Source: Rufibacter ruber
Lineage (GTDB): Bacteria > Bacteroidota > Bacteroidia > Cytophagales > Hymenobacteraceae
Reading direction: 5' to 3'
Assembly (NCBI RefSeq): GCF_001647275.1
Contig: NZ_LRMM01000003.1
Span: 1-64,000, forward strand
Length of the DNA: 64,000 nt
The notes below the pieces were generated by a model that was not told the origin of the DNA, made no database searches, and saw only the letters and a list, made by a program, of their open reading frames with translations. A program made the translations under genes and the position numbers. The first letter of the stretch is position 1. Each line of letters starts with the position of its first letter. This document shows positions 1 to 64,000 of the stretch, one piece after another.

Positions 1-36
1 TTTGGCCTGATTTTCTGAAAAACTAGGCAAAAACGC
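1..36. repeat. CTGTTTT palindrome, copy 1 (cut by window edge)
   Basis: TTTGGCCTG...AAAAACGC; left arm runs off the window. Confidence 0.6.
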
Positions 37-762
37 AATCGGCTTTAACGGTTATGCCTGATTGGGTATTTCTACACGCTGCTCCTGTTCTCCCCTGTTG
101 CTGCTCTGCCCGGCCTGGGCAAAGCCTAACTTCTATTTTTGCTATTCCTGTTGAGGTTGGTTTCAGAGCTGCGCAATGTAAGCTGGGCTAACGGCTGTGT
201 GTTAGGGTTTTGTGCAGGCGGTCTTCTCTAAAGAATAGCTTCCTTTTCTGTAGTGTCTTTAAAAAATCATAATCTGTGGGGCTGGTTCAATTCTCTGCCC
301 CGGGCCTTTGCGGGAAACAGGCTACCCCTTCTCCCGCAAAGGCTCTTCAGCAGGAGGGAGGGTTGTGTACAGGCTCAGATGAAAAAAAATGCGTTGCCAC
401 TGAAAAATATTTTCAGTTTGTAGGGCAGGCAGTCCATCAGTTTAAATATCCTGAACGGAGCAGGTGGCTACTTAACAATTTCTCAAAACATCTTCCTTCG
501 CCGCCTTTCCCCTTATCAAGTTTTCCCGGTCAACCGATTGTCATGTATAGATTTTATAAAATATATGGATTAATAAAAATTATTATAAACTTTTCTGAGG
601 ATTTAACTGATGGTGATGCCTTAAAAATAAAGGGGCATTTGAGGTGAGAAAGATGGATTGTGTTTGGTATAGCTATTGACTTTAGGGGGTATTTTTATAA
701 ATTAATAGTAAATACAGAGATAAGGCCCTTTAAAAACATACCATAATTTAACATCTAAGTTT
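37..762. other. Intergenic before PII gene
   Basis: No supportable gene. A 123-codon frame (276-647) looks random. The last 220 bp are AT-rich and should hold the promoter of the nitrogen cluster. Confidence 0.55.
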
Positions 763-1101
763 ATGAAGAAGATTGAAGCAATCATCAGAACATCCAAATT
801 TGAGGATGTGTATGATGCCCTGGCAGAAATAGGGATTCCGTTTATGTCTACCTATGATGTGAAAGGGTTTGGGTTGGAGCACGGCTCCTCCCAGGTGTAT
901 AGAGGAACTGCCTACCATGTAGGGTTTATTCCCAGAACCAAGGTGGAGATCATTGTGACAGATGACCAGGTAGACACGGTGGTGTCTATTATTCTAAAGG
1001 TGGCCAACACGGGCAAGGTGGGAGATGGTAAGATCTTCATCATGGACCTGGAGGAGGTAATCCGGATCAGGACTGGTGAAATTGGTGAACTGGCCCTTTA
1101 A
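763..1101 (+). CDS. glnB: PII nitrogen regulatory protein
   Basis: A 112-residue PII signal protein, the normal length for the family. PII trimers sense 2-oxoglutarate and ATP/ADP and bind the ammonium channel or nitrogen enzymes. The numbering matches E. coli GlnB: T-loop Tyr51 (in YRGTAYHVGF), B-loop TGKVGDGK at 83-90, and C-loop Arg101 and Arg103. Residue 39, normally the Gln that helps bind Mg-2-oxoglutarate, is Glu here, and residue 40 is His. The gene lies 57 bp before the Amt gene, the classic glnK-amtB arrangement, so GlnK is an equally good name. The ATG start gives a full-length family N-terminus. Confidence 0.96.
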   Translation: MKKIEAIIRTSKFEDVYDALAEIGIPFMSTYDVKGFGLEHGSSQVYRGTAYHVGFIPRTKVEIIVTDDQVDTVVSIILKVANTGKVGDGKIFIMDLEEVIRIRTGEIGELAL

Positions 1102-1158
1102 TTCTCTTTTCTCACTGCAACCAAACTAACTCATTTCTATCAACTAAATTTTTACACC

Positions 1159-2463
1159 ATGTCAACAGATTTGTTTGTCATCAACAACGTTTGGATGATG
1201 GTTTCCATCTTCCTGGTTTTCATCATGCACCTGGGCTTTGCCACGCTGGAGTCTGGCCTGGCCCGTTCTAAGAACACGGTCAATATTTTGTTTAAGAACA
1301 GCATGATCCCCCCCATTGGTTTATTGGCGTACGCCCTGTGGGGGTTTTCTCTGATGTACCCGGGGGCAGATTTTGCCGGGAAGCTTTTCGGCTTTGCCGG
1401 GTTTGGTATTCCGTTGCCTGAAGGCGGTGAGACTTCTGCCTACAACGCAGGCTACACCTTCTGGACCGATTTCCTCTTCCAGGGTATGTTTGCGGCCACA
1501 GCCGCCACCATAGTGTCTGGTGCCGTGGCAGAGCGCATTAAGGTGTCCAGCTTTATGATCTTCTCCCTGCTGTTTGTAGGGATCTGCTATCCGGTGGTAG
1601 GCATGTGGAAATGGGGCGGCGGCTTCCTGAACACGCTGGCCACGCCTTTCTATGATTTTGCCGGCTCTACCATTGTGCACTCAGTGGGCGGCTGGGGAGC
1701 CCTGGCCGGTATTCTGTTGCTGGGGCCAAGAATTGGCAAGTTTGTGAATGGCAAGATCAAACCTATTCCCGGCCATAGCATACCGTTGGCCACCATTGGG
1801 GTATTCATTCTGTGGTTGGGCTGGTTTGGGTTTAACGGCGGTTCAGTGCTTTCTGCAGCTCCTGGGGCGGTTTCCAGGGTATTGGTCATGACCAGCCTGG
1901 CGGCGGCGGCCGGTGCGGTGGGCGGTTGCTTCATGTCTTACATCATGTTCAAAACCGGCGACCTGACCATGGTGTTGAACGGCATTCTGGCGGGCCTGGT
2001 GGGCATCACGGCGGGTGCTGATCAGATGGGCGTGGTTGATTCTGTCCTGATTGGCCTTATCTCAGGGGCTATTGTGGTGCTGGGCGTAGTGATGTTTGAT
2101 AAACTGAGACTAGATGACCCCGTGGGCGCCTTATCAGTGCACCTGCTGTGTGGGGTATGGGGTACGCTGGCAGTTGGCATCTTTGGGAAACTGGCGGGGC
2201 CTGCGCAGCTTCTGAGCCAGTTGGCAGGCGTAGGGGCCGTGGGTGGTTTTAGCTTTGTGTTCGCGTTGGCGGTATGGTTTGTTTTGAAGGTAACCATGGG
2301 CATACGGGTGAGCGAGCAGGAAGAGGTAGAAGGGCTGGATATTCACGAGCACAAGATGCACGCCTACCCAGACATCAACGCGCCGGGGTATGAGATCAGC
2401 ATGCCAGAAAAAGAAGAAGTGCTGGTGGCGCCGGTTCCCGGCAGAGCACCGGTTACCGCTTAA
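1159..2463 (+). CDS. amtB: Ammonium transporter (Amt family)
   Basis: A 434-residue inner-membrane ammonium channel with about 11 hydrophobic segments. The pore twin-histidine sites are visible in IVHSVGGWGAL and VHLLCGVWGTL, and the N-terminal ATLESGLAR motif is typical of the family. The cytoplasmic C-terminal tail, which normally docks PII, is charged (EQEEVEGLDIHEHK). It is the second gene of a PII-Amt-porin cluster. There is no cleavable signal peptide; the first hydrophobic segment begins near residue 12. Confidence 0.96.
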   Translation: MSTDLFVINNVWMMVSIFLVFIMHLGFATLESGLARSKNTVNILFKNSMIPPIGLLAYALWGFSLMYPGADFAGKLFGFAGFGIPLPEGGETSAYNAGYTFWTDFLFQGMFAATAATIVSGAVAERIKVSSFMIFSLLFVGICYPVVGMWKWGGGFLNTLATPFYDFAGSTIVHSVGGWGALAGILLLGPRIGKFVNGKIKPIPGHSIPLATIGVFILWLGWFGFNGGSVLSAAPGAVSRVLVMTSLAAAAGAVGGCFMSYIMFKTGDLTMVLNGILAGLVGITAGADQMGVVDSVLIGLISGAIVVLGVVMFDKLRLDDPVGALSVHLLCGVWGTLAVGIFGKLAGPAQLLSQLAGVGAVGGFSFVFALAVWFVLKVTMGIRVSEQEEVEGLDIHEHKMHAYPDINAPGYEISMPEKEEVLVAPVPGRAPVTA

Positions 2464-2704
2464 ATACTGCTTACAACTCCTTGACATGGTTGGTAAAAAC
2501 AGGGGATAATGTGGTCTAGACATTACCCCTGCTCTTACCTTCTGCTAAGAGGCCGCTGCTGTCTGGGCTCTTTCAACGTGTCTGTTTAATTACCGCTAGT
2601 TCTTTCCGGTGATCCCCAGTTCCTCAAACGGCATTTTGAGGGGGGCCACCGGTGGGTTCCAGCCTGAACACTTTTCCCAAAATATTCCTAACCAAACCTA
2701 ACAG
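2464..2704. other. Spacer between amt and porin genes
   Basis: A 241 bp gap. No gene is seen and no palindrome copy is present, which agrees with the porin being co-transcribed with amt or having its own promoter. No promoter box clear enough to mark was found. Confidence 0.5.
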
Positions 2705-3823
2705 ATGAAAAAACTTTTATCCATTTCAGCCGCTGCGCTCCTGGCAAGTGCAAATATAGCCATTGCCCAAGAATTACCAGTAGAAGAAGCCAAAGGAAAG
2801 TTTAGCCTCAGCGGCTACGCCGATACCTACTTCCAGTACAACACCAACCGGCCGGAGTCTGGCGTGAACCGCGGCCGCATCTTTGACCTCAAGCACAACA
2901 ATTTCTCCCTGGGGCTGGTGCAGACGGCTATGACCTACACCAGAGGCAAGGCAACGGTGGTGGCAGACCTGATTTTTGGGCCCAATGCAGATTTGGCCAA
3001 CTTCGGGAATGAGGGAACGGCGCGCATCATCAAACAGGCGTACATTGCCTATGACCTGACAGACAAGTTCAAGTTCACGGTGGGGCAGTACGGCACGCAC
3101 ATTGGCTATGAGCTCATTGACGCGCCGCTCAACTACAACTACAGCCTCTCTTACCTGTTTGGCAACGGGCCTTTCTACCATACCGGCGCTAAGCTGGACT
3201 ACAACCCCAACGCCAAAATAGGGTTCATGCTGGGCCTGGTGAATGGCTGGGACTGTCTCAACGACCTCAATGACAAGAAATCTGTGACGGCCCAGGTGCA
3301 CCTCACGCCCACAGACGGCCTGGGCATTTACGTGAACTGGATTGGCGGCGATGAGTACAAGTCCCTCTCTTACTTTGGCGAGACCAGGGGCAGCTACACC
3401 AGTTTGTTTGATGTAACAGCCTCTTACCAAATGAGCAGTTCCTTGAAAGTGGGCGTAAACGCCGCGCACGGCACGTTCTCCTCAGGGGCCAGCACTGAAA
3501 GCGCAGAAGACCCGTGGTCAAAAGACGCCGTCTGGAAAGGCGGGGCGCTGTACCTGAACTATGACCTCTCAGAAAATATAGGGGTAGGCGTTAGGGGGGA
3601 GTACTTCTCTGACCCGGAAGGAGTCCGCTACTCGGGTCCCCTGGAAGTAGCCTCCTACACCCTCACCGGAAACATTAAACTGGCAGACGGCAATTTCCTG
3701 ATCAAGCCAGAGGTGCGCTTTGACAAAGCCAAAGACGCCTTCTTTGAAGACTCTAACGGCGCGTTCTCCAAAAAGAGCCAGACCACCTTCGGGGCCGCCT
3801 TTGTCTACCTTTTCTCGCTTTAA
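2705..3823 (+). CDS. Outer-membrane beta-barrel porin (OmpL/BBP2-like)
   Basis: A 372-residue protein with a clear signal peptide (cleavage after ANIAIA, about residue 21) followed by alternating amphipathic strands rich in aromatic residues, ending in FVYLFSL as outer-membrane barrels do. It resembles the Bacteroidota 'putative beta-barrel porin-2' family often found after glnK-amt. The context suggests passage of ammonium or small nitrogen compounds through the outer membrane; that role is inference. Confidence 0.8.
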   Translation: MKKLLSISAAALLASANIAIAQELPVEEAKGKFSLSGYADTYFQYNTNRPESGVNRGRIFDLKHNNFSLGLVQTAMTYTRGKATVVADLIFGPNADLANFGNEGTARIIKQAYIAYDLTDKFKFTVGQYGTHIGYELIDAPLNYNYSLSYLFGNGPFYHTGAKLDYNPNAKIGFMLGLVNGWDCLNDLNDKKSVTAQVHLTPTDGLGIYVNWIGGDEYKSLSYFGETRGSYTSLFDVTASYQMSSSLKVGVNAAHGTFSSGASTESAEDPWSKDAVWKGGALYLNYDLSENIGVGVRGEYFSDPEGVRYSGPLEVASYTLTGNIKLADGNFLIKPEVRFDKAKDAFFEDSNGAFSKKSQTTFGAAFVYLFSL

Positions 3824-4000
3824 CCCAACCCATTTCTGATTACCTGTTCTGAAGAAAATGTAGTGCTTTTTTGTGTGCCAGCGCCTGCTGCGGCCCTTTA
3901 AGGAGCCCGGCAGGCGTCTTTGTGTCTACTGTGATTGCCTGCTGAGCGTTTCTGGCCTGTTTTTTCCAAATCAGGGCAAAAACAGTAGTATTCTTTTCTA
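3824..4000. other. Intergenic with palindrome copy 2
   Basis: Porin 3' region; nothing other than the palindrome at 3946-3985. Confidence 0.45.
3946..3985. repeat. CTGTTTT palindrome, copy 2
   Basis: GCGTTTCTGGCCTG...CAGGGCAAAAACAG; arms partly mismatched. Confidence 0.65.
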
Positions 4001-4020
4001 AACCTAACACATGTTAGGTT
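4001..4020. promoter_or_regulatory. 9-bp inverted repeat upstream of ribBA
   Basis: AACCTAACA (4001-4009) and TGTTAGGTT (4012-4020) form a perfect 9-bp dyad with a 2-bp spacer, 27 bp upstream of the -7 box of the ribBA promoter. Position and symmetry suit a dimeric regulator's operator. No regulator is identified. Confidence 0.45.
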
Positions 4021-4046
4021 AGTCGCTTTTCACAGTTAAAAACCGC

Positions 4047-4054
4047 TATCTTTG
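4047..4054 (+). promoter_or_regulatory. Promoter -7 box of ribBA
   Basis: TATCTTTG is a perfect match to the Bacteroidota primary sigma-factor -7 consensus TAnnTTTG. The start codon is at 4113. The upstream T-rich stretch at 4027-4030 is a weak -33 candidate with a short spacer. Confidence 0.6.
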
Positions 4055-4112
4055 TGCCGCAAGGCAATAGAAAAGCAGGCGCAGCTGTCCTGCCAAAAGT
4101 GCCTATTACTTG

Positions 4113-5329
4113 ATGCATAAGAAAATGCTAGACAAAATAGAAGACGCAATAGCAGATATAAAGGCCGGGAAAGTGGTGATTGTGGTAGATGATGATGACC
4201 GCGAGAACGAAGGCGACTTTATCTGCGCCGCTGAGAAGATCACCCCTGAGATTGTCAACTTCATGGCCACGCACGGCCGCGGCCTGATCTGCGCCCCGCT
4301 CACCGAGGAGCGCTGTGATGAGCTAGGCTTAGAATTGATGGTAGGCCGCAACACGGCGCTGCACGCCACCCCTTTCACCGTGTCAGTAGATTTGCTGGGC
4401 CACGGCTGTACTACGGGTATCTCTGCTTCAGACCGCGCCAAAACCATTTTGGCACTGGCAGACCCCACCACAGATCCCGCCTCACTGGGCAAGCCCGGTC
4501 ATATTTTCCCATTGCGCGCGCGTAAGGAGGGGGTGATCAGAAGGGCGGGTCACACAGAGGCCGCTGTAGACCTGGCCAGACTGGCTGACTTAGCCCGGCC
4601 GGAGTGCTGGTAGAGATCATGAACGAAGACGGCACCATGGCCCGCATGCCAGACCTGGAGAAAGTTGCTGAAAGGTTCAACCTGAAACTGATCTCCATCA
4701 AAGACCTCATTCAGTACCGCCTGCAGAAGGAAAGCCTCATTGACCGTGAGATTGCCGTAGAGCTGCCCACAGACTGGGGCAATTTTGACCTCTATGCCTA
4801 CACCCAACGCAGCAATAACGCCAAACACCTGGCCTTGGTAAAAGGCACCTGGGAAGAAAACGAGCCGGTGCTGGTGCGTGTCCATTCTTCATGCGTGACG
4901 GGTGACATCTTTGGGTCTTGCCGCTGTGACTGCGGGCCGCAGTTGCACAAAGCCATGGAAATGATTGAGCAGGAGGGCAAAGGGGTTATTGTGTACATGA
5001 ACCAGGAGGGCCGCGGCATTGGCCTGCTGAACAAACTCAAAGCATATAAACTGCAGGAGCAGGGCTTAGACACGGTAGAGGCCAACGTGCAGCTGGGCTT
5101 TGGCGTAGACGAGCGGGATTATGGTGTGGGCGCGCAGATCCTGCGTGATTTGGGCGTAACCAAAATGCGGCTTCTCTCCAACAACCCGCGCAAGCGTACC
5201 GGCCTGATTGGGTACGGCCTGGAGATTGTAGAGCAGCTGCCCATTGAAATTGCCCCCAACGAACACAACTCCCGCTACCTGACCACCAAGCGGGACAAAC
5301 TGGGGCATGAGATTCTGAAACACTCCTAA
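4113..5329 (+). pseudogene. ribBA: Bifunctional RibBA with a one-base frameshift
   Basis: This encodes 3,4-dihydroxy-2-butanone-4-phosphate synthase plus GTP cyclohydrolase II, two entry steps of riboflavin synthesis. The RibB half (4113-4613) has [10 protein letters not shown] and RRAGHTEA; the RibA half (to 5329) has the zinc cysteines [15 protein letters not shown] and GRGIGL. The frames do not join: after 4592 the reading gives LARPECW-stop. Adding one A after TTA (4590-4592) restores [11 protein letters not shown], the family sequence, so one base is missing relative to the ancestor. As read, RibB lacks the conserved Glu of [12 protein letters not shown]. Either this is a sequencing error or the gene is damaged; both halves are otherwise intact. 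ATG 4113 is preferred to TTG 4110. Confidence 0.85.
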
Positions 5330-5368
5330 ACACAGAGGGCGGAAATTTTATTTCCGCCCTCTGTGTTT
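5328..5368 (+). terminator. Hairpin terminator of ribBA
   Basis: A perfect 19-bp stem (5328-5346 with 5350-5368) and 3-nt loop; it begins inside the TAA stop codon. The right arm ends in TGTTT, so the U-run is short. Confidence 0.7.
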
Positions 5369-5978
5369 GGGCAGGGTGGTTTGGCTGTTGCCCTTGCATT
5401 CCGGCTAAAACCCTTCTGGTATTGGATATGGTGGCTGGAAGGTCTTTGTGATCCATTTCCCTCCAAAGGCGGTGTTTCCTGCCCAACTGCTTTCTCCCGC
5501 TGGTGGCTTTCAATCAAACGGCATACAGGCATGGCCGCAAGCAGATGCAGGTGTTTCTGTTTTTGACCTGGTTTTGGGAAAAAAGCCCCAAAACAGAAAT
5601 TTTCTGTGCCGCTGGGCCTAGGTGCCGCTGGGCTGCAATGTGAAACTGAAACAGTGCGCTCTGCGCCATCCCGAAGGCTACCTCAGGGGTTTTCCGCGAG
5701 CCAGAGCCGTAAACAGAAATTCCCAGGCAGTGAAGACCGTTTCAGCGGTGGTGTCTGTGCTTTGGGGTAGCCTTTCCTCTTAAGGATAGGGGCAAGAGAA
5801 CATGGTATTCAGCCAAATGAAAGTAGGACATTGCCGTAATTGCATGAAATCAAGAAGGCGCAACTACAATACCAATAGCGCGTTATCGTTATTAAAAGCT
5901 GACGAAGTTTAACTTTCTCCTGCTTTTTTAAGTATAGCATATTTTATATATTTTCAGGGGACTATAAACCAGAAGACG
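5369..5978. other. Intergenic, one palindrome copy
   Basis: About 610 bp with no credible gene. It holds one CTGTTTT palindrome (5554-5599), then an AT-rich stretch (5880-5950) just before the next gene that probably carries its promoter. Confidence 0.6.
5554..5599. repeat. CTGTTTT palindrome, copy 3
   Basis: TTTCTGTTTT and AAAACAGAAA ends pair; the inner arm is degenerate. Confidence 0.75.
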
Positions 5979-6668
5979 ATGGTAAGAAAAGTGTACGGAC
6001 TTTTAATGGTGCTCTGCCTGGGGGCAGTTGGTGCCATGGCGCAATCTACCGGTCTGGTAGATGAATGGCCGCTCGGGAGAGTGTATCTGGCAACTGGAGA
6101 TTCTGTGAACGGAAAGATCACCTATCACCGCACAGAAGACCTTGTCAAGATCACCAAACCCAACGGGGCGGTGGTGGCGTACGCGCCCGTTGCGGTGCGG
6201 GGCTTTGAAGCGGTAGACAATGACGGGCGTTACCGCCGCGTGTTTGTGACCCAGCGCTGGAACATGGGCAATGACTACAGTGATTTCCTGGCTCCCGCGT
6301 TTTTTGAGCAGATTGTGTCTGGCAAGTACAGCCTGCTGCGCCGCGAGACCATGACCCGGCGGGACATAAGCCGTGATCCGGCTTACCGTCCGTACGGGGG
6401 AGGGTACGGGGCGTATGGCGGCTATCCGGTTGGGGGGCCTATGTACGTGGACCAGCGCATGGACAATTTCTTTGTGCTGCTGCCCAGCGGCAAAGTAAAG
6501 GAACTCCGGAACGTGAAGAAAGACCTGGAAGTACTGTTTGGGAAGAAGAACAGCCAGATGAAAAGCTACATCAAGCAGAACAAGCTGAAGTATACCAGCC
6601 TGCCAGACCTGGCTAAAATCATCAGCTACTTCGGGAGCATTTCACAGGCAGACGTAAAGAATTCTTAA
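5979..6668 (+). CDS. Secreted protein of unknown function
   Basis: 229 residues, not recognised. A signal peptide is clear (hydrophobic residues 6-20, cleavage after AMA at about 21). The middle part resembles a small beta domain (VYLATGDSVNGKITYHRTED), then a Gly/Tyr/Pro-rich linker (about residues 130-150, YRPYGGGYGAYGGYP), and a Lys-rich helical C-terminus. It probably acts in the periplasm or on the cell surface. It faces an ABC transporter operon across a shared terminator. Confidence 0.8.
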   Translation: MVRKVYGLLMVLCLGAVGAMAQSTGLVDEWPLGRVYLATGDSVNGKITYHRTEDLVKITKPNGAVVAYAPVAVRGFEAVDNDGRYRRVFVTQRWNMGNDYSDFLAPAFFEQIVSGKYSLLRRETMTRRDISRDPAYRPYGGGYGAYGGYPVGGPMYVDQRMDNFFVLLPSGKVKELRNVKKDLEVLFGKKNSQMKSYIKQNKLKYTSLPDLAKIISYFGSISQADVKNS

Positions 6669-6726
6669 CGGTTTCCTGCTGTTTGAAGAACATTGATTTC
6701 CTCAGGCATTCCTATTGAAGAAGCGT

Positions 6727-6771
6727 AAACAGAAATCCCCGCCAGGCACAGTCTGGCGGGGATTTCTGTTT
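6727..6771. terminator. Convergent hairpin terminator
   Basis: A 19-bp stem (6727-6745 with 6753-6771, GC-rich CCCCGCCAG core). Its right arm TTTCTGTTT is also the left arm of the palindrome at 6763-6806, so the two hairpins are mutually exclusive. It serves the genes on both sides. Confidence 0.75.
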
Positions 6772-6806
6772 TTGGCCTTTTTTTGGGAAAATAGCCCCAA
6801 AACAGA
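6763..6806. repeat. CTGTTTT palindrome, copy 4
   Basis: TTTCTGTTTTTGGCC...AGCCCCAAAACAG; shares an arm with the terminator 6727-6771. Confidence 0.75.
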
Positions 6807-6812
6807 GAGCTG

Positions 6813-7586
6813 CTACAAGTCACGGGACTTGAGGAGCCGGTAGCTTAACACGCAGAATAGGGAAATATATAGAACCGCCGGTAACAAAGCCTCCAGCGGT
6901 GTGAGTGCCTCTGAGGCACCGGTGACCATTTCAAACATCTCCTTGCCCGGCATGGGGGTGAGGCTGGAAAGCACCTTCATGGGGAAATACTTGTCTAAAG
7001 AGTCTGGGAGCTTGTAATGAATAATAGGCTCCACCACCTTGGCGTACAGCAGAAATGCCATAATGGCCAGACCGCTTTTCTTTACCAGAAAGCCAAAGAG
7101 CATGGCCAGTGACATGTACCCAATGGCTTGTACCAGGTAATAGAAAACAAACTGGGCATCTGTCAGGATCTTGTCAGTGGCCACCTCATCGGCGAAGCCG
7201 ATGCCAAAGAGAAGGCCCAGCAGGAACACATACAACGCGCACGCCACGCCCAGCAGGAGCACCACTGAGTACTTGGCCTGCACCACATCTGCGCGGGTGT
7301 AGCCGTCAATCACCTGCTGCCTGATAGTTCTGAACGAATACTCGTCTGTGATGGTGATGATGAGCAGGATGCCCAGCAGCAGGTTGAAATAGCTGGCAAT
7401 GTAGGTGAGCTTAGGCCAGATGTCTGGGAACTTGTAAAACGTGGCGCCCGCAGACTGCCCGTTGATGGTCACGTTGCTGCTGCCGTACAGAATCACGAAC
7501 AGAAGAATCACAAACACCGCCAGTATGGCCCAGAACGTGCGGTAGGGCAGGAGCTTTCTCAGCTCTATTCTTAAAAGGGAGGTCAT
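6813..7586 (-). CDS. ABC-2 type transporter permease
   Basis: 257 residues with about six hydrophobic segments and an ABC-2 permease pattern (N-terminal helix LLPYRTFWAILAVF, then a periplasmic loop and five further helices). It would form the membrane channel for the ATPase encoded just upstream, whose stop codon it overlaps by 4 bp, so the two are translationally coupled. The substrate is unknown; similar pairs export lipids, peptides or antibiotics. Confidence 0.88.
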   Translation of the reverse strand: MTSLLRIELRKLLPYRTFWAILAVFVILLFVILYGSSNVTINGQSAGATFYKFPDIWPKLTYIASYFNLLLGILLIITITDEYSFRTIRQQVIDGYTRADVVQAKYSVVLLLGVACALYVFLLGLLFGIGFADEVATDKILTDAQFVFYYLVQAIGYMSLAMLFGFLVKKSGLAIMAFLLYAKVVEPIIHYKLPDSLDKYFPMKVLSSLTPMPGKEMFEMVTGASEALTPLEALLPAVLYISLFCVLSYRLLKSRDL

Positions 7587-8485
7587 GCTTTGTCGGCTTT
7601 GATGATTTCCATGAATTGGCTTTCCAGGCTTTTCTTGCGTACCGTGAGCTGGCCCAGCGCAATGTTCTGCGTGAAAAAGGCACGGTTCAGCTCAGAGCTG
7701 TCTACCCCGGTCTGCAGCACCAGCTGCACCTGGTGGTTCAGGATTCTGGCCTCAGACACAAACGGAAGGCTCTGGGCCACGGCCAGCAGTTGCTCTGCCG
7801 GTGCCCCGCCGCTGATGAATACCAGGTCATTGGTGGCCATGATAGACGCCACCGGGCCTTCTGCCTTGAGTTTGCCGTTGCGCAGAACCGCCATGTGGGT
7901 GCAGACTTTCTCTACTTCGTCCAGGAGGTGGCTGGCCAGCAGAATGGTTTTCCCCTGCGCGGCAATGTTCAGGATGAGCTGCCGCACCTCGGCAATGCCT
8001 TCCGGGTCTAACCCGTTGGTGGGCTCGTCTAAGACCAGTACCTCAGGGTCGCCCAGCAACGCCGCGCCAATGGCCAGACGCTGTTTCATGCCCAGTGAAT
8101 AGCCTTTGAACTTGTTCTGTTTCCGGGGGGCCAGCCCCACCATTTCCAGCGCCCGCTGAATCTGGCTGTGGTCTACCCGCTTGACATCTGCGGTAATGCG
8201 CAGGTTCTCCTCGCCGCTGAGGTAGGGGTAGAAGTTGGGGGTTTCCAGCAGTGCCCCAATACGGCGCTTGGTCGCCTTGGAGAGAGGTTCGCCAAACCAC
8301 CTGAAACTTCCGCCGGAGGCGTTGATCACATCCAGGACAATGCCCAGGGTGGTGGTTTTGCCGCTTCCGTTTGGCCCCAGCAGCCCGTAGATGCTGCCCT
8401 GCGGCACGCCAATAGTCAGTTGATCCAGGGCCTGCACACTGCCGTAGCGCTTGCTCAGCCCCTGAATGTCTAATACGTTTGCCAA
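7583..8485 (-). CDS. ABC transporter ATP-binding protein
   Basis: 300 residues. Walker A is GPNGSGKT (37-44), the ABC signature YSLGMKQRL lies near residue 135, Walker B with its catalytic Glu is VLVLDEPTNGLDPEG, and the switch His lies in LLASHLLDEVEKV. The family is the drug/lipid exporter type (BcrA/CcmA-like) with a C-terminal extension of about 85 residues. It is the first gene of a two-gene exporter operon with the permease. Confidence 0.93.
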   Translation of the reverse strand: MANVLDIQGLSKRYGSVQALDQLTIGVPQGSIYGLLGPNGSGKTTTLGIVLDVINASGGSFRWFGEPLSKATKRRIGALLETPNFYPYLSGEENLRITADVKRVDHSQIQRALEMVGLAPRKQNKFKGYSLGMKQRLAIGAALLGDPEVLVLDEPTNGLDPEGIAEVRQLILNIAAQGKTILLASHLLDEVEKVCTHMAVLRNGKLKAEGPVASIMATNDLVFISGGAPAEQLLAVAQSLPFVSEARILNHQVQLVLQTGVDSSELNRAFFTQNIALGQLTVRKKSLESQFMEIIKADKA

Positions 8486-8578
8486 AATGGTCTTTGGTTA
8501 GAGAATAGTTGCAAGACTACACAAAGCTAGAAGGATTTGGCAGAATTGCGAGGAGGGAGGCCGAAAGGCACAAACTAA

Positions 8579-8624
8579 TTCCTGTTTTGGGGCTGTTTTC
8601 TGAAAAACAGGCCCAAAACAGGAA
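8579..8624. repeat. CTGTTTT palindrome, copy 5
   Basis: TTCCTGTTTTGGGGCTG...CAGGCCCAAAACAGGAA, near-perfect; 8 bp past the BlaR1 stop. Confidence 0.9.
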
Positions 8625-8632
8625 AGAGGGAA

Positions 8633-10003
8633 TCACTGTTTCGGCAGGGTCTTTTTCTGTGCCCGTACAGGTGGCGGCGGCGGCGGAAGTGCGCCATACT
8701 TCTTCTCAAAGGCTGCCATGCCCGCAGGGGTGGTGTCAAAGCTCTCTACGTCATCATTTTTCAGGATAACGTAAATGGTGCCTTCTGAACTGCCTATGCC
8801 TTTTACCGTTGAGTTGCGCGTCAGGAACTCCTGAGGCAGGTTAGTGGTGTAGGGTGGCGGCGGCGGGGGTGGGGCTAATGCTGCCTCCCGGGCTGGCGGC
8901 GGCGGTGGCGGAAGAAGGGACGGGGTAATGCCGTATTTCTGCTTTATAGCGGCAAGTCCCTCTGGGGAGTTGGGGTATTTCTCCGTTTCGCCAGAAACCA
9001 GGTCCAAAACCAGCGTGTCTTTTTGCAGGGTGAACTTGGTCACCGACTGATAGCTGGGTTTAAAGGCTTTATTCTGTTCCTCAGTGGTGAGCGGCTTCTG
9101 AGAAGCTTCGGTGCCAGTTTTAGGGGAAACGGAGGCGGGTTCCTCAATACCCTGGCAAGCCACCAGGCCAAGAAGTAAAAGGGGAGTGACGGCCAGAAAA
9201 CGCAACAGCTGAATTCTGGCAGAGGGGGCTTTGTTCATCATGCTGATTCGGTTTTTAAGTGAATGATAACTGAAAGAGGAGGTAAGTGTGAAAGGTGGCG
9301 TCCCTCCTGTCTGTACAAGAGAGTATTGGTACTGTTTTCGGTTAAAGCCCGCTTCTAATGTTTGCTGATCAGTAAGGAACTCAAGGTTCTGCTTGAGCGC
9401 CGTGCGCAACAGCCATGCCGCCGGGTTGAACCAATGTACCAGCGCGGTCATCTCCATGAGCAGAATGTCTAGCGTATGCCACTGCTGCACGTGGGTTTGT
9501 TCATGCTGAAGAATGGGCAACCAGTTCTGCTCAGGGTGCTGCGCCGGGTTGAAATAGATGTTTCTCCAAAACGAAAACGGTGGCACCGGCTCGTGTAACC
9601 TTCTGAAGGGAATGCCCTGATAGGAGTCTCTGGAAGACTTTTGATGCAGGGACAGTAAAGAAACCAACTGGACCAGCAGTCTTGCTGTCATAACGCCCAC
9701 CCCCGCCCAGAAAAGGGAGAGGAGAATGGCCCCCACCTCAACCGTAGCCGCCGGAGTGGCAACAGGGGCCGGAATGTCCCAACTGTACGTGAAGCTGGGG
9801 ATGTTTTTGATGATCTGCTGGTTGTCCTGGAACAAAGGGGCGATATTTACCAGCGGCACCACCATAGAGAGCACCACTCCCCCGGCCAGGAACAGACGGT
9901 TGAGCGAATAAAACGTAGTGGGGCGCAAAACCAACCGGTAGAGGAGGTACACCAGCAGGAACCCGGCGTTTACTTTCAGCAGATAGAGGAGCAAGGCAGC
10001 CAT
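8633..10003 (-). CDS. BlaR1-like M56 sensor metalloprotease
   Basis: 456 residues from the ATG at 10003; an upstream TTG is less likely because the ATG lies one base past the stop of the BlaI gene. The N-terminal half is an M56 membrane peptidase with four hydrophobic segments and the zinc motif HEQTH (H167, E168, H171), followed by HWFNPAAWLL. After a further membrane segment (about residue 260) a periplasmic tail carries three poly-proline runs and two similar segments ending IKQKYG and FEKKYG. In this family the protease cleaves the paired BlaI repressor after sensing an outside signal. There is no beta-lactamase next to it, so the target regulon is unknown. Confidence 0.88.
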   Translation of the reverse strand: MAALLLYLLKVNAGFLLVYLLYRLVLRPTTFYSLNRLFLAGGVVLSMVVPLVNIAPLFQDNQQIIKNIPSFTYSWDIPAPVATPAATVEVGAILLSLFWAGVGVMTARLLVQLVSLLSLHQKSSRDSYQGIPFRRLHEPVPPFSFWRNIYFNPAQHPEQNWLPILQHEQTHVQQWHTLDILLMEMTALVHWFNPAAWLLRTALKQNLEFLTDQQTLEAGFNRKQYQYSLVQTGGTPPFTLTSSFSYHSLKNRISMMNKAPSARIQLLRFLAVTPLLLLGLVACQGIEEPASVSPKTGTEASQKPLTTEEQNKAFKPSYQSVTKFTLQKDTLVLDLVSGETEKYPNSPEGLAAIKQKYGITPSLLPPPPPPAREAALAPPPPPPPYTTNLPQEFLTRNSTVKGIGSSEGTIYVILKNDDVESFDTTPAGMAAFEKKYGALPPPPPPVRAQKKTLPKQ

Positions 10004-10004
10004 C

Positions 10005-10370
10005 TCATTGAGATTTTTGGTTCTCAATCATGTCCATGATTTCCTTCAGCTCCGCTGCGCTCAGCTGTTTCTCCTTCACAAAAAACGCCACCAGCTCTTT
10101 GTATGAATTCTGAAAGTAGTTGCCCACAAAGCCTTTCATGAATTTCTTCTTGTATTCCTCAGCTTTGATGAGCGGTGAGTAGTGGTAGGTGTTGCCCAGC
10201 CGTTCTGCCTGCACAAAGGCCTTCTTCTCCAGGTTCTTGACCGTGGAGGCCAGGGTGGTGTAAGGCGGTTTGGGGTCAGGGAGCTTCTCTAAGAAGCCTT
10301 TGATGAAGCCGCCGTTGGTTTCCCAGATGACCTGCATGGCTTCCTCCTCCTGCTGCGTTAATTTCTCCAT
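10005..10370 (-). CDS. BlaI/MecI/CopY-family repressor
   Basis: 121 residues, the usual length. The N-terminal winged-helix domain begins MEKLTQQEEEAMQVIW and contains the family signature PPYTTLASTVKNLEKK; the C-terminal half is the dimerisation/cleavage region. It is co-transcribed with the BlaR1-like protease, one base apart. Together they form a two-part sensor in which the protease inactivates the repressor. Dyads just upstream (10383-10418) are the likely autoregulatory operator. Confidence 0.93.
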   Translation of the reverse strand: MEKLTQQEEEAMQVIWETNGGFIKGFLEKLPDPKPPYTTLASTVKNLEKKAFVQAERLGNTYHYSPLIKAEEYKKKFMKGFVGNYFQNSYKELVAFFVKEKQLSAAELKEIMDMIENQKSQ

Positions 10371-10382
10371 AGATATAGGTGC

Positions 10383-10418
10383 TTTACGAATGTTTAGTAA
10401 TACTACGAATATTTCGTA
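10383..10418 (-). promoter_or_regulatory. Probable BlaI-family operator
   Basis: TACGAA-TAT-TTCGTA (10404-10418) is a perfect 6-bp dyad. Beside it TTTACGAATGTTTAGTAA (10383-10400) is a second imperfect dyad with TTAC/GTAA ends. Their place 13-50 bp upstream of the repressor gene suits autoregulation. BlaI sites elsewhere also use TAC/GTA half-sites. Confidence 0.55.
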
Positions 10419-10774
10419 AATAAAGTGCTTTTTGATCTGATTTATTTTTCAGGCCATAAAGAAAGTCCCTCTGAGGTAGAGGGGCCTGTGTTCCTGGTTT
10501 GGTGCTACTTTCTCAAAAACAGCCTGTAAACGGCCATCTGACGCAGGTGTCACTATGTCTAAAAAGGATCAGGGTATTGGTTGGCTCTGCAAAGGAGAAG
10601 CCCCGTTGTGGCAAGCTCTCTTTAGGTTTAAAAGAAATTCCGGCGTAGCCGCAGTCAACTTCTGGTAAGAGCTTTTACAAGGTGATTTTCCCGTTGAAAA
10701 CGGGGAGCGGAAGGTTTTTCTACAGCGTAATTAGAGTAGCATGGCAGCGCCATGCCGTGAGGCAACCGCAATGT

Positions 10775-10812
10775 CAGGTTCTTTTGAGGCCCGTTTGCAG
10801 TGCAAAAAGACA
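10775..10812 (+). repeat. GGTTCTTTTGA dispersed repeat, copy 1
   Basis: Matches CAGGTTCTTTTGA-GCC-GTTTGC-GCAAAA; compare 17221, 44001, 47531 and 47721 (minus). Confidence 0.5.
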
Positions 10813-10962
10813 CATGTAAGCAGGCTCTAAGAACTGGTTTCCAGAGCCGGGTACAACGCGTCAGTTCCCGAGCCGGATTCACAATGATTCAAGAATAGGC
10901 GCGTGCTGAGGTGCTAGCGCCTGCGCTACAGGCTGTTTAGCGCTGCGGCAAGTGAGAATATT

Positions 10963-11006
10963 TCCTGTTTTGGGGCTGTTTTCTGAAAAACAGGCCCAAA
11001 ACAGGA
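10963..11006. repeat. CTGTTTT palindrome, copy 6
   Basis: Core identical to copy 5, 52 bp after the M14 peptidase stop. Confidence 0.9.
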
Positions 11007-11058
11007 TAAGCACCCAGGGAATAGAAGCCGGAGAGGCTGTTGTTGCTACTGGCCAGGC

Positions 11059-12810
11059 TTATTGCACGGGTAATGCGCCGCCTTGCCACCGGGTCACCGG
11101 GTAGCGCAGGTGCGTATTCTCATAATGCGGCGTGTTCCGGTAGATGAAGTTCAGTTGGGCTGCTCCGCTTTTGGCCAGGGCGGGATCTTTGGCTTTGGCC
11201 TCCTCCAGTGCCGCTTTCAGCTTAGGGTCTTGCTTGAGGTACTGGGCGGCCAGGTCTTCAAACACGTAGGCTGAGAAATATTCTTTCTGGCCCAGAATGG
11301 AGTCAAAGAAGTTCCAGGCGAAGTAGGAGTCTACCCCCTGCGGCTCCAGGGTCTCTACCAGAAACCGGTTGCTCACCTGGTTCAGGTACACCACGTAATC
11401 ACCGGCGTAGTACCGGATGGGCATCTGCGTTTTGCGTACCTGCACGTCTGTGTGCAGGTAATGGCCTTCATACGGGCGCTGGCCGGTTTTGTAGTCAGTG
11501 ATGTAGTAGACTTCAGGGGTAAGCACGGTGTCTCTGGTGAGGCGCTTCAGCTCTACCTGGTTCTGCTGCAGCCGCTCCACCACCTCGCCCCACGCCTGCG
11601 GAATAAGATAAGCCACAGGTTTAGTCACGGTCACGGTAGGGCGGAAGGTGTCAAAGAACTTTACCGATCTGGTGAAGGGGGCTTTGCGGTCATAGTACAA
11701 CCGCTCCTGCCCACTCACGGCACTGGGTTTGTACCTGGCCTCATAGCCCCTGAACTGGATGGTTTCTGCCTGGGTGGTGTCTGGCGCCCAGTTCAGCGGG
11801 AACTGCTGCTGGGTAAGCACCCGCGCGCGGTCCTGGGCACGGGCGGCCTGAATGGCTTTTCCGTTCCTGGCCACAAAGTCCAGGAATTCCAGCATGAGGT
11901 CATACGTAGACTGCACCCGTTTGTCAAACGGCTTCAGCATGTGCGTCTCGGGCACAAAGCCCAGGGTCTGGAAGAGGGCGGTGTAGCCGGTGGCGTATCT
12001 GGGGGACTCCATAAACCCGAAGATGCCCGACTCCGGGGTTTCACCGCGGGAATTCACGTACGGTACCAGCGGCCATTGGCGCTTCTCCATGTTCTGGTAC
12101 AGCGTGGGCACCATCTGCTGTTTCAGAAGTTGCCCCAATGCCCCGCCCAGTTTGTTGTGCTGCGTAGGGATGAGCGTCATGGTGTACTGATAGTCGGCGC
12201 CGTTGCTGGTGTGGTTGTCTACAAACACCTCGGGGTCCCAGGTCCTGAAGATGGTGGCAAAGGTTCTGGCGTTTCGGGAGTCTTCCTTGATGAAGTCGCG
12301 GTTGAGGTCCAGGTTTCGGGCGTTGCCCCTGAAGCCGTAGCTCTCCGGCCCGTTCTGGTTGGTGCGGGTATGGCTGTTTCTATTGAGGGCGCCGCCCACG
12401 TTGTAGATGGGAATGATCACCACCACCACGTTGTCCAGCTGCTTTCTGAGTTTCTTGTCCTGTAGCAGGTCGCGGGCCAGCATCATGGAGGCGTCAATGC
12501 CTTCGGGCTCGCCGGGGTGAATACCGTTCTGCACCAGCAGCACCGTTTTGCCCTTGCGGTGCACACGCTGCGGGTCAAAATCCTGGTCTGTGGAGATCAC
12601 CACCGTGTGCAGGGGCTTGCCTACATCAGTCATGCCCACGGGGGTCATCTTTACCTCCGGATACGCGTCATCCAGCCGTTGGTAATAGCTGATGCACTCC
12701 TGGTAAGTGGCGGTGGTGTTGCGGTTGCTTTTCTCGTAGGGCGTCTTCCAGTCTTCGGCTGGGGTGGTGGGGAAGAGGGTGCCGAGAACGGTTAAAAAAG
12801 TAAGCAGCAT
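11059..12810 (-). CDS. Secreted M14-family zinc carboxypeptidase
   Basis: 583 residues with a short signal peptide. The zinc ligands are visible as H98 and E101 (NGIHPGEPEG) and H200 (VDNHTSNGADY); E288 (FVPETHMLKP) fits the catalytic Glu. RNLDLNRDF (about 165-173) supplies the substrate-binding Asn/Arg motif. The C-terminal ~270 residues form an extra beta-rich region. It probably trims peptides in the periplasm or outside the cell. It stands alone, with a composite repeat element upstream. Confidence 0.9.
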   Translation of the reverse strand: MLLTFLTVLGTLFPTTPAEDWKTPYEKSNRNTTATYQECISYYQRLDDAYPEVKMTPVGMTDVGKPLHTVVISTDQDFDPQRVHRKGKTVLLVQNGIHPGEPEGIDASMMLARDLLQDKKLRKQLDNVVVVIIPIYNVGGALNRNSHTRTNQNGPESYGFRGNARNLDLNRDFIKEDSRNARTFATIFRTWDPEVFVDNHTSNGADYQYTMTLIPTQHNKLGGALGQLLKQQMVPTLYQNMEKRQWPLVPYVNSRGETPESGIFGFMESPRYATGYTALFQTLGFVPETHMLKPFDKRVQSTYDLMLEFLDFVARNGKAIQAARAQDRARVLTQQQFPLNWAPDTTQAETIQFRGYEARYKPSAVSGQERLYYDRKAPFTRSVKFFDTFRPTVTVTKPVAYLIPQAWGEVVERLQQNQVELKRLTRDTVLTPEVYYITDYKTGQRPYEGHYLHTDVQVRKTQMPIRYYAGDYVVYLNQVSNRFLVETLEPQGVDSYFAWNFFDSILGQKEYFSAYVFEDLAAQYLKQDPKLKAALEEAKAKDPALAKSGAAQLNFIYRNTPHYENTHLRYPVTRWQGGALPVQ

Positions 12811-12889
12811 GGGTGTGTGGTTGAATGAAGCGGTAATGTTAGGGATTCTGTAGGGAAATGTAAAGGGAGGGCCTGCCGCTGTTTAGAAT

Positions 12890-13700
12890 TGCTGCTGCCG
12901 TGGCAGTGTCTGGTAGCTGTTGCTTTCGCTGGAATGCGGAGTCTCCTGTTTCCTAGGCTGTGCCGTTGTTTTAGGAATGTGTAGTTTGCTGTTCCCCTGG
13001 CTTTGGCGGTTTACGCGGTGGTTTAGTAGCTGTACTGTTTCATCTTTTCCGGTAAGCGCTCACGGCCGCGGGGCCCCGTCCTGTCGGCTCGCACTGCTAT
13101 TAAAACTACGCCTTTGGCGTTGCCTTCGGCACCGTATTAACAGAGGCGCTCACCCCCAGGACTGGTTTAGGTTCCTCTCCTGATCAGCTTGTCTGGCTAT
13201 GTCTGCCTCTGCAGGTAACCGTTTCTGATCAGCTAGCCTGAGGCGAGCCCGTGCTGCGCACATCAGTCAGGGGCATGAGTGGTGGAAGTCTGTGGCAGAC
13301 TGTTAGTGGCTGCATCAGCTGCTGCTGCTGCAGGTCCTGCTGGCGCGAGTCTGCAGACTCGTGCCAGGTGATGACGGGTAGTCTCTGACTACCCTCGCTG
13401 CCTAGCAGCGACCATGCGCAGTGCTGGTTTATTCGTGCTGGAATTCCAGAGCGGAATAAATAACTCAGAACTCTTGACTCAGGACTCCTTCCGTTACTCC
13501 CCCTTTGAAGGGGGCGAAGGGGGATGTTTACACAGGAGGGCACGCATTCCCGCTTTGGTACGGTACGGACAGGTCTCGGCCTTTCCCTACGCATTTCTGA
13601 TACTCCCCTCCTGGGAGGGGCAGGGGTGGGTTCTACCCATTGCTGACCTGCTCACATTTCCATAAAAGTATAGAGACTCGCCCTATCCTAGGCCACTGGA
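12890..13700 (-). repeat. Composite hairpin element, copy A
   Basis: A non-coding element shared with copies B (22.4-23.7 kb) and C (56.5-57.6 kb) and inverted relative to them. In element order, reading the minus strand: a segment with CCCCTTCGCCCCCTT and a CTGAGT-rich stretch (13530-13450); mini-hairpins (13430-13270: CGAGTCTGCAGACTCG, GTAGTCTCTGACTAC, CGCTGCCTAGCAGCG); a conserved block (13260-13060) with the structured core; and a tail with GCATTCC-like units. Edges are approximate. Confidence 0.7.
13078..13162 (-). ncRNA. Candidate structured core, copy A (unproven RNA)
   Basis: Read on the minus strand: P1 GTCCTG/CAGGAC, P2 GGT-GA-GCGC with GTGC-GA-GCC, P3 CTGTTAA/TTAATAG (one G-U), then hairpins GCC-gaa-GGC and CGCC-aaa-GGCG. 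Copies B and C have different hairpin sequences in the same places, so pairing is kept while sequence is not. Transcription is not shown. Confidence 0.4.
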
Positions 13701-13813
13701 CCAGGCCTCGACCCGGTTCTATCATTCAGCAGTCAGCAATAGCTGAAACCATCTGGAGAGCCTGCGGGTCTCTGCGCCGGCATGGGTAACTTAAAGAGAC
13801 CAAGGGAAGTGCA

Positions 13814-14251
13814 CTATTCGTACTCCTGAGCTTCCCCGCCAAACCAGGCCTGGTCCAGGCTGTAGCGGCCAGGGCCGATGAAGAAGAGGCTGAGGAAGAG
13901 GATGGCGGCTTCCAGGGCGTGGGAATAGCCGCCAAAGCCGTCGCCGGCGGTGATGTGGTGAATGGTGGCCACCTCCATGGTGATAAACAGCAGCAGCGTC
14001 ATGGGGCGGAAGAACAGGCCCAGCAGCAGGCACAGGCCTCCCACGGCTTCGGCGAACGCCGCCATAAACCCAAAAAACGTAGGGGCGTAACTAATGCCCA
14101 GATTTCCCATAGAACCGCCAATCTGCGCCCACGTCTCAGGTCCGCCCGTGATCTTGGGCCAGCCGTGCAGGATGAACATAAGGCCAATGCCTATTCTGAG
14201 AAGCAGCAGGCCTTCCTGCTGGTAGCGGTACAGATTCTTGAAGAAAACCAT
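13814..14251 (-). CDS. DoxX-family membrane protein
   Basis: 145 residues from ATG 14251. The open frame extends further upstream, but those codons (FCCFQKRSPKTE) lie in the palindrome at 14270-14308 and look unlike the family, so the internal start is chosen. There are four hydrophobic segments and the DoxX signatures LLLRIGIGLMFILHGWPKI near the N-terminus and FAEAVGGLCLLLG in the middle. DoxX proteins are small inner-membrane proteins sometimes linked to redox or sulfur metabolism; no specific role is supported here. Confidence 0.9.
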   Translation of the reverse strand: MVFFKNLYRYQQEGLLLLRIGIGLMFILHGWPKITGGPETWAQIGGSMGNLGISYAPTFFGFMAAFAEAVGGLCLLLGLFFRPMTLLLFITMEVATIHHITAGDGFGGYSHALEAAILFLSLFFIGPGRYSLDQAWFGGEAQEYE

Positions 14252-14269
14252 GTAGATTGGGGTGTGTAA

Positions 14270-14308
14270 TTCTGTTTTGGGGCTTCTTTTCTGAAAACAG
14301 CAGAAAAC
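14270..14308. repeat. CTGTTTT palindrome, copy 7
   Basis: Left arm intact (TTCTGTTTTGGGGC), right arm shortened; in the DoxX promoter region. Confidence 0.6.
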
Positions 14309-14482
14309 TAGCATAATTTTTCTGATGGCGTGCAACCAGACCGCCTTCTTGCTGTCTTTCTCAGGTGGGCCTTCAGAAAACTACTGGAAAGAAGCGATCT
14401 TGCCGTTGTTGTTTTAACGGAAGGCAGACGCCGCCAGTTTCTAAATGTTTCACCTGTTTCACCAGATGATCTACTCAACAAT

Positions 14483-15304
14483 ATGAAAAAACACATCCTT
14501 TTTCTGTTTGCAGTTCTTGTGCTCCCGGCTTGGGCGTGGGCGCAGAAAACCGTTCCGGCATCTGAGGTTCTTGCCAGGATCAACCGCGGCGAGGCCGTAA
14601 GTTACAGCGGGGTCACCATCTCCGGAAAACTGGATCTGACCCAGCTGCAGAACAAGACCCTCAAACCCAGAAGGGACGTAGCGGCGGATCAGGACAGCAA
14701 GGAGTACGTGAGCACCGTCACCGCCCCATTGTCTTTTTCTAACTGCACATTTACGGGCGATGTACTGGCGTATTTCAACCCAGATAATGTAGACGGCGTT
14801 GATGACCTAAAAAAGCTGGTGAACCGAAACAGCAAAAACGAAGTCTACAACACCCACTTTGCCCAAGACGTCAAGTTTGAGAACTGCACGTTTGAGCAGC
14901 AAAGCGCCTTCAAGTATTCAGAGTTCAGGGGGGCGGCCTCTTTTGCCGGCAGCTCGTTTAAAGAAGAGGCAGTCTTCAAGTACAGCAAGTTCAGGGGCGG
15001 GGTCAGCTTCAGCCAGGCAAGGTTCAAAGAAGACGCCAATTTCAAATATGTGAAGTTCCCGGAAGGGGTAAACTTTAACGGGGCCACTTTTGAAGAAGAG
15101 GCCAACTTCAAATACGCCCACTTTACAGAAGGGGCAGATTTCAGAAAAGCAACGTTTGCAGGGCTGGCAAATTTCAAGTACGCCCACCTCTCAGACCCTA
15201 TGAAGGTAAGTGGCGCCCAGTTCACCGGAAGCCAGGACCTGAAGTACGCCAAGCTGAACCAGAAGTCGTTCAGTGCCGCCGCGCTGAAAGAAATGGCTAA
15301 GTAA
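14483..15304 (+). CDS. Secreted pentapeptide-repeat protein
   Basis: 273 residues. The start is ATG 14483, which gives a good signal peptide (MKKHILFLFAVLVLPAWAWA, cleaved near residue 20). Residues 143-236 hold about four 22-residue repeats of the form FKYSKFRGGVSFSQARFKED, each with Phe at positions 1, 6, 12 and 17, a variant of the pentapeptide right-handed beta-helix. An earlier NCTFTGDVLAYF segment belongs to the same fold. The near-perfect periodicity suggests recent internal duplication. The function is unknown. Confidence 0.85.
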   Translation: MKKHILFLFAVLVLPAWAWAQKTVPASEVLARINRGEAVSYSGVTISGKLDLTQLQNKTLKPRRDVAADQDSKEYVSTVTAPLSFSNCTFTGDVLAYFNPDNVDGVDDLKKLVNRNSKNEVYNTHFAQDVKFENCTFEQQSAFKYSEFRGAASFAGSSFKEEAVFKYSKFRGGVSFSQARFKEDANFKYVKFPEGVNFNGATFEEEANFKYAHFTEGADFRKATFAGLANFKYAHLSDPMKVSGAQFTGSQDLKYAKLNQKSFSAAALKEMAK

Positions 15305-15314
15305 GAACCTGCCT

Positions 15315-15356
15315 CCACAAAAAAGGAGACGGCCAGTGCCGTCTCCTTTTTTGTGG
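15315..15356. terminator. Bidirectional intrinsic terminator
   Basis: A 19-bp stem (15315-15333 with 15338-15356) with loop CAGT, A6 on the left and T6 on the right, so it works for genes on both strands. Confidence 0.9.
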
Positions 15357-15366
15357 TTTTTATAAG

Positions 15367-15412
15367 CGTCTGTTTTGGAGCTGTTTTTCAGAAATCAGCT
15401 CAAAAACAGACG
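15367..15412. repeat. CTGTTTT palindrome, copy 8
   Basis: CGTCTGTTTTGGAGC...GCTCAAAAACAGACG; the GGAGC/GCTC pair is compensatory. Confidence 0.85.
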
Positions 15413-15436
15413 TGCGTGGTCACAGAAGTGCCGCGG

Positions 15437-16159
15437 TTAGTACAGCAGAATACTGGTGACTGGGGTTGACTCTGGCACATCATTGACTTTGAGGTTGGCC
15501 CATTTAGAAGAAGGAATAGTGGCGGTCTCTAAGACAAAGCTCATGCGGGCATTCTCAGAGATGGCCACCAGTTTGCCTTCGCCCACCCCAATGCTGGAAA
15601 TGGAGAGGTTTTTCTTCAGGTCTGCCATGGTGCTGCCTATGCCCAGGCCGCTCTCGGTTTTAAAGGCGGGGTTCATGACGGTGATGCGGTAGACTTTGCA
15701 GGTGGTGCCCTTGCACTGCTGCTCTACCACCAGGTCTGTGCGGCGGCGCTCACCTAAAACCTCATATGCCTTGGTGTCAGTGCCTTCCTGGCTCAGGGTG
15801 GTTTCCCGCAGTTTGGTCTCGCCGTACTGGCGCTTCACCTCAGCTATGTTCATGCCCACCTGTACGGCGCCCGCCTGGCCGGGCCGAAGGGTGAAGTTGA
15901 ACAGCGGGTTGGCCGCAGAAGGGGCGGCAGAGGCCGTAGAGGTGGCGCCGGGCATGGGCTCGTCTGGCAGCTCCATCGGGGCTGGGGCCGGGGTCTCAGC
16001 CCCGGCAGGTGACTGCGCGGTGTCTTCTGCGGCGGCCTCCTCTACGTTAGTGGCGGCCTCCTCTAACTGGGCTTCCTGCTCATTCTGGCCAGAGGTTTCG
16101 CCTTTGTTGCAGGCGGCCAGCGTGAGCAGGGAAAAGAGAAGTAGGGTGGTCTTTTTCAT
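15437..16159 (-). CDS. Lipoprotein of unknown function
   Basis: 240 residues from ATG 16159. The lipoprotein signal is clear (MKKTTLLLFSLLTLAAC; lipobox LAAC, acylated Cys17). An acidic, Ala/Pro-rich low-complexity linker follows (about residues 20-85), then a globular domain with GMNIAEVKRQYGETKL and GLGIGSTMADLKKNL, two similar helix-turn motifs that suggest an internal duplication. It is divergent from surE with about 130 bp between the starts. Confidence 0.85.
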   Translation of the reverse strand: MKKTTLLLFSLLTLAACNKGETSGQNEQEAQLEEAATNVEEAAAEDTAQSPAGAETPAPAPMELPDEPMPGATSTASAAPSAANPLFNFTLRPGQAGAVQVGMNIAEVKRQYGETKLRETTLSQEGTDTKAYEVLGERRRTDLVVEQQCKGTTCKVYRITVMNPAFKTESGLGIGSTMADLKKNLSISSIGVGEGKLVAISENARMSFVLETATIPSSKWANLKVNDVPESTPVTSILLY

Positions 16160-16236
16160 AACTCTGAAGTTGAACGGCATAGGTACACGTTCTTGCGGCA
16201 TAACGCAAGGCCGCCGCGCAAGTTGCACCCCACATT

Positions 16237-16267
16237 TTTGGCGTTGGTGCGTATTCAAGGTAACTTG
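16237..16267 (+). promoter_or_regulatory. Promoter of surE
   Basis: TTTG at 16237-16240 and TAACTTG at 16261-16267, 20 bp apart, match the Bacteroidota -33/-7 pattern; the ATG follows at 16288. Confidence 0.5.
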
Positions 16268-16287
16268 ACCCCGTAAATCTGACAACT

Positions 16288-17121
16288 ATGGAGAAGAAGC
16301 CTTTGATTTTAGTCTCAAATGATGACGGCATCACCGCCCCCGGTATTCACACGCTGGTGAAAGTGATGAAACGGATTGGCGAGGTGGTGGTAGTGGCACC
16401 AGACGGCCCACAGTCAGGCATGGGGCACGCCATCACCATTGGCAACACCCTGCGGCTGGACCGCTCGCTCGCCTTCACAGATGTAGAGTCTTATGAATGC
16501 TCTGGCACGCCCGCAGACTGTGTAAAGCTGGCCAAGCACCACGTGCTCAGAGACCGTAAGCCTGACCTGGTGGTCAGTGGCATCAACCACGGCTCCAACT
16601 CCAGCATTAGCGTGCTGTACTCCGGCACCATGTCGGCGGCCATTGAGGCGGCCATTGAGGGGCTGCCCGCCATTGGGTTCTCACTCTGTGACTACGGGCA
16701 TGATATTGACTTTTCGCACACAGAGCAATACGTGGAGCTGATTACGCGGCAGGCGCTGGAGTTTGGCATACCCGCGGGGGTGGCGTTGAACGTGAACTTC
16801 CCCAAGAAATCTGAGCAGGAGATAGCGGGCATCAAGGTGTGCCGCCAGGCCCGGGCCAAATGGGAGGAGGAGTTTGACGAGCGCCTGGACCCCCGCGGCC
16901 GAAGCTATTTCTGGCTCACCGGCAACTTCGTGAACTTTGACAAAGGCGATGATACAGATGAGGCCGCCCTGGCCCAGAATTACGTCTCAGTGGTGCCGTG
17001 CCAGTTTGACATGACCGCCAACCACGTCATCTCAGTCCTGAACAATGACTGGAACCTGAACCCAAACGTCAAGCCTACCATTGGCAGCAAAAGCAAAGAG
17101 GGGGCAGAGGCCGAAGGCTAA
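16288..17121 (+). CDS. surE: 5'/3'-nucleotidase SurE
   Basis: 277 residues, slightly longer than typical SurE (~250) because of a C-terminal extension. The metal-binding SNDDGITAPG motif is at residues 9-18; SGTPADCVKLA and VVSGINHGSNSS supply further active-site residues. SurE removes phosphate from nucleoside monophosphates and is linked to stationary-phase survival. It is a single-gene unit divergent from a lipoprotein gene. Confidence 0.95.
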   Translation: MEKKPLILVSNDDGITAPGIHTLVKVMKRIGEVVVVAPDGPQSGMGHAITIGNTLRLDRSLAFTDVESYECSGTPADCVKLAKHHVLRDRKPDLVVSGINHGSNSSISVLYSGTMSAAIEAAIEGLPAIGFSLCDYGHDIDFSHTEQYVELITRQALEFGIPAGVALNVNFPKKSEQEIAGIKVCRQARAKWEEEFDERLDPRGRSYFWLTGNFVNFDKGDDTDEAALAQNYVSVVPCQFDMTANHVISVLNNDWNLNPNVKPTIGSKSKEGAEAEG

Positions 17122-17220
17122 GCGTTTTGTATTAATTGCTTTTGCAGGCGTAGATGGGGAGCAAAAGTTTCTGGCGGAGCCTTTTATGAGCAGCAAAGCA
17201 ATGGTGCGGGAAAAAGAAGT

Positions 17221-17260
17221 CAGGTTCTTTTGATGCCGTTTGCCGCGCAAAAGGCAGATT
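17221..17260 (+). repeat. GGTTCTTTTGA dispersed repeat, copy 2
   Basis: CAGGTTCTTTTGATGCCG followed by TTTGCCGCGCAAAAGGCAG; the best-preserved copy of the family. Confidence 0.55.
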
Positions 17261-17285
17261 TAACTGCCAACAAGCCGTTTTAACC

Positions 17286-17315
17286 CTGTTTTTTAAAAAA
17301 ACAGCCCGAAAACAG
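17286..17315. repeat. CTGTTTT palindrome, copy 9
   Basis: Short form CTGTTTTTTAA...GAAAACAG overlapping the surE terminator. Confidence 0.6.
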
Positions 17316-17336
17316 AAATGTCTTCGGGCTGTTTTC
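17300..17336 (+). terminator. Terminator after surE
   Basis: AACAGCCCGAA (17300-17310) pairs with TTCGGGCTGTT (17323-17333), followed by TTC. It shares its left arm with the palindrome at 17286-17315, so the two folds compete. Confidence 0.6.
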
Positions 17337-17557
17337 ATTACCGGCACTAACAGCCAGAAGCCAGGGGAGAGTGCCTATTATGGATACCTGCCGCTGTAGA
17401 GCCGCCTCCATCCTTGCCAAACAGCCCGTTCTTCCATCTATCTGGCTGCGCTGGATCTTTGAAAGATTTCTCTACACAAATATCATTAAACTATTTTCTC
17501 TCCAGCCAGCCCCTTCCTGACAGGGAAGAATTGAGGATTGGGCAGTAGAATAAAAAA

Positions 17558-17593
17558 CACCCGCCTCTTGCTGCTGAGAGAAAGAGGCGGGTG
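17558..17593 (-). terminator. Intrinsic terminator of the 98-aa gene
   Basis: CACCCGCCTCTT and AAGAGGCGGGTG pair in a 12-bp stem; on the minus strand a TTTTTTATT run follows. It lies just beyond the palindrome at 17601-17643. Confidence 0.85.
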
Positions 17594-17600
17594 CGGAAGG

Positions 17601-17643
17601 CTGTTTTCAGCCTGTTTTCAAAAAAGTAGGTCGAAAACAGAAA
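17601..17643. repeat. CTGTTTT palindrome, copy 10
   Basis: CTGTTTTCAGCCTG...AGGTCGAAAACAG; followed on the minus strand by a U-tract terminator. Confidence 0.75.
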
Positions 17644-17731
17644 GCCCAATGCGGGTGGGGGTAGGGAGGGGTGTTTTCCTGTAATTCCTCCCTGCGGGAA
17701 CCACTCCCTGCTTCTGATACCAACAAGGCGC

Positions 17732-18028
17732 TTAGGCCAGGTGGGCTATCTTCTTCTTGTTCAGGTTCTCCACCGGGCCAAACTGGGCTTTTTGAATAGT
17801 GAACCCGGCTACTTTCAGGTGCACCTCAACCGGGGCCAGCTTCTTAGTGAACTCTGAAGAAATTACTTTCCCATAGAACTCTTTGGCTTCTTTACCGGCG
17901 CCGCGCTCAAACGGGTGTCTGGAGAATTTCTTAGTCACCGGCAGGCCCGGAATGATCTGGTAGGTAGTAGTAGTTACCTCATACTTAGGCAGGAAAGGCG
18001 TTACCACCTTTTTTAGTAAACGTTTCAT
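17732..18028 (-). CDS. Conserved hypothetical protein, 98 aa
   Basis: Not recognised. 98 residues, basic, with no signal peptide or membrane segment. It begins MKRLLKKVVTPFLPKYEVTT. It has a start codon, a palindrome 89 bp after its stop and its own U-tract terminator, so it is probably a real single-gene unit. The region upstream (18029-18180) is AT-rich and promoter-like. Confidence 0.7.
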   Translation of the reverse strand: MKRLLKKVVTPFLPKYEVTTTTYQIIPGLPVTKKFSRHPFERGAGKEAKEFYGKVISSEFTKKLAPVEVHLKVAGFTIQKAQFGPVENLNKKKIAHLA

Positions 18029-18418
18029 GGAATAGTGCTATAAAAGTCTAGGGTTTAGCTTCTTATCTCAAAGATAGGCTTAAATTCGTTATTTTCTCCT
18101 AAGCAATAAAATATTTGATTTAGTTCAAAATTCAGGGTGTAAAAATTGTATTAATTAAACTGTAGGCACATGTAATGCGTTGATTTACAGGTGTGAAAAT
18201 TGAGCCGGTAACGGCCATCTTTTTTACACAGCCCCCAGGGCGGGGGAGGTTAGATGCCCCTTCTTTGTCCGTGGTCACTGGGGCAGAAATCTTTTTCTTC
18301 TGTTTTCAGGCTGTTTCCCCAAAAACAGGCCGAAAACAGAAGTTGAAAATTGGGCAGCGGTCAAAAGAGAATTAGGCTATCTTAGCGGCCTCACGCTGAT
18401 CTTTTACCCAAACCTTTC
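18029..18418. other. Divergent promoter region
   Basis: 390 bp between divergent genes: AT-rich at 18040-18180, then one CTGTTTT palindrome (18298-18341) upstream of the M28 peptidase gene. No gene is seen. Confidence 0.5.
18298..18341. repeat. CTGTTTT palindrome, copy 11
   Basis: TTCTGTTTTCAGGCTG...CAGGCCGAAAACAGAA. Confidence 0.8.
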
Positions 18419-19804
18419 ATGATCAAAACTATCAAACACATGGCCCTGGCGGCGGCGCTCTCCTTTCCCCTGACGGCCTCTGCCCAGCACCAGGATTCGC
18501 TCTTCATCCGGAAAATGTATGACCACGCCCTCACCAACGGGAAAAGCTATGAGCAGCTGCGCTACCTCACTGGCCGCATTGGCGCGCGGCTGAGCGGCTC
18601 ACCGCAGGCGGCGGCGGCAGTAGAGTGGGCCCGGCAGGAGATGGAGCAGATGGGCCTTGACCGCGTCTACCTGCAGGAGGTGATGGTGCCCCACTGGGTG
18701 CGCGGTGACAAAGAGCATGCGGCCATTGTCAACTCCAGCATCTCCCCCTCCCGTGAAGTGAACGTACTGGCGCTGGGCGGCTCAGTGGCCACGCCCGCCA
18801 ACGGCCTCACCGCCGAGGTGGTGGAGGTTAAAAGTCTGGATGAACTCAAGAAACTGGGCAAAAGAAAGGTGCAGGGGAAGATTGTCTTCTTCAACCGCAG
18901 CTTTGACCAAACCCATATCCATACAAACCGGGCCTACGGCGGCGCGGTAGACCAACGCGCCAGCGGCCCTTCTGAGGCGGCGCGGTTGGGTGCCGTGGGC
19001 GTGGTGGTGCGCTCCATGGCCTCCAACACAGATGATTTCCCCCACACCGGCGGCCTCCGCTACGCAGAAGATGCCCCTAAAATTCCGGCCGTGGCCATCA
19101 GTACCAAAGGCGCTGACCTGCTCAGCAACCTGCTCAGAGAAGATGCTAAACTGCAGTTCCATATGCGCCTGAACCCGCAGTGGCTGCCAGACGTGCTCAG
19201 CTACAACGTGATTGGCGAACTCAAAGGCTCTGAGAAACCAGAGGAGATCATTGTGGTGGGCGGCCACCTGGACAGCTGGGACATTGGCGAAGGGGCCCAT
19301 GATGACGGTACCGGCTGTGTGCAGTCTATGGAGGTGCTGCGCCTGCTCAAGGCTATGGGCTACAAACCCAAGCGCACCATTAGGGCGGTCATGTTCATGA
19401 ACGAAGAAAACGGCCTGCGCGGCGGCACCAAGTATGCCCAGGTGGCCAAACAGCAGGGCGAGAAGCACATAGCGGCCATTGAGTCAGACAACGGCGGGTT
19501 CACGCCCCGCGGTTTCGGGATTACCGCTCCCAACGAGCCGGTGTTCCAGAAACTGTTCAGCTGGAAACAACTGCTGGCGCCCTACGGCCTGCATGACATA
19601 GAGCGCGGCGGCGGCGGGGCCGATATCGGACCGTTGAAAGACGACCGCGTGGCGCTCATCGGCTTCCGGCCAGACACGCAGCGCTACTTTGACATTCACC
19701 ACACCGCCAATGACACCTTTGACAAAGTAAACAAGCGGGAGCTGGAGCTAGGCGGCGCCTCTATGGCCGCGCTGGTGTACCTGCTGGATAAGTATGGGCT
19801 GTAA
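18419..19804 (+). CDS. Secreted M28-family zinc aminopeptidase
   Basis: 461 residues with signal peptide (cleavage after ASA, residue 22). A protease-associated domain lies at about residues 120-250. The catalytic M28 domain has GGHLDSWDIGEGAHDDG (H283, D285, D295), the MNEENGLRGG motif (E329/E330) and a late IHHTANDTFD His. It should release N-terminal residues from peptides in the periplasm or outside. It is a single-gene unit. Confidence 0.93.
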   Translation: MIKTIKHMALAAALSFPLTASAQHQDSLFIRKMYDHALTNGKSYEQLRYLTGRIGARLSGSPQAAAAVEWARQEMEQMGLDRVYLQEVMVPHWVRGDKEHAAIVNSSISPSREVNVLALGGSVATPANGLTAEVVEVKSLDELKKLGKRKVQGKIVFFNRSFDQTHIHTNRAYGGAVDQRASGPSEAARLGAVGVVVRSMASNTDDFPHTGGLRYAEDAPKIPAVAISTKGADLLSNLLREDAKLQFHMRLNPQWLPDVLSYNVIGELKGSEKPEEIIVVGGHLDSWDIGEGAHDDGTGCVQSMEVLRLLKAMGYKPKRTIRAVMFMNEENGLRGGTKYAQVAKQQGEKHIAAIESDNGGFTPRGFGITAPNEPVFQKLFSWKQLLAPYGLHDIERGGGGADIGPLKDDRVALIGFRPDTQRYFDIHHTANDTFDKVNKRELELGGASMAALVYLLDKYGL

Positions 19805-20168
19805 GCGTTCCAGTTTGAATTAGCCTCCATACAGGAGCTAGAATTATCTGCTCAACGGCTAATTGCTTTCTCCCATTTTTGTCATCCTGAAAGGATCTTG
19901 GTAGCGAACTAGAAAACCATTGTAGTAAGTGCTATTACCGTTCGTCCACTGTTCCCTAAGATCCTTTCATGATGACAGGAGAGAGGAGTTGCTAGTAATG
20001 TGAAAGAGAAAGCCTGCGGCGAAAGTTGCAGGCTTCTTTGCGTTGCCTGCTCAAAAGACCTCGTAGCGTCTCCCAGACCTGCGAGCGTCTGTGCCTAAGA
20101 CGGTTCTTTATGGAAAAAGAGCAGAGAGTGCATCTGGAAAGGGAGCAGAAGGTTATATTAAAAATCTT
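19805..20168. other. Intergenic with a long inverted repeat
   Basis: 364 bp with no gene; the central part is the GTCATCCTGAAAGG inverted repeat (19881-19978). Confidence 0.55.
19881..19978. repeat. GTCATCCTGAAAGGATC inverted-repeat element, copy 1
   Basis: GTCATCCTGAAAGGATCTTG (19881-19900) is answered by AAGATCCTTTCATGATGAC (19958-19976), giving a ~98-nt element able to fold on itself. Related copies are at 52336 and 52547-52637. Confidence 0.6.
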
Positions 20169-20786
20169 ATGAAGAAAGCGATACAACTACACTTGATCCT
20201 GGTCTTACTATTGGTGACTGTGGAACGCGCCAATGCCTGTAGTTGCTTATCTAAGAGTGAAAAGAATTGGTTAACCATTGCTAAGAGCCAGCTAGGAACT
20301 TATTCAGATATAATACTTGGGGAGGTAGTGTCTTCAGATAATGACATCTACTCAATTGTTGTTTTAGATACTTTCAGAGGGAATGCGGAAGTATATGACA
20401 CCGTAACCATTGAAGTCAATAAATATTGTTGGGTTGAATTTGAGCCTGGATTAGGTGTTTTTTACGGAGAATTGAATAAAGAAGGAATAATAGAAGTGAG
20501 TGAATGCAGCATTTCCAGAAATCTAAGCTTCTTGTCAGGAGCTTATCCTTCCTTAGAATTAGAAAGCGCCATAGGCAAACCTGTTGACCTTGAAAAAGAA
20601 GAACTGAAACGCCAATCGCTTCTCCTCAAAAACTGGATACTAGAATACGCTCTCCTCAACGCCTACCGGAACAGCCACCCAAAGCAACCGCAGCCGCAAA
20701 CACCAAACAAAGACTACCTTTCCTACCTCGCGGTAGCGCTTTCCATCATAGCTGTTTTGGCGGTGTTTTTCAGAAAACAGCGCTAA
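20169..20786 (+). CDS. Secreted NTR/TIMP-like protein with C-terminal anchor
   Basis: 205 residues from ATG 20169. A signal peptide ends near ERANA, and the mature protein would start CSCLSK. A Cys-x-Cys start, later single cysteines (NKYCWVEF, VSECSIS), and SDIILGEVVS followed by VVLDTFRG resemble the netrin/TIMP (NTR) fold; this is a pattern-level guess. The C-terminus has one membrane helix (LSYLAVALSIIAVLAVFF) and a basic end FRKQR. The last 11 codons are encoded by a CTGTTTT palindrome (20751-20791). The gene is AT-richer than its neighbours. Confidence 0.75.
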   Translation: MKKAIQLHLILVLLLVTVERANACSCLSKSEKNWLTIAKSQLGTYSDIILGEVVSSDNDIYSIVVLDTFRGNAEVYDTVTIEVNKYCWVEFEPGLGVFYGELNKEGIIEVSECSISRNLSFLSGAYPSLELESAIGKPVDLEKEELKRQSLLLKNWILEYALLNAYRNSHPKQPQPQTPNKDYLSYLAVALSIIAVLAVFFRKQR

Positions 20787-20791
20787 AACGC
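20751..20791. repeat. CTGTTTT palindrome, copy 12 (overlaps a gene end)
   Basis: GCTGTTTTGGCGGTG...CAGCGCTAAAACGC; supplies the last codons and stop of the NTR-like gene. Confidence 0.8.
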
Positions 20792-20828
20792 AAGTGCTAC
20801 AACGCTGGGAAACTCCCGCCAAGACCCG

Positions 20829-20836
20829 TACCTTTG
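20829..20836 (+). promoter_or_regulatory. Promoter -7 box of glycosyltransferase gene
   Basis: TACCTTTG matches TAnnTTTG. Transcription would begin about 20843, leaving a short leader before TTG 20859, which supports the TTG start. Confidence 0.5.
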
Positions 20837-20858
20837 CCGAAGGTCAACCGCAGTCAGT

Positions 20859-21872
20859 TTGAAAAAAATCCTCATTATCCGGTTCTCGTCCATTGGCGAC
20901 ATTGTGCTGACCACCCCGGTCATCAGGTGTGTGAAGCAGCAGGTGCCCGGCGCCGAGGTGCATTTCTGTACCAAAGCCGCCTTCCGCAGTCTTGTGGCCA
21001 GCAACCCGTACGTAGACAAGGTGTTCTGCCTGGAGAAATCGCTCTCTGACCTGCTGCAGCAACTCAAGGCCGAGGACTATGACCTGGTGCTGGACCTGCA
21101 CAATAACCTGAGAACCCGTATTTTGAAAGCCCGCTTGGGGCGTCCCACCCGAAGTTTCAACAAACTCAACTACCGCAAATGGCTGCTGGTCAAGTTCAAG
21201 GTGAACCGCATGCCCAAGGTGCACATTGTAGACCGCTACCTGGAGACGGCGGCCCCCCTGGGTGTGCAGAACGACGGGCAGGGGCTGGATTATTTCATTC
21301 CGTCTAAAGACGAAGTAGATCTTTCAACGCTCCCAGAGACCCACCAGAACGGCTACTACGCCCTGGCCATTGGCGCGCAGCACTACACCAAACGCCTGCC
21401 CATTGACCGGCTTATTGAGCTCTGCGAGAAAATAAACGCCCCCGTGGTGCTCCTGGGCGGAAAAGAAGACACAGACGTGGCCAACATGATGGAGATGTAT
21501 TTCCAGACCGAGCCGTTCCTGAGCAAGAAAGCCGATCACCCGCGCCTGGCCATTTACAATGCCTGCGGTAAATACAACCTCAACGGCTCAGCCTCACTGG
21601 TGCGGCAGGCCACCGCTGTTTTCAGCCATGACACCGGTTTGATGCACATAGCCGCCGCGTTCCAGAAGAAAATCTACAGTATCTGGGGAAACACGGTGCC
21701 CGAATTTGGGATGTACCCCTACACCTCAGATTTTGAAGTGCTGGAAGTAAAGAACCTCTATTGCCGCCCGTGCTCCAAGATTGGCTACTCCAAATGCCCG
21801 CAGAAACACTTCCGGTGCATGCGCGAAATCAAATTTGACTTCACCTTGCCGGTGGCGGGGCAGAAAGCGTAG
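20859..21872 (+). CDS. Glycosyltransferase family 9 (heptosyltransferase-like)
   Basis: 337 residues. The start is TTG 20859, directly preceding KKILIIRFSSIGDIVLTTP, the standard N-terminus of family 9; no ATG is near. The C-terminal donor-binding region includes FSHDTGLMHIAAAF and YSIWGNTVPEFGMYPY. A Cys cluster (YCRPCSKIGYSKCPQ) near the end is typical of Bacteroidota members. It is likely to add heptose or a related sugar to lipopolysaccharide core at the inner membrane. Confidence 0.9.
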   Translation: MKKILIIRFSSIGDIVLTTPVIRCVKQQVPGAEVHFCTKAAFRSLVASNPYVDKVFCLEKSLSDLLQQLKAEDYDLVLDLHNNLRTRILKARLGRPTRSFNKLNYRKWLLVKFKVNRMPKVHIVDRYLETAAPLGVQNDGQGLDYFIPSKDEVDLSTLPETHQNGYYALAIGAQHYTKRLPIDRLIELCEKINAPVVLLGGKEDTDVANMMEMYFQTEPFLSKKADHPRLAIYNACGKYNLNGSASLVRQATAVFSHDTGLMHIAAAFQKKIYSIWGNTVPEFGMYPYTSDFEVLEVKNLYCRPCSKIGYSKCPQKHFRCMREIKFDFTLPVAGQKA

Positions 21873-21884
21873 CCAGCAGTAGGT

Positions 21885-21924
21885 GCGTTTTTGGCCTGTT
21901 TTTCTGAAAACACGTAAAAAACGC
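21885..21924. repeat. CTGTTTT palindrome, copy 13
   Basis: GCGTTTTTGGCCTG...AAAAAACGC; outer pair GCG/CGC. Confidence 0.7.
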
Positions 21925-21944
21925 CAGACCAACTTTCAACTGCT

Positions 21945-22193
21945 ATGGCGGCTATTCCCCTTCTTTACGGCGCTGACTGGTGCCAAAAGACCATTGCCAT
22001 TCAAAGCTACTTCCAGGAACATGGCGTGGCCTATGACTACCTCAATGTAGAGCAGAGCGAGGAGGCCATGCAGGCCATCAAAGAAATGAACCGCGGCAAA
22101 GTCCGGTTTCCCATGGTGGTGGTAGGGGAGCAGCCGCCCATGAAAAATCCCTCACCAGAGGAACTGGCTGCCGCCTTGGCACAGAATCCCTAA
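21945..22193 (+). CDS. Glutaredoxin-like protein
   Basis: 82 residues, the size of a minimal glutaredoxin. The active-site region is YGADWCQKT with a single Cys13 (Cys-x-x-Thr), followed by FPMVVVGEQPPMKNPSPEEL, which carries the cis-Pro. A monothiol site suggests deglutathionylation or simple binding rather than disulfide exchange. Palindromes lie on both sides. Confidence 0.85.
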   Translation: MAAIPLLYGADWCQKTIAIQSYFQEHGVAYDYLNVEQSEEAMQAIKEMNRGKVRFPMVVVGEQPPMKNPSPEELAAALAQNP

Positions 22194-22196
22194 TCT

Positions 22197-22236
22197 CTGT
22201 TTTATCACTAATTTCAGAAAAACAGGCCGGAAACGC
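22197..22236. repeat. CTGTTTT palindrome, copy 14 (degenerate)
   Basis: Right arm AACAGGCCGGAAACGC intact, left arm worn. Confidence 0.5.
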
Positions 22237-22419
22237 AAACGGCGGAGTTCCTTCTCCCCCGGGGAGAAGGCCAGGATGAGGGTGGTGCAATTGGTAAGAA
22301 GCAGGATTTACAGGATTAGGTAAATTATCAGGATTGGGATAGCTGTTGGCAAAGACGCACACAGGTCCTCCGGACGCTACGAGGTCTTTGAAGAACGGCT
22401 GATTGCTTAGTGATTAATG

Positions 22420-23735
22420 TCTAAATAAGCGCTGGCGCGGGCTTGCAGCTCGTGCCCTCGTGTGTCTCCAGATTGACTGGGAACTGTGATAAGATAGCAA
22501 TGTGCAGAACCCATCCCAACCTCTCTGAGGAGGGTAGGGCCGTTACCTTCTAAAAATAGAGCTGGTTCAAGTTTCCGAATTGGTCCTGAAATGAGCTTAA
22601 GTTTGCAACTCCAGTGAGCCGAGAGGCTCAAAACCCACAGTAATGGCAATGCCTTCCAGAAGGAAAACAAACTATTGGAATAGAACTTAACAGCAATGCT
22701 CCGAGGAGGGGAGTATCTGCAATGCGTTTTCAGCAGGTGTCAACATTCCCCTTCGCCCCCTTCAAAGGGGGAGTATTGGAGTGAGTCCTGAGTTCTGAGT
22801 CTTGAGTCCTTTCATTTTTTCCTTACGCAAATCAGCACGAATGAAGCAGCAATGCCTGGTCTCGCAGCCGTGCCGCGAGGGCAGCCAGAGACCGCCCGTC
22901 ATCAGTAGGCACGCGTCTGGAGACTCGCGCCAGCGCGTGAGTATCAGCTGGCGTTAGAAGGCACGGAAGTAACTTCCGCGCCATAGGGGGGCAGAAGCGG
23001 GAGCTATAGAGGGCAGAGGTCATGTGAGGCTGCCGCCTCATGGAAGCTGAAAGCTTCCGCCACCACTGGTCCAGGTTGGAAACCTGAACCAGAGAAAGCG
23101 GCAAACAAGCAGCAATAAGTAAGCAAAGAAACAACAATGAACAATCAACACTTCTACTGGTGGCACCTCTGATAATTAGCACTTCTGCCCCTGGCAGATG
23201 TGCGCAGCACGGGCTCGCCTCAGGCTAGCGGAATAGCAACAGTTGCCTGCAAACAGATTACAACTAGAAAAGCAGCTAAAGCAAAGGAACAGAAACCAGT
23301 CCTGGGGGTGAGCGCCTCTGTTAATACGGTGCCGCTTCAGCGGCAAGGCCGGAGGGCCTAATTTTAACAGCAGTGCGAACCGCCAGGACGGGGCCCCGCG
23401 GCCGTGAGCGCTTACCGGAAAAGATGAAACAATGCAGCTACTAAACCACCGCGTCAAACGCCAAAGCCAGGGGAAACAGCAGACCACGCATTGCAGCAAC
23501 GGCAACCAGCAGAACAAAGAATCCTTGAACCGCGCAGGGCAACAAACCACCGCCAAGGAAGCCGTAGACCTCGCATTTCAGTAGCAACACAGCAGGGTTC
23601 ATCAACCCACGCATTTCAGCGGCAGCAATGGCCAGTCACCAAGCCCAGGCAGCAACAGCAGCATGCAGCAAAGCCAAACGGCTGTCAACAGCACCCGGCA
23701 ATGCTACCCTCACCAACCCAACAATAAACAACCCT
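22420..23735 (+). repeat. Composite hairpin element, copy B
   Basis: The longest copy. In order: CCAACCTCTCTGAGGAGG segment (about 22500); CCCCTTCGCCCCCTTCAAA and GAGTCCTGAGTTCTGAG segment (22745-22815); mini-hairpins (22850-23095) including GGAAGTAACTTCC, GAGGCTGCCGCCTC, GGAAGCTGAAAGCTTCC and CAGGTTGGAAACCTG; conserved block (23160-23435) with the structured core; then a tail with degenerate CCACGCATTTCAGC units (23482, 23570, 23606). Copy C matches nearly throughout from about 22940. Confidence 0.75.
23299..23389 (+). ncRNA. Candidate structured core, copy B (unproven RNA)
   Basis: P1 GTCCTGG (23299-23305)/CCAGGAC (23383-23389); P2 GGT-GA-GCGC (23307-23315)/GTGC-GA-ACC (23373-23381), a helix with opposed GA pairs; P3 CTGTTAA (23318-23324)/TTAACAG (23364-23370); P4 GCCGC-ttca-GCGGC (23331-23344); P5 GGCC-ggag-GGCC (23347-23358). 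Confidence 0.45.
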
Positions 23736-23737
23736 GC

Positions 23738-24232
23738 TCAGGCATGCTGAAAATGACGTTCTGCCGTCTCCTCCAGTTTGGAGAAGATAAAATCAATGGT
23801 TTGCTCGCGCATTTTCCGGGCATCGCCTTTAAAGATCACGCGGTACTCCTCCACCTTCTCTTTAAAGAAAATAGAGACAAAGACAGTGCCCACGGGTTTT
23901 TCCGGGTTTTCAGAGCCGCCTGCGCCGTACAGGCCGGTCACGGCAACGCAGACGTCTGCGTGCAGGAGCTTGTGCAGGCCCAGGACCATCTCATTGGTGA
24001 CTTGCTGGCTCTCGGCGGAGTATAGCTTCAGGCTCTCGTTCTTCACGCCCAGCACTTTGTTTTTAGCGTGGGCGCTGTACGTGACCATGCTCCCCAGGAA
24101 CACATCTGTGGTGCCGGTGGCTTCACTGATGGCCGCGGCCAGGCTGCCCGCGGTGCAGCTTTCAGCAAACGCCACGGTGAGGCTTTTGTCTTTGAGTTTA
24201 AAAATGAGCTGGGAAATGTCTTCGGTCTTCAT
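23738..24232 (-). CDS. pncC: CinA C-terminal-type nicotinamide-nucleotide amidase
   Basis: 164 residues, the length of a stand-alone CinA/PncC domain. ATG 24232 is chosen because upstream codons fall in the palindrome and are unlike the family. Signatures: TVAFAESCTAGSLAAAISE, GSMVTYSAHAKNKVLGV and VAVTGLYGAGGSENPEKPVGTV. It deamidates NMN to nicotinic acid mononucleotide in NAD salvage. Confidence 0.92.
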   Translation of the reverse strand: MKTEDISQLIFKLKDKSLTVAFAESCTAGSLAAAISEATGTTDVFLGSMVTYSAHAKNKVLGVKNESLKLYSAESQQVTNEMVLGLHKLLHADVCVAVTGLYGAGGSENPEKPVGTVFVSIFFKEKVEEYRVIFKGDARKMREQTIDFIFSKLEETAERHFQHA

Positions 24233-24337
24233 AGCGGTAGGGTGGCCATAAGGGCTATTACTCTTTTGGGGGCGATGGGGTTGTGGCAACAGCCCGGCGC
24301 CAACACCTGGAGAAAGTACTACGTACAGTACAGGAAG

Positions 24338-24382
24338 TTTCTGTTTTGCGCCTGTTTTTTCCAAAACAGCGCAAAACAGAAA
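24338..24382. repeat. CTGTTTT palindrome, copy 15
   Basis: TTTCTGTTTTGCGCCTG...CAGCGCAAAACAGAAA; compensatory GCGC/GCGC pair. Confidence 0.85.
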
Positions 24383-24396
24383 AGACAACTGGAGCT

Positions 24397-25122
24397 ATGA
24401 AAAAAGCAATAAGGAAAATGGTGGCCTCTACGGCCCTGTTCACGGTAGAGCTGGTGGTGATCTGGAGCGTATTCCTGCTGTGCCTGGTGCTCTTCTTCTG
24501 GCTGGGCCATGAGGTGCTGCCGGGGCGGGAGCTGGGTTTTGACAGCAGGGCCTTTGCCTGGGCAGATGAGCGGGCCAACCCCGGCCTCACCGAATTCATC
24601 AAAGGCATAACGTTTCTGGCCTCGCGCAATTTTATCACGGGGGCGGGGCTCATGCTGATCGGGTATTTTCTGTTTGTGAAGAAGCACAAGTGGTACTCCC
24701 TCAAAGTGCCGGTGATTGCGGTGGGCAGCATCTCGCTGAACCTGCTGCTCAAGTACCTGTTCAACCGGCCGCGGCCGTTCATTCCGCACCTGGTAGATTC
24801 ATACGGGTTGAGTTTCCCCAGCGGGCACGCCATGATCAGCGCCTCGTTCTATGGGCTGTTGATTTATCTGGTCTGGAAGAACGTGGAGGTGGCGGCGTGG
24901 CGGTACCTGCTGGTGATCCTGCTCTCGCTGCTGATCCTGTTCATTGGCTTTAGCCGGGTCTACCTGCACGTACACTACGCCACAGATGTGATTGCGGGGC
25001 TGGCCGCCGGTCTGGGCTGGGTGATTCTGGCTGTCTTCCTGCTCAACCGCATGGAGAAATTCTCTAAGCGCAACCTGAACCCGGTGGTAAAAGAGGGGCT
25101 CCCCACCTCGTCTGCCCCGTAG
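24397..25122 (+). CDS. PAP2-family membrane phosphatase (paralogue 1)
   Basis: 241 residues from ATG 24397, after the palindrome. Five to six membrane helices and the three PAP2 motifs: KYLFNRPRP, SFPSGHAM and SRVYLHVHYATD with the catalytic His. It probably removes phosphate from undecaprenyl pyrophosphate or phosphatidic/PGP lipids at the periplasmic face. A clear paralogue follows on the other side of tRNA-Leu. Confidence 0.92.
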   Translation: MKKAIRKMVASTALFTVELVVIWSVFLLCLVLFFWLGHEVLPGRELGFDSRAFAWADERANPGLTEFIKGITFLASRNFITGAGLMLIGYFLFVKKHKWYSLKVPVIAVGSISLNLLLKYLFNRPRPFIPHLVDSYGLSFPSGHAMISASFYGLLIYLVWKNVEVAAWRYLLVILLSLLILFIGFSRVYLHVHYATDVIAGLAAGLGWVILAVFLLNRMEKFSKRNLNPVVKEGLPTSSAP

Positions 25123-25158
25123 GCAAAAAAAAATATTTCACTTTTTAACGCCTTGGGT

Positions 25159-25189
25159 ATTGACCGAAATAAAAAAGCTAGTATTTTTG
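25159..25189 (+). promoter_or_regulatory. Promoter of tRNA-Leu
   Basis: ATTG (25159-25162), 19 bp, TATTTTTG (25182-25189): a good Bacteroidota promoter 28 bp before the tRNA. Confidence 0.65.
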
Positions 25190-25216
25190 TGCTCCCAATA
25201 ACCAAAAGGGAACGTT

Positions 25217-25298
25217 GCGCTGGTGGCGAAATTGGTAGACGCACTGTCTTCAGGTGGCAGCGCTTTCGGGCGTGGGAGTTCGACTCTCCCCCAGCGCA
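25217..25298 (+). tRNA. tRNA-Leu (CAG)
   Basis: 82 nt, class II with a variable arm. Acceptor GCGCTGG pairs with CCAGCGC (25291-25297), discriminator A. The anticodon stem is CTGTC/GGCAG around loop TTCAGGT, giving anticodon CAG. T-arm GGGAG-TTCGACT-CTCCC. CCA is not encoded. Confidence 0.97.
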
Positions 25299-25300
25299 CT

Positions 25301-25333
25301 AAAGCCGGTCTCAGAAATGAGACCGGCTTTTTT
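25301..25333 (+). terminator. Terminator of tRNA-Leu
   Basis: AAAGCCGGTCTCA, loop GAAA, TGAGACCGGCTTT, then TTT. Confidence 0.9.
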
Positions 25334-25386
25334 GGTTTGAATCCTTCCCGCCTGCCTCTTGCGTACAACCCCAGAAAAACGGATGT

Positions 25387-26109
25387 ATGCTCACCAGAGG
25401 TCAACGCATTCTTCAGAAGATAGCTGCTTCGCTGGCCGTAGTCACCGCCCAGGTGGCGGTGGCGTGGCTGGTGTTTGTGGGGTCGGCGCTGCTGTTTTTC
25501 TGGATGGCCACAGAGGTCTTTGTGGAGCAGGAGAAGGACCTGGACCAGGCGGCCTTTGCGCTGGCCGGTGACATCACTACGCCAGAGACCACCTCGTTCA
25601 TGTATTTTGTGACCTTCTTCGGGTCTAAGAACTTTCTCATTTACGGGTCACTGGGGCTGGCGCTGCTGTTTCTCCTGTTTCAGCGGTGGCGGTTCTACTC
25701 CCTCAAAGTGGTGGCCATCTCAGCCACCACCACCCTTTTCAACCAGACCATGAAATGGCTTTTTAACCGGCCCCGGCCAGAGACCGCGTTTCTGGAGCAG
25801 AGCGGCAACAGTTTCCCCAGCGGGCACGCCATGATTGGCGGCGCGTTCTGGGGGCTCCTGGTGTACCTCATCTGGACCAACGTGCGGCAGAAATGGCTGC
25901 GGTGGCTCCTGAGTGGCCTGCTGGTCTGCTGGATCCTCCTCATCGGCTTTAGCCGCGTGTACCTCAACGTGCACTATGCCTCAGACGTGCTGGCGGGGTG
26001 GGGGGCAGGGCTGTTCTGGCTCATGATTGCCCTGTTCCTGCTCAAGCGCCTGCAGCAGCGCGCGGGCCCCAACGTAAAGCAGCAGGTGGAGCAGAACGTG
26101 GGGGAATAA
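25387..26109 (+). CDS. PAP2-family membrane phosphatase (paralogue 2)
   Basis: 240 residues with the same layout as the gene before tRNA-Leu: motifs KWLFNRPRP, SFPSGHAM and SRVYLNVHYASD. Similarity runs the full length (for example RILQKIAASLAVV against KAIRKMVASTALF). This indicates tandem duplication with a tRNA between the copies. The likely substrate is a prenyl or glycero-lipid phosphate. Confidence 0.92.
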   Translation: MLTRGQRILQKIAASLAVVTAQVAVAWLVFVGSALLFFWMATEVFVEQEKDLDQAAFALAGDITTPETTSFMYFVTFFGSKNFLIYGSLGLALLFLLFQRWRFYSLKVVAISATTTLFNQTMKWLFNRPRPETAFLEQSGNSFPSGHAMIGGAFWGLLVYLIWTNVRQKWLRWLLSGLLVCWILLIGFSRVYLNVHYASDVLAGWGAGLFWLMIALFLLKRLQQRAGPNVKQQVEQNVGE

Positions 26110-26132
26110 CCTTGGGTGAGCCCTCTTGGTTT

Positions 26133-26172
26133 GCGTTTTAGACCTGTTTTTGGGAAAACAGCCCCAAAACAG
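26133..26172. repeat. CTGTTTT palindrome, copy 16
   Basis: GCGTTTTAGACCTG...CAGCCCCAAAACAGG. Confidence 0.75.
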
Positions 26173-26355
26173 GCACCGCCCGGGGCTACGGCCCATCTTC
26201 CTGAACCAGACAATCTCTCCCGCCCTGGGGGACCCGGGGAGGCGAAGCCGTGCGCTAAAACTGGCAGATTGGTGGGTTTTATCAAGAAAATTGGCAAATT
26301 TACATCTTCAATTGTCCAGATTAGTGAACCAGATTCATCTGCCAAAGAACATACT

Positions 26356-27549
26356 ATGATCATAACGCCCAGAGTACGCGGCTTTATCTGCCTTACTTCG
26401 CACCCAGAGGGCTGCGAGCAGAACGTGGTAAACCAGATTAACTATGTGAAATCAAAAGGCGCCATTGACGGTCCTAAGAAGGTGCTGGTGATTGGCGCCT
26501 CCACCGGCTTTGGGCTGGCCTCCCGCATCACCGCCGCCTTTGGGTCAAACGCCGCCACCATTGGGGTGTACTTTGAAAAGCCTTCGGCCGAAGGCAAGCC
26601 CGGCTCCCCCGGCTGGTACAACACCGCCGCCTTTGAGAAACACGCCCAGGCCGCCGGTCTGTACGCCAAGAGCATCAACGGTGACGCCTTCTCTGATGAG
26701 ATCAAGCGCAAGACCCTAGACCTGATCAAAGCTGACCTGGGCCAGGTAGACCTGGTGGTGTACAGCCTGGCCTCCCCGCGCAGAACCAACCCCAAAACCG
26801 GTGTAACGCACAACTCAGTGTTGAAGCCCATTGGCCAGACCTTCTCCAACAAAACCGTTGACTTTCATACCGGCAACGTGACAGAGGTCTCTATCTCCCC
26901 GGCCAACGACGAAGACATTGCCAACACCGTGGCCGTGATGGGCGGTGAAGACTGGGAAATGTGGATGGACGCCCTCAAAGCTGAAAACCTACTGGCCGAA
27001 GGGGCCACCACCGTGGCGTATTCTTACATAGGCCCCGCCCTGACCGAGCCGGTGTACCGCAAAGGCACCATTGGCCGCGCCAAAGACCATCTGGAGGCCA
27101 CCGCCTTCTCTATTGCTGATAAACTGAAAGACCTCCACGGAAGGGCCTTCGTGTCAGTGAACAAGGCGCTGGTGACACAGGCCAGCTCGGCTATTCCGGT
27201 GATTCCGCTCTACATCTCGTTGCTGTACAAGGTAATGAAAGCCAAAGGTATTCATGAGGGCACCATTGAGCAGATCCAGCGCCTGTACCAGGAGCGCCTC
27301 TACACCGGCGGCGAGGTGCCGGTAGACGAGAAAGGCCGCATCAGGGTGGACGACTGGGAAATGCGGGATGACGTGCAAGCCGAAGTAGCCGCCCTCTGGG
27401 AGCAGGCCACCACTGAGAACCTGCAGGAGATTGGCGACCTGGCCGGCTACCGCACTGATTTCTTCCACCTGTTCGGGTTTGAGGTAGACGGCGTGGATTA
27501 CGAGAAAGACGTGAATGAAGTAGTAGAGGTGCCCGGTCTGGTAAGCTAA
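26356..27549 (+). CDS. fabV: Trans-2-enoyl-CoA/ACP reductase FabV
   Basis: 397 residues from ATG 26356, the expected FabV length; upstream in-frame codons cross a palindrome and are excluded. The N-terminus MIITPRVRGFICLTSHPEGC is diagnostic. The cofactor loop is GASTGFG (48-54) and the active-site Tyr-x8-Lys is YRKGTIGRAK (Y234, K243). It catalyses the last reduction of each fatty-acid elongation cycle and is a triclosan-resistant FabI alternative. Confidence 0.96.
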   Translation: MIITPRVRGFICLTSHPEGCEQNVVNQINYVKSKGAIDGPKKVLVIGASTGFGLASRITAAFGSNAATIGVYFEKPSAEGKPGSPGWYNTAAFEKHAQAAGLYAKSINGDAFSDEIKRKTLDLIKADLGQVDLVVYSLASPRRTNPKTGVTHNSVLKPIGQTFSNKTVDFHTGNVTEVSISPANDEDIANTVAVMGGEDWEMWMDALKAENLLAEGATTVAYSYIGPALTEPVYRKGTIGRAKDHLEATAFSIADKLKDLHGRAFVSVNKALVTQASSAIPVIPLYISLLYKVMKAKGIHEGTIEQIQRLYQERLYTGGEVPVDEKGRIRVDDWEMRDDVQAEVAALWEQATTENLQEIGDLAGYRTDFFHLFGFEVDGVDYEKDVNEVVEVPGLVS

Positions 27550-27565
27550 CTTCAACTCCCTGTAC

Positions 27566-27611
27566 TTCCTGTTTTTGGCCTGTTTTTCAGAAACTAGCCC
27601 AAAAACAGAAA
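27566..27611. repeat. CTGTTTT palindrome, copy 17
   Basis: TTCCTGTTTTTGGCC...CCCAAAAACAGAAA; followed by the fabV terminator. Confidence 0.8.
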
Positions 27612-27615
27612 CTTA

Positions 27616-27672
27616 AATCCTGTTGGCATGGGCGCTTGCCTTGGCCAACAGGATTCTTTTTTCCCTTTGAAC
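27616..27672 (+). terminator. Terminator of fabV
   Basis: AATCCTGTTGGC (27616-27627) pairs with GCCAACAGGATT (27654-27665), followed by CTTTTTT. It lies after the palindrome at 27566-27611. Confidence 0.8.
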
Positions 27673-27738
27673 CTGGTTGGTTTGTTCCTTTTCCCTGCCT
27701 GGCAACAGTTTTCCTGACGAAAACATCTGCTTGCGCCG

Positions 27739-27778
27739 CCGTTTTGGAGCTGTTTTTTGAAAAACAGCCCGAAAACGG
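27739..27778. repeat. CTGTTTT palindrome, copy 18
   Basis: CCGTTTTGGAGCTG...CAGCCCGAAAACGG; outer pair CCG/CGG. Confidence 0.85.
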
Positions 27779-27863
27779 AAGCCTCAATAGACGTAAGCAG
27801 TAGCGGGTGCCAAAGAGAAAACCCTGAGCAGCCTCAGTTTTAGATTCCCTTCCCCTGCTTCAC

Positions 27864-28700
27864 ATGAAAAAAATGATTGCTTTTGCCTTCGCCCTGCTGC
27901 TGGCGGCCGTTGGTAGCCATGCGCAGCGCAAGCAGACAGAAATTGTGGTGATTGGCAATATTCACCAGGCCGTGCCCAATTACAACGCAGACACCCTGCT
28001 CCAGATGTTGGAGCGCATTCGGCCAGACCTTATCCTGCACGAGGTGGATTCCTCGTTCTTCACCAAAGACTTCCGGTTCAAGGCCCCTTCTAAGGAAAAC
28101 GAGCAGAATGCCTCTGTAAGGTACCTCCAGAAGCACCCCAGAACGCTGCTGCGCCCGTTTGAGTTTGAGGGCCGAAACGAATACCGGCGGGCGCGAGGCA
28201 TGGTGCCCGCAGATAACCTGACTATTCAACTGCTGAACCGGTTAGACTCTGCCCGTGCGCTCACGCCTGAGCAGCAGGGGCTTCTGACCGCCTACCACGC
28301 CCTGACAGACTCTTTGAAAGTACTGGCCGCCCAATCACCCCGGCATTTTAACAACCCCGCCACAGATGCCCTGGCCAGGAGGCGGCAGGATCTGCAGCAC
28401 AAGGGGCTAACCCGCATAACCAATGCCAGGGACGAGTTTGCCACTGCCTTTTTGACCAAGCCCAACGGGGAGCAGATCAGCTACCGTGAAGGCTACCAGC
28501 TCTGGGCTGATTTCTGGGACCTCCGCAACCAGACCATGGCCAGAAACATTTTGCGCATGGCTGAGAAGTTTCCCGGCAAACGGGTGGTGGTGCTTACCGG
28601 TTTTCTGCACCGGTATTATCTGCTGAGTGAGCTCCAGAAACTGACGGCAGGCAAGAACATCCAGATCAGGGAGTTCTATGACTATCAGCACCGCAATTAA
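27864..28700 (+). CDS. Secreted TraB/ChaN-like (TIKI superfamily) protein
   Basis: 278 residues with signal peptide (cleaved after SHA, residue 20). VVIGNIHQ near the mature N-terminus, LILHEVDSSFF and the late VVVLTGFLHRYYLLSEL match the GxxH...E...GxxH pattern of the TIKI/TraB/EreA/ChaN superfamily, whose members bind metal or haem or act as proteases. The exact family is not certain. It is convergent with the macro-domain gene, 14 bp away. Confidence 0.7.
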   Translation: MKKMIAFAFALLLAAVGSHAQRKQTEIVVIGNIHQAVPNYNADTLLQMLERIRPDLILHEVDSSFFTKDFRFKAPSKENEQNASVRYLQKHPRTLLRPFEFEGRNEYRRARGMVPADNLTIQLLNRLDSARALTPEQQGLLTAYHALTDSLKVLAAQSPRHFNNPATDALARRRQDLQHKGLTRITNARDEFATAFLTKPNGEQISYREGYQLWADFWDLRNQTMARNILRMAEKFPGKRVVVLTGFLHRYYLLSELQKLTAGKNIQIREFYDYQHRN

Positions 28701-28714
28701 GCACAGCTAAGTCT

Positions 28715-29243
28715 TTACGGGTGCAGGAGTTGCTCATACAGCCGCAGGTTCTCAGCATCAAACACCACAAACGTCACCTGCTCCGGCAGTTCATGCTCCC
28801 CCAGAAAACCCAGCACCGTGTGCACGGCCACCTGTGCCGCCTGGTCTTTGGGGTACCCGTACACACCCGTGCTGATGTTGGGGAACGCCACCGTTTTCAG
28901 GCCGTGGGCCCGGGCTAACGCGAGGGAGTTGCGGTAGCAGCTGGCCAGCAGGTCAGGCTCGCCTTGGTGACCGCCGTTCCAGACAGGGCCAACGGTGTGA
29001 ATCACGTGCTTTGCCGGAAGGTTGCCGCCGGTGGTGATCACGGCTTCGCCGGTTGGGCAGCCGCCTTGCCGGGCCCTAACATAGCGACACTCTTCCAGAA
29101 TAGCCGGGCCGCCCGCTCTGTGAATGGCCCCGTCAACGCCGCCGCCGCCCAGCAAACTGGAGTTAGCCGCGTTGACAATGGCGTCCGTCTGCCGTTACTT
29201 TGGTAATATCACCTTGTATTAACTGGATACGGTTTGGGGTCAT
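28715..29243 (-). pseudogene. Macro-domain ADP-ribose hydrolase, frameshifted
   Basis: A macro domain (O-acetyl-ADP-ribose deacetylase type). From ATG 29243 the frame reads through [14 protein letters not shown] and then shifts to a stop. The intact frame continues INAANSSL-type sequence, [15 protein letters not shown] and [11 protein letters not shown] to 28715. The shift is a tandem CGTCCGTC at 29182-29189 (GACG doubled on the coding strand); removing four bases restores GCA GAC GCC ATT GTC AAC (ADAIVN), the family sequence. A palindrome abuts the start codon. Confidence 0.82.
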
Positions 29244-29285
29244 GGCGTTTTGGGGCTGTTTTCTGAAAAATAGGTGAAAAACAGG
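29244..29285. repeat. CTGTTTT palindrome, copy 19
   Basis: GGCGTTTTGGGGCTG...TGAAAAACAGG; abuts the macro-domain start codon. Confidence 0.75.
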
Positions 29286-29482
29286 AGGTAGTTGTGGAGG
29301 TTATTTAGTAGCTGTTGGTGTAGATGGGTGTCTTGAAAGGAATGAGCTACCTAAGAATGCACGGCACGGGCTAAGTTTGTTTGCTGGCGAGTCCCGGTTG
29401 GGAAGCAGGTTCATGTGCACGAGTACTTGCCACTGAAACGGGGTTGCTCCCCCCTATACCTAAGGAAGGGGAAGACTTTGCT

Positions 29483-29524
29483 GGCGTTTTGGGCCTGTTT
29501 TTCAGAAAACAGGCCTAAAACAGG
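29483..29524. repeat. CTGTTTT palindrome, copy 20
   Basis: GCGTTTTGGGCCTG...CAGGCCTAAAACAGG. Confidence 0.85.
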
Positions 29525-29754
29525 AGGTAGAGCATTACACATTTGCCTGTTGCGTTACAAAACGGTAGCAAATGAACCTGCCTTGGCCGTTTTCATAAGG
29601 CCGTAGCACTGCCACGGGGCTCAAGATTGCATGGGCAGAACCGTTCTCTCGTATTTTTTTCGCCAGCTAAACCAAATGTTTAAAGGTTCTCAACCTGCCT
29701 AGACAGTAAGGCATCTGCACTTTTTGTGTCCGTCATTCGGCGTGAGCACATTGA

Positions 29755-32118
29755 TTATTCTTCACCTGCGTCTCCGTCTGGGTTGTCACGGTTCAGGTTC
29801 ACTTCTACCCGCAGCGCTTTGAGGCCGCTCACGCCTTGCAGGTCTTCTACCTCCAGGTTTTCTACGTTCCCTGTCAGGATCCCTTTGTTTTGCAGGTACT
29901 CAATGTACTCTGTGTACTCGTTGGCTTCGCGGGCGTGGGAGTAGACAATGGCAATTTTGTAGGGCTGGGTTAGGCGCTCCTCGGTATCGCGCACGTGGGC
30001 CTTGTCTACGCGTTTTTTCACTATCTCATAGCGTATGTTGTAGGCGCCGTCTACGTCAAACTTGCGCTCGTCTTGCCTGAACCTGATGGCCAGCGGCTGG
30101 CTGTGGATCAGGATCAATTGGGTGGTTTCCAGGGGGACCTTGAGCTTGGGTTTGAGGGCGGCGGTGCGGCGGGTGATTTCGCACATGACCATGAGCTGCC
30201 ACAGGCGCAGGTTGCGCAGGAACATGAGGTCAAACGGCTGCCGTTCCTCCAGGGAGGCGCCCACGTAGATGTTGAACTCCACGCCATCGGTTTTGAACTT
30301 CTCAAAGTAGTGCGGGTACATCTGCTGCGCGTTCAGTTCCTCCTGCTCCACATAGTCTGAGATGGTCTCATTGATGAGGGTAAGGCTCTCTTCAAACGCT
30401 TTGCGGCGCTTGTAGAGAATGCCCAGCTCCGGGTCCATGGCTGCGCGGTACGCCTGTATGTGGGGCAGCAGGTCTGGGTGCGTCACCTCCAGAAACTCAA
30501 ACATGGGTTCTGCCTGGGTCCTGATCAGCTCAAAAATTGTGAGGCCGTCCTGCACCAGAATGCCCTGCTTCAGCTGCTCCAGGTGCCGGGAGACAGAGAA
30601 CCGCAGTTCATCAATTATGGGCAGCGAGTGCACCTCGGCGGCTTTTTTCAAGATGGCCTCTGCCAGCTGCAGGTGTTCAATCAAATCACCCAGAATAGCG
30701 GTGTTGCGCTCTGTGCTGGAGCCGCGCACGTCTGCGGCGGCATAGAGCGGGTACACGTCTGGGAACACAATGGGCTCCATCTCTACGGGGCCGGTGGCGT
30801 GGTTCATCTTCTCCAGGAGGTTGAGGGCCGCTTCGCGGAAGCGCCACTCCAGCACAGGGTGAATGGCGGTGAACCGGTCTCTGATCACCGCCTGTACGCG
30901 CGCCTCAATCTCCTCTGAGTTTCGGTTTACCGCCACTGAGAACAGCGGCAGGAACTGCTCCATTTTGGAGATGGAGAAATTATCCAGGTCACCGGGGTTG
31001 GGTGAGCCTAACTCCAGAATGCCAATGGGGTCATCACCGTAGCGCAACAGGGCCAGCACAATGTTCCGGATGCCCATGCCCAGCATCTCTTCCCGCACGC
31101 CGTCTGGCAGCTGCTCGGTTTTTTCCACGTCTTTCACCACCAGCGGGTTGCCGTCGCGCACCAGGCTGTCATAGATGGTTTTGAAGCCCACGTAGCTGCT
31201 GCTGCCGGGCTCGCTCTGCAACAGAAAGCTGTGGTTGATCTTGTTCCCGAAGTTGACAAACGCGCTCTTGTTCTTGTGGAACGCCGCCACGCCCAGCTGC
31301 AGGTGCGGCCGCTTGAAGTAGATGCGCACCTTCTCCTGCAACTGCTCAAACCTGTCAGCGGCCAACATCACGTCGCGCTCCAGCAGGTCGTTTTTCAGGG
31401 AGGAAAGCACTTCCTGCTCGGTTACATCTACCAGGTGCAGCGTGTAAAAGCCGTTGACCTCAAACAGGCGCGGCGGAAGGGCCTCCATCCAGACATCCAT
31501 GTCTCTGATGTTGTCCAGCAGGTGCTGAATGGCCTCCTCGTCCAGGGGGGGAAGCGGTTCAGTGTTGGTAATGTCCAGGAACTGGGTGTTGATCTCTACG
31601 TTGTAGTGGCGGTACAGCCCCAGCTGGTAATCTGGCACGGTGTAGATCAGGAACTCGTCATGCGGCACCTGCACCCCATAGAATTTCTCCAGAATGAGGA
31701 AGTACAGCATGCGCACCCGGTTAAAGAGCACGCGCTGCTCGTCAATGTTCAGTGGTCGTTTGAGGTGGTTCTGGTCTGTCAGGATGATCTGCTTGAACAG
31801 CTCTGTGTGGTAGATGCTCACATCATACTGGGGCCCCACGGTGCCAATGGCCTCAATCTCCCGGGTGGCCGGCGGGAAAACGGCCGTCATGAGCAAATCT
31901 ATGATGCACTCATGCTTGTGCAGCGTGGTCAGGTCTTTGATAGGTTCCAGCAGCTCAGGCGCCTCTTTCAGTTGCTTGTTGATTTCCTGGGCGCAGAGCA
32001 TGAAGCTGCTTCGGCAGCCGTCATGTTGCTGCTGCCAATACCTGATGATAGGCTTAAAGCTAAGGTTGGCCTTGAATGGGAAAGTGGCGACGCTGATGTT
32101 GTGTTCTCTGGAGTGCAT
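29755..32118 (-). CDS. Large GAF-domain protein
   Basis: 787 residues, cytosolic, without signal or membrane segments. The region around residues 310-430 (ending DDPIGILELGSPNPGDLD) has a GAF-like pattern. The flanking N- and C-terminal regions are helical, acidic and unrecognised. The size and architecture fit a Bacteroidota-restricted family seen as 'GAF domain-containing protein'; no output domain (kinase, cyclase) is visible, so a sensory or scaffold role is only a guess. Confidence 0.75.
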   Translation of the reverse strand: MHSREHNISVATFPFKANLSFKPIIRYWQQQHDGCRSSFMLCAQEINKQLKEAPELLEPIKDLTTLHKHECIIDLLMTAVFPPATREIEAIGTVGPQYDVSIYHTELFKQIILTDQNHLKRPLNIDEQRVLFNRVRMLYFLILEKFYGVQVPHDEFLIYTVPDYQLGLYRHYNVEINTQFLDITNTEPLPPLDEEAIQHLLDNIRDMDVWMEALPPRLFEVNGFYTLHLVDVTEQEVLSSLKNDLLERDVMLAADRFEQLQEKVRIYFKRPHLQLGVAAFHKNKSAFVNFGNKINHSFLLQSEPGSSSYVGFKTIYDSLVRDGNPLVVKDVEKTEQLPDGVREEMLGMGIRNIVLALLRYGDDPIGILELGSPNPGDLDNFSISKMEQFLPLFSVAVNRNSEEIEARVQAVIRDRFTAIHPVLEWRFREAALNLLEKMNHATGPVEMEPIVFPDVYPLYAAADVRGSSTERNTAILGDLIEHLQLAEAILKKAAEVHSLPIIDELRFSVSRHLEQLKQGILVQDGLTIFELIRTQAEPMFEFLEVTHPDLLPHIQAYRAAMDPELGILYKRRKAFEESLTLINETISDYVEQEELNAQQMYPHYFEKFKTDGVEFNIYVGASLEERQPFDLMFLRNLRLWQLMVMCEITRRTAALKPKLKVPLETTQLILIHSQPLAIRFRQDERKFDVDGAYNIRYEIVKKRVDKAHVRDTEERLTQPYKIAIVYSHAREANEYTEYIEYLQNKGILTGNVENLEVEDLQGVSGLKALRVEVNLNRDNPDGDAGEE

Positions 32119-32417
32119 ACAGGGCTTTTAACGCAAAATACCCTTTGCAGATACAGTAAAAGGCCAGCTATCTGGTGGCTGACCTTTGGTGTTCTGTTCA
32201 GGAAGAGGAAGAGGCACGCTATTGCTTCAGAAACCGGACAGATTCTGCGCCGTTTGGCGCGGGGAGGCGGTAGTGGTAGACGCCATGTATAAAGTTTCAT
32301 TGTGTCTACCGGCACCTGATGCCCCCGCTGGTTTGGGTGGTTCCCGGCTCTTCCCTGGCCAGTAGCCCCGGGTGGTTCTTCCTGCTCCAGGCGTACCTTG
32401 CCCCGCTTGGGCAGGGG
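32119..32417. other. Intergenic, nothing recognised
   Basis: 299 bp. A weak minus-strand promoter (32134-32140) for the GAF gene is the only signal. Confidence 0.4.
32134..32140 (-). promoter_or_regulatory. Possible promoter of GAF gene
   Basis: The minus strand reads TTTT, 17 bp, TATTTTG, ending 16 bp upstream of the ATG at 32118. Confidence 0.35.
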
Positions 32418-33110
32418 CTATTCCACCACTGACTGGGCTGCCACCGGGGTTGGTCTTTCCTGCAGGTTGCCTGAATTTGTCTCATCAGTGCCTTTGGGTA
32501 CCAGTTCTTCCAGATAGGTCTCTGTGCTGTTGGGGTCCAGGAGCAGGAAACGGGTGAGAGACCAGTAACTGCGCCGTCTTTCATGGACTAGTGCCCGCTT
32601 GGCCAGGGTGGAGTCACCGCCAGTGCCGCGGTACCGGGAGGCAATGGCCTGGAGGTCAGCGTACCATTTCTCCTGCTGCGCTTTCACCTGGGTGGCCACA
32701 GCGGTCAGCGCCTTCTGGTTTCTGTTGGCAATGAGGGTTACCTGGCCCATGAGTTGTTGGTAGTGGGCGTGCTGCGCTTTGATTTCTGCTTTGTGCGCCT
32801 CAGACAGGGGTTGCCTGGAGGCTTTGCGTTCTTCGCGCACCTTCTGGAAATAGGCCAGTTGCTGCGTACGGTGGTTGGCCACTTCTTCGCGCAGCTGGGC
32901 TAGTGTGCGTCTGTCTGCTGCAGAAAGCTGCCTGTCCAGCTCTCTGCGTTTGGCAAGCAGGAAAGTCCCAATAGTCTGCTGGTGGTATTGGGCCAGTTCC
33001 TGACGGAGCCCCTGTTGGTCTTGCCGGGGGCGGGTACCGGTTTGAGCACGTACACCCATCTGCCCCTGCAGAATCAGAAAAATAACAAAAATTAAATGCT
33101 TCCCGCTCAT
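32418..33110 (-). CDS. Secreted coiled-coil protein (Spy/LTXXQ-like)
   Basis: 230 residues with signal peptide (cleavage after RAQ, about residue 23). Almost the whole mature part is charged helix; LDRQLSAADRRTLAQLREEV resembles the LTxxQ-type motif of periplasmic Spy/CpxP chaperones. The C-terminus is disordered-looking (Pro, Thr, Ser). The exact function is unknown. Confidence 0.7.
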   Translation of the reverse strand: MSGKHLIFVIFLILQGQMGVRAQTGTRPRQDQQGLRQELAQYHQQTIGTFLLAKRRELDRQLSAADRRTLAQLREEVANHRTQQLAYFQKVREERKASRQPLSEAHKAEIKAQHAHYQQLMGQVTLIANRNQKALTAVATQVKAQQEKWYADLQAIASRYRGTGGDSTLAKRALVHERRRSYWSLTRFLLLDPNSTETYLEELVPKGTDETNSGNLQERPTPVAAQSVVE

Positions 33111-33256
33111 GGCTGCCTGTCAGTTAAAGAAAAATTGTCTTGAAAAGAGAGTTGCTGCTCAATTGGTTAGGCCTAAGATAGTGATTTTAAGTGAATATGT
33201 AAAATAGCCAGTTGTGCGTTAGGTAACGGGGGAAAGCCTTTTCTTGGTCTGTGGGT

Positions 33257-33298
33257 GCCGTTTTGGGCCTGTTTTGGGAAAAGTAGGTCAGAAACGGC
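33257..33298. repeat. CTGTTTT palindrome, copy 21
   Basis: GCCGTTTTGGGCC...GTCAGAAACGGC; outer pair GCCG/CGGC. Confidence 0.75.
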
Positions 33299-33466
33299 GT
33301 GGATGCAGCTCCCTTGTTGGAGCTGCGCGCACATCAGGGGCTTTGGAGCAGGCGGGGTTGCCGAGTGACGGAATGGAAGCCTATTATTCAGGGAGGAAGA
33401 AACAGTTGAATGCCCGGCGCCATTGTCATCTGCGCAGGTCTGTACAGACCGTCTCAGGATAATAAA

Positions 33467-33499
33467 AGACCTCACCTGTTTTCAATACCGGTGAGGTCT
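33467..33499 (-). terminator. Terminator of pulA
   Basis: AGACCTCACC (33467-33476) pairs with GGTGAGGTCT (33490-33499); on the minus strand TTTATT follows. It lies beyond the palindrome at 33503-33542. Confidence 0.8.
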
Positions 33500-33502
33500 A
33501 CT

Positions 33503-33542
33503 CTGTTTTAGACCTGTTTTTGCTAAAACAGGACTAAAACGC
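33503..33542. repeat. CTGTTTT palindrome, copy 22
   Basis: CTGTTTTAGACCTG...CAGGACTAAAACGC; between the pulA stop and its terminator. Confidence 0.8.
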
Positions 33543-33576
33543 AAAACTGGCTATAGCTGAGGGGCAGAGGGTAGGA

Positions 33577-35568
33577 CTACCGCTGGAACAGCACCAGCAT
33601 AGACACCGGAGGAACTGCCAGGTGGCCACTCACCTTGCGGCTGCCGTTCAAGTCAATGGTCTTTCCTTCGGCGGCTACTTCCCAGGTGCCGTCCAGGGTA
33701 ATCTGGGCGGCATGTTCATGGCCGTTGTAGTAGACCAGAATGTTCTTCCAGGTATCGCCGTGGGCGTGGTCTTTCAGGCGGAAGCCCACCAAGCCTGACC
33801 TGGTTTTGAGAAACTCCAGATGCTGGTTCACCTGGGCGGCCGTGGGCATTCTGAAGGCGGGGTGGGCCTGGCGCAGGGCAATGAGCTGCTGGTAATAGGT
33901 GAATACATCTTGGTGCTCGGCTTTCCAGTTCCAGTTGATTTGGTTGACGGCGTCTGGTTTGTTGTAGCTGTTGTGCTCGCCGTTCTTGGTACGTAGCATT
34001 TCCACGCCTGCATGCAGAAACGGCGTGCCCTGGCCCGTGAGTACAATGGCGTTGGAGAGCAGGTGCATCTTTTTCAGCAGCGCGGGCGAGGCGTCTGGCC
34101 GGGAGGCTTTGAGCTTGTCAAACAGCGTCAAGTTGTCATGGCAGGAGACGTAATTCACCGCCTGCCACGGCTCCCGCGCCCAAAACGCTTTGGAGTAGTT
34201 CACTCTGCTGATATCCACCTGCGGGAGGGGCACACTCCCTGCCACGCCAAACCTGACAGATTCTTCGGTCCCATGGGCGCCGCTCACAAAGCCGGTGCTC
34301 TTGTCATCAAACACTGAGCCTTTAATGGCATCACGCAGGTCATCTGAGAAGGCGGCCACGTGGGCAAGTTGGTGGGTGTTGGCCTTTAGCGCTTTCTGGG
34401 CGTCTGGCAGGGGAGAGGCGCCGGCGGTCCAGCCTTCGCCGTAAATGATAAGGTTGGGGTTGATTTTCCTGAGTTCAGCGCTGAGCTGGTGCATGGTTTC
34501 CAGGTCATGAATGGCCATAAGGTCAAACCGGAAGCCGTCCAGGTGGTACTCCTTCGCCCAGAATTTGCAGGACTCCACCATGAACTTACGCACCATGGCC
34601 CGCTCGCTGGCGGTCTCGTTGCCGCAGGCAGAGGCGTCTGAATATTGGCCATCCGCCGTCTGGCGGTAGTAATAATCAGGCACCTCCAGGTTGAAGTTGG
34701 AGCCCTGGGTGAGGCCGGTGTGGTTGTACACCACGTCTAGAATCACGCCCAGCCCACGGTCATGAAAGCCCTTTACCATCTGCTTGAATTCTTTGATGCG
34801 CACCTCGGCCCGGTACGGGTCTGAGGAATAAGAGCCTTCGGGCACGTTGTAGTTCTGCGGGTCATAGCCCCAGTTGAACTGCGGTTTGTCCAGCGCCGTC
34901 TCGTCAATGGAGCGGTGGTCAAAGGCGGGCAGCAGGTGAATGTGCGTCACGCCCAGTTCTTGCAGGTGGTCAATGCCGGTGGCCTGGCCGTGGCTGTTCC
35001 TGGTGCCCGCCTCTACCAAGCCCAGAAATTTGCCGGGCTGGCTGCTGCCGGAGCTGGGGTGGGAGGTAAGGTCGCGCACGTGGGCTTCCCAAATGACCGC
35101 GTCATTGGGTGATTTTACTTCTGGCCCTTTGTCCCGGGCCCAGCCCGCAGGGTTGGTAGACGCCATGTCCAGCACCATGGCCCGTTGCCCGTTCACCCCC
35201 ACGGCGGTGGCGTAAATGCCGGGCGTTTCAGCCAGCCATTTGCCGCCGGTCTTTACCTGAAAGGTGTAGTAAACGCCGTTTAAATCTTTCTGCACGGTGG
35301 CCTGCCATAGCCCTTTCTCCCCCTTTTGCAGGGGGAACTTCTGCTTCGGCCTGCCGCCCTGGCCTTTGTCATAGAGGTTCACCAGCACCTGCTCTGCCAC
35401 CGGCGACCAAAGCCTGAAAGTAGTTTGTTGGGGCGAGTATTCTGTCCAGAGGTTGGCGTCTGTAGGGGTGGGGTACTGCTCAAATTTTTGAGCGTTTACC
35501 GGAACATGGAAAGAAAAAGCCATAAGCAAGGCAAGTAAGACACTACAGAAGAACGTACGTTGGCGCAT
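33577..35568 (-). CDS. pulA: Type I pullulanase
   Basis: 663 residues with signal peptide (cleavage about residue 26, after VNA). An N-terminal CBM48-like domain (about 35-140) precedes the GH13 barrel. The pullulanase motif is FNWGYDPQNYNVPEGSY; GH13 regions are DVVYNHT, DGFRFDLMAIHD (nucleophile Asp), IIYGEGW (acid Glu) and SCHDN. It cuts alpha-1,6 links of pullulan or glycogen outside the cytoplasm. A single-gene unit; a SusC-like receptor at the window end is not adjacent. Confidence 0.95.
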   Translation of the reverse strand: MRQRTFFCSVLLALLMAFSFHVPVNAQKFEQYPTPTDANLWTEYSPQQTTFRLWSPVAEQVLVNLYDKGQGGRPKQKFPLQKGEKGLWQATVQKDLNGVYYTFQVKTGGKWLAETPGIYATAVGVNGQRAMVLDMASTNPAGWARDKGPEVKSPNDAVIWEAHVRDLTSHPSSGSSQPGKFLGLVEAGTRNSHGQATGIDHLQELGVTHIHLLPAFDHRSIDETALDKPQFNWGYDPQNYNVPEGSYSSDPYRAEVRIKEFKQMVKGFHDRGLGVILDVVYNHTGLTQGSNFNLEVPDYYYRQTADGQYSDASACGNETASERAMVRKFMVESCKFWAKEYHLDGFRFDLMAIHDLETMHQLSAELRKINPNLIIYGEGWTAGASPLPDAQKALKANTHQLAHVAAFSDDLRDAIKGSVFDDKSTGFVSGAHGTEESVRFGVAGSVPLPQVDISRVNYSKAFWAREPWQAVNYVSCHDNLTLFDKLKASRPDASPALLKKMHLLSNAIVLTGQGTPFLHAGVEMLRTKNGEHNSYNKPDAVNQINWNWKAEHQDVFTYYQQLIALRQAHPAFRMPTAAQVNQHLEFLKTRSGLVGFRLKDHAHGDTWKNILVYYNGHEHAAQITLDGTWEVAAEGKTIDLNGSRKVSGHLAVPPVSMLVLFQR

Positions 35569-35639
35569 GTGATTGATAGAAGGAATGGTCTCCCGGCAAT
35601 ATCCCTAAATGAAGGAAACTTGAGGAGAGGCGGTTTCGG

Positions 35640-36794
35640 CTACGCCGATTTAATACGGCTGGACAGCAGCGAAACCGTTACGCCCATCACGGCAATCAAG
35701 GCGAAGGAAAGGCGCAAACTGCTCATGCCGGCAATTAGCCCAATAAAAGGCGGGCCCACCAGAAACCCGGCAAACCCAATGGTGGTGACGGCGGCCAGGG
35801 CCATGCTGGGGGCCATGGTGGTAGATTTCCCGGCCACGCCGTACACCAGCGGCACCACCGCCGAAACCCCAATGCCCACCAGCAGAAACCCTAGAATAGC
35901 CGTAAAAAGTTGAGGGAAAATGACAGAGATTGCCAAACCGATGGCGGTCAGCAAACCGCTTAACTGGAGAACCCGCTTCAAGCCAATTTTGGAGGTTGCC
36001 CAGTCAGCTATGAAGCGCGTGGCGGCCATGGTGCACATGAAGGCGGTAAAGCCCGAGGAAACCCAGGCTTTCTCAGCCTGCACCACCTTCTGGAAATACA
36101 CGCCGCTCCAGTCAAACATGGCGCCCTCACAGATCAGCGAGCAGAACGCAATCAGCCCCAGTCCCATCAGGGCTTTGTCTGGCATCACAAAAAGTGGCTG
36201 GCCTTCTGGGGAGGCGGGGTCTTGCACCATGGTATATCTGTACGCCACGGCAATGCCCACCAGTATGATGGCCATGATGACTAAAAAGTGGTACAGCGGC
36301 AGAATGTTGGCACCAATCATGAGGGTGCCAAGGGCGGCCCCTACAAACCCGGCCAGGCTCCAGAGGCCGTGAAAAGAGGCCATGATAGATTTCCCGTAAA
36401 GGTTCTCTACGCTGACTGCCTGGGTGTTCACGGCAATGTTGGCCATGTTGCTGGCCAACCCGAACAAGAAAAGCAGGACTGTCAGCTGAAAAACACTGCT
36501 GACCAACCCCAGGCAGACCAGGATGAGGCTGTACATGACCAGCGCTATGGTGACCACTTTCCGGCTTCCTATTTTAGAGGTCAGCCAGCCTGTGAACGGG
36601 AGTGAAAGAATCAAACCCACCGGCAAGGAAAACAAGACACCGCCCAGTTCTGCCTCTGAGAGCTGCAGTTTCTGCTGAATGGTGGGAATGCGGGAGCCCC
36701 AACTGGAAAAGCACAGCCCATGGAAAAAGAAAAGGGAGCCCACGGCGGTTCTGCGTACGCGGTTAGAAAACTGGGGATGGGGACTGGAAATCAT
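35640..36794 (-). CDS. MFS transporter (YbjJ-like)
   Basis: 384 residues, 12 hydrophobic segments, no signal peptide. FHGLCFSSWGSRIPTIQ at helix 1 and GWLTSKIGSRKVV (loop 2-3 motif) resemble the YbjJ/fucose-permease-like subgroup. The substrate is unknown; sugar or drug efflux is possible. The next gene upstream belongs to another unit, separated by a terminator. Confidence 0.88.
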   Translation of the reverse strand: MISSPHPQFSNRVRRTAVGSLFFFHGLCFSSWGSRIPTIQQKLQLSEAELGGVLFSLPVGLILSLPFTGWLTSKIGSRKVVTIALVMYSLILVCLGLVSSVFQLTVLLFLFGLASNMANIAVNTQAVSVENLYGKSIMASFHGLWSLAGFVGAALGTLMIGANILPLYHFLVIMAIILVGIAVAYRYTMVQDPASPEGQPLFVMPDKALMGLGLIAFCSLICEGAMFDWSGVYFQKVVQAEKAWVSSGFTAFMCTMAATRFIADWATSKIGLKRVLQLSGLLTAIGLAISVIFPQLFTAILGFLLVGIGVSAVVPLVYGVAGKSTTMAPSMALAAVTTIGFAGFLVGPPFIGLIAGMSSLRLSFALIAVMGVTVSLLSSRIKSA

Positions 36795-36894
36795 CAGGAA
36801 GAAATAAGCACAAACGTTTCCTCTTACTTATAGCAACACAGCAAGGTTCAAAGTACGCCCAGGGAACTGGCTTTGGCAAGTATCTAAAAAGAAA

Positions 36895-36922
36895 CCCGCA
36901 GTCCTGCTGTCAGCACTGCGGG
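36895..36922 (-). terminator. Terminator of thioredoxin-like lipoprotein gene
   Basis: CCCGCAGT (36895-36902) and ACTGCGGG (36915-36922) form the stem; the minus strand continues TTTCTTTTT. It follows the palindrome at 36932-36975. Confidence 0.75.
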
Positions 36923-36931
36923 GTAGGGCGG

Positions 36932-36975
36932 TTTCTGTTTTTGGCCTGTTTTCATGAAAACAGCAAAAACAGAAA
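36932..36975. repeat. CTGTTTT palindrome, copy 23
   Basis: TTTCTGTTTTTGGCCTG...CAGCAAAAACAGAAA; between a stop codon and a U-tract terminator. Confidence 0.8.
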
Positions 36976-37542
36976 TTACTTGGTGGCGGTGCTGTCTTTG
37001 AGCACGGTGAGCATGTTCATCTCCAGGGTAGGGTAGGCAGTTTCAACTATGCGCCCCAGCTCCTTGCCGTTTTTGTAGAAGATGAAGGTAGGCACGGCGG
37101 TGATGTTGAGGGTTTTTTCCTCACCGGTCAGGCCGGTTTTGTCTTCCCGCAGGCTGGTCATCTCTACACGGGAGTAGGGAAAACGGGCGGCATCCAGCAC
37201 TTTGTAGAACCGCGGTATCTCGCGCTGGCTGTCAAGGCACCAGCTGCCCATGAACACCTTGATGCGCACGCCTTCCAGCTGGGGCTGCAGCTGGTCTATG
37301 ATCTGCTCGTTGGGCTTGTAGCGCAGGTACATGGGGTGAAACCAGGCACTGTACCGCGGCATCTCAAACGCTACGCGGGTGGTGGTGCCAATCAGGAGGG
37401 AGTCATTGCCGGCCTGGGTAGGCTCCTCCCGGTTTTCTTGGGGGTCTAAGCCCGTGTGCGTGGCATCTGTGATGACTGCCTGGCGGGGGGTGGAACAAGC
37501 CGCAAAGGCCAACGCCGCAAAAATGAAAAGCACGTAACGCAT
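36976..37542 (-). CDS. Thioredoxin-fold lipoprotein
   Basis: 188 residues. Lipobox LAFAAC (Cys16) marks a membrane-anchored periplasmic lipoprotein. The thioredoxin fold is shown by KVFMGSWCLDSQREIPRF (Cys102-x-x-Ser105, a monothiol site) and NITAVPTFIFYKNGKELG with the cis-Pro. The missing second Cys argues against a normal disulfide oxidoreductase. Confidence 0.87.
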   Translation of the reverse strand: MRYVLFIFAALAFAACSTPRQAVITDATHTGLDPQENREEPTQAGNDSLLIGTTTRVAFEMPRYSAWFHPMYLRYKPNEQIIDQLQPQLEGVRIKVFMGSWCLDSQREIPRFYKVLDAARFPYSRVEMTSLREDKTGLTGEEKTLNITAVPTFIFYKNGKELGRIVETAYPTLEMNMLTVLKDSTATK

Positions 37543-37671
37543 GATGAATAGATTCTTGGAACTGGAGACTAGAGGTTAGGTTTCATGTCCTGGGCTCCTT
37601 GCTTAAGAAGCATACGGGAGAGACAGGTTCCTTTCCTCAAGGTATCTAACGTCTGTTGCGCCAATAAGATT

Positions 37672-39051
37672 TTATACTGATTCAATGGGCCTTGGCTCGT
37701 CCAGGTCTACAAACTCGCCTTCCCAGCGGGCAATCACGGCGGTGGCCAGGCAGTTGCCAATCACGTTCACTGAGGTGCGGGCCATGTCCATGAGTTCGTC
37801 AATGCCCAGAATAATAAAGATTGGCTCTACCGGCAAGCCGAAAGACGCCGCCGTTCCCATCAGGATCACCAAAGAGGCGCGCGGCACGCCGGCCACCCCC
37901 TTGCTGGTCAGCATGAGCGTGAACACCATGAGCAGCTGCTGCTCCCAGCTTAGGTCAATGCCCGCCGCCTGCGCCACAAACACAGAAGCCAGTGACAGGT
38001 ACAGAGTGGTGCCGTCCAGGTTGAAGCTGTAGCCCATGGGCATCACAAACGCCACTACCTTGCGCGGCACCCCAATAGACTCCATGGCCTCCATGGCGCG
38101 CGGAAGGGCGGCCTCAGAGCTGGTGGTGGCAAAGGCGATAGACACCGGCTCGGCAATCACCTTGGCAAACATTTTCACCGGAATCCGGAAGAACAGCGCC
38201 ACCGGCAGCAGCACCAGCAGCAGGAACGCCAGCAGGGCTACGTACAGCGTGGCCAGCAGTTTGAAGAGGTTGATGAGAATACTGAAACCCATGTGGCCCA
38301 CCGTGTAGGCAATGGCCGCACCCACGGCAATGGGGGCAAAGTACATGATGATGTTGGTGAACTTGAACATGGTCTCGGCCAGGCTCTCTGTAACCTCCAG
38401 CAGCGGGCGGCGCTTGCGCTCGTTCAGCATGGCCAGCCCAATCCCGAACAGCACACTGAACACCACAATCTGCAGGACCTGCCCTTCGGCAATAGACTTG
38501 GCAATGTTCTCCGGGAAAATGTGCAGGATAATGTCCTGCCAGGTCTGCGGCGGCGGGGCCTGAAGCTCACCATGGGCTTCGCCTTTGAGCACAATCCCGT
38601 CGCCGGCACGGCTAATGTTGATGGCGGCCAGACCAATGAACAGTGCAATGGTGGTCACCACCTCAAAGTAAATAAGGGCTTTCCCTCCCATTTTGCCCAC
38701 CTGCTTCAGGTTAGAGTGGCCGGCAATGCCTACCACCAGCGTGGCGAAGATGAGCGGCGCAATGATGGTCTTCACCAGCTTGAGGAAGATCTTGCTCAGC
38801 ACGTTCAGGTTCTGGGCGAAATCAGGGAAACTGTACCCAATCTCGGCACCAATGACCATGCTGACCAGAATCCAGGTGGTGAGGCTTTTCTTACGCACGG
38901 CAAAAAGGCACAACACGGCAATGCCAATCCAGCGCATGGCGGCCAGTGCCAGCTCAGGCAGGGCCACTACGCCGTAGTTGTGCATGACGGTAAGAACAGC
39001 CGCAATTGAAATGATGACAAATGCCACCAGGGCAAGTGAAGATTTTTTCAT
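37672..39051 (-). CDS. Dicarboxylate/amino acid:cation symporter (DAACS)
   Basis: 459 residues from ATG 39051; 31 upstream in-frame codons are un-family-like. The DAACS signatures ATTSSEAALPRAM (serine-rich re-entrant loop) and MPMGYSFNLDGTTLYLSLASVF are present with eight or more membrane segments. It imports glutamate, aspartate or C4-dicarboxylates with Na+ or H+. It is divergent from the dipeptide epimerase gene, suggesting linked use of acidic amino acids released from peptidoglycan (inference). Confidence 0.93.
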   Translation of the reverse strand: MKKSSLALVAFVIISIAAVLTVMHNYGVVALPELALAAMRWIGIAVLCLFAVRKKSLTTWILVSMVIGAEIGYSFPDFAQNLNVLSKIFLKLVKTIIAPLIFATLVVGIAGHSNLKQVGKMGGKALIYFEVVTTIALFIGLAAINISRAGDGIVLKGEAHGELQAPPPQTWQDIILHIFPENIAKSIAEGQVLQIVVFSVLFGIGLAMLNERKRRPLLEVTESLAETMFKFTNIIMYFAPIAVGAAIAYTVGHMGFSILINLFKLLATLYVALLAFLLLVLLPVALFFRIPVKMFAKVIAEPVSIAFATTSSEAALPRAMEAMESIGVPRKVVAFVMPMGYSFNLDGTTLYLSLASVFVAQAAGIDLSWEQQLLMVFTLMLTSKGVAGVPRASLVILMGTAASFGLPVEPIFIILGIDELMDMARTSVNVIGNCLATAVIARWEGEFVDLDEPRPIESV

Positions 39052-39148
39052 AAACAGAGTACTGTCAACGCACTTGCACAGGCAGAGGGCGCCATTGGGT
39101 TTGGAGTTATAAAGGGTGTGGGCAGGCTCAGATTGCCACGGCAACTGA

Positions 39149-39179
39149 CAAATATAAGGTATTTCTATGGTTTCAGAAA
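39149..39179 (-). promoter_or_regulatory. Promoter of DAACS transporter
   Basis: The minus strand reads TTTC (39179-39176), 19 bp, TATATTTG (39156-39149), leaving a leader of about 90 nt. Confidence 0.55.
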
Positions 39180-39211
39180 AAGGCAGAAATGCGGGCTGGT
39201 TCTTAAGATAT

Positions 39212-39244
39212 TTTAGAAAGGTGGCATTTTTTTATCTATACTTG
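39212..39244 (+). promoter_or_regulatory. Possible promoter of dipeptide epimerase gene
   Basis: TTTA (39212-39215) and TATACTTG (39237-39244), 21 bp apart; ATG at 39273. Confidence 0.4.
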
Positions 39245-39272
39245 AGCCTTCTTTCTAATAAAACTACACCCT

Positions 39273-40271
39273 ATGTTAATTTGGCATTTAGAGACCCGTG
39301 AGCTCACCCTGCGTTACACCTGGAAGATCTCACGCAATGCCTCTGATGTAAAAACCAACCTTTTTGTCACCGTGGGTGATGGCAAGGTGCATGGCCGCGG
39401 CGAGGCGGCGCCCAACGTGCGCTACGGCGAAACCCCCGAACTCCTGAACCAGCAGTTCAGCGCCCTGCAGGCCGGTGGCCTGGACCAGATTGGCTCTGTA
39501 GACGAGCTGCAGCAACTGATGAGGCAGGTAGAGGTGCTGCCCGCGCTCAGGTTTGCGCTTGAGTCTGCGTTCATTCATTACGTTTGCCGCAAAAGCAACC
39601 AGACAGTGGGCCAGTTTTTAGGGGTGCAGCCCATGACCTCTGTGCCCACGGCCTATTCATACCCCATCATGGACCCTGCCAGGATAGCCCCCTTCACCCA
39701 GGAACACGGCCTGCAGCGGTTTGAGTACCTGAAGGTGAAGGTGAACCAGGAAACCGGTCTGGACATGATGGCTGAAGTGGCCCGGGCTACCTCCAAGCCG
39801 TTGATGGTAGACGCCAACGAGGCCTGGCAAGACCCAGACGCCATGGTGGTGTTCATGGAGAAGCTCAGGAAGTACCCTGTTATCATGATTGAGCAACCCA
39901 TGCCTTCGGCCCTGGCCGAAGAATATCTTTACCTGAAAAAGCATTCCCCTTATGACCTGTTTGCAGATGAGTCTGTAACCGACCACGCAGATTGGGGGCT
40001 GTTGAAGCAGCAGTTTCACGGGGTGAACATGAAGCTCATGAAAGCCGGCGGCTACCTGAACGGACTGGAGATTCTGAACAAAAGCCGCGCCGCCGGGTTG
40101 AAAACCATGATTGGCTGCATGATGGAAACCAGCATGGGCATCTGGTCTGCTATTCAGCTGGCCCACGGTGTTGACCTGCTGGACCTGGACGGCATGCTGA
40201 TTGTGAAAGAGGAGCCGTTTGCACTGGTGAAGGAGCAGGAAGGGAAACTATACCCCATTGAGATGCCCTAA
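39273..40271 (+). CDS. Dipeptide epimerase (enolase superfamily)
   Basis: 332 residues. LKVKVNQE supplies the KxK catalytic lysine pair; metal ligands are in VDANEAW, IEQPMP and FADESV; MKLMKAGGYLNG carries the second catalytic lysine. This matches L-Ala-D/L-Glu epimerases, which recycle murein peptides. Cytosolic. Substrate specificity within the family is not certain. Confidence 0.9.
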   Translation: MLIWHLETRELTLRYTWKISRNASDVKTNLFVTVGDGKVHGRGEAAPNVRYGETPELLNQQFSALQAGGLDQIGSVDELQQLMRQVEVLPALRFALESAFIHYVCRKSNQTVGQFLGVQPMTSVPTAYSYPIMDPARIAPFTQEHGLQRFEYLKVKVNQETGLDMMAEVARATSKPLMVDANEAWQDPDAMVVFMEKLRKYPVIMIEQPMPSALAEEYLYLKKHSPYDLFADESVTDHADWGLLKQQFHGVNMKLMKAGGYLNGLEILNKSRAAGLKTMIGCMMETSMGIWSAIQLAHGVDLLDLDGMLIVKEEPFALVKEQEGKLYPIEMP

Positions 40272-40280
40272 TGCCTCAGT

Positions 40281-40322
40281 TGTGTTTTAGGGCTGTTTTT
40301 AAAAAAGTAGCCCTAAAACAGG
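40281..40322. repeat. CTGTTTT palindrome, copy 24
   Basis: TGTTTTAGGGCTG...GTAGCCCTAAAACAGG; compensatory AGGGC/GCCCT. Confidence 0.8.
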
Positions 40323-40362
40323 AAATCCCCGGCAGAGCGCTCTGCCGGGGATTTCCTGTTTT
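40315..40362. terminator. Perfect bidirectional hairpin between convergent genes
   Basis: A 23-bp perfect stem (40315-40337 with 40340-40362), AAAAC ends on one side and GTTTT on the other. Its left arm starts inside the palindrome 40281-40322. Confidence 0.85.
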
Positions 40363-40376
40363 ACAGGGGAACAAGG

Positions 40377-40961
40377 CTACTGCCGTTTCTTCTCCTCACT
40401 GGCCAGCTGCTGCTGCACCTTGGCCAGTTCGGCATCCAGCTTCTGGAGGTTAGCGGTTTTGGCCTTGTCTTTTACCGCGCCTTGCAGGAGTTCGTTTTTC
40501 TTTTCTAAGATTTCGCGTTTGCGCTGCAGCAGCTGAATGCGCTCTTGCAGGGCTTGGGCATGCAGGAGCTGGTTGCCAAAGCCGGTGGTGTCGCCGGTGA
40601 GGGTGGTGCTTTGCTGAACAATGACCGGGTTCTTGATCAGATTCCCTTGCAGGTCCAGCCGGTCGCCGTCCTGGAGCAGCCGGGTCTGCCCGTCTGCGGT
40701 TTTCAGTTGGCCGTTGGGCTGGAGCTGGGCACCGTTAGGGAAGGTCTTGGCCTGGCTCAGGGGGGCGTACCCTTTGGGTAAAATGGTCATGGGCTTTCCA
40801 TTCCGCATGATCACGCCTTCCCGGGCAGGCGTGACACTGGGCGTGGTGGTGCGTCCGCTTTCAGTTTTCTGAATGGTGGCCCCCTGCGCCAGGGCAGACC
40901 CGGCCGTAAGGAGTGCCAATACCAGTAGGGTGCCGCTCACCTGCAGACAACGTTTGGGCAT
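40377..40961 (-). CDS. Secreted protein with DUF6799-like repeats
   Basis: 194 residues from ATG 40961. An earlier ATG (40991) lies in a palindrome and gives a poorer signal peptide. The mature N-terminal half has EGVIMRNGKPMTILPKGYAPL and NGQLKTADGQTRLLQDGDRL, resembling the DUF6799 strand repeats common in Bacteroidota; the C-terminal half is a long charged coiled coil. The function is unknown. Confidence 0.75.
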   Translation of the reverse strand: MPKRCLQVSGTLLVLALLTAGSALAQGATIQKTESGRTTTPSVTPAREGVIMRNGKPMTILPKGYAPLSQAKTFPNGAQLQPNGQLKTADGQTRLLQDGDRLDLQGNLIKNPVIVQQSTTLTGDTTGFGNQLLHAQALQERIQLLQRKREILEKKNELLQGAVKDKAKTANLQKLDAELAKVQQQLASEEKKRQ

Positions 40962-40978
40962 AGAGGTAAAATGATGGG

Positions 40979-41021
40979 TTCCTGTTTTCATGCTAGTTTC
41001 AGAAAAATAAGCCGGAAACGC
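40979..41021. repeat. CTGTTTT palindrome, copy 25
   Basis: TTCCTGTTTTCATGC...GCCGGAAACGC; arms uneven. Confidence 0.65.
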
Positions 41022-41029
41022 AAATAAGG

Positions 41030-41686
41030 CTACTGCTGGTGCTCAGCTTTGCCCTTCTTGCGCTCCTTCAAATACTGGATAATACCCGGCAGTACCGAGA
41101 TGAAAATTATAGCCGGTATGGCGTAGTGTAAGTAGTCTTTCAGCTGCGGGAACTGCTGGCCCAGGTAATAGCTGGCTAAAACCAGTGTGCAAATCCAGAG
41201 GGAGGTGCCCACCGCGCTCAGGAATAGAAAGTGCTTGATGTCCATGCCCGTCACGCCCGCCAGCAGCGGGTTGAACGTGCGCACCACCGGTACAAATTTG
41301 CCTACCACAATGGCGGTTTTGCCTTTCTCCTTGTAAAATTTTTCTGCCCGTTCCAGGTGCTTTCTTTTAAAATACCATGTATCTTTCTTGTGGTAAAGCT
41401 TTTTGCCCATGCGTCTGCCAATGGTGTAGCCCAGCAGGTCGCCGGCCACGCCGGCGGCGGTCATGCTCGCCAGCAAACCCGCCAGGGGCACGGTCAGGAC
41501 CTTGGCCCCGGCCAAAAGCCCCGTGGTAAGCAGCAGAGAGTCACCGCCTGGTATCACCAACCCAATGAGCAGGCCCGTCTCTACAAATACCACGGCCAGA
41601 ATGAGGGTAAGGCCGCCATATTTGATCATGTTCTCAGGGCTGGAGAAAAGCTCTGTCCAGGAAATAAGGAAAAAAGGTTCTTGCAT
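41030..41686 (-). CDS. DedA-family membrane protein
   Basis: 218 residues with a VTT/SNARE-associated domain: ETGLLIGLVIPGGDSLL at the first re-entrant region and GKFVPVVRTFNPLLAG at the second, with the essential Arg. About five membrane segments. DedA proteins act in membrane lipid carrier (undecaprenyl-phosphate or phosphatidylethanolamine) flipping. It is divergent from the MarR gene. Confidence 0.92.
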   Translation of the reverse strand: MQEPFFLISWTELFSSPENMIKYGGLTLILAVVFVETGLLIGLVIPGGDSLLLTTGLLAGAKVLTVPLAGLLASMTAAGVAGDLLGYTIGRRMGKKLYHKKDTWYFKRKHLERAEKFYKEKGKTAIVVGKFVPVVRTFNPLLAGVTGMDIKHFLFLSAVGTSLWICTLVLASYYLGQQFPQLKDYLHYAIPAIIFISVLPGIIQYLKERKKGKAEHQQ

Positions 41687-41744
41687 GATGGGGTGCTGCG
41701 TGGTTTATGAGGCATACGGTGCAAAGAATATGGATGTTGGTTTT

Positions 41745-41752
41745 TACCTTTG
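41745..41752 (+). promoter_or_regulatory. Promoter -7 box of MarR gene
   Basis: TACCTTTG matches TAnnTTTG. Transcription would begin near 41759, downstream of an alternative TTG at 41750, so ATG 41783 is preferred. Confidence 0.5.
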
Positions 41753-41782
41753 CTAAGGGAGCCGACAGAAGTTTCCGGTTCA

Positions 41783-42280
41783 ATGCGGGACAAAAACATA
41801 GCCCTTTCCCCCCAGGTGATAGACTTTGTCATGAAAATAGAAGAAGAGATCAAGCAGAGTGCCTTCAAAAATGCCTATCAGAAGGTGTTCATAAACATAC
41901 TGTACACCTCTAACTGGCTGCAGCTGCGGCAGTCTACCCAGTTCAAGCAATTTGGGGTGACCTTGCCGCAATACAACGTGCTGCGCATTCTGCGCGGGCA
42001 GTTCCCCAAGCCGGCCACGGTGAACCTTTTGATTGAGCGCATGCTGGATAAAACGTCTAACGCCTCCCGTATTGTGGACAAGCTGGAGGCCAAGGAGCTG
42101 GTCACCAGAACCCAGTGCCCCACTGACCGGCGCACGGTAGATATTCTGATTACAGAAAAAGGCCTCACCCTCCTGAAGCAGATTGATGAGCTCAACCTGG
42201 GTAAACTGATGGGGGAAGAGAACCTTACCCCTGAGGAGGCTGAGCAGTTGAGTGCCCTGCTAGACAAAGTGCGGGGATAA
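41783..42280 (+). CDS. MarR-family transcriptional regulator
   Basis: 165 residues. The winged helix spans about residues 50-125 with FGVTLPQYNVLRILRG, LIERMLDKTSNASRIVDKLEAKELV and RTQCPTDRRTVDILITEKG (wing Asp-Arg-Arg). MarR dimers respond to phenolics, oxidants or lipids. It is followed 51 bp later by a YceI gene, a common Bacteroidota pair, so YceI is the likely regulated partner. Confidence 0.92.
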   Translation: MRDKNIALSPQVIDFVMKIEEEIKQSAFKNAYQKVFINILYTSNWLQLRQSTQFKQFGVTLPQYNVLRILRGQFPKPATVNLLIERMLDKTSNASRIVDKLEAKELVTRTQCPTDRRTVDILITEKGLTLLKQIDELNLGKLMGEENLTPEEAEQLSALLDKVRG

Positions 42281-42331
42281 AACCCCTGTATTGCTGATAA
42301 GAAAACGACCACCTTCCAAATTCACATACCC

Positions 42332-43042
42332 ATGAAAAAAGTAGTACTTTCTGCCTTAGTGGCTGCCGCGGTAGGCGTGTCAGCTTTCAAAGCAGCCTCT
42401 TCTGGCCCGGCACATGCAGCCTCAGCCGCTGAGGTGCGCGCAAGTGATATGAAAAGGTACAAAGTTGTGCCTGAGGAAAGCAAAGTCACCTGGGTTGGGC
42501 GCAAGGTGACCGGGGAGCACAACGGTAACATCAAACTGGCCAGCGGGGTTATCCTGCATGAAAAAGCCGGTTTGCGGGGAGGCACCTTTGTCATGGACAT
42601 GACCAGCATCACGTGCAATGACCTGCAGGGCAACTCAAACAAAAAACTGGTTGACCACCTCAAGGCAGATGATTTCTTCTCAGTGGCCAGCCACCCCACC
42701 GCCTCTTTCGCCATCACCAATCTGGCGCCCAGGCAAAACGCCAAAGCAGGTACCGCCAACTACATTGTCACCGGCAACCTCACCATTAAAGGGATCTCAA
42801 ACGAAGTGACGTTCCCGGCGTATGTGGGCGTGAAAAAAGACGTGGCCACTGCCAAAGCCACCTTGAAGTTTGACCGCACCAAATGGGACATCAAATACAG
42901 GTCTGGCAACTTCTTTGAGAACCTGGGTGACAAAGCCATTCAAGATGATGTAGAGCTGCAGATTGAACTGGTAGCCAAACTAGAAGAGGTAGCCAAGGCC
43001 AAAAAGACCAAAGACACCAAAGACAAAACCGCCAGACTCTAA
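42332..43042 (+). CDS. YceI-family periplasmic lipid-binding protein
   Basis: 236 residues with an N-terminal signal peptide (about residues 1-20 or to AHA, 29). The YceI lipocalin-like fold shows as YKVVPEESKVTWVGRKVTGEHNG, DHLKADDFFSVASHPTASF, NLTIKGISNEVTFPA and LKFDRTKWDIKYRSGNFF. YceI proteins bind polyisoprenoids in the periplasm. The C-terminus adds a Lys/Asp-rich tail (KAKKTKDTKDK). Confidence 0.93.
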   Translation: MKKVVLSALVAAAVGVSAFKAASSGPAHAASAAEVRASDMKRYKVVPEESKVTWVGRKVTGEHNGNIKLASGVILHEKAGLRGGTFVMDMTSITCNDLQGNSNKKLVDHLKADDFFSVASHPTASFAITNLAPRQNAKAGTANYIVTGNLTIKGISNEVTFPAYVGVKKDVATAKATLKFDRTKWDIKYRSGNFFENLGDKAIQDDVELQIELVAKLEEVAKAKKTKDTKDKTARL

Positions 43043-43061
43043 GCAGCCATACCCTTCCAGG

Positions 43062-43100
43062 AAAAGCCGATGCTCCCGCCAGAGCCTCGGCTTTTCTTTT
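43062..43100 (+). terminator. Terminator after yceI
   Basis: AAAAGCCGA-t-GCTC pairs with GAGC-c-TCGGCTTTT, followed by CTTTT. Confidence 0.8.
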
Positions 43101-43118
43101 GAAGCGTAGCAGTGGAGG

Positions 43119-43161
43119 TTCCTGTTTCTGGGCTGTTTTTGAGAAACCAGGGCAAAACCAG
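43119..43161. repeat. CTGTTTT palindrome, copy 26
   Basis: TTCCTGTTTCTGGGCTG...CAGGGCAAAACCAG. Confidence 0.65.
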
Positions 43162-43360
43162 CGGTTGCGGGCCGGGAGAACCCCAGTTGTCTGTGAGCAG
43201 GTGGCAGTGTGCCCTTGCAGCAAGCGGGTAAATAGGGGCCATCTGGCGCAGGGGGGGCTGCGTGGGCAGAGTAGAGAAGGGCGGGGTGGCCTCATGAAAA
43301 AGCAAACTCCGGAAGCTCGGCGGTGGGGCCTGGCTTCCGGGGTTTTTCTGTTCAGGCAGA

Positions 43361-43588
43361 TTAGTAGGCCGGTGAGGTTTTAATGCTGGGCCGGTTATAA
43401 TCTGGTTCCCAATCATTGATTGGCAGGCAAATGCCCGGTGGGAGGTCAAGGTCTGGCAAGCCGTCATTCAAAGGTTCGCCGCCGTCATCATCACTGTCAT
43501 CTTGCGGCGGCACGGTGAGTTTCTTGCGCGGTGCCAGCGCCAGAAAGGCAATCAAGGCAAACATTGCCAGAGAGTATACAATCAACAT
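43361..43588 (-). CDS. Small membrane protein, 75 aa
   Basis: A single N-terminal membrane helix (MLIVYSLAMFALIAFLAL) followed by a basic APRKKLTVPP stretch and an acidic cytosolic tail QDDSDDDGGEPLNDG and DLDLPPGICLP. I recall similar small proteins in Hymenobacteraceae, but the function is not known. Topology and codon quality favour a real gene. Confidence 0.65.
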   Translation of the reverse strand: MLIVYSLAMFALIAFLALAPRKKLTVPPQDDSDDDGGEPLNDGLPDLDLPPGICLPINDWEPDYNRPSIKTSPAY

Positions 43589-43716
43589 AATACTGCTGCA
43601 TTAGGAGTCTCACATCACATCCACGGCTTTGGAAAAGCGTCTCTCCCTGTTCAACGTATAGCAGCCTTGCTATGTTAGCCCTAAACGCAAAAAAATGATC
43701 AACTTCTCGCCCGGAG

Positions 43717-43747
43717 TTTGATTATGAGAAAAGCGGGTGTAGCTTTG
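43717..43747 (+). promoter_or_regulatory. Promoter of the TPP riboswitch transcript
   Basis: TTTG (43717-43720), exactly 19 bp, TAGCTTTG (43740-43747): the best consensus promoter in the window, ending 5 bp before the riboswitch. Confidence 0.8.
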
Positions 43748-43751
43748 CCCC

Positions 43752-43830
43752 AGTTTTAGGGGTGCCTTAATATAACGGGCTGAGATCATACCCATTGAAC
43801 CTGATACGGGTAATACCGGCGAAGGGAAAA
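43752..43830 (+). ncRNA. TPP (THI-box) riboswitch
   Basis: The conserved THI box is present: AGGGGTGCC near 43759, GGGCTGAGATCATACCC (43777 on), TTGAACCTGAT and ACCGGCGAAGGGAAA. It binds thiamine pyrophosphate and turns off the downstream gene. The only gene downstream on this strand is the TonB-dependent receptor starting at 44072. Confidence 0.95.
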
Positions 43831-43842
43831 ACAAGGGAATCA

Positions 43843-43885
43843 AAACAGAGTGGGAGAGCCGGCCCCTGGTGGCTCCTGTTTGTTT
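43843..43885 (+). terminator. Possible riboswitch expression platform
   Basis: AAACAG (43843-43848) pairs with CTGTTT (43876-43881) outside an inner stem GAGCC/GGCTC (43856-43860 with 43871-43875), followed by GTTTT. This could be a terminator formed when TPP is bound. About 190 nt of leader still separate it from the ATG. Confidence 0.45.
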
Positions 43886-44000
43886 TACATTGAGCTTGTA
43901 CACTTTTTTGATTTTGTAAGCGAAAACTGGCAGAGGAAGGTTCTGCCGAAGCGTTTTCTGAGAAACGTAGCCGCGCTACGGGTCTAGGAAAAGGCCAACG

Positions 44001-44040
44001 CAGGTTCTTGCTATAAAAGTTTGCAGCGCACAAGCAAAAG
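44001..44040 (+). repeat. GGTTCTTTTGA dispersed repeat, degenerate copy
   Basis: CAGGTTCTTGC then GTTTGCAGCGCACAAG, in the leader of the TonB-receptor gene. Confidence 0.4.
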
Positions 44041-44071
44041 GTACACAAGCTCTTACAACTTTCTTTTTTAC

Positions 44072-46513
44072 ATGAAAAAAGTTTTAGCCCTGCTCATGGG
44101 CTGCCTGCTGCCGTGGTTTGCCATGGCGCAGACCACCTTGTCTGGCCGCGTACTAGATGCCGCCACGCAATCACCGCTTATCAGTAGTACCGTTGCGCTT
44201 ACCCCCGGTAACCGCGCCACACTCACAGATGCCTTCGGGCGTTTCTCTTTCACAAATGTGCCTGCTGGCGAATACACCGTGCAGGTTAGTTACCTGGGGT
44301 ACGGTACCGCCTCGCAGACAGTGACCGTTCCGGCTGCCCAGCCGCTGGAGTTCAGCCTCACCCGTACCAGCGTGGCCACCAAAGAGGTCTTGGTCACCGC
44401 CACCCGCGCCAATGAGAAAACCGGTACCACGTATTCAAATGTAACCAAAGAGGAGCTGGAAAGCCGTAATTTTGGCCAGGACCTGCCGTACCTGCTGGAG
44501 AATACGCCTTCTCTGGTGACCAACTCAGACGCCGGGGCCGGGGTAGGTTACACGGGCATGCGCATCAGGGGTTCAGACATAACCCGCATCAACGTGACCG
44601 TGAACGGAATACCCGTGAATGATGCCGAAAGCCACGGCGTTTTCTTTGTGAACATGCCAGACTTTGCCACTTCATTGCAAGACGTGCAGATTCAGCGCGG
44701 GGTGGGAACGTCTACCAACGGACCGGGAGCCTTCGGCGCCAGCCTCAATTTGCAGACTCAGGACGCCAGCCCAGAAGCGTATGCCCGCACCGATAATGCC
44801 TACGGTTCTTACAACACCTGGAAAAACAACGTGCAGTTTGGCACCGGGCTGCTGGGCGGCAAGTTTGCCGTGGACGGCCGCCTGTCCCGCATTTCTTCTG
44901 ACGGGTACGTGGAGCGCGCCTCTTCTGACCTGAAGTCTTTCTATGTGTCGGGTGGCTATTATGGTGCTAAAGACCTGCTGAAAGTGGTGATTTTTGGCGG
45001 CCACGAGAAAACGTACCAGGCCTGGAACGGCGTGGACGAGGAAACCCTGAAAACCAACCGCCGCTACAACTCGGCGGGCACCGACATGGGCGATGACACG
45101 CCGTATGACAATGAGGTAGATGATTACCAGCAGTACCACTACCAGCTGCACTACGGCCATGAGTTCAGCCCGGCGCTTTCTTTCAACGCTGCCTTGCACT
45201 ATACCCGCGGCTTCGGGTTTTATGAGAACTACAAGGCCGGTGAGAGTTTCTCTGATTACAGGATTCCGCCGCTGGCGATAGGGGGCACCACTGTAGCAGA
45301 AACCGATTTGGTGCGCCAGAAATGGCTGGACAACCATTTCTACGGAACCACTTTTGCGTTGCAGTACCGCGGAACGGGCAAGTTGAGCGCCGTGTTGGGC
45401 GGCGGCTGGAACCGCTATGACGGTGACCATTACGGCGAGGTGATTTGGGCGCAATATGCCCCTACCATTCAACCCGGCCACCGCTATTATGACGGCAACG
45501 CCCGCAAAACCGACTTCAACGTGTACGCCAAAGCCAACGTTCAGGCCACAGAGCAATTGGGCTTCTTCGGAGACCTGCAACTGCGTACCGTTGACTATAA
45601 AATTGACGGCACTGATGATGACCAGCGCGACGTGACCACCCGCGCTGACTATGACTTCTTCAACCCCAAGGCCGGCGTGACCTTTGCGGTGAATGAGGCG
45701 CACAGTTTATACGCCTCAGTGGCGGTGGGCCACCGCGAGCCCACGCGCTCAGACTTTGTGGACCGCCCCGCCAATGACCGGGCCAAGGCCGAACGCATGG
45801 TTGACTATGAGGCAGGCTATCGCCTGAACCAACCCTTGGGCGATGTGAACGGGCTTCCGGTGCGCCTCACCACTGACCTCACGTATTTCTACATGGACTA
45901 CAAAGACCAGCTGGTATTAACCGGCCAAGTGAACAATGTGGGCACGCCGCTGAGAACCAACATTGCTGAAAGCTACCGTACCGGGGTAGAAGTGGCCGCC
46001 GGTCTGGGCTGGGGGAACTTTGCCCGTTTGACTACCAATCTGTCATGGAGCCGCAACCGCATCAAGAATTTCGGGGAAACCGTGTACCGGTTTGATGAGG
46101 ACTACAATCCCGTAGAAGCCGTAGTGAGCCGCTACGCGGAAACTACTATTTCATATTCGCCCAGCGTGGTGACGTCTAGCCAACTGGAAGTGCAGCCGGT
46201 AAAGGGTTTGCGGTTCCAGTACCAGTTCAAAACGGTGAGCGAGCAGTTCCTGGACAATACCGCCAGTCAGGAGCGCCGTCTCAAACCCTATGAGGTGAGT
46301 GATGTGCGGCTGTTCTACCGTTTCAGCGTAACCAACTGGATGAAAGAAATAGAGCTGGGGCTGTTGGTGAACAACCTGTTCAGTGAGAAATATGAGGCCA
46401 ACGGTTTCACCTTCTCTGAATATTACGTGGGTGATAACACCCGCTATCACTACAACTACTACTTCCCGCAGGCGCCGCGCAATTACTTGGCGCAGGTGAG
46501 TTTGCGTTTCTAG
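44072..46513 (+). CDS. TonB-dependent receptor, probably for thiamine
   Basis: 813 residues from ATG 44072 (MKKVLALLMGCLLPWFAMAQ signal peptide). A carboxypeptidase-regulatory-like domain follows (about 22-105), then the plug (about 115-240, MRIRGSDITRINVTVNGIPV) and a 22-strand barrel ending in the Phe of AQVSLRF. Placement behind a TPP riboswitch with its own promoter indicates uptake of thiamine or a precursor across the outer membrane, as known for THI-controlled receptors in Bacteroidota. The stop codon lies inside a palindrome copy. Confidence 0.93.
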   Translation: MKKVLALLMGCLLPWFAMAQTTLSGRVLDAATQSPLISSTVALTPGNRATLTDAFGRFSFTNVPAGEYTVQVSYLGYGTASQTVTVPAAQPLEFSLTRTSVATKEVLVTATRANEKTGTTYSNVTKEELESRNFGQDLPYLLENTPSLVTNSDAGAGVGYTGMRIRGSDITRINVTVNGIPVNDAESHGVFFVNMPDFATSLQDVQIQRGVGTSTNGPGAFGASLNLQTQDASPEAYARTDNAYGSYNTWKNNVQFGTGLLGGKFAVDGRLSRISSDGYVERASSDLKSFYVSGGYYGAKDLLKVVIFGGHEKTYQAWNGVDEETLKTNRRYNSAGTDMGDDTPYDNEVDDYQQYHYQLHYGHEFSPALSFNAALHYTRGFGFYENYKAGESFSDYRIPPLAIGGTTVAETDLVRQKWLDNHFYGTTFALQYRGTGKLSAVLGGGWNRYDGDHYGEVIWAQYAPTIQPGHRYYDGNARKTDFNVYAKANVQATEQLGFFGDLQLRTVDYKIDGTDDDQRDVTTRADYDFFNPKAGVTFAVNEAHSLYASVAVGHREPTRSDFVDRPANDRAKAERMVDYEAGYRLNQPLGDVNGLPVRLTTDLTYFYMDYKDQLVLTGQVNNVGTPLRTNIAESYRTGVEVAAGLGWGNFARLTTNLSWSRNRIKNFGETVYRFDEDYNPVEAVVSRYAETTISYSPSVVTSSQLEVQPVKGLRFQYQFKTVSEQFLDNTASQERRLKPYEVSDVRLFYRFSVTNWMKEIELGLLVNNLFSEKYEANGFTFSEYYVGDNTRYHYNYYFPQAPRNYLAQVSLRF

Positions 46514-46543
46514 CGTGTTTTAGCCAAAACAGGCCAAAAACAG
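46504..46543. repeat. CTGTTTT palindrome, copy 27 (overlaps a stop codon)
   Basis: GCGTTTCTAGCGTG...CAGGCCAAAAACAG; includes the last codons and TAG of the TonB receptor. Confidence 0.65.
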
Positions 46544-46555
46544 AGAATACCGTTC

Positions 46556-46590
46556 AGCCCTCACAGGTTTTAGAAACCTGTGAGGGCTTT
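46556..46590 (+). terminator. Terminator of TonB-receptor gene
   Basis: AGCCCTCACAGGTTT, loop TAG, AAACCTGTGAGGGCT, then TT. Confidence 0.8.
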
Positions 46591-46630
46591 GCGTTTCCGG
46601 GCTGTTTTCCGGAAAACGACCCGGAAACGG
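46591..46630. repeat. CTGTTTT palindrome, copy 28
   Basis: CGTTTCCGGG...CCCGGAAACG, a GC-rich variant with full compensation. Confidence 0.85.
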
Positions 46631-46634
46631 AAGA

Positions 46635-46790
46635 TGTAGCGTCGTGGCACTGACACGACGTGGCACCACGCAGCCTTGCCGCCTCCAGACAAAAAGAACC
46701 CCCTTCACAACTTTGCCTTGAACTGAAGACAATGCCTAGGCGCCTTTTCTGTTTCATGGAGCCTCGTCATGTCAAGGCCACGACGCTACA
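46635..46790. repeat. MITE-like unit 1
   Basis: 156 bp with imperfect ~29-bp terminal inverted repeats: TGTAGCGTCGTGGC at the left and GCCACGACGCTACA at the right; no coding capacity. Confidence 0.6.
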
Positions 46791-46813
46791 TTTCTGATAG
46801 GTCAGCAAGCAAA

Positions 46814-46854
46814 TTCTGTTTTCGGGCTATTTCCCAGAAAACAGGCCAGAAACG
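46814..46854. repeat. CTGTTTT palindrome, copy 29
   Basis: TTCTGTTTTCGGGC...AGGCCAGAAACGC; right end of DR1. Confidence 0.75.
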
Positions 46855-46900
46855 CAACCGTGGTGTTATTTTACGGAAAGCCGCTACTTATAGATGGTTT

Positions 46901-46941
46901 TCCGTTTCCGGCCTGTTGTTTTAATAATAGGCCGGAAACAG
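46901..46941. repeat. CTGTTTT palindrome, copy 30
   Basis: CCGTTTCCGGCCTG...AGGCCGGAAACAG. Confidence 0.75.
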
Positions 46942-47530
46942 CCTTTGCTGTGACACTCGGAAGTCTGGCCTATAGCCCATTCTGAAAGTCGGTAAACACA
47001 ATTTCTGGGCTACAGCCGCGGCGACAAGAGGGCTTTTCGCTACAGAGGCAAGAGCACTGCCCTGTTTCTTGAAAGTAAATTGCTACTTTTAGGAATTTAT
47101 TTTGTTAATAAATAGCTTAAAAAATTGAAATTTATCATTTAGGTGCGCTTGTTGAGATGAATTATTGATAAGATTTAAAATTGTGTGGTGGTGCCTTTTA
47201 AAGCGTTAGGCCGCTTTATTCTAACGATGTACATGAAATGCCAGCGTAATTTGTTTAATATCAACCCTCTGCGTTGATATATTTTGTGTTAAAAACATTC
47301 TATATATAAATAGAATATTCATAGTTATAGGAGTGCGGTTAGTTTCCTTTTTAGTAACCGCAATGCAAATGAAATTTGGGCAGTAGAATTGAGAACCAAC
47401 TGGCTGCTTGTGAAGTTTCTGGCGCTGTAACCGATTGCTTACCAGTTGGTTTGCAGGCTCAACCAGAGGGCTTCATGTAACAGTATTTTTGAGCAGTATA
47501 AGGCATGTTACGGTGTCCTAACATGACAAC

Positions 47531-47567
47531 GGCAGGTTTTGGTGATTTCCGTTTGCAGCGCAAAAGG
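47531..47567 (+). repeat. GGTTCTTTTGA dispersed repeat, copy 4
   Basis: CAGGTTTTGGTGATTTCCG then TTTGCAGCGCAAAAGG. Confidence 0.45.
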
Positions 47568-47720
47568 GTAAGGTTAAACATACTCTTGGTGAAAATGACC
47601 TGCCGGTTTTTTTGGAGAAGCCTGGTAGCCTAGCCGAGTCCAGAATGCTGTAAACAGGGTTTTATTATAACTGTTCCGGAGCACGGTGAGCAAATTTTAG
47701 GCTTGCTCTTAGAGCTGGTT

Positions 47721-47766
47721 GAAATCTGTCTTCCGCGCTGCAAAGCGGCATGAAAAGAACCTGCCT
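47721..47766 (-). repeat. GGTTCTTTTGA dispersed repeat, copy 5
   Basis: On the minus strand CAGGTTCTTTTCATGCCG then CTTTGCAGCGCGG. Confidence 0.5.
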
Positions 47767-48128
47767 TTGTGCTTTTTTCTCCCCTTGGTGCTGCTATGCT
47801 GCCCAAAGGCCACTTAGGCAGAACCTTATTCTGCCTCTTTTCGCTTGCTACATCAAAATGTAACCAAGCTCTTACGCGTACACTTTCAGCGTTCAGGTTA
47901 TAGCTTATTTTCTGCTACGCAGCCCCTATTACAGAAACACCGGGCAAAGTAGCAGACAAATTTTAACCATTTGCCCCAGGGAGCCGCCGGCATAGGCAAA
48001 CTGCCTCTGCGTTCTTCCGGTGCCCGGCACTTTTACAGATACCCAGATACGTTTTAGCGCAATGCAGCCGCGCTGCCACAGCTTTTCTTTTTTTCAATAA
48101 TTAATCTTTCACCTAACCAACAAACAGT

Positions 48129-49022
48129 ATGATGTTAAAAAAAACGCTTCGTTGTTTCACCTACCTGAGCCTATCAATAGGTAGTGTAAGCCTTCAGGCG
48201 CAGGCGCAAGGGCCGGCCCTGCAGAACATCCGGGAGGTAACCTCGGGTGACCATGAGTACAGCAGCCCGGTGTGGTCTCCGGACGGGCAAAAACTCCTGT
48301 TCACAGACCACCACAATGACGCTTTGTACATTAAAGACCTGGCCGGCAATGGCAGTGTACAGAAAATCAAGGAAGGCCAGGGCATTGGGTACAAGGCCAA
48401 ATGGACACCAGACGGAAAGGGCGTGATTTTCTATGAGAAGCAGACTTCTTCCGGGGCCCGGACGTTCCTGGAGAAAAGCATAGATCTAAAGGGCGGCAGA
48501 GAGCGCGTCTTGTCAGAAGACAACTCTTCTAAAGCCAACCGCACCTTTTCTTCCCGCAAAAGCCCTTCGCTGAAAGTGTACATTAACCCCCAAACCCTAA
48601 AGCTGGAGGCCAGGGTAGGCAACGGAGAGCCTTGGATCATTACCCAAGAAGAAGGCCAGTACTACAGCCCGCTGGTTTCGCCGGACGGTAAAAAGGTAGT
48701 GGTTAATGAAGGCCCCAACATATACCTCTACGCCATCAATGGGAGCGGGAAGCGCAAGAACCTGGGTGTTGGCTTGCCTAGCAGCTGGTTGCCAGACGGC
48801 AGCGGTATTGTCACGTTTGAAGACGAATCTAAAGACGGCCATACCGTCTCTGGTTCTGAACTTTATCATATTGCCCTCAGCAGCAACGCCAAAACCAAGC
48901 TCACCAATACGGCAGACAGAATAGAAATGTGGGCAGATGTGTCGCCAGACGGCAAAAAGATTGCATTCGCTGATGAAAAATCGGGGAAAATATACGTGGC
49001 AGATTTAAACCTCAAAAAGTAA
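48129..49022 (+). CDS. Secreted TolB-like beta-propeller protein
   Basis: 297 residues with signal peptide (cleavage after QAQ, about residue 25). Repeated PD40/WD40-like blades show as SSPVWSPDGQKLLFTD, YKAKWTPDGKGVIFYE, SPLVSPDGKKVVVNE, SSWLPDGSGIVTFE and ADVSPDGKKIAFAD. Such propellers bind proteins or glycans in the periplasm. It is followed after 6 bp by the amidase gene, so the two form an operon and may work together on the cell wall (inference). Confidence 0.85.
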   Translation: MMLKKTLRCFTYLSLSIGSVSLQAQAQGPALQNIREVTSGDHEYSSPVWSPDGQKLLFTDHHNDALYIKDLAGNGSVQKIKEGQGIGYKAKWTPDGKGVIFYEKQTSSGARTFLEKSIDLKGGRERVLSEDNSSKANRTFSSRKSPSLKVYINPQTLKLEARVGNGEPWIITQEEGQYYSPLVSPDGKKVVVNEGPNIYLYAINGSGKRKNLGVGLPSSWLPDGSGIVTFEDESKDGHTVSGSELYHIALSSNAKTKLTNTADRIEMWADVSPDGKKIAFADEKSGKIYVADLNLKK

Positions 49023-49028
49023 ACCACC

Positions 49029-50348
49029 ATGACGAAACATATACAAAACAATTGGTTAAAAGGGGCGCTGGCTTTCTGCCTGGCTTTCTTCTCATTCGCC
49101 GCACAGGCGCAGATAGTCATTGTGATAGACCCGGGCCATGGGTACAACTCTTCTGGCGGTAACCCAGACGGCCGTACTGATACTGAAATTTCTACGGCGC
49201 TGGCCGTTGGGCTTAAACTGAGAGACAAACTCAACAGCCAATGTACCAGCTATTCAGTAAAAATGACCAGAACCACCGCTAATGGCTGGATTTCAGTGAC
49301 CCAACGCCGTGACATGTCTAACAGCTGGGGCGCAGACCGGTTCCTGAGCATACACTGCAACGCCGGCGGCGGAACGGGCACCGAAACCTTCTGGTGTAAC
49401 CAAAGCACCTCCAGCAACACCAGCAACAGCAATTTTTCAAATGAAGTACAGGCCCGCATGGTGGCCGGGGGCAGTTGGACAAATCGCCGCTCTGTAGAAG
49501 ATGCCACGTTCCTTCCGTATCATTTAGGCGTGTTGAATGGCAATAACGCCATTGGCGTGTTGAACGAGATTGGTTTCGTGGACTCGGGCGATGCCACCAA
49601 ACTCCTGGACAATACCTGGCGGGATAAATTTGCCACCGCTTACTTGACGGCCCTTAAAAACAGCTTGGGCACTTCTACGTGTACGCCACCCACCAGTACC
49701 GGCACGCTTATACAAGGCGAGAGCTACTCTTCTGCGCCTGACGTGCAAACAGAGGCTTGTTCTGATACCGGCGGTGGCCTGAACGTAAGCCATATAGATA
49801 CCGGTGATCAGATTTCGTACGCCAACGTTAATTTCCCAACCGCAGGTAGCTACAAAATTGAGTACCGCGTAGCCAGCGCCAACGGCGGGGGTATCATAGA
49901 GTCTATTCTTACCGGGGTGGTGATACTTGGCCGCGTAAACGTACCTTCTACCGGGGGGTGGCAGACAGGCTGGACTACCATTTCCCAAAACGTTACCATC
50001 AACCAAGCTGGCACCTACACCCTGCGCTTAAGCGCCATTGCAGGCGGCTGGAACCTGAACTGGCTCCGGATCACCAAGAACACAACGGCCAGGATGGCCA
50101 TTATAGCTGAGGAAGTAACCCAGGACATTTCCCTTTACCCTAACCCGGCCGAGAATGAGCTGTTCCTGCGTTACACCGGCACTGCCACCAACAGTCGCGT
50201 TTTAAACACCTCTGGGCAGACCGTGCTTACTTTGCCAACTTCCACCAATGAACAACCTATTGACATTTCGTCTCTGGCAAGCGGTATCTATATCTTAGAT
50301 ATGACCATTGACGGCAAAAAAGTCACCAAGCGGTTCATCAAGCGGTAA
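49029..50348 (+). CDS. N-acetylmuramoyl-L-alanine amidase with CBM and T9SS domain
   Basis: 439 residues. Signal peptide to about residue 27; Amidase_3 domain about 29-210 with zinc ligands H37 (DPGHG), E53 and H109 (LSIHCNA) and the late Glu in VLNEIGFVD. A CBM6-like jelly-roll follows (about 225-350, GTYTLRLSAIAGGWNLNWLRI). The last ~75 residues (LYPNPAENELFLRY to KVTKRFIKR) are a type A type-IX secretion sorting domain. The enzyme should be exported across the outer membrane to cut peptide stems from peptidoglycan, perhaps of other bacteria. Confidence 0.93.
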   Translation: MTKHIQNNWLKGALAFCLAFFSFAAQAQIVIVIDPGHGYNSSGGNPDGRTDTEISTALAVGLKLRDKLNSQCTSYSVKMTRTTANGWISVTQRRDMSNSWGADRFLSIHCNAGGGTGTETFWCNQSTSSNTSNSNFSNEVQARMVAGGSWTNRRSVEDATFLPYHLGVLNGNNAIGVLNEIGFVDSGDATKLLDNTWRDKFATAYLTALKNSLGTSTCTPPTSTGTLIQGESYSSAPDVQTEACSDTGGGLNVSHIDTGDQISYANVNFPTAGSYKIEYRVASANGGGIIESILTGVVILGRVNVPSTGGWQTGWTTISQNVTINQAGTYTLRLSAIAGGWNLNWLRITKNTTARMAIIAEEVTQDISLYPNPAENELFLRYTGTATNSRVLNTSGQTVLTLPTSTNEQPIDISSLASGIYILDMTIDGKKVTKRFIKR

Positions 50349-50512
50349 TGCATAAGGGGCAGCCTGTAACGCACACCGCTGTGCCAAGGCTGCCCTGTGC
50401 TTTTGTCACCCAGCCGAGCCCTGCCTTTCTAAATCAATAGCAGGGTTCTGTTCTCACAGCGTGCCCTTAGTTTCTGAATCTGCCTCATGTCTAAGACAGG
50501 CTGGCAGGAGAC

Positions 50513-50554
50513 GCTGTTTCTAGCCTGCTTTAGCCAAAACAGGCCGAAAACAGG
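50513..50554. repeat. CTGTTTT palindrome, copy 31
   Basis: CTGTTTCTAGCCTG...CAGGCCGAAAACAGG; counterpart of copy 27. Confidence 0.7.
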
Positions 50555-50565
50555 AAATACCGTTC

Positions 50566-50600
50566 AGCCCTCACAGGTGTTAGAAACCTGTGAGGGCTTT
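50566..50600 (+). terminator. Hairpin terminator after amidase gene
   Basis: AGCCCTCACAGG and CCTGTGAGGGCT with TTT; same hairpin as at 46556-46590. Confidence 0.75.
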
Positions 50601-50638
50601 GCGTTTCCGGGCTGTTTTCCGGAAAACAGCCGGAACGC
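50601..50638. repeat. CTGTTTT palindrome, copy 32
   Basis: GCGTTTCCGGGCTG...CAGCCGGAACGC; counterpart of copy 28. Confidence 0.8.
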
Positions 50639-50642
50639 AAAG

Positions 50643-50804
50643 TGTAGTGTGGTGGCACTGACACTGACACAACGTGGCACCACGCAGCCTTGCCGCCTCC
50701 AGGCAAAAAGAACTTCCTTTGCAACCATTGCCTTGAACAGAAGAGAATGCCAGGGCGACTTTCTGTTTCATAGAGACACGTCGTGTCAAAGCCACGACGC
50801 TACA
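50643..50804. repeat. MITE-like unit 2
   Basis: 162 bp; TGTAGTGTGGTGGC at the left and GCCACGACGCTACA at the right; diverged copy of unit 1. Confidence 0.6.
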
Positions 50805-50827
50805 TTTCTGATAGGTCAGCAAGTAAA

Positions 50828-50871
50828 TTCTGTTTTGGAGCTGTTTTTCAGAAAACAGCTCCAAAACAGAA
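50828..50871. repeat. CTGTTTT palindrome, copy 33
   Basis: TTCTGTTTTGGAGCTG...CAGCTCCAAAACAGAA; perfect stem, GGAGC/GCTCC. Confidence 0.92.
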
Positions 50872-50980
50872 AGCGTAATCGTTTACGTGGCAGGAATTCT
50901 GTTGATTCTGTTGCCGTGGCTGTAGTTTCTTCTTATGTTTGGAGACAACACCGTACTAACAGAAGTTAACCTATACCACT

Positions 50981-52159
50981 ATGGCGTCAGAGAATTCCGG
51001 CTTCACCGATTATTATAACATAGACGACCTGCTCACGGAGGAGCACAAGCTGATCAGGCAGACCATGCGGGACTTTGTGAAACGCGAAATCTCCCCCAAC
51101 ATTGAGAAGTGGGCGCAAGACGCGCATTTTCCCAGTGAGATTGTGCCCAAGTTTGGCGAAGTGGGTGCGTTTGGCCCTACCATTCCAGAGGAATACGGCG
51201 GCGGCGGGCTGGACTACATCAGCTACGGGCTTATTATGCAGGAGATTGAACGCGGTGACTCTGGTATGCGGTCTACGGCGTCAGTGCAAGGCTCGCTGGT
51301 GATGTACCCCATTTACGCGTACGGTTCAGAGGAACAGCGCAAGAAATACCTGCCTAAACTCGCCTCCGGCGAATGGCTGGGCTGCTTCGGGCTCACCGAG
51401 CCCGATTTTGGCTCAAACCCCGGCGGCATGGTGACCACCATCAAAGACATGGGCGACCATTACCTGCTCAACGGGGCCAAGCTCTGGATTTCCAACTCAC
51501 CGGAGTGCCAGGTAGCCGTGGTGTGGGCCAAGAATGAGCAGGGCCGTATCAAAGGTCTGATTGTGGAGCGCGGCATGGAAGGTTTCTCTACCCCGGAGAT
51601 CCACAACAAGTGGAGCCTGCGCGCCTCCTGCACCGGTGAGCTGGTGTTTGACAACGTGAAAGTGCCCAAAGAAAACCTGCTGCCCAACGCAGACGGCCTG
51701 CGCGGTCCGTTAGGCTGTCTGGATTCGGCGCGGTACGGCATTGCGTGGGGTGCCATCGGTGCCGCTATTGACTGCTACGAGAGCGCGCTGAGCTACGCCA
51801 GGCAGCGCATCCAGTTTGATAAACCCATTGCCGGTTTCCAGCTCATTCAGAAGAAACTAGCCGAGATGATTACCGAAATCACCAAGGCGCAGCTCATGGT
51901 GTGGCGCCTGGGCATGCTCAAGAACGAAGGCAAAGCCACCACCCAACAGATCTCCATGGCCAAGCGCAACAGCGTAGACATGGCCCTGCAGGTAGCCCGT
52001 GAGGCCCGCCAGATTCACGGCGGCATGGGCATTACCGGCGAGTACCCCATCATGCGGCACATGATGAACCTGGAAAGCGTGGTTACCTATGAGGGCACCC
52101 ATGACATTCACCTGTTGATCACCGGTGCTGATATCACGGGAATTCAGGCGTTTAAGTAG
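50981..52159 (+). CDS. gcdH: Glutaryl-CoA dehydrogenase-type acyl-CoA dehydrogenase
   Basis: 392 residues of the acyl-CoA dehydrogenase fold. RSTASVQGSLVM, GCFGLTEPDFGSNPGGM and the C-terminal NLESVVTYEGTHDIHLLI follow glutaryl-CoA dehydrogenase rather than short-chain enzymes; E371 is the catalytic base. It oxidises and decarboxylates glutaryl-CoA to crotonyl-CoA in lysine/tryptophan breakdown, with FAD. Single-gene unit. Confidence 0.9.
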   Translation: MASENSGFTDYYNIDDLLTEEHKLIRQTMRDFVKREISPNIEKWAQDAHFPSEIVPKFGEVGAFGPTIPEEYGGGGLDYISYGLIMQEIERGDSGMRSTASVQGSLVMYPIYAYGSEEQRKKYLPKLASGEWLGCFGLTEPDFGSNPGGMVTTIKDMGDHYLLNGAKLWISNSPECQVAVVWAKNEQGRIKGLIVERGMEGFSTPEIHNKWSLRASCTGELVFDNVKVPKENLLPNADGLRGPLGCLDSARYGIAWGAIGAAIDCYESALSYARQRIQFDKPIAGFQLIQKKLAEMITEITKAQLMVWRLGMLKNEGKATTQQISMAKRNSVDMALQVAREARQIHGGMGITGEYPIMRHMMNLESVVTYEGTHDIHLLITGADITGIQAFK

Positions 52160-52229
52160 TTCTTAGTTATTGGTTGTTCGTTGTTCAGATGACCTTAGAA
52201 AAGGCAGTTGCGGAAACGTGGCTGCCTTT

Positions 52230-52269
52230 TCTATTTGGGGCTGATATTATGGAAACAGGCCAGAAACGG
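52230..52269. repeat. CTGTTTT palindrome, copy 34 (degenerate)
   Basis: TATTTGGGGCTG...CAGGCCAGAAACGG. Confidence 0.5.
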
Positions 52270-52335
52270 TTTCGTTCTTCAGTCAGAAACGGATTTGTCT
52301 TATAGTGAGATTTCTCCCAACGTACTCCCCACTTT

Positions 52336-52355
52336 GTCATCCTGAAAGGACCTTG
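52336..52355 (+). repeat. GTCATCCTGAAAGGATC element, half copy
   Basis: GTCATCCTGAAAGGACCTTG; only one arm present. Confidence 0.5.
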
Positions 52356-52396
52356 TGAGCAAACTAGAAAAGCAGTTACTAAAACGTGGTTGCCTC

Positions 52397-52438
52397 CGCG
52401 TTTTTGGGCTGTTTTCTGAAAAACAGGCCAGAAACGCG
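52397..52438. repeat. CTGTTTT palindrome, copy 35
   Basis: CGCGTTTTTGGGCTG...CAGGCCAGAAACGCG; outer pair CGCG/CGCG. Confidence 0.85.
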
Positions 52439-52475
52439 AAGCCGGTAATCTTACTCTCAAGCTCTTATCTGTAAC

Positions 52476-52516
52476 TGCGTTTCGGGGCTACATTTCAGAA
52501 AGCAGGCCGAAAGCAG
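52476..52516. repeat. CTGTTTT palindrome, copy 36 (degenerate)
   Basis: GCGTTTCGGGGCT...CAGGCCGAAAGCAG. Confidence 0.55.
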
Positions 52517-52546
52517 AAATAACACCTACCAAGATTCCCACCTATT

Positions 52547-52637
52547 TTATCATTCTGGAAGAGTCTTGGTAGCGAACGGCAGTAGCAGACAATCCAAGCT
52601 TTTCTAGCTTGCCCACAAGATCCTTTCAGGATGACAG
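52547..52637. repeat. GTCATCCTGAAAGGATC inverted-repeat element, copy 3
   Basis: Left arm ATCATTCTGGAAGAGTCTTG (degenerate) and right arm AAGATCCTTTCAGGATGAC enclose the spacer GTAGCGAAC-type sequence also seen at 19.9 kb. Confidence 0.55.
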
Positions 52638-52740
52638 AAAAGGGTGTGACTATTTATTGAAGCTCAGTTCTAGAGTTGGCATCGCTCAAGGGTTTCTCCT
52701 GAAAGGGAAGTTATCCTTGACACAAGCATCTGTTTTATCT

Positions 52741-52779
52741 GCGTTTTGGGGCTACTTTCAGGAAAACAAGCCAGAAAGA
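52741..52779. repeat. CTGTTTT palindrome, copy 37 (degenerate)
   Basis: GCGTTTTGGGGCTAC...AAGCCAGAAAG. Confidence 0.55.
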
Positions 52780-52936
52780 GAAAATCACTTCCTGAGAGGC
52801 AAATCCATTCCTTCGCCGCAGGCGATGCAAAAGCTAAGATTAATTATAGCTAATATATTTAGTTTAAAGTTAAAATTACTAGCAAAATCTGCCGCTTTTC
52901 CTCGTGCACTTGGAGCGTTTTTAGCCTCAGATGTGT

Positions 52937-52944
52937 TATCTTTA
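52937..52944 (+). promoter_or_regulatory. Possible promoter -7 box of ruvB
   Basis: TATCTTTA, one base off TAnnTTTG; ATG at 52983. Confidence 0.4.
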
Positions 52945-52982
52945 CAACTGAATCTTTGCCCAACAGCCAAGAGATTTTACAC

Positions 52983-54026
52983 ATGAGAGAAGATTATTTA
53001 ACCGGCTCCGCCGATGCCATGGCGCCCTCTGACCGGGAGCTGGACCGCGCCCTGAGGCCACTGGATTTCGGTGATTTTGCCGGCCAGGAGAAAGTGGTGG
53101 AGAACCTGAAGGTGTTTGTGGGCGCCGCCATCATGCGTGGTGAGGCCCTGGACCACGTCCTGTTGCACGGGCCTCCGGGCCTTGGTAAAACCACGCTAAG
53201 CCATATTATTGCCAACGCCCTGGGTTCCAATATTAAAATCACGTCTGGTCCGGTGCTGGACAAACCCAGCGACTTGGCCGGCCTGCTTACCAACCTGGAG
53301 CGCAATGACGTACTCTTTATTGACGAAATCCACCGCCTGAACCCCATTGTGGAAGAGTACCTGTACTCGGCCATGGAGGACTATAAGATAGACATCATGC
53401 TGGACTCGGGCCCCAATGCCCGGTCAGTGCAGATCACGCTGAACCCGTTCACACTCATTGGCGCCACCACCCGCTCCGGTTTGCTAACCTCGCCGTTGCG
53501 TGCCCGTTTCGGGATTAACTCAAGGCTGGAGTATTATGACTCCAAGCTGCTGACTACCATTGTGCAGCGGTCTTCAGAAATTTTGGGCGCGCCCATTCAT
53601 GAAGACGCCGCCTTTGAGATTGCCCGCCGCAGCCGCGGTACGCCGCGTATCGCCAACAACCTGCTACGCCGTACCCGTGACTTCGCGCAGATCAAAGGAG
53701 ACGGTACCATCACGGTAGAGATTGCCAAGTTTGCGCTGAATGCCCTGGATGTAGACCAAAGCGGACTGGATGAGATGGACAAGCGCATTCTGAGCACCAT
53801 CATTGACAAGTTCAAAGGGGGGCCGGTGGGGCTGTCTACCATTGCCACCGCCTGCGGCGAAGAGGCTGAGACCATTGAGGAGGTCTATGAGCCGTTCCTG
53901 ATCCAGGAAGGGTACGTGAAACGTACCAGTCGCGGCCGTGAGGCCACAGAGGCCGCTTACCGCCACCTGGGCAAGATTCCGCCCAACCATGTGCGCAGCG
54001 GCACCTTGTTTGACCAGGCTGAGTAG
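52983..54026 (+). CDS. ruvB: Holliday junction branch migration helicase RuvB
   Basis: 347 residues from ATG 52983; the TTG 27 bp upstream would precede the family N-terminus. Walker A GPPGLGKT (63-70), Walker B LFIDEIHR, sensor [18 protein letters not shown] and the C-terminal winged helix [23 protein letters not shown]. It drives branch migration with RuvA. Single-gene unit ending in a palindrome plus terminator. Confidence 0.97.
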
Positions 54027-54029
54027 CAG

Positions 54030-54075
54030 TTTCTGTTTTGGGGCTGTTTTCAGGAAAACAGCCCCAAAACAGAAA
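54030..54075. repeat. CTGTTTT palindrome, copy 38 (perfect)
   Basis: 22-bp perfect arms with a 2-nt centre: TTTCTGTTTTGGGGCTG...CAGCCCCAAAACAGAAA. Best reference copy. Confidence 0.95.
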
Positions 54076-54115
54076 ACCCTCTAAAGTATTCGTGCTTTAG
54101 AGGGTTTTCTGTTTT
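54066..54115 (+). terminator. Terminator of ruvB
   Basis: A 21-bp stem (54066-54086 with 54095-54115), ending CTGTTTT. The left arm begins inside the palindrome 54030-54075, so the two structures compete. Confidence 0.85.
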
Positions 54116-54199
54116 AAAAAGGAGGGGCGCTATTGGTTAATGAGGCAACTGTCTGGCCGCCAGCAGATGGGCGCCGGGTCTAACAGGGAATGCTGTTGG

Positions 54200-54709
54200 T
54201 TAGATCAAATACGCGTTCCACTCCTGCTCTCTATAGATGACCCTGATGTGCTCCCGCAGGGTGGTTGCCAGGGAATAGCCGGTGTAAGTGGCCGTAATAG
54301 GGTAGAGGGTATGGTGGCGGTTAATGAGGGTGGCAATCTCCAGCTTCCTGCAGTCTTTGTCCAGAAAGGCGCGCAGGGTGTAGGCCAGAGTCTTGCCGGT
54401 GTTCAGCACGTCATCTACCAGCACCACGGCCGTGTCTTTCAGAGAGGCTGGCAGCGGCTGAATGTGAATGTCATGGGCCAGCGGCTCGGTTTTGTGCAGG
54501 GTCACCTCAAGCAAAGAAAGCTCTAAGGCTGAAATAGCCCGCAGTTCCTGTTCCAGCAGCTGCGCCAGCAGATACCCATTCTCATGGATACCGGCCAGGA
54601 CTAATCTTGTTTCGCCAAAATTCTGCTCGTAGATCTCAAAGGCCATGCGCTTGATTTTCTGCAGGATCTGTTGGTGGTCCAGAATGAGGCTCTCTTTTGT
54701 AAAAATCAT
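54200..54709 (-). CDS. PyrR-like phosphoribosyltransferase
   Basis: 169 residues. The PRPP-binding loop VVLVDDVLNTGKTL (about 95-108) is canonical for type I phosphoribosyltransferases. Overall length and LAGIHENGYLLAQLL resemble PyrR/uracil PRTase-type proteins of Bacteroidota. Whether it acts on uracil, regulates pyrimidine genes, or does both is not decided by the sequence. Confidence 0.85.
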   Translation of the reverse strand: MIFTKESLILDHQQILQKIKRMAFEIYEQNFGETRLVLAGIHENGYLLAQLLEQELRAISALELSLLEVTLHKTEPLAHDIHIQPLPASLKDTAVVLVDDVLNTGKTLAYTLRAFLDKDCRKLEIATLINRHHTLYPITATYTGYSLATTLREHIRVIYREQEWNAYLI

Positions 54710-54810
54710 GGTCAGGTGCTGTTTTCCGGCGAATTTAGGGAAATAATCTGCAAACCCGCCAACCTGTACTCCTTCAGGAGGGGAGTCTTTAAAATATTTG
54801 CACCTAACAG

Positions 54811-54841
54811 TTTTAAATTTCAGGCAGATGTATTACTTTTG
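54811..54841 (+). promoter_or_regulatory. Promoter of rpmE2
   Basis: TTTT (54811-54814), 19 bp, TACTTTTG (54834-54841); ATG at 54880. Confidence 0.65.
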
Positions 54842-54879
54842 CAGTCCTATTGAAGAAATTCGTCTAAAAATAGCATATA

Positions 54880-55122
54880 ATGAAAAAGGACATCCATCCT
54901 GAATACAGAGAGGTAGTTTTCCAGGATACTTCCAGCGATTACAAATTCATCACACGTTCTACCATGAACTCAAGTGAGACCATCACTATGGAAGATGGCA
55001 AGACATATCCTGTGATCAAAGTAGAGGTTTCTTCTGCTTCTCACCCGTTCTACACCGGTAAAAACATCTACGTGGATACTGCCGGCCGTATTGACAAGTT
55101 CAAGCAGCGTTACAAGAAATAG
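54880..55122 (+). CDS. rpmE2: Ribosomal protein L31 type B
   Basis: 80 residues. [23 protein letters not shown] is the typical L31 type B start and SHPFYTGKN the central motif. It has no cysteines, so it is the zinc-free form, usually favoured under zinc limitation. Own promoter and terminator. Confidence 0.97.
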
Positions 55123-55152
55123 GTCTAGCCTATTTTACGCTTCTCCGTATAG

Positions 55153-55190
55153 AAGTCTTCCTGAGGTTTTCAGGAAGACTTTTTTATTTT
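55153..55190 (+). terminator. Terminator of rpmE2
   Basis: AAGTCTTCCTGA and TCAGGAAGACTT with loop GGTTT, then TTTTATTTTT. Confidence 0.92.
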
Positions 55191-55192
55191 TG
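55185..55192 (+). promoter_or_regulatory. Possible -7 box for GlmU-like gene
   Basis: TATTTTTG ends 5 bp before ATG 55197, so the transcript would be leaderless or nearly so; it overlaps the rpmE2 terminator U-run. Confidence 0.35.
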
Positions 55193-55196
55193 TCTT

Positions 55197-56420
55197 ATGA
55201 AGAACCTTGTCCTGTTTGATGATCCGGCCTTGCGGGCGAATCTGTTGCCGTTTACCTTCACCAGGCCTGTGGCTGACCTGCGGGTGGGTATCCTGACTAT
55301 TGCGGAGAAGTGGCGGAATCTGTCACAGGCAACCGTGTCTTTTCTCACGCAAGGGTACCTGCAGGGCAAATTTGGCCTCCCCGTCACCGGCAGCGAAGAT
55401 ACCGTGTATGTAAACGGGGCCGTCTGCCCCTCTGCCGAGCTTCTGGAACAGGTGCAACAGCTGCCCGTGGGGCACGGACTGGAATTTGAGGGCCTCCTGG
55501 TAGCCCTGCACGCCCCGGCCGCAGAGGTGCCAGACATAGAAGCCCTCTACCGCTACGCCCATGAGCACACCACCCGGGAGACAGACCAGTCTTTGGTGGT
55601 GGTGCGCCAGCTCTGGGACATCTTCAAATTGAACGGTGACCAGATCAGGGTTGACTTCAAGCTCCTCACCCAAGGGCGCACCAGCCAGCCCATCACAGAT
55701 GAGCACACCCGCGTCTATAACCTGGGCAACATCTTCATTGAGGAAGGCGCTAAAATCAAAGCCGCCATACTGAACGCAGACACAGGCCCTATCTATATTG
55801 GCAAGAATGCCGAAGTGCACGAAGGTTCCATGATCAGGGGGCCGTTTGCGCTGGGCGAGGAAAGCCACGTGAACGTGGGGGGGCGTATGCGCGGGGATAT
55901 CACCATTGGCCCTTTCTGCAAAGTGGGGGGCGAGGTGAACAACTGTGTTTTCTTCGGGTACTCCAATAAGGGCCATGAAGGCTTCTTAGGCAATTCAGTG
56001 GTAGGCGAATGGTGTAATTTTGGTGCCGATACCAATGCCTCTAACCTCAAGAACAACTACGCGCCCATTAAAATCTGGAGCCATGCCCAAGAGAAAATGA
56101 TAGACACCGGTCTGCAGTTCTGCGGCCTCATGATGGCAGACCACGTGAAGTGCGGCATCAATACCATGTTCAACACCGGAACAGTGGTGGGCGTGGGCGC
56201 CAACATCTTCGGGGCTGGGTTCCCGCCAACCTTTGTGCCGTCCTTCACCTGGGGCGGCGCTGATACCATGGTCACGTACCGGCTGCCCAAATTCTTTGAG
56301 GTGGCAGAAGCGGTTCTGGGCAGAAGAGGCCTGGCGCTGAGCAGCGAAGACCGCAAAATTTTTACCCAAATCTTCCACCTCACCCAGTCTGGCCGCCCCT
56401 GGGATGGTCTGCCGGTTTAA
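55197..56420 (+). CDS. GlmU-like sugar nucleotidyltransferase (alternative bacterial type)
   Basis: 407 residues. The N-terminus MKNLVLFDDPALRANLLPFTFTRPVADLRVG and the C-terminal left-handed beta-helix (hexapeptides such as IYIGKNAEVHEGSMIRGPF) match the Bacteroidota 'alternate GlmU' family, thought to make UDP-GlcNAc for peptidoglycan and LPS. It is shorter than classical GlmU and lacks its standard N-terminal pyrophosphorylase loop, as expected for that family. Confidence 0.9.
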   Translation: MKNLVLFDDPALRANLLPFTFTRPVADLRVGILTIAEKWRNLSQATVSFLTQGYLQGKFGLPVTGSEDTVYVNGAVCPSAELLEQVQQLPVGHGLEFEGLLVALHAPAAEVPDIEALYRYAHEHTTRETDQSLVVVRQLWDIFKLNGDQIRVDFKLLTQGRTSQPITDEHTRVYNLGNIFIEEGAKIKAAILNADTGPIYIGKNAEVHEGSMIRGPFALGEESHVNVGGRMRGDITIGPFCKVGGEVNNCVFFGYSNKGHEGFLGNSVVGEWCNFGADTNASNLKNNYAPIKIWSHAQEKMIDTGLQFCGLMMADHVKCGINTMFNTGTVVGVGANIFGAGFPPTFVPSFTWGGADTMVTYRLPKFFEVAEAVLGRRGLALSSEDRKIFTQIFHLTQSGRPWDGLPV

Positions 56421-56436
56421 GGGCCGCAACAGATTA

Positions 56437-56479
56437 TTCCCGTTTCTGGCCTGTTTTTGAGAAAACAGCAGAAAGGGAA
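56437..56479. repeat. CTGTTTT palindrome, copy 39
   Basis: TTCCCGTTTCTGGCC...CAGCAGAAAGGGAA; outer TTCCC/GGGAA. Confidence 0.7.
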
Positions 56480-56519
56480 TTGGGCAGGCACCCGCAGGTC
56501 CTCCGGGCGCTAGGGGGGC

Positions 56520-57600
56520 TGCTGGTAGTAGTCCTGAGTCAAGCATGTGATTTGGCTTCGGATGGAAACAACTTGCCATGCGTGTGACCCACCACTGCCC
56601 CTCCCAGGAGGGGGATTCTCTGGAATGCGTGGACCGGCAGGTGTCAACATCCCCCTCCGCCCCCTTCAATGGGGGAGTATCTGGTGACGTTAGAAGACAC
56701 GGAAGTAACTTCCGCAGCTTAGAGAGCAGAAGCTGTGTGAGGCTGTGCCACCGCTGTTTGGGATTTACACTCCCGAACTTACGTATCCCTCAGATTTGCA
56801 ATCTGCGCTACAGGAGCCAAGAGAGAAGGGGCCGGGGATTTCAAATCCCCTCAGTACCTGCTTCCGGATTGCAAATCCGGAAGAGCGGCCTCTTTTCTAG
56901 TAGAAATAACGGCCCTGCCCTTCAAAGGGGGAGTATCAGCTGGCGTTAGAAGGCACGGAAGTAACTTCCGCGCCATAGGAGGGCAGAAGTAATGTGAGGC
57001 TGCCGCCTCATGGAAGCTGGAAGCTTCCACCATTATAGGTCCAAGTTGGAAACTTGAACCAGAGAAAGCGGCAAACAAGCAGCAATAAATAAACAACACT
57101 TCTGCTAGTGGCACCTGGGTTAATTAGCACTTCTGCCCCTGGCTGATGTGCGCAGCACGGGCTCGTCACAGGCTAGCGGATCAGCAGTAGTTACCTACTG
57201 AAACAGAGAGCAAGTAAGGAAGTAGCAGGAGAGGAATCCAAACCAGTCCTGGGGGTGAGCGCCTCTGTTAATACGGTGCCGCTCCAGCGGCAAGGCCGGA
57301 GGGCCTAGTTTTAACAGCAGTGCTCACCGCCAGGACGGGCCCCGCGGCCGTGAGCGCTTACCGGAAGAGATGAAACAGTACAGTGAGTGAGGCACCGGAG
57401 CAAACGGGAGATCCAAGGAAACTACAGACTACGCATTCCTGCCGCAACACAGCTAAGGGGCCCGCAGCCCACGCAGTCCAGCAGCAACTGCAGCCGCAGC
57501 CTATGAGGGCACCGTATTCACGCCAACGTCAGGCAACAGCAGACTACGCATTGCCATCCGCAGACAGCCTCAGAAAAATGTCACCTAAACCGCCCCGGCA
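56520..57600 (+). repeat. Composite hairpin element, copy C
   Basis: Same order as copy B: CCCCTCCCAGGAGGGGGA and CCCCCTCCGCCCCCTTCAA segments (56595-56680); hairpins of a different set (AGATTTGCAATCT, GGGGATTTCAAATCCCC, TTCCGGATTGCAAATCCGG); then GGAAGTAACTTCC, GAGGCTGCCGCCTC, GGAAGCTGGAAGCTTCC and CAAGTTGGAAACTTG (56957-57055); conserved block 57120-57370; tail with CTACGCATT units (57426, 57467, 57541). Confidence 0.75.
57246..57336 (+). ncRNA. Candidate structured core, copy C (unproven RNA)
   Basis: P1 GTCCTGG/CCAGGAC; P2 GGTGAGCGC/GTGCTCACC fully paired (copies A and B have GA opposite GA here); P3 CTGTTAA/TTAACAG; P4 GCCGC-tcca-GCGGC; P5 GGCC-ggag-GGCC. Confidence 0.45.
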
Positions 57601-57638
57601 GCAAGAGGCAAGAATCCCCTTGCACCTGGCAGCGCAAA

Positions 57639-57679
57639 CCTGTTTTTAGGCTATTTTCAGAAAAATAGCCCAAAAACAG
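57639..57679. repeat. CTGTTTT palindrome, copy 40
   Basis: CTGTTTTTAGGCTATTTT...AAAATAGCCCAAAAACAG; inner TAT/ATA compensation. Confidence 0.85.
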
Positions 57680-57690
57680 ACAAGGCATCT

Positions 57691-57698
57691 TATCTTTA
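57691..57698 (+). promoter_or_regulatory. Possible promoter -7 box before Pol III delta' gene
   Basis: TATCTTTA; start codon 57787. No clear -33 box because a palindrome lies just upstream. Confidence 0.3.
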
Positions 57699-57786
57699 CA
57701 TTCCGTTTGAAACCCATGCTGGGCTCCGGCAAAACGGTTATGACCCGGGAGGCGACCCTCCTGATTTTCCAAACTCAGAACCACCC

Positions 57787-58908
57787 GTGCAGTTCTCTAC
57801 TATTTACGGCCATCAGGAAACTAAGCAGCTGCTGCTGAACTCCGTTACGTCACAGCACGTGGCGCACGCCCAGTTGTTTCTGGGGGCAGAAGGAGGTGCC
57901 AACCTGGCGCTGGCGCTGGCCTATGCCCAATACCTCAACTGCGAAGACCCACAGCCCCAGGACTCCTGCGGCGTCTGCCCCAGCTGTACCAAAATCAGCA
58001 AGCGCATTCACCCAGACCTGAACTTTGTGATGCCGGTGACCAAGGTGAAAGACAGCGAGGCGCTCAGCAAGAACTTTGTACCCCAATGGCGCACCTTCCT
58101 GGCAGATAGCCCCTACCAGACGCTCAATGACTGGATGCAGTACATAGGGGCCGAAAACAAACAGGGAACCATTCCAGTGGGGGAGAGCCGGGAACTGGTG
58201 CGCATGACCTCGCTCAAAGCCTTTGAGGCCAAATACAAGGTGATAGTGATCTGGCTGCCGGAGCTTATGAACATCAGCGCGGCCAACGCCCTCTTAAAAT
58301 TGCTGGAGGAGCCACCTGCCGCCACGGTCTTCCTGCTGGTAAGCAACGGGTCAGACAAGATCATGCCTACCATTCTCTCCCGCACCCAGCTGGTGAAAGT
58401 ACGGGCCTTTACAGACGCCGAGGTGATCCGGTACCTGCAGGAGCAGCAGGGCGTGGAGGAGGAGCGGGCTTACCAGGTGGCGCAGCTCGCCGAGGGGAAC
58501 CTGCAGGCGGCGCGGGTGCTGAGCCGGGAAATGACCTCAGACTATTTTACGTTTTTCCTGAGCTGGATGCGTCTGTGCTACAACCATAAGTTTGACGCCG
58601 TGCTGGAGCAGAGCGAAGACTTCCAGAAACTGGGCCGCGAGAATCAGAAAAACTTTCTCCAGTTTGCACTAAGCCTGCTCAGAAAAGTGTTGCTGTTTGG
58701 GGTAGACAACCAGCTGATTACCTTTCTGCCGGCACCGGAACTGGACTTTGTGCAGAAATTTGCAAAGCTCATTCACCAGGGCAACGGGGCGCAGCTGGCG
58801 CAGGAACTGAATGAGGCCCATTACCACATTGAGCGCAACGCCCACCCCAAGATCACGTTCCTGAATACATCTATCCAGATTGCGCAGCTTATACGGCCGG
58901 TCGCATAA
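57787..58908 (+). CDS. holB: DNA polymerase III delta' subunit
   Basis: 373 residues with a GTG start. The clamp-loader AAA+ fold shows FSTIYGHQETKQLLL, zinc cysteines DSCGVCPSCTK, NISAANALLKLLEEPP and PTILSRTQLVKV. The P-loop lacks the usual GKT (FLGAEGGAN), as expected for the non-ATPase delta' subunit. It helps load the sliding clamp. hemC follows after 9 bp, an apparent operon. Confidence 0.92.
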   Translation: MQFSTIYGHQETKQLLLNSVTSQHVAHAQLFLGAEGGANLALALAYAQYLNCEDPQPQDSCGVCPSCTKISKRIHPDLNFVMPVTKVKDSEALSKNFVPQWRTFLADSPYQTLNDWMQYIGAENKQGTIPVGESRELVRMTSLKAFEAKYKVIVIWLPELMNISAANALLKLLEEPPAATVFLLVSNGSDKIMPTILSRTQLVKVRAFTDAEVIRYLQEQQGVEEERAYQVAQLAEGNLQAARVLSREMTSDYFTFFLSWMRLCYNHKFDAVLEQSEDFQKLGRENQKNFLQFALSLLRKVLLFGVDNQLITFLPAPELDFVQKFAKLIHQGNGAQLAQELNEAHYHIERNAHPKITFLNTSIQIAQLIRPVA

Positions 58909-58917
58909 CCTTATATT

Positions 58918-59865
58918 ATGGAAACAACTTCAACCACGTCTCCCATCAGAATAGGCACCCGCGGCAGCCGTCTGGCCCTCTGGCAGGCGCACCACGTGGC
59001 AGATACCCTTCGGGCCAACGGCATGGAGGTAGACATCATCACCATCACCACCAAGGGGGACCTGGTGCTTGACAAGTCACTGGATAAGATTGGCGCCAAA
59101 GGCGTGTTCACAGAGGAGCTGGAGGAGAGCCTTCGGAACGGGGCCATTGACATTGCCGTGCACAGCGCCAAAGATGTGCAGTCAACCATTCCGGAAGACC
59201 TGGAGCTGCTGGCCTTTATGGAGCGCGAGCAGGTGCATGACGTGGTGATCTCATTCAACCCGCTGTTCAAGCTGGGCGAGGGGCAGCAGGTCATTGGCAC
59301 CTCGTCTACCCGCCGCCGGTCATTGCTCAAACGCTTCTACCCAAACGTGATCACCGCTGAGTGCCGCGGCAACCTGCAGACCCGTATCCAGAAGCTCAAA
59401 GACGGGCAGTATGACGCCATTCTGCTGGCCTACGCCGGGGTGGCCCGCATGCAGTATGACCACATGATTGCCCAGCACCTGCCGCTAGACACGTTCATTC
59501 CGGCCGCCGGGCAGGGCAGCGTGGCCATTGAGTGCGCCAAAACCCTTCCGCTGGAGCGGAAATTGAACCTGAAACTGGCGTTAGACCACAAACCCACCCA
59601 CCTCTGCCTGCTTGCTGAGCGGGCGTACCTGCGCACCATGGAAGGCGGCTGCAGCATTCCTTCCTTCGCCCTGGCAACCTTAGACGCAGACACCTTGACC
59701 TTGAAAGCAGGCATCATTAGCCTGGACGGGGAAGAGCTGCTGGTGGAAGAAATGACCGGTTCTCCTGAAGACGCAGAAACCATGGGCGAGCAACTGGCGC
59801 ACGCGGTACTGAGCCGTGGCGGTGACCGCATCCTGGCTGAAATCAGAAAAGAGAAGGATAGTTAA
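58918..59865 (+). CDS. hemC: Porphobilinogen deaminase (hydroxymethylbilane synthase)
   Basis: 315 residues. RIGTRGSRLALWQAH at the N-terminus, VHSAKDVQ and GTSSTRRRSLL for substrate binding, and Cys245 in MEGGCSIPS that carries the dipyrromethane cofactor. It makes hydroxymethylbilane for haem. No other haem gene is nearby. Confidence 0.97.
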   Translation: METTSTTSPIRIGTRGSRLALWQAHHVADTLRANGMEVDIITITTKGDLVLDKSLDKIGAKGVFTEELEESLRNGAIDIAVHSAKDVQSTIPEDLELLAFMEREQVHDVVISFNPLFKLGEGQQVIGTSSTRRRSLLKRFYPNVITAECRGNLQTRIQKLKDGQYDAILLAYAGVARMQYDHMIAQHLPLDTFIPAAGQGSVAIECAKTLPLERKLNLKLALDHKPTHLCLLAERAYLRTMEGGCSIPSFALATLDADTLTLKAGIISLDGEELLVEEMTGSPEDAETMGEQLAHAVLSRGGDRILAEIRKEKDS

Positions 59866-59868
59866 CAG

Positions 59869-59926
59869 GCCAGGCCGCCCTTTTCACCCGGCTACCCTGG
59901 GAGCCGGGTAGAAAGGGCGGCCTGGC
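59869..59926 (+). terminator. Large hairpin after hemC
   Basis: GCCAGGCCGCCCTTT pairs with AAAGGGCGGCCTGGC (59912-59926) around a second GC-rich stem (ACCCGGCT with AGCCGGGT). There is no U-run, so termination strength is uncertain. Confidence 0.55.
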
Positions 59927-59956
59927 GTAGAAAAGAAGTACGTACCAACTTGAAAA

Positions 59957-59996
59957 CCTGTTTTTGGCCTATTTTTCTGAAAACGGCCAAAAACGA
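59957..59996. repeat. CTGTTTT palindrome, copy 41
   Basis: CTGTTTTTGGCC...GGCCAAAAACG; upstream of the isomerase gene. Confidence 0.8.
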
Positions 59997-60006
59997 ACAT
60001 TGTAAC

Positions 60007-60627
60007 ATGAGACCAATTTTGTTCCTGCTGGTGCTGTTGCTAGGTGCTGGCGCCGTGGCTACCGCCCAGAAGAAAAGCAAAAAAGACTATCTGGTGACCA
60101 TAGAGACCAGCCAGGGCACTATGCGGCTGGTGTTGTTTGAAGACACCCCCAGGCACCGCGAGAACTTCCTGAAGCTGGTGAAAAAGAAGTTCTATGACGG
60201 CACCACGTTCCACCGCGTGATCAATGACTTCATGATACAGGGCGGTGACCCCAACAGCAAAGACAGTGACCCCAACAATGACGGGGCGGGAAACCCCGGC
60301 TACACCCTTCCGGCCGAGATTCTGCCCCACCACCAGCACGTGTACGGTGCGTTGGCGGCGGCGCGGTTGGGTGATGCCATGAACCCCCGGAAAGAGTCCA
60401 GCGGTTCCCAGTTTTACCTGGTGGAAAACCATGAGGGCGTTCCGTTCCTAAACAACCAGTACACCGTGTACGGGCAGGTGATTGACGGTCTGGCCGTAAT
60501 AGACAAGATTGCCGAGGTGCAGAAAGATTACCGTGACCGGCCCACCGCTGATGTGAAGATGACGGTGACGGCCAGGAAAATGAAAAAGAAGAAAATCACC
60601 AAGACCTACGGCTACCGCTACCAATAA
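60007..60627 (+). CDS. Secreted cyclophilin-type peptidyl-prolyl isomerase
   Basis: 206 residues from ATG 60007, which gives a signal peptide (LFLLVLLLGAGAVATA). Upstream in-frame codons are palindrome-derived. Cyclophilin motifs: FYDGTTFHRVINDFMIQGGDP with catalytic Arg, SSGSQFYLV and FLNNQYTVYGQVIDG. It probably aids periplasmic or outer-membrane protein folding. It precedes the RmlD-like gene by 12 bp. Confidence 0.94.
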   Translation: MRPILFLLVLLLGAGAVATAQKKSKKDYLVTIETSQGTMRLVLFEDTPRHRENFLKLVKKKFYDGTTFHRVINDFMIQGGDPNSKDSDPNNDGAGNPGYTLPAEILPHHQHVYGALAAARLGDAMNPRKESSGSQFYLVENHEGVPFLNNQYTVYGQVIDGLAVIDKIAEVQKDYRDRPTADVKMTVTARKMKKKKITKTYGYRYQ

Positions 60628-60639
60628 CCCCCTTTCCCT

Positions 60640-61539
60640 ATGAAAACCATCCTCATCACCGGCTCTAACGGCCTGCTGGGCCAGAAACTGGTAGACCTGC
60701 TGCACACAGAGCCTACTGTCAAGCTCATTGCGTCTTCGCGCGGCCAGAACAAGCTGGCCCAGATTTACCCGCAGGTGGCCTTTGCCGCTATGGATGTCAC
60801 CAACGCCGGGCAGGTGGAGCAGGTGATTGCTGAGACCCAGCCTACCCACCTCATTCATACGGCGGCCATGACCAACGTAGATGACTGCGAGAGCCAGCGC
60901 GAGGAATGCTGGAAACAGAACGTAGACGCCGTGGAGAACCTGGTGAAAGCCTGCGAAAAACATGGCGTGCACCTTATTCACGTTTCCACAGATTTCATCT
61001 TTGACGGCGAAAACGGACCGTACTCAGAGGAAGCCGAGGGCAAACCGGTGAACTTCTACGGCGAAAGCAAGCTGGCCGCCGAGGAGCTGGTGAAGCGCGC
61101 TGCCTGCAAATGGGCCATACTGCGCACCGTGCTGGTGTTTGGCATTGTGCATGACTACGGCCGCTCCAACATTGTGCTGTGGGTGAAAGGCAGCCTGGAG
61201 CAGGGCAAGCAGATCAAAGTAGTGAATGACCAGTTGCGTACGCCTACGCTGGCCGAAGACCTGGCCCAAGGCTGCTGGCTGGCCGCCAAGCATGACGCCC
61301 AGGGCATCTTCAACATCTCGGGCGAGGAGCTGCTCACCCCGCACCAGATGGCCGTACAGGTAGCCGAGTACTTCAACTTAGACCAGAGCCTGATTGAGGA
61401 AGTAGACGGAACTCTCTTCACTCAGCCCGCCAAACGCCCACCGCGCACCGGCTTTGACATCACCAAAGCCAAAACGCAACTGGGCTACCAGCCGCATACC
61501 TTCAAAGAAAGCATCGCTATTGTGGCGGGGCAGATTTAG
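60640..61539 (+). CDS. RmlD-like NAD-dependent sugar-nucleotide reductase
   Basis: 299 residues, extended SDR. Rossmann motif ITGSNGLLGQKL, HTAAMTNVDDCE, VSTDFIFDGENGPY and the Tyr-x3-Lys YGESK. It resembles dTDP-4-dehydrorhamnose reductase (RmlD), though other rml genes are absent here, so the substrate is open. It forms a two-gene unit with the isomerase gene. Confidence 0.85.
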   Translation: MKTILITGSNGLLGQKLVDLLHTEPTVKLIASSRGQNKLAQIYPQVAFAAMDVTNAGQVEQVIAETQPTHLIHTAAMTNVDDCESQREECWKQNVDAVENLVKACEKHGVHLIHVSTDFIFDGENGPYSEEAEGKPVNFYGESKLAAEELVKRAACKWAILRTVLVFGIVHDYGRSNIVLWVKGSLEQGKQIKVVNDQLRTPTLAEDLAQGCWLAAKHDAQGIFNISGEELLTPHQMAVQVAEYFNLDQSLIEEVDGTLFTQPAKRPPRTGFDITKAKTQLGYQPHTFKESIAIVAGQI

Positions 61540-61555
61540 GTTTATTCAAGATTTT

Positions 61556-61607
61556 GCAAAACCCGTTTTTGCTGTTTTTCAGAAAACAGGCCAAAAACGG
61601 GTTTTGC
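61556..61607. repeat. CTGTTTT palindrome, copy 42 (extended, terminator-like)
   Basis: GCAAAACCCGTTTTTG...AAAAACGGGTTTTGC then TTTTACC; also a plausible terminator of the RmlD-like gene. Confidence 0.85.
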
Positions 61608-61644
61608 TTTTACCGGTAGGGAAGACCCTGTGGGGATGATGGCG

Positions 61645-61920
61645 GCCGCAGTGGAACCCACTCCAATCCCTCTCAGGAGGGGAATCTCTGCCCGGGTAAA
61701 AAAAGCGATAAGCTCTACCGGATTTGCAATCTGGAAGTACATACCTCAGGGATTTGTAAACCCCGCACGTATTGATCAGCTCGCGCCGCGGAATACAAAT
61801 CCGCAGGTATCTAAATTCGGGATTGCAAATCCCGAATAGCGGAAGAGTATAGCAAGATCATCTGCAAAAGTAGAAGAGGGAAATCCCCTCCCGGGAGGGG
61901 TAGGTTTTACGCAGGAGGTT
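61645..61920 (+). repeat. Composite hairpin element, fragment D
   Basis: CCCTCTCAGGAGGGG at the left and CCCCTCCCGGGAGGGG at the right enclose mini-hairpins CCGGATTTGCAATCTGG, GCGGAATACAAATCCGC and TTCGGGATTGCAAATCCCG. The structured core is absent. Confidence 0.55.
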
Positions 61921-61965
61921 AGATTTCCTGACCACCAATCCTAAATTATTGCGTAGAAGCAGGTT

Positions 61966-62913
61966 ATGCTGAAGCGCCTGCTGCAAAACCTACAGGAATA
62001 CTTCTCCTTCTCCCAGCGGGAGTTGCGGCAGTTTTTTCTGCTGCTGTTGCTCATGGGGGCGTGTATTGCGGCCCCGTTCCTCTTCTTTCAAGAAGATGAT
62101 GCCTATGACCCCACCACTGACCAGCAGCTACTGGACAGCCTGGTGGTACAGCTGGACCAGCAAGCTGAGGACGCCGCCGTGGCCCGGGCTGAGCGCTACA
62201 GGCGCAAGCCCATCAAGCTCTACCGCTTCAACCCCAACCAGCTAACGGTGGCGCAGTGGCAGGAACTGGGCCTGAACCAATACCTCGCGCAGCGCATCCT
62301 GAACTACCGCGCCAAAGCCGGCGACTTCAAGAGCAAGGCGCAGCTCCAGAAAATCTACGGCCTGCCAGATTCCCTCTTCCAGCTGTGGTACCCGTACATT
62401 CAATTGCCAGATGAAAGTCCGGGCTACGCCCGAAACCAAGACCGTGCGTTTAGCGGCTCTTTTTCTGAAAACAGGCCAAAAACAGACTTCCCGCGTAAGC
62501 GGTGGCAGCTGCAGCCGTTTGACCTGAACACCGCCGACACGACTGAACTGAAGCAAATCAGGGGCATTGGCAGCAAACTCTCGCAGCGAATTATCAATTT
62601 CAGAGACAAGATGGGCGGTTTCCACAGCATCGACCAGGTGACCGAGGTGTACGGCCTCCCGCCCGAAGTGGCAGACAGCGTGCGCAAATACGCGTTTATT
62701 TCAGAAGCCAGCCGTGTCCAGAAAATCAACCTGAACACCGCCACTTTTGACGAACTCAGGGCGCACCCGTACATTGGCTACAGCCTGGCCCGCTCCATTG
62801 TCAACTACCGCACCCAGCACGGCCCGTACCCCAGCGTAGAGGAACTGCGCAAGATCAAGGTGCTCAAAGAGGAGCAGTTCCAGAAGATGCAGCCGTATCT
62901 GGTGGTGCAGTAA
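61966..62913 (+). CDS. Helix-hairpin-helix (ComEA-like) protein with in-frame palindrome
   Basis: 315 residues. An N-terminal membrane helix (LRQFFLLLLLMGACIAAPFLF) anchors it; three helix-hairpin-helix units follow (about 88-145, 185-240, 255-312; for example LKQIRGIGSKLSQRIINFRDK). Such domains bind DNA, as in ComEA. Residues 161-173 (RAFSGSFSENRPKT region) between HhH units 1 and 2 are encoded by a CTGTTTT palindrome copy (62446-62485) read in frame. Confidence 0.85.
   Translation: MLKRLLQNLQEYFSFSQRELRQFFLLLLLMGACIAAPFLFFQEDDAYDPTTDQQLLDSLVVQLDQQAEDAAVARAERYRRKPIKLYRFNPNQLTVAQWQELGLNQYLAQRILNYRAKAGDFKSKAQLQKIYGLPDSLFQLWYPYIQLPDESPGYARNQDRAFSGSFSENRPKTDFPRKRWQLQPFDLNTADTTELKQIRGIGSKLSQRIINFRDKMGGFHSIDQVTEVYGLPPEVADSVRKYAFISEASRVQKINLNTATFDELRAHPYIGYSLARSIVNYRTQHGPYPSVEELRKIKVLKEEQFQKMQPYLVVQ
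62446..62485. repeat. CTGTTTT palindrome, copy 43 (inside a gene)
   Basis: GCGTTTAGCGGCT...AGGCCAAAAACAG read in frame within the HhH protein gene. Confidence 0.85.
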
Positions 62914-63651
62914 GCCAAGATTTTTTTACGGCACCACAGTGTTCTTGTGCATACCCTATGGTAGGGCGGGTTTGGTGCTGGAAGGGTGTGGTTAATGCAA
63001 ACCGTTCTTCCGGCAATACTCTTTTTTTAGGCAATAGCCCTTGCCTTCTCCCTGATGTACAAATTCTGCTTTCCCATCTTTATTGATCAAGGAGTGTCTC
63101 CTCTGCTCCTATTAGGTAATCATATGTTATTTGTTTATTAACAATTATTTAATCCAATGCTCAGGACTTATTGCAAAATTTGTCAAAAGTTTTTGTTTTA
63201 ATAAAAAATATTTGTTCCTTGGCCATGAAGAAAGAAATGCCTGCCTTTTAGGAGGATAAGCTGCAGATATTAAAATTTTTTCAAAAGTTACACGACCAGA
63301 TTAGAGGGATTATTGGAGAAGGGCAGGTGAAGGGAGTCGTTTTATGAAATTCATAAAAGAGCTCAGGAGGGAACTGCTAAGAACAGCCAACCCTCTACAG
63401 CGTGCTGACTGGTACCACCCTCAAGCCAACAAGCGCTAGAGCAGCGGGAAAGGGTAAGCCAAGGATAAGCTCCCATTCAAAAAGTACCACATAAGGGATA
63501 GTGATTTGTGATGGTAGGCTTTCACGAGCTTACTGAATGGAGCGGTCAATACAGAAAAACAATTGCCGGGGGTATGACAAGCTGCCCTTCAAAAATAGGA
63601 TCAGTAATAAACTAGAACGGATACATAAGACTAATTAGACTTCATGCTTTT
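62914..63651. other. Long AT-rich leader before a SusC-like gene
   Basis: 738 bp without a gene; AT-rich around 63120-63290. It probably holds regulatory sequence for the SusC-like gene; no palindrome copy, promoter box or riboswitch is recognised with confidence. Confidence 0.5.
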
Positions 63652-64000
63652 ATGAAACAATTGCTACTACTAAAAAACACTGGAAGTGCCCGACGAGGAG
63701 GCTCGCTGCTGTTGTTGGCGCTGCTGGGCCTTGCTCCGTTTGAGGGCTCTGCTTCTAAGAGAGAGCCTTCTAAGGTTGGTCTGGAGGTGACTTCTGCCAA
63801 TGAGAAACAAAATGGACCCGTCACCGGGGTGGTAAAAGACGCCGCCGGCCAACCGCTGCCTGGTGTTTCGGTTTCTATAAAAGGAACCACCATTGGAGCC
63901 GTTACTGACATTGACGGGAAATTCAGCATCAACACCTCAGGGGTTAGCCAACCCGTGCTTGTCTTCACCTACATAGGGTTCAGGAACCAGGAGATAGCCT
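63652..64000 (+). CDS. SusC/RagA-family TonB-dependent receptor, 5' part
   Basis: The frame is open from ATG 63652 to the window end (116 codons shown). MKQLLLLKNTGSARRGGSLL then LLALLGLAPFEGSA form a signal peptide. From about residue 56 VTGVVKDAAGQPLPGVSVSI, KGTTIGAVTDIDGKFSI and LVFTYIGFRNQEI form the carboxypeptidase-regulatory-like domain found at the start of SusC-type receptors. It imports glycans or peptides with a SusD partner, presumably encoded beyond the window. Confidence 0.9.
   Translation, partial: MKQLLLLKNTGSARRGGSLLLLALLGLAPFEGSASKREPSKVGLEVTSANEKQNGPVTGVVKDAAGQPLPGVSVSIKGTTIGAVTDIDGKFSINTSGVSQPVLVFTYIGFRNQEIA

Follow-up and report, generated by a model that had tools for sequence, protein, structure and literature searches.

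The window analysed here, i.e., a stretch of 64,000 nucleotides, stems from the genome of Rufibacter ruber (5.5 Mb in 166 contigs; labelled G000 among the compared genomes). Rufibacter belongs to the family Hymenobacteraceae of the order Cytophagales. At positions 22420–23735 the window holds a composite repeat, copy B, for which a preliminary description had listed two further copies, A and C, and a fragment, D. Copy A (12961–13661, minus strand) and copy C (56601–57554) aligned piecewise with copy B at 73–90% identity, and a covariance model (R1) found 79 copies in the genome, which bears out A, B and C as repeats. Fragment D, described as a partial copy, gave no match to copy B; it lacks the core and contains only a GGATTTGCAAATCC-type REP hairpin and GGAGGGG-like boxes.

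Searched against its own genome, copy B produced at least 55 match rows, counting the match to itself, and the longer matches spanned its positions 280–1090 at about 79–90% identity (40 of 263 candidates scored in both cases). A 27-base string from the core matched 74 times in this genome with up to three mismatches, while the reversed-pattern control gave no match. The copies had been described as encoding no conserved protein, and this held for the five ORFs of at least 100 amino acids that were tested over copies A, B and C. None of them had a Pfam match, we hence rejected a protein-coding reading, and a conserved protein in the same block, which was to count against a non-autonomous element, was not found among them. 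The AUG-like GAUGAAACA following the core was also rejected as a start, as judged by eye, because its frame stops within a few codons in most copies of this genome.

Modules and edges of the composite

We scored seven defined modules (Table 1) in those 66 of 76 own-genome copies that had enough flanking sequence; the copies were selected by their core, which is thus present in 66/66, and the BLAST cut-off may miss short boxes. All seven were found in 6 of the 66, and their order was identical in these six. The constant module order that had been claimed for all copies is therefore true of the complete ones, but complete copies are few. Since the upstream boxes and hairpins come and go in this way, the composite is a loose neighborhood that mixes separate repeat systems and no single mobile unit. 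Its steady part within the R. ruber genome is the 5′ domain with core and tail.

In genome G013, the shared unit has its start some 105 nt ahead of the core and tapers off between +180 and +220. Its left edge is step-like, with the proportion of other copies aligning rising from 14% at −120 to 95% at −80; in G006 the step is smaller, from about 50% to 97%. Only about one-fifth to one-third of the copies in G009 and G004 share the 5′ domain. The core is the sole part common to G013, G006, G009, G004 and the R. ruber genome. The search for copies in the genome and the family returned 79 in R. ruber and 14 to at least 150 in each of 16 Rufibacter-group genomes (R1; at least 150 in G009), but of a unit that in G013 is shorter than copy B.

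A palindrome of about 38 bp, CGTTTTTGGCCTG-TTTTC-CAGGCCAAAAACG, lies at 22196–22235 of the window, at loci L143, L148 and L157 and at many gene ends; it sometimes brackets the repeats and may be a two-way terminator.

Table 1. Repeat features in the window; copy counts refer to the 66 scored copies of the R. ruber genome
Feature	Position	Strand	Basis and remarks
Separate hairpin cassette, bounds GGGTAGGGCCGTTA ... TAGAACTTAACAG	22530..22700	+	Occurs without core in G010, 80–85% identity
GGAGGGG and CCCCTTCG/AAGGGGG boxes	22700..22782	+	GGAGGGG in 17, CCCCTTCG in 55 of 66 copies
REP block with GTCTGGAGACTCGCG	22838..22945	+	By eye same type as hairpins flanking the own Y1 gene (L348); one block in 43/66
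REP-type mini-hairpins CGGAAGTAACTTCCG, GGAAGCTGAAAGCTTCC, AGGTTGGAAACCTGAACC	22950..23090	+	Read from sequence; related hairpins beside Y1 genes of other genomes; 33/66
5′ domain with hairpin GTGCGCAGCAC	23190..23293	+	Start is the left edge of the G013 shared unit; 64/66; absent from most G009/G004 copies
139-nt structured core: P1, tandem G-A pairs, P1b, P2 with variable apical hairpins, P3 (GGCC-NNNN-GGCC), conserved GUGAGCGC, then GAUGAAACA	23294..23432	+	Covariance models R1/R2; top genus-search match, 153 bits
P1 5′ strand	23299..23309	+	Pairs with 23379–23389; two-sided changes at 8/11 pairs in A1, 10/11 in A2
P1b 5′ strand (GCGC)	23312..23315	+	Pairs with 23373–23376; adjoins tandem G-A pairs 23310–23311/23377–23378
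P2 5′ strand	23318..23324	+	Pairs with 23364–23370; two-sided changes at all 8 modelled pairs in A2
P3 hairpin GGCC-CCGC-GGCC	23392..23403	+	Largely invariant, with compensatory changes at two pairs (5 and 2 of 63 copies)
Tail, degenerate units ending ACGCATT	23433..23700	+	Unit in 46/66
Core of copy A	13035..13167	-	Covariance model; whole copy 12961–13661
Core of copy C	57241..57378	+	Covariance model; whole copy 56601–57554
Fragment D	61650..61920	.	REP hairpin(s) and GGAGGGG-like boxes; without core

A conserved fold in intergenic positions

Pairing within the core was analyzed in three alignments. A1 is a plain MAFFT alignment of 31 copies, chosen from 58 that were found by the string CGGCCGT[GA]AGCGC (one further match was dropped as no start was found), and the invariance of this string within A1 is hence given by the choice of sequences. 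A2 (63 copies from four genera) and A3 (a wider set) were aligned with the covariance models and lean towards the modelled pairs. In A2, 91% of 1438 cells were paired, with 376 two-sided changes compared with 130 in shuffled and 44–106 in slid controls. In A1, 89% of 713 cells were paired and two-sided changes numbered 143, compared with 54.6 in shuffled and 24–78 in slid controls; further pair types were no more numerous in A1 than in shuffles, 210 of 500 of which reached the count. In A2/A3, compensatory changes (C-G to G-C, G-C to A-U) also occurred in P1b, although this helix lies outside the alignment models, and the tandem G·A pair next to it was kept in 57 of 63 copies in A2 and less well in A3.

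Among wobble pairs, G·U far outnumbered A·C (135 versus 3 in A2, 42 versus 4 in the MAFFT-aligned A1), we therefore take the plus strand as the folding strand. For nucleotides 1–119 of the window core, the minimum free energy fold coincided with the covariation fold (z −3.8; −2.5 on the minus strand). This strand bias fits a core that folds as RNA and equally one that folds as single-stranded DNA of the plus strand.

No Rfam family matched the core, either in the copy B region at E 5 or in 11 relatives at E ≤ 2. Two rows at E ≤ 2 (locus L409, among the 11 relatives) lay far below gathering score and outside the core. Away from the element, the Rfam scan of the window gave a TPP riboswitch at 43748–43844 (plus strand), above gathering score and upstream of an ORF at 44021. 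ORF-less relics of guide-RNA elements are known, and a structured non-coding RNA in many intergenic copies would suit a relic of the HEARO or omega RNA of IscB/TnpB transposons. HEARO, however, is among the Rfam families, and the copy B region remained without a match; the two rows found in relatives were outside the core, and no ORF over the window copies had a Pfam match. We hence regard a guide-RNA origin as very improbable.

A strict search of 204 family genomes gave matches in 67, from four of six genera. In ten chosen genomes, a deep search found 20–82 copies in six genomes of group g3, 22–67 in three of g4 and 25 in one of g2 (g1 comprises Rufibacter and Sabulibacter ruber; g3 is the Pontibacter group and includes Pontibacter ruber). 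Order-wide, 39 of 390 genomes matched; eleven of these lie outside the family, with 1–8 matches each, that in G344 being weak and partial. The exact 27-base pattern, searched over species genomes, occurred only in Rufibacter, Sabulibacter and Pontibacter among the matches listed (at least 80 loci). The core had no match in plasmids or phages and the 27-base pattern none in viral contigs, in collections that may omit records of this genome. Within 1.5 kb downstream of cinA, the core string was absent from G001, G002, G003, G008, G010, G011, G012 and G014, the rows for G004, G005, G006, G007, G009, G013 and G015 being unclear.

The cores are intergenic, with no overlap with genes called by codon scoring. 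For 210 copies, nearly all from Rufibacter and Pontibacter, both neighboring genes were called: 78 lie between convergent genes and 64 and 47 between co-directional genes on the same and the opposite strand, respectively, which is no clear orientation bias (p 0.13). Divergent gaps are mainly avoided, holding 21 of the 210 copies compared with 53 of the 158 other gaps of at least 200 nt at the same loci (83 co-directional, 22 convergent), as neutral insertions would also do. In low-copy genomes, the core was on the genes' strand in 12 of 15 co-directional gaps (two-sided binomial about 0.035; longest-ORF table, with shared sites and two cores per gap counted once). Two low-copy loci of G255, L438 and L448, have cores between co-directional genes of operon-like clusters, and one G255 core lies between genes recognized by eye as SusC- and SusD-type-looking.

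A riboswitch or cis-regulator would be expected to precede a constant class of gene. The low-copy loci listed share no common downstream gene; their neighbors vary and are constant only in the four matching genomes of genus g16, the core is therefore no ordinary riboswitch. Each of these four has one copy, in the same gap between the same genes and on their strand, and the gene downstream has GFO_IDH_MocA and GH109 domains. Between G366 and G479, the core is 94% identical, compared with 40–47% at fourfold sites of three neighboring genes and 36% in the stretch upstream of the core (gaps counted). The other pairs with G479 gave 83–86% for the core and 38–44% for fourfold sites. Past the core, where the sequence mostly belongs to the beginning of the next gene, identity in the G479 pairs was 71–82%. 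The closer pair G046–G359 showed no excess conservation, with the core at 76%, including a P3 insertion, and fourfold sites at 69–85%. Judged from these sequences, the g16 single copy looks to be under selection, a claim that rests on the pairs with G479.

Mini-hairpins, Y1 genes and possible movement of the core

A REP is marked by a GTAG- or CGTC-type tag beside a palindrome of 20–40 bp; tag families of this kind are reported in PMC3733652. We found Y1_Tnp matches in 15 of the 16 Rufibacter-group genomes (45 matches) and searched 20 Y1 loci for hairpins. Related hairpins lay on both sides of the gene in five, i.e., L348 of R. ruber, L356, L357, L360 and L361; among the rest, several had one-sided or unlike hairpins, L346 had a general palindrome only and six had none. 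The Y1 gene of R. ruber has GCGAGTCTGGAGACTCGC on one side and its complement on the other, by eye the type seen in copies A and B, and GGATTTGCAATCC-like hairpin types at L349, L350 and L360 also occur in copy C and fragment D; the likeness of Y1-flanking to window hairpins was judged by eye throughout. Since several RAYT (Y1) genes are bracketed by hairpins of these types, we take the mini-hairpins as REP palindromes of RAYT systems.

A Y1/REP-type transposase had been suggested as the mover of the composite. This fits the mini-hairpins but is unsupported for the conserved block: no core was found in 24 examined Y1 loci (23 distinct genes of the 45 matches), and G006 holds 27 cores, yet has no Y1_Tnp match at E 0.001. 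For the loci examined, we thus rejected an adjacent-gene Y1/RAYT enzyme as mover of the core and conclude from G006 that Y1 is not needed to maintain the family. RVT_1 was present in nine of the 16 genomes and absent from seven that hold 27–52 copies, although very divergent reverse transcriptases could escape such a search; RVT_1 is therefore not needed for maintenance either, and a group II intron or retron was rejected on the same count. An RVT_1 or Y1 enzyme may have acted in the past, and the conserved block may be a non-autonomous element moved by a protein encoded elsewhere.

Consistent with movement, some sites are occupied in one species and empty in another. Nine G013 sites without a partner in G006 were examined, a sample that leans towards unshared sites. 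Five could be placed in G006 by both flanks and none of the five had a core there; of the remaining four, L046 and L047 retained a single or weakly matching flank in G006, and L145 and L156 none. The G006 flanks were too diverged for precise ends or a target-site duplication to be read.

Neighboring cores also showed a preferred arrangement. Among 14 pairs with gaps below 1.3 kb, 12 were head-to-head, i.e., with their 5′ ends facing, two were direct and none was tail-to-tail; of three wider pairs, two were tail-to-tail and one was direct. The head-to-head cores are 36–1276 bp apart (L087, L239, L281, L089, L248, L276, L323, L332, L333, L341, L342 and L417) and represent ten sites, since L087, L239 and L281 are one orthologous site that kept the pair in three species (G002, G009 and G010).

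Such pairs would be expected if the core were the terminal inverted repeat of a MITE or transposon and most copies were solo ends, and the step-like 5′ edge of the G013 unit could mark such an end. The sharper edge, however, is on the 5′, i.e., inner, side, and the outer side fades. Moreover, no transposase was identified at 20 low-copy loci among the 25 ORF families listed; the families common to these loci reflect orthologous neighborhoods, plus others such as a five-member family in G434 and G255. We consider this explanation very improbable as well, if a shade less so than a guide-RNA relic.

The main rival to our preferred explanation is an outsized REPIN-like element, in which single-stranded DNA hairpins are moved by a Y1 transposase (RAYT or other HUH enzyme) encoded elsewhere, inverted core pairs represent the REPIN-like form and single cores are its relics. 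The head-to-head bias of close pairs, the occurrence of Y1_Tnp in all but one of the 16 genomes, the REP hairpins within the same composite, the strand-specific fold and the five G013 sites empty in G006 all speak for it. They are opposed by the lack of cores at the examined Y1 loci, by the 27 cores of G006 without a Y1 match, by sites long shared between species and by the conserved g16 single copy, which is unlike a parasite. On balance, we hold the REPIN-like element to be unlikely, though it deserves serious consideration.

In habit, the element resembles REP families; it differs from them in size, fold and conservation. Like REP/REPIN with RAYT, it is intergenic, occurs in tens to hundreds of copies that are similar within a genome, and has mini-hairpins of the kind found beside Y1 genes. 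The core, in contrast, spans 139 nt and folds strand-specifically into several helices with conserved internal loops; it was not found beside the Y1 genes examined and is a conserved single copy in another genus.

Old shared sites and seemingly homogenized sequences

We compared sites among 252 copies under 27 genome labels, i.e., 260 copies less eight within-genome duplicates; the labels G207 and Pontibacter ruber denote one genome, so that the 252 may include two duplicates. Both flanking genes were shared across genomes for 74 copy pairs in the same orientation and eight inverted, at 38 distinct sites; the 74 contain no G207–Pontibacter ruber pair, and site pairs are not independent. Seven of the eight inverted pairs come from one site that carries an inverted core pair.

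Copies at the same site were hardly more alike than copies at different sites. Ranked against non-orthologous comparisons, the identity of orthologous copies fell at a median percentile of 0.61, with 6 of 74 at 0.95 or above. Within G000, G006 and G013, mean core identity was 0.87–0.89, compared with 0.70–0.76 between these three; in G004, with mixed subfamilies, the within-genome mean was 0.78. The peptidyl-prolyl isomerase site deviates from this pattern, as the copies that G000, G001 and G004 carry there were mutually top-ranked among those compared. In 11 of 16 genomes, a core lies upstream of an M16-peptidase gene, always in the same orientation, 419–618 nt before the query start and of differing subfamilies. 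A comparison of G003 with G002 at this site aligned the start and 3′ half of the core along with part of the tail, but neither the apical segment, which differs, nor the sequence immediately upstream of the core.

Because sites are shared and yet sharing a site adds so little to the likeness of two copies, the sequences seem to derive from ancient sites with gain and loss that were homogenized in place, most simply by gene conversion. The comparison was one of species, not strains, and repeated insertion in fixed orientation could mimic such homogenization. Preferred sites would then have been refilled independently, with no gene conversion, and at two of five examined G013 sites the element does sit between two copies of the common palindrome CGTTTTTGGCCTG...CAGGCCAAAAACG. 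This palindrome could hardly set an orientation because it is nearly symmetric. Orientation relative to genes, moreover, varies between sites but is kept within them (74 versus 8), and the G003–G002 comparison shows a subfamily swap inside a partly alignable element. Independent refilling therefore appears to us a poor explanation, albeit not as poor as that of transposon ends.

The explanation we prefer, tentatively and with slightly less than even confidence, takes the conserved block for one copy of a Cytophagales element with RNA-like features that functions in transcripts, was amplified in Hymenobacteraceae and was homogenized by gene conversion. The core would act as a putative RNA inside the transcripts of neighboring genes, at intercistronic positions or in the 3′ UTR, where its structure might serve RNA processing or stability. 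Following amplification within Hymenobacteraceae, short-tract ectopic gene conversion would have homogenized its copies in place. The mini-hairpins would be REP palindromes of separate RAYT systems, collecting in the same tolerant gaps as the core, and no present-day RVT_1 reverse transcriptase would be required to keep the element.

With greater reserve, we make a more far-reaching proposal: some Cytophagales would retain one selected copy of a functional bacterial RNA, which in Rufibacter and Pontibacter would have given rise to a SINE-like interspersed family numbering 14 to at least 150 in a genome, with loci inherited over times as long as the age of a genus and sequences evolving in concert across the whole chromosome. 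Eukaryotic SINEs derive from 7SL or tRNA. The likeness is one of analogy only, in that a low-copy conserved small RNA coexists with an interspersed multi-copy form in one lineage; the present element differs in that seven of 16 multi-copy genomes have no RVT_1 and in that its positions are old and its sequences homogenized. Intercistronic BIME and ERIC-type elements are non-coding, fold when transcribed and lie between the genes of operons. The core would share these traits but is conserved across families of the order with deep covariation; this likeness was drawn from description, with sequence comparison in the form of the Rfam scans. For REPs, gene conversion was reportedly raised as a question by Higgins et al. 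in 1988, as their title has it. Searches of the open PMC literature, which took in passages of PMC8049555 and PMC3116915, turned up no account of the element.

No Rfam family matched the element, yet many sequenced genomes each hold it at tens of loci, which raises the question of the role of a multi-copy structured RNA in so many intergenic gaps. Species with a single copy offer a clean genetic test system. Should in-place homogenization hold true, the family would offer a natural setting in which to measure ectopic gene conversion between dispersed short loci, about 80 of them on one chromosome.

Smaller repeats accompany the composite. The hairpin cassette at its upstream end has inverted ends, GGGTAGGGCCGTTAAGTTCTA and TAGAACTTAACGGCCCTACCC, and is found core-less at several places in G010 (80–85%). 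Short degenerate repeats, GAGTCCTGAGTTCTGAGTCTTGAGTCC, adjoin the boxes at 22783–22815 of the window and in copies A and C, and occur also at L034 and L035. At locus L132 of the R. ruber genome (G000:C115; core at 14698–14835 of the contig, minus strand), the tail contains near-perfect tandem units of about 80 nt starting with ATGAAACA; tail units are degenerate in the other copies.
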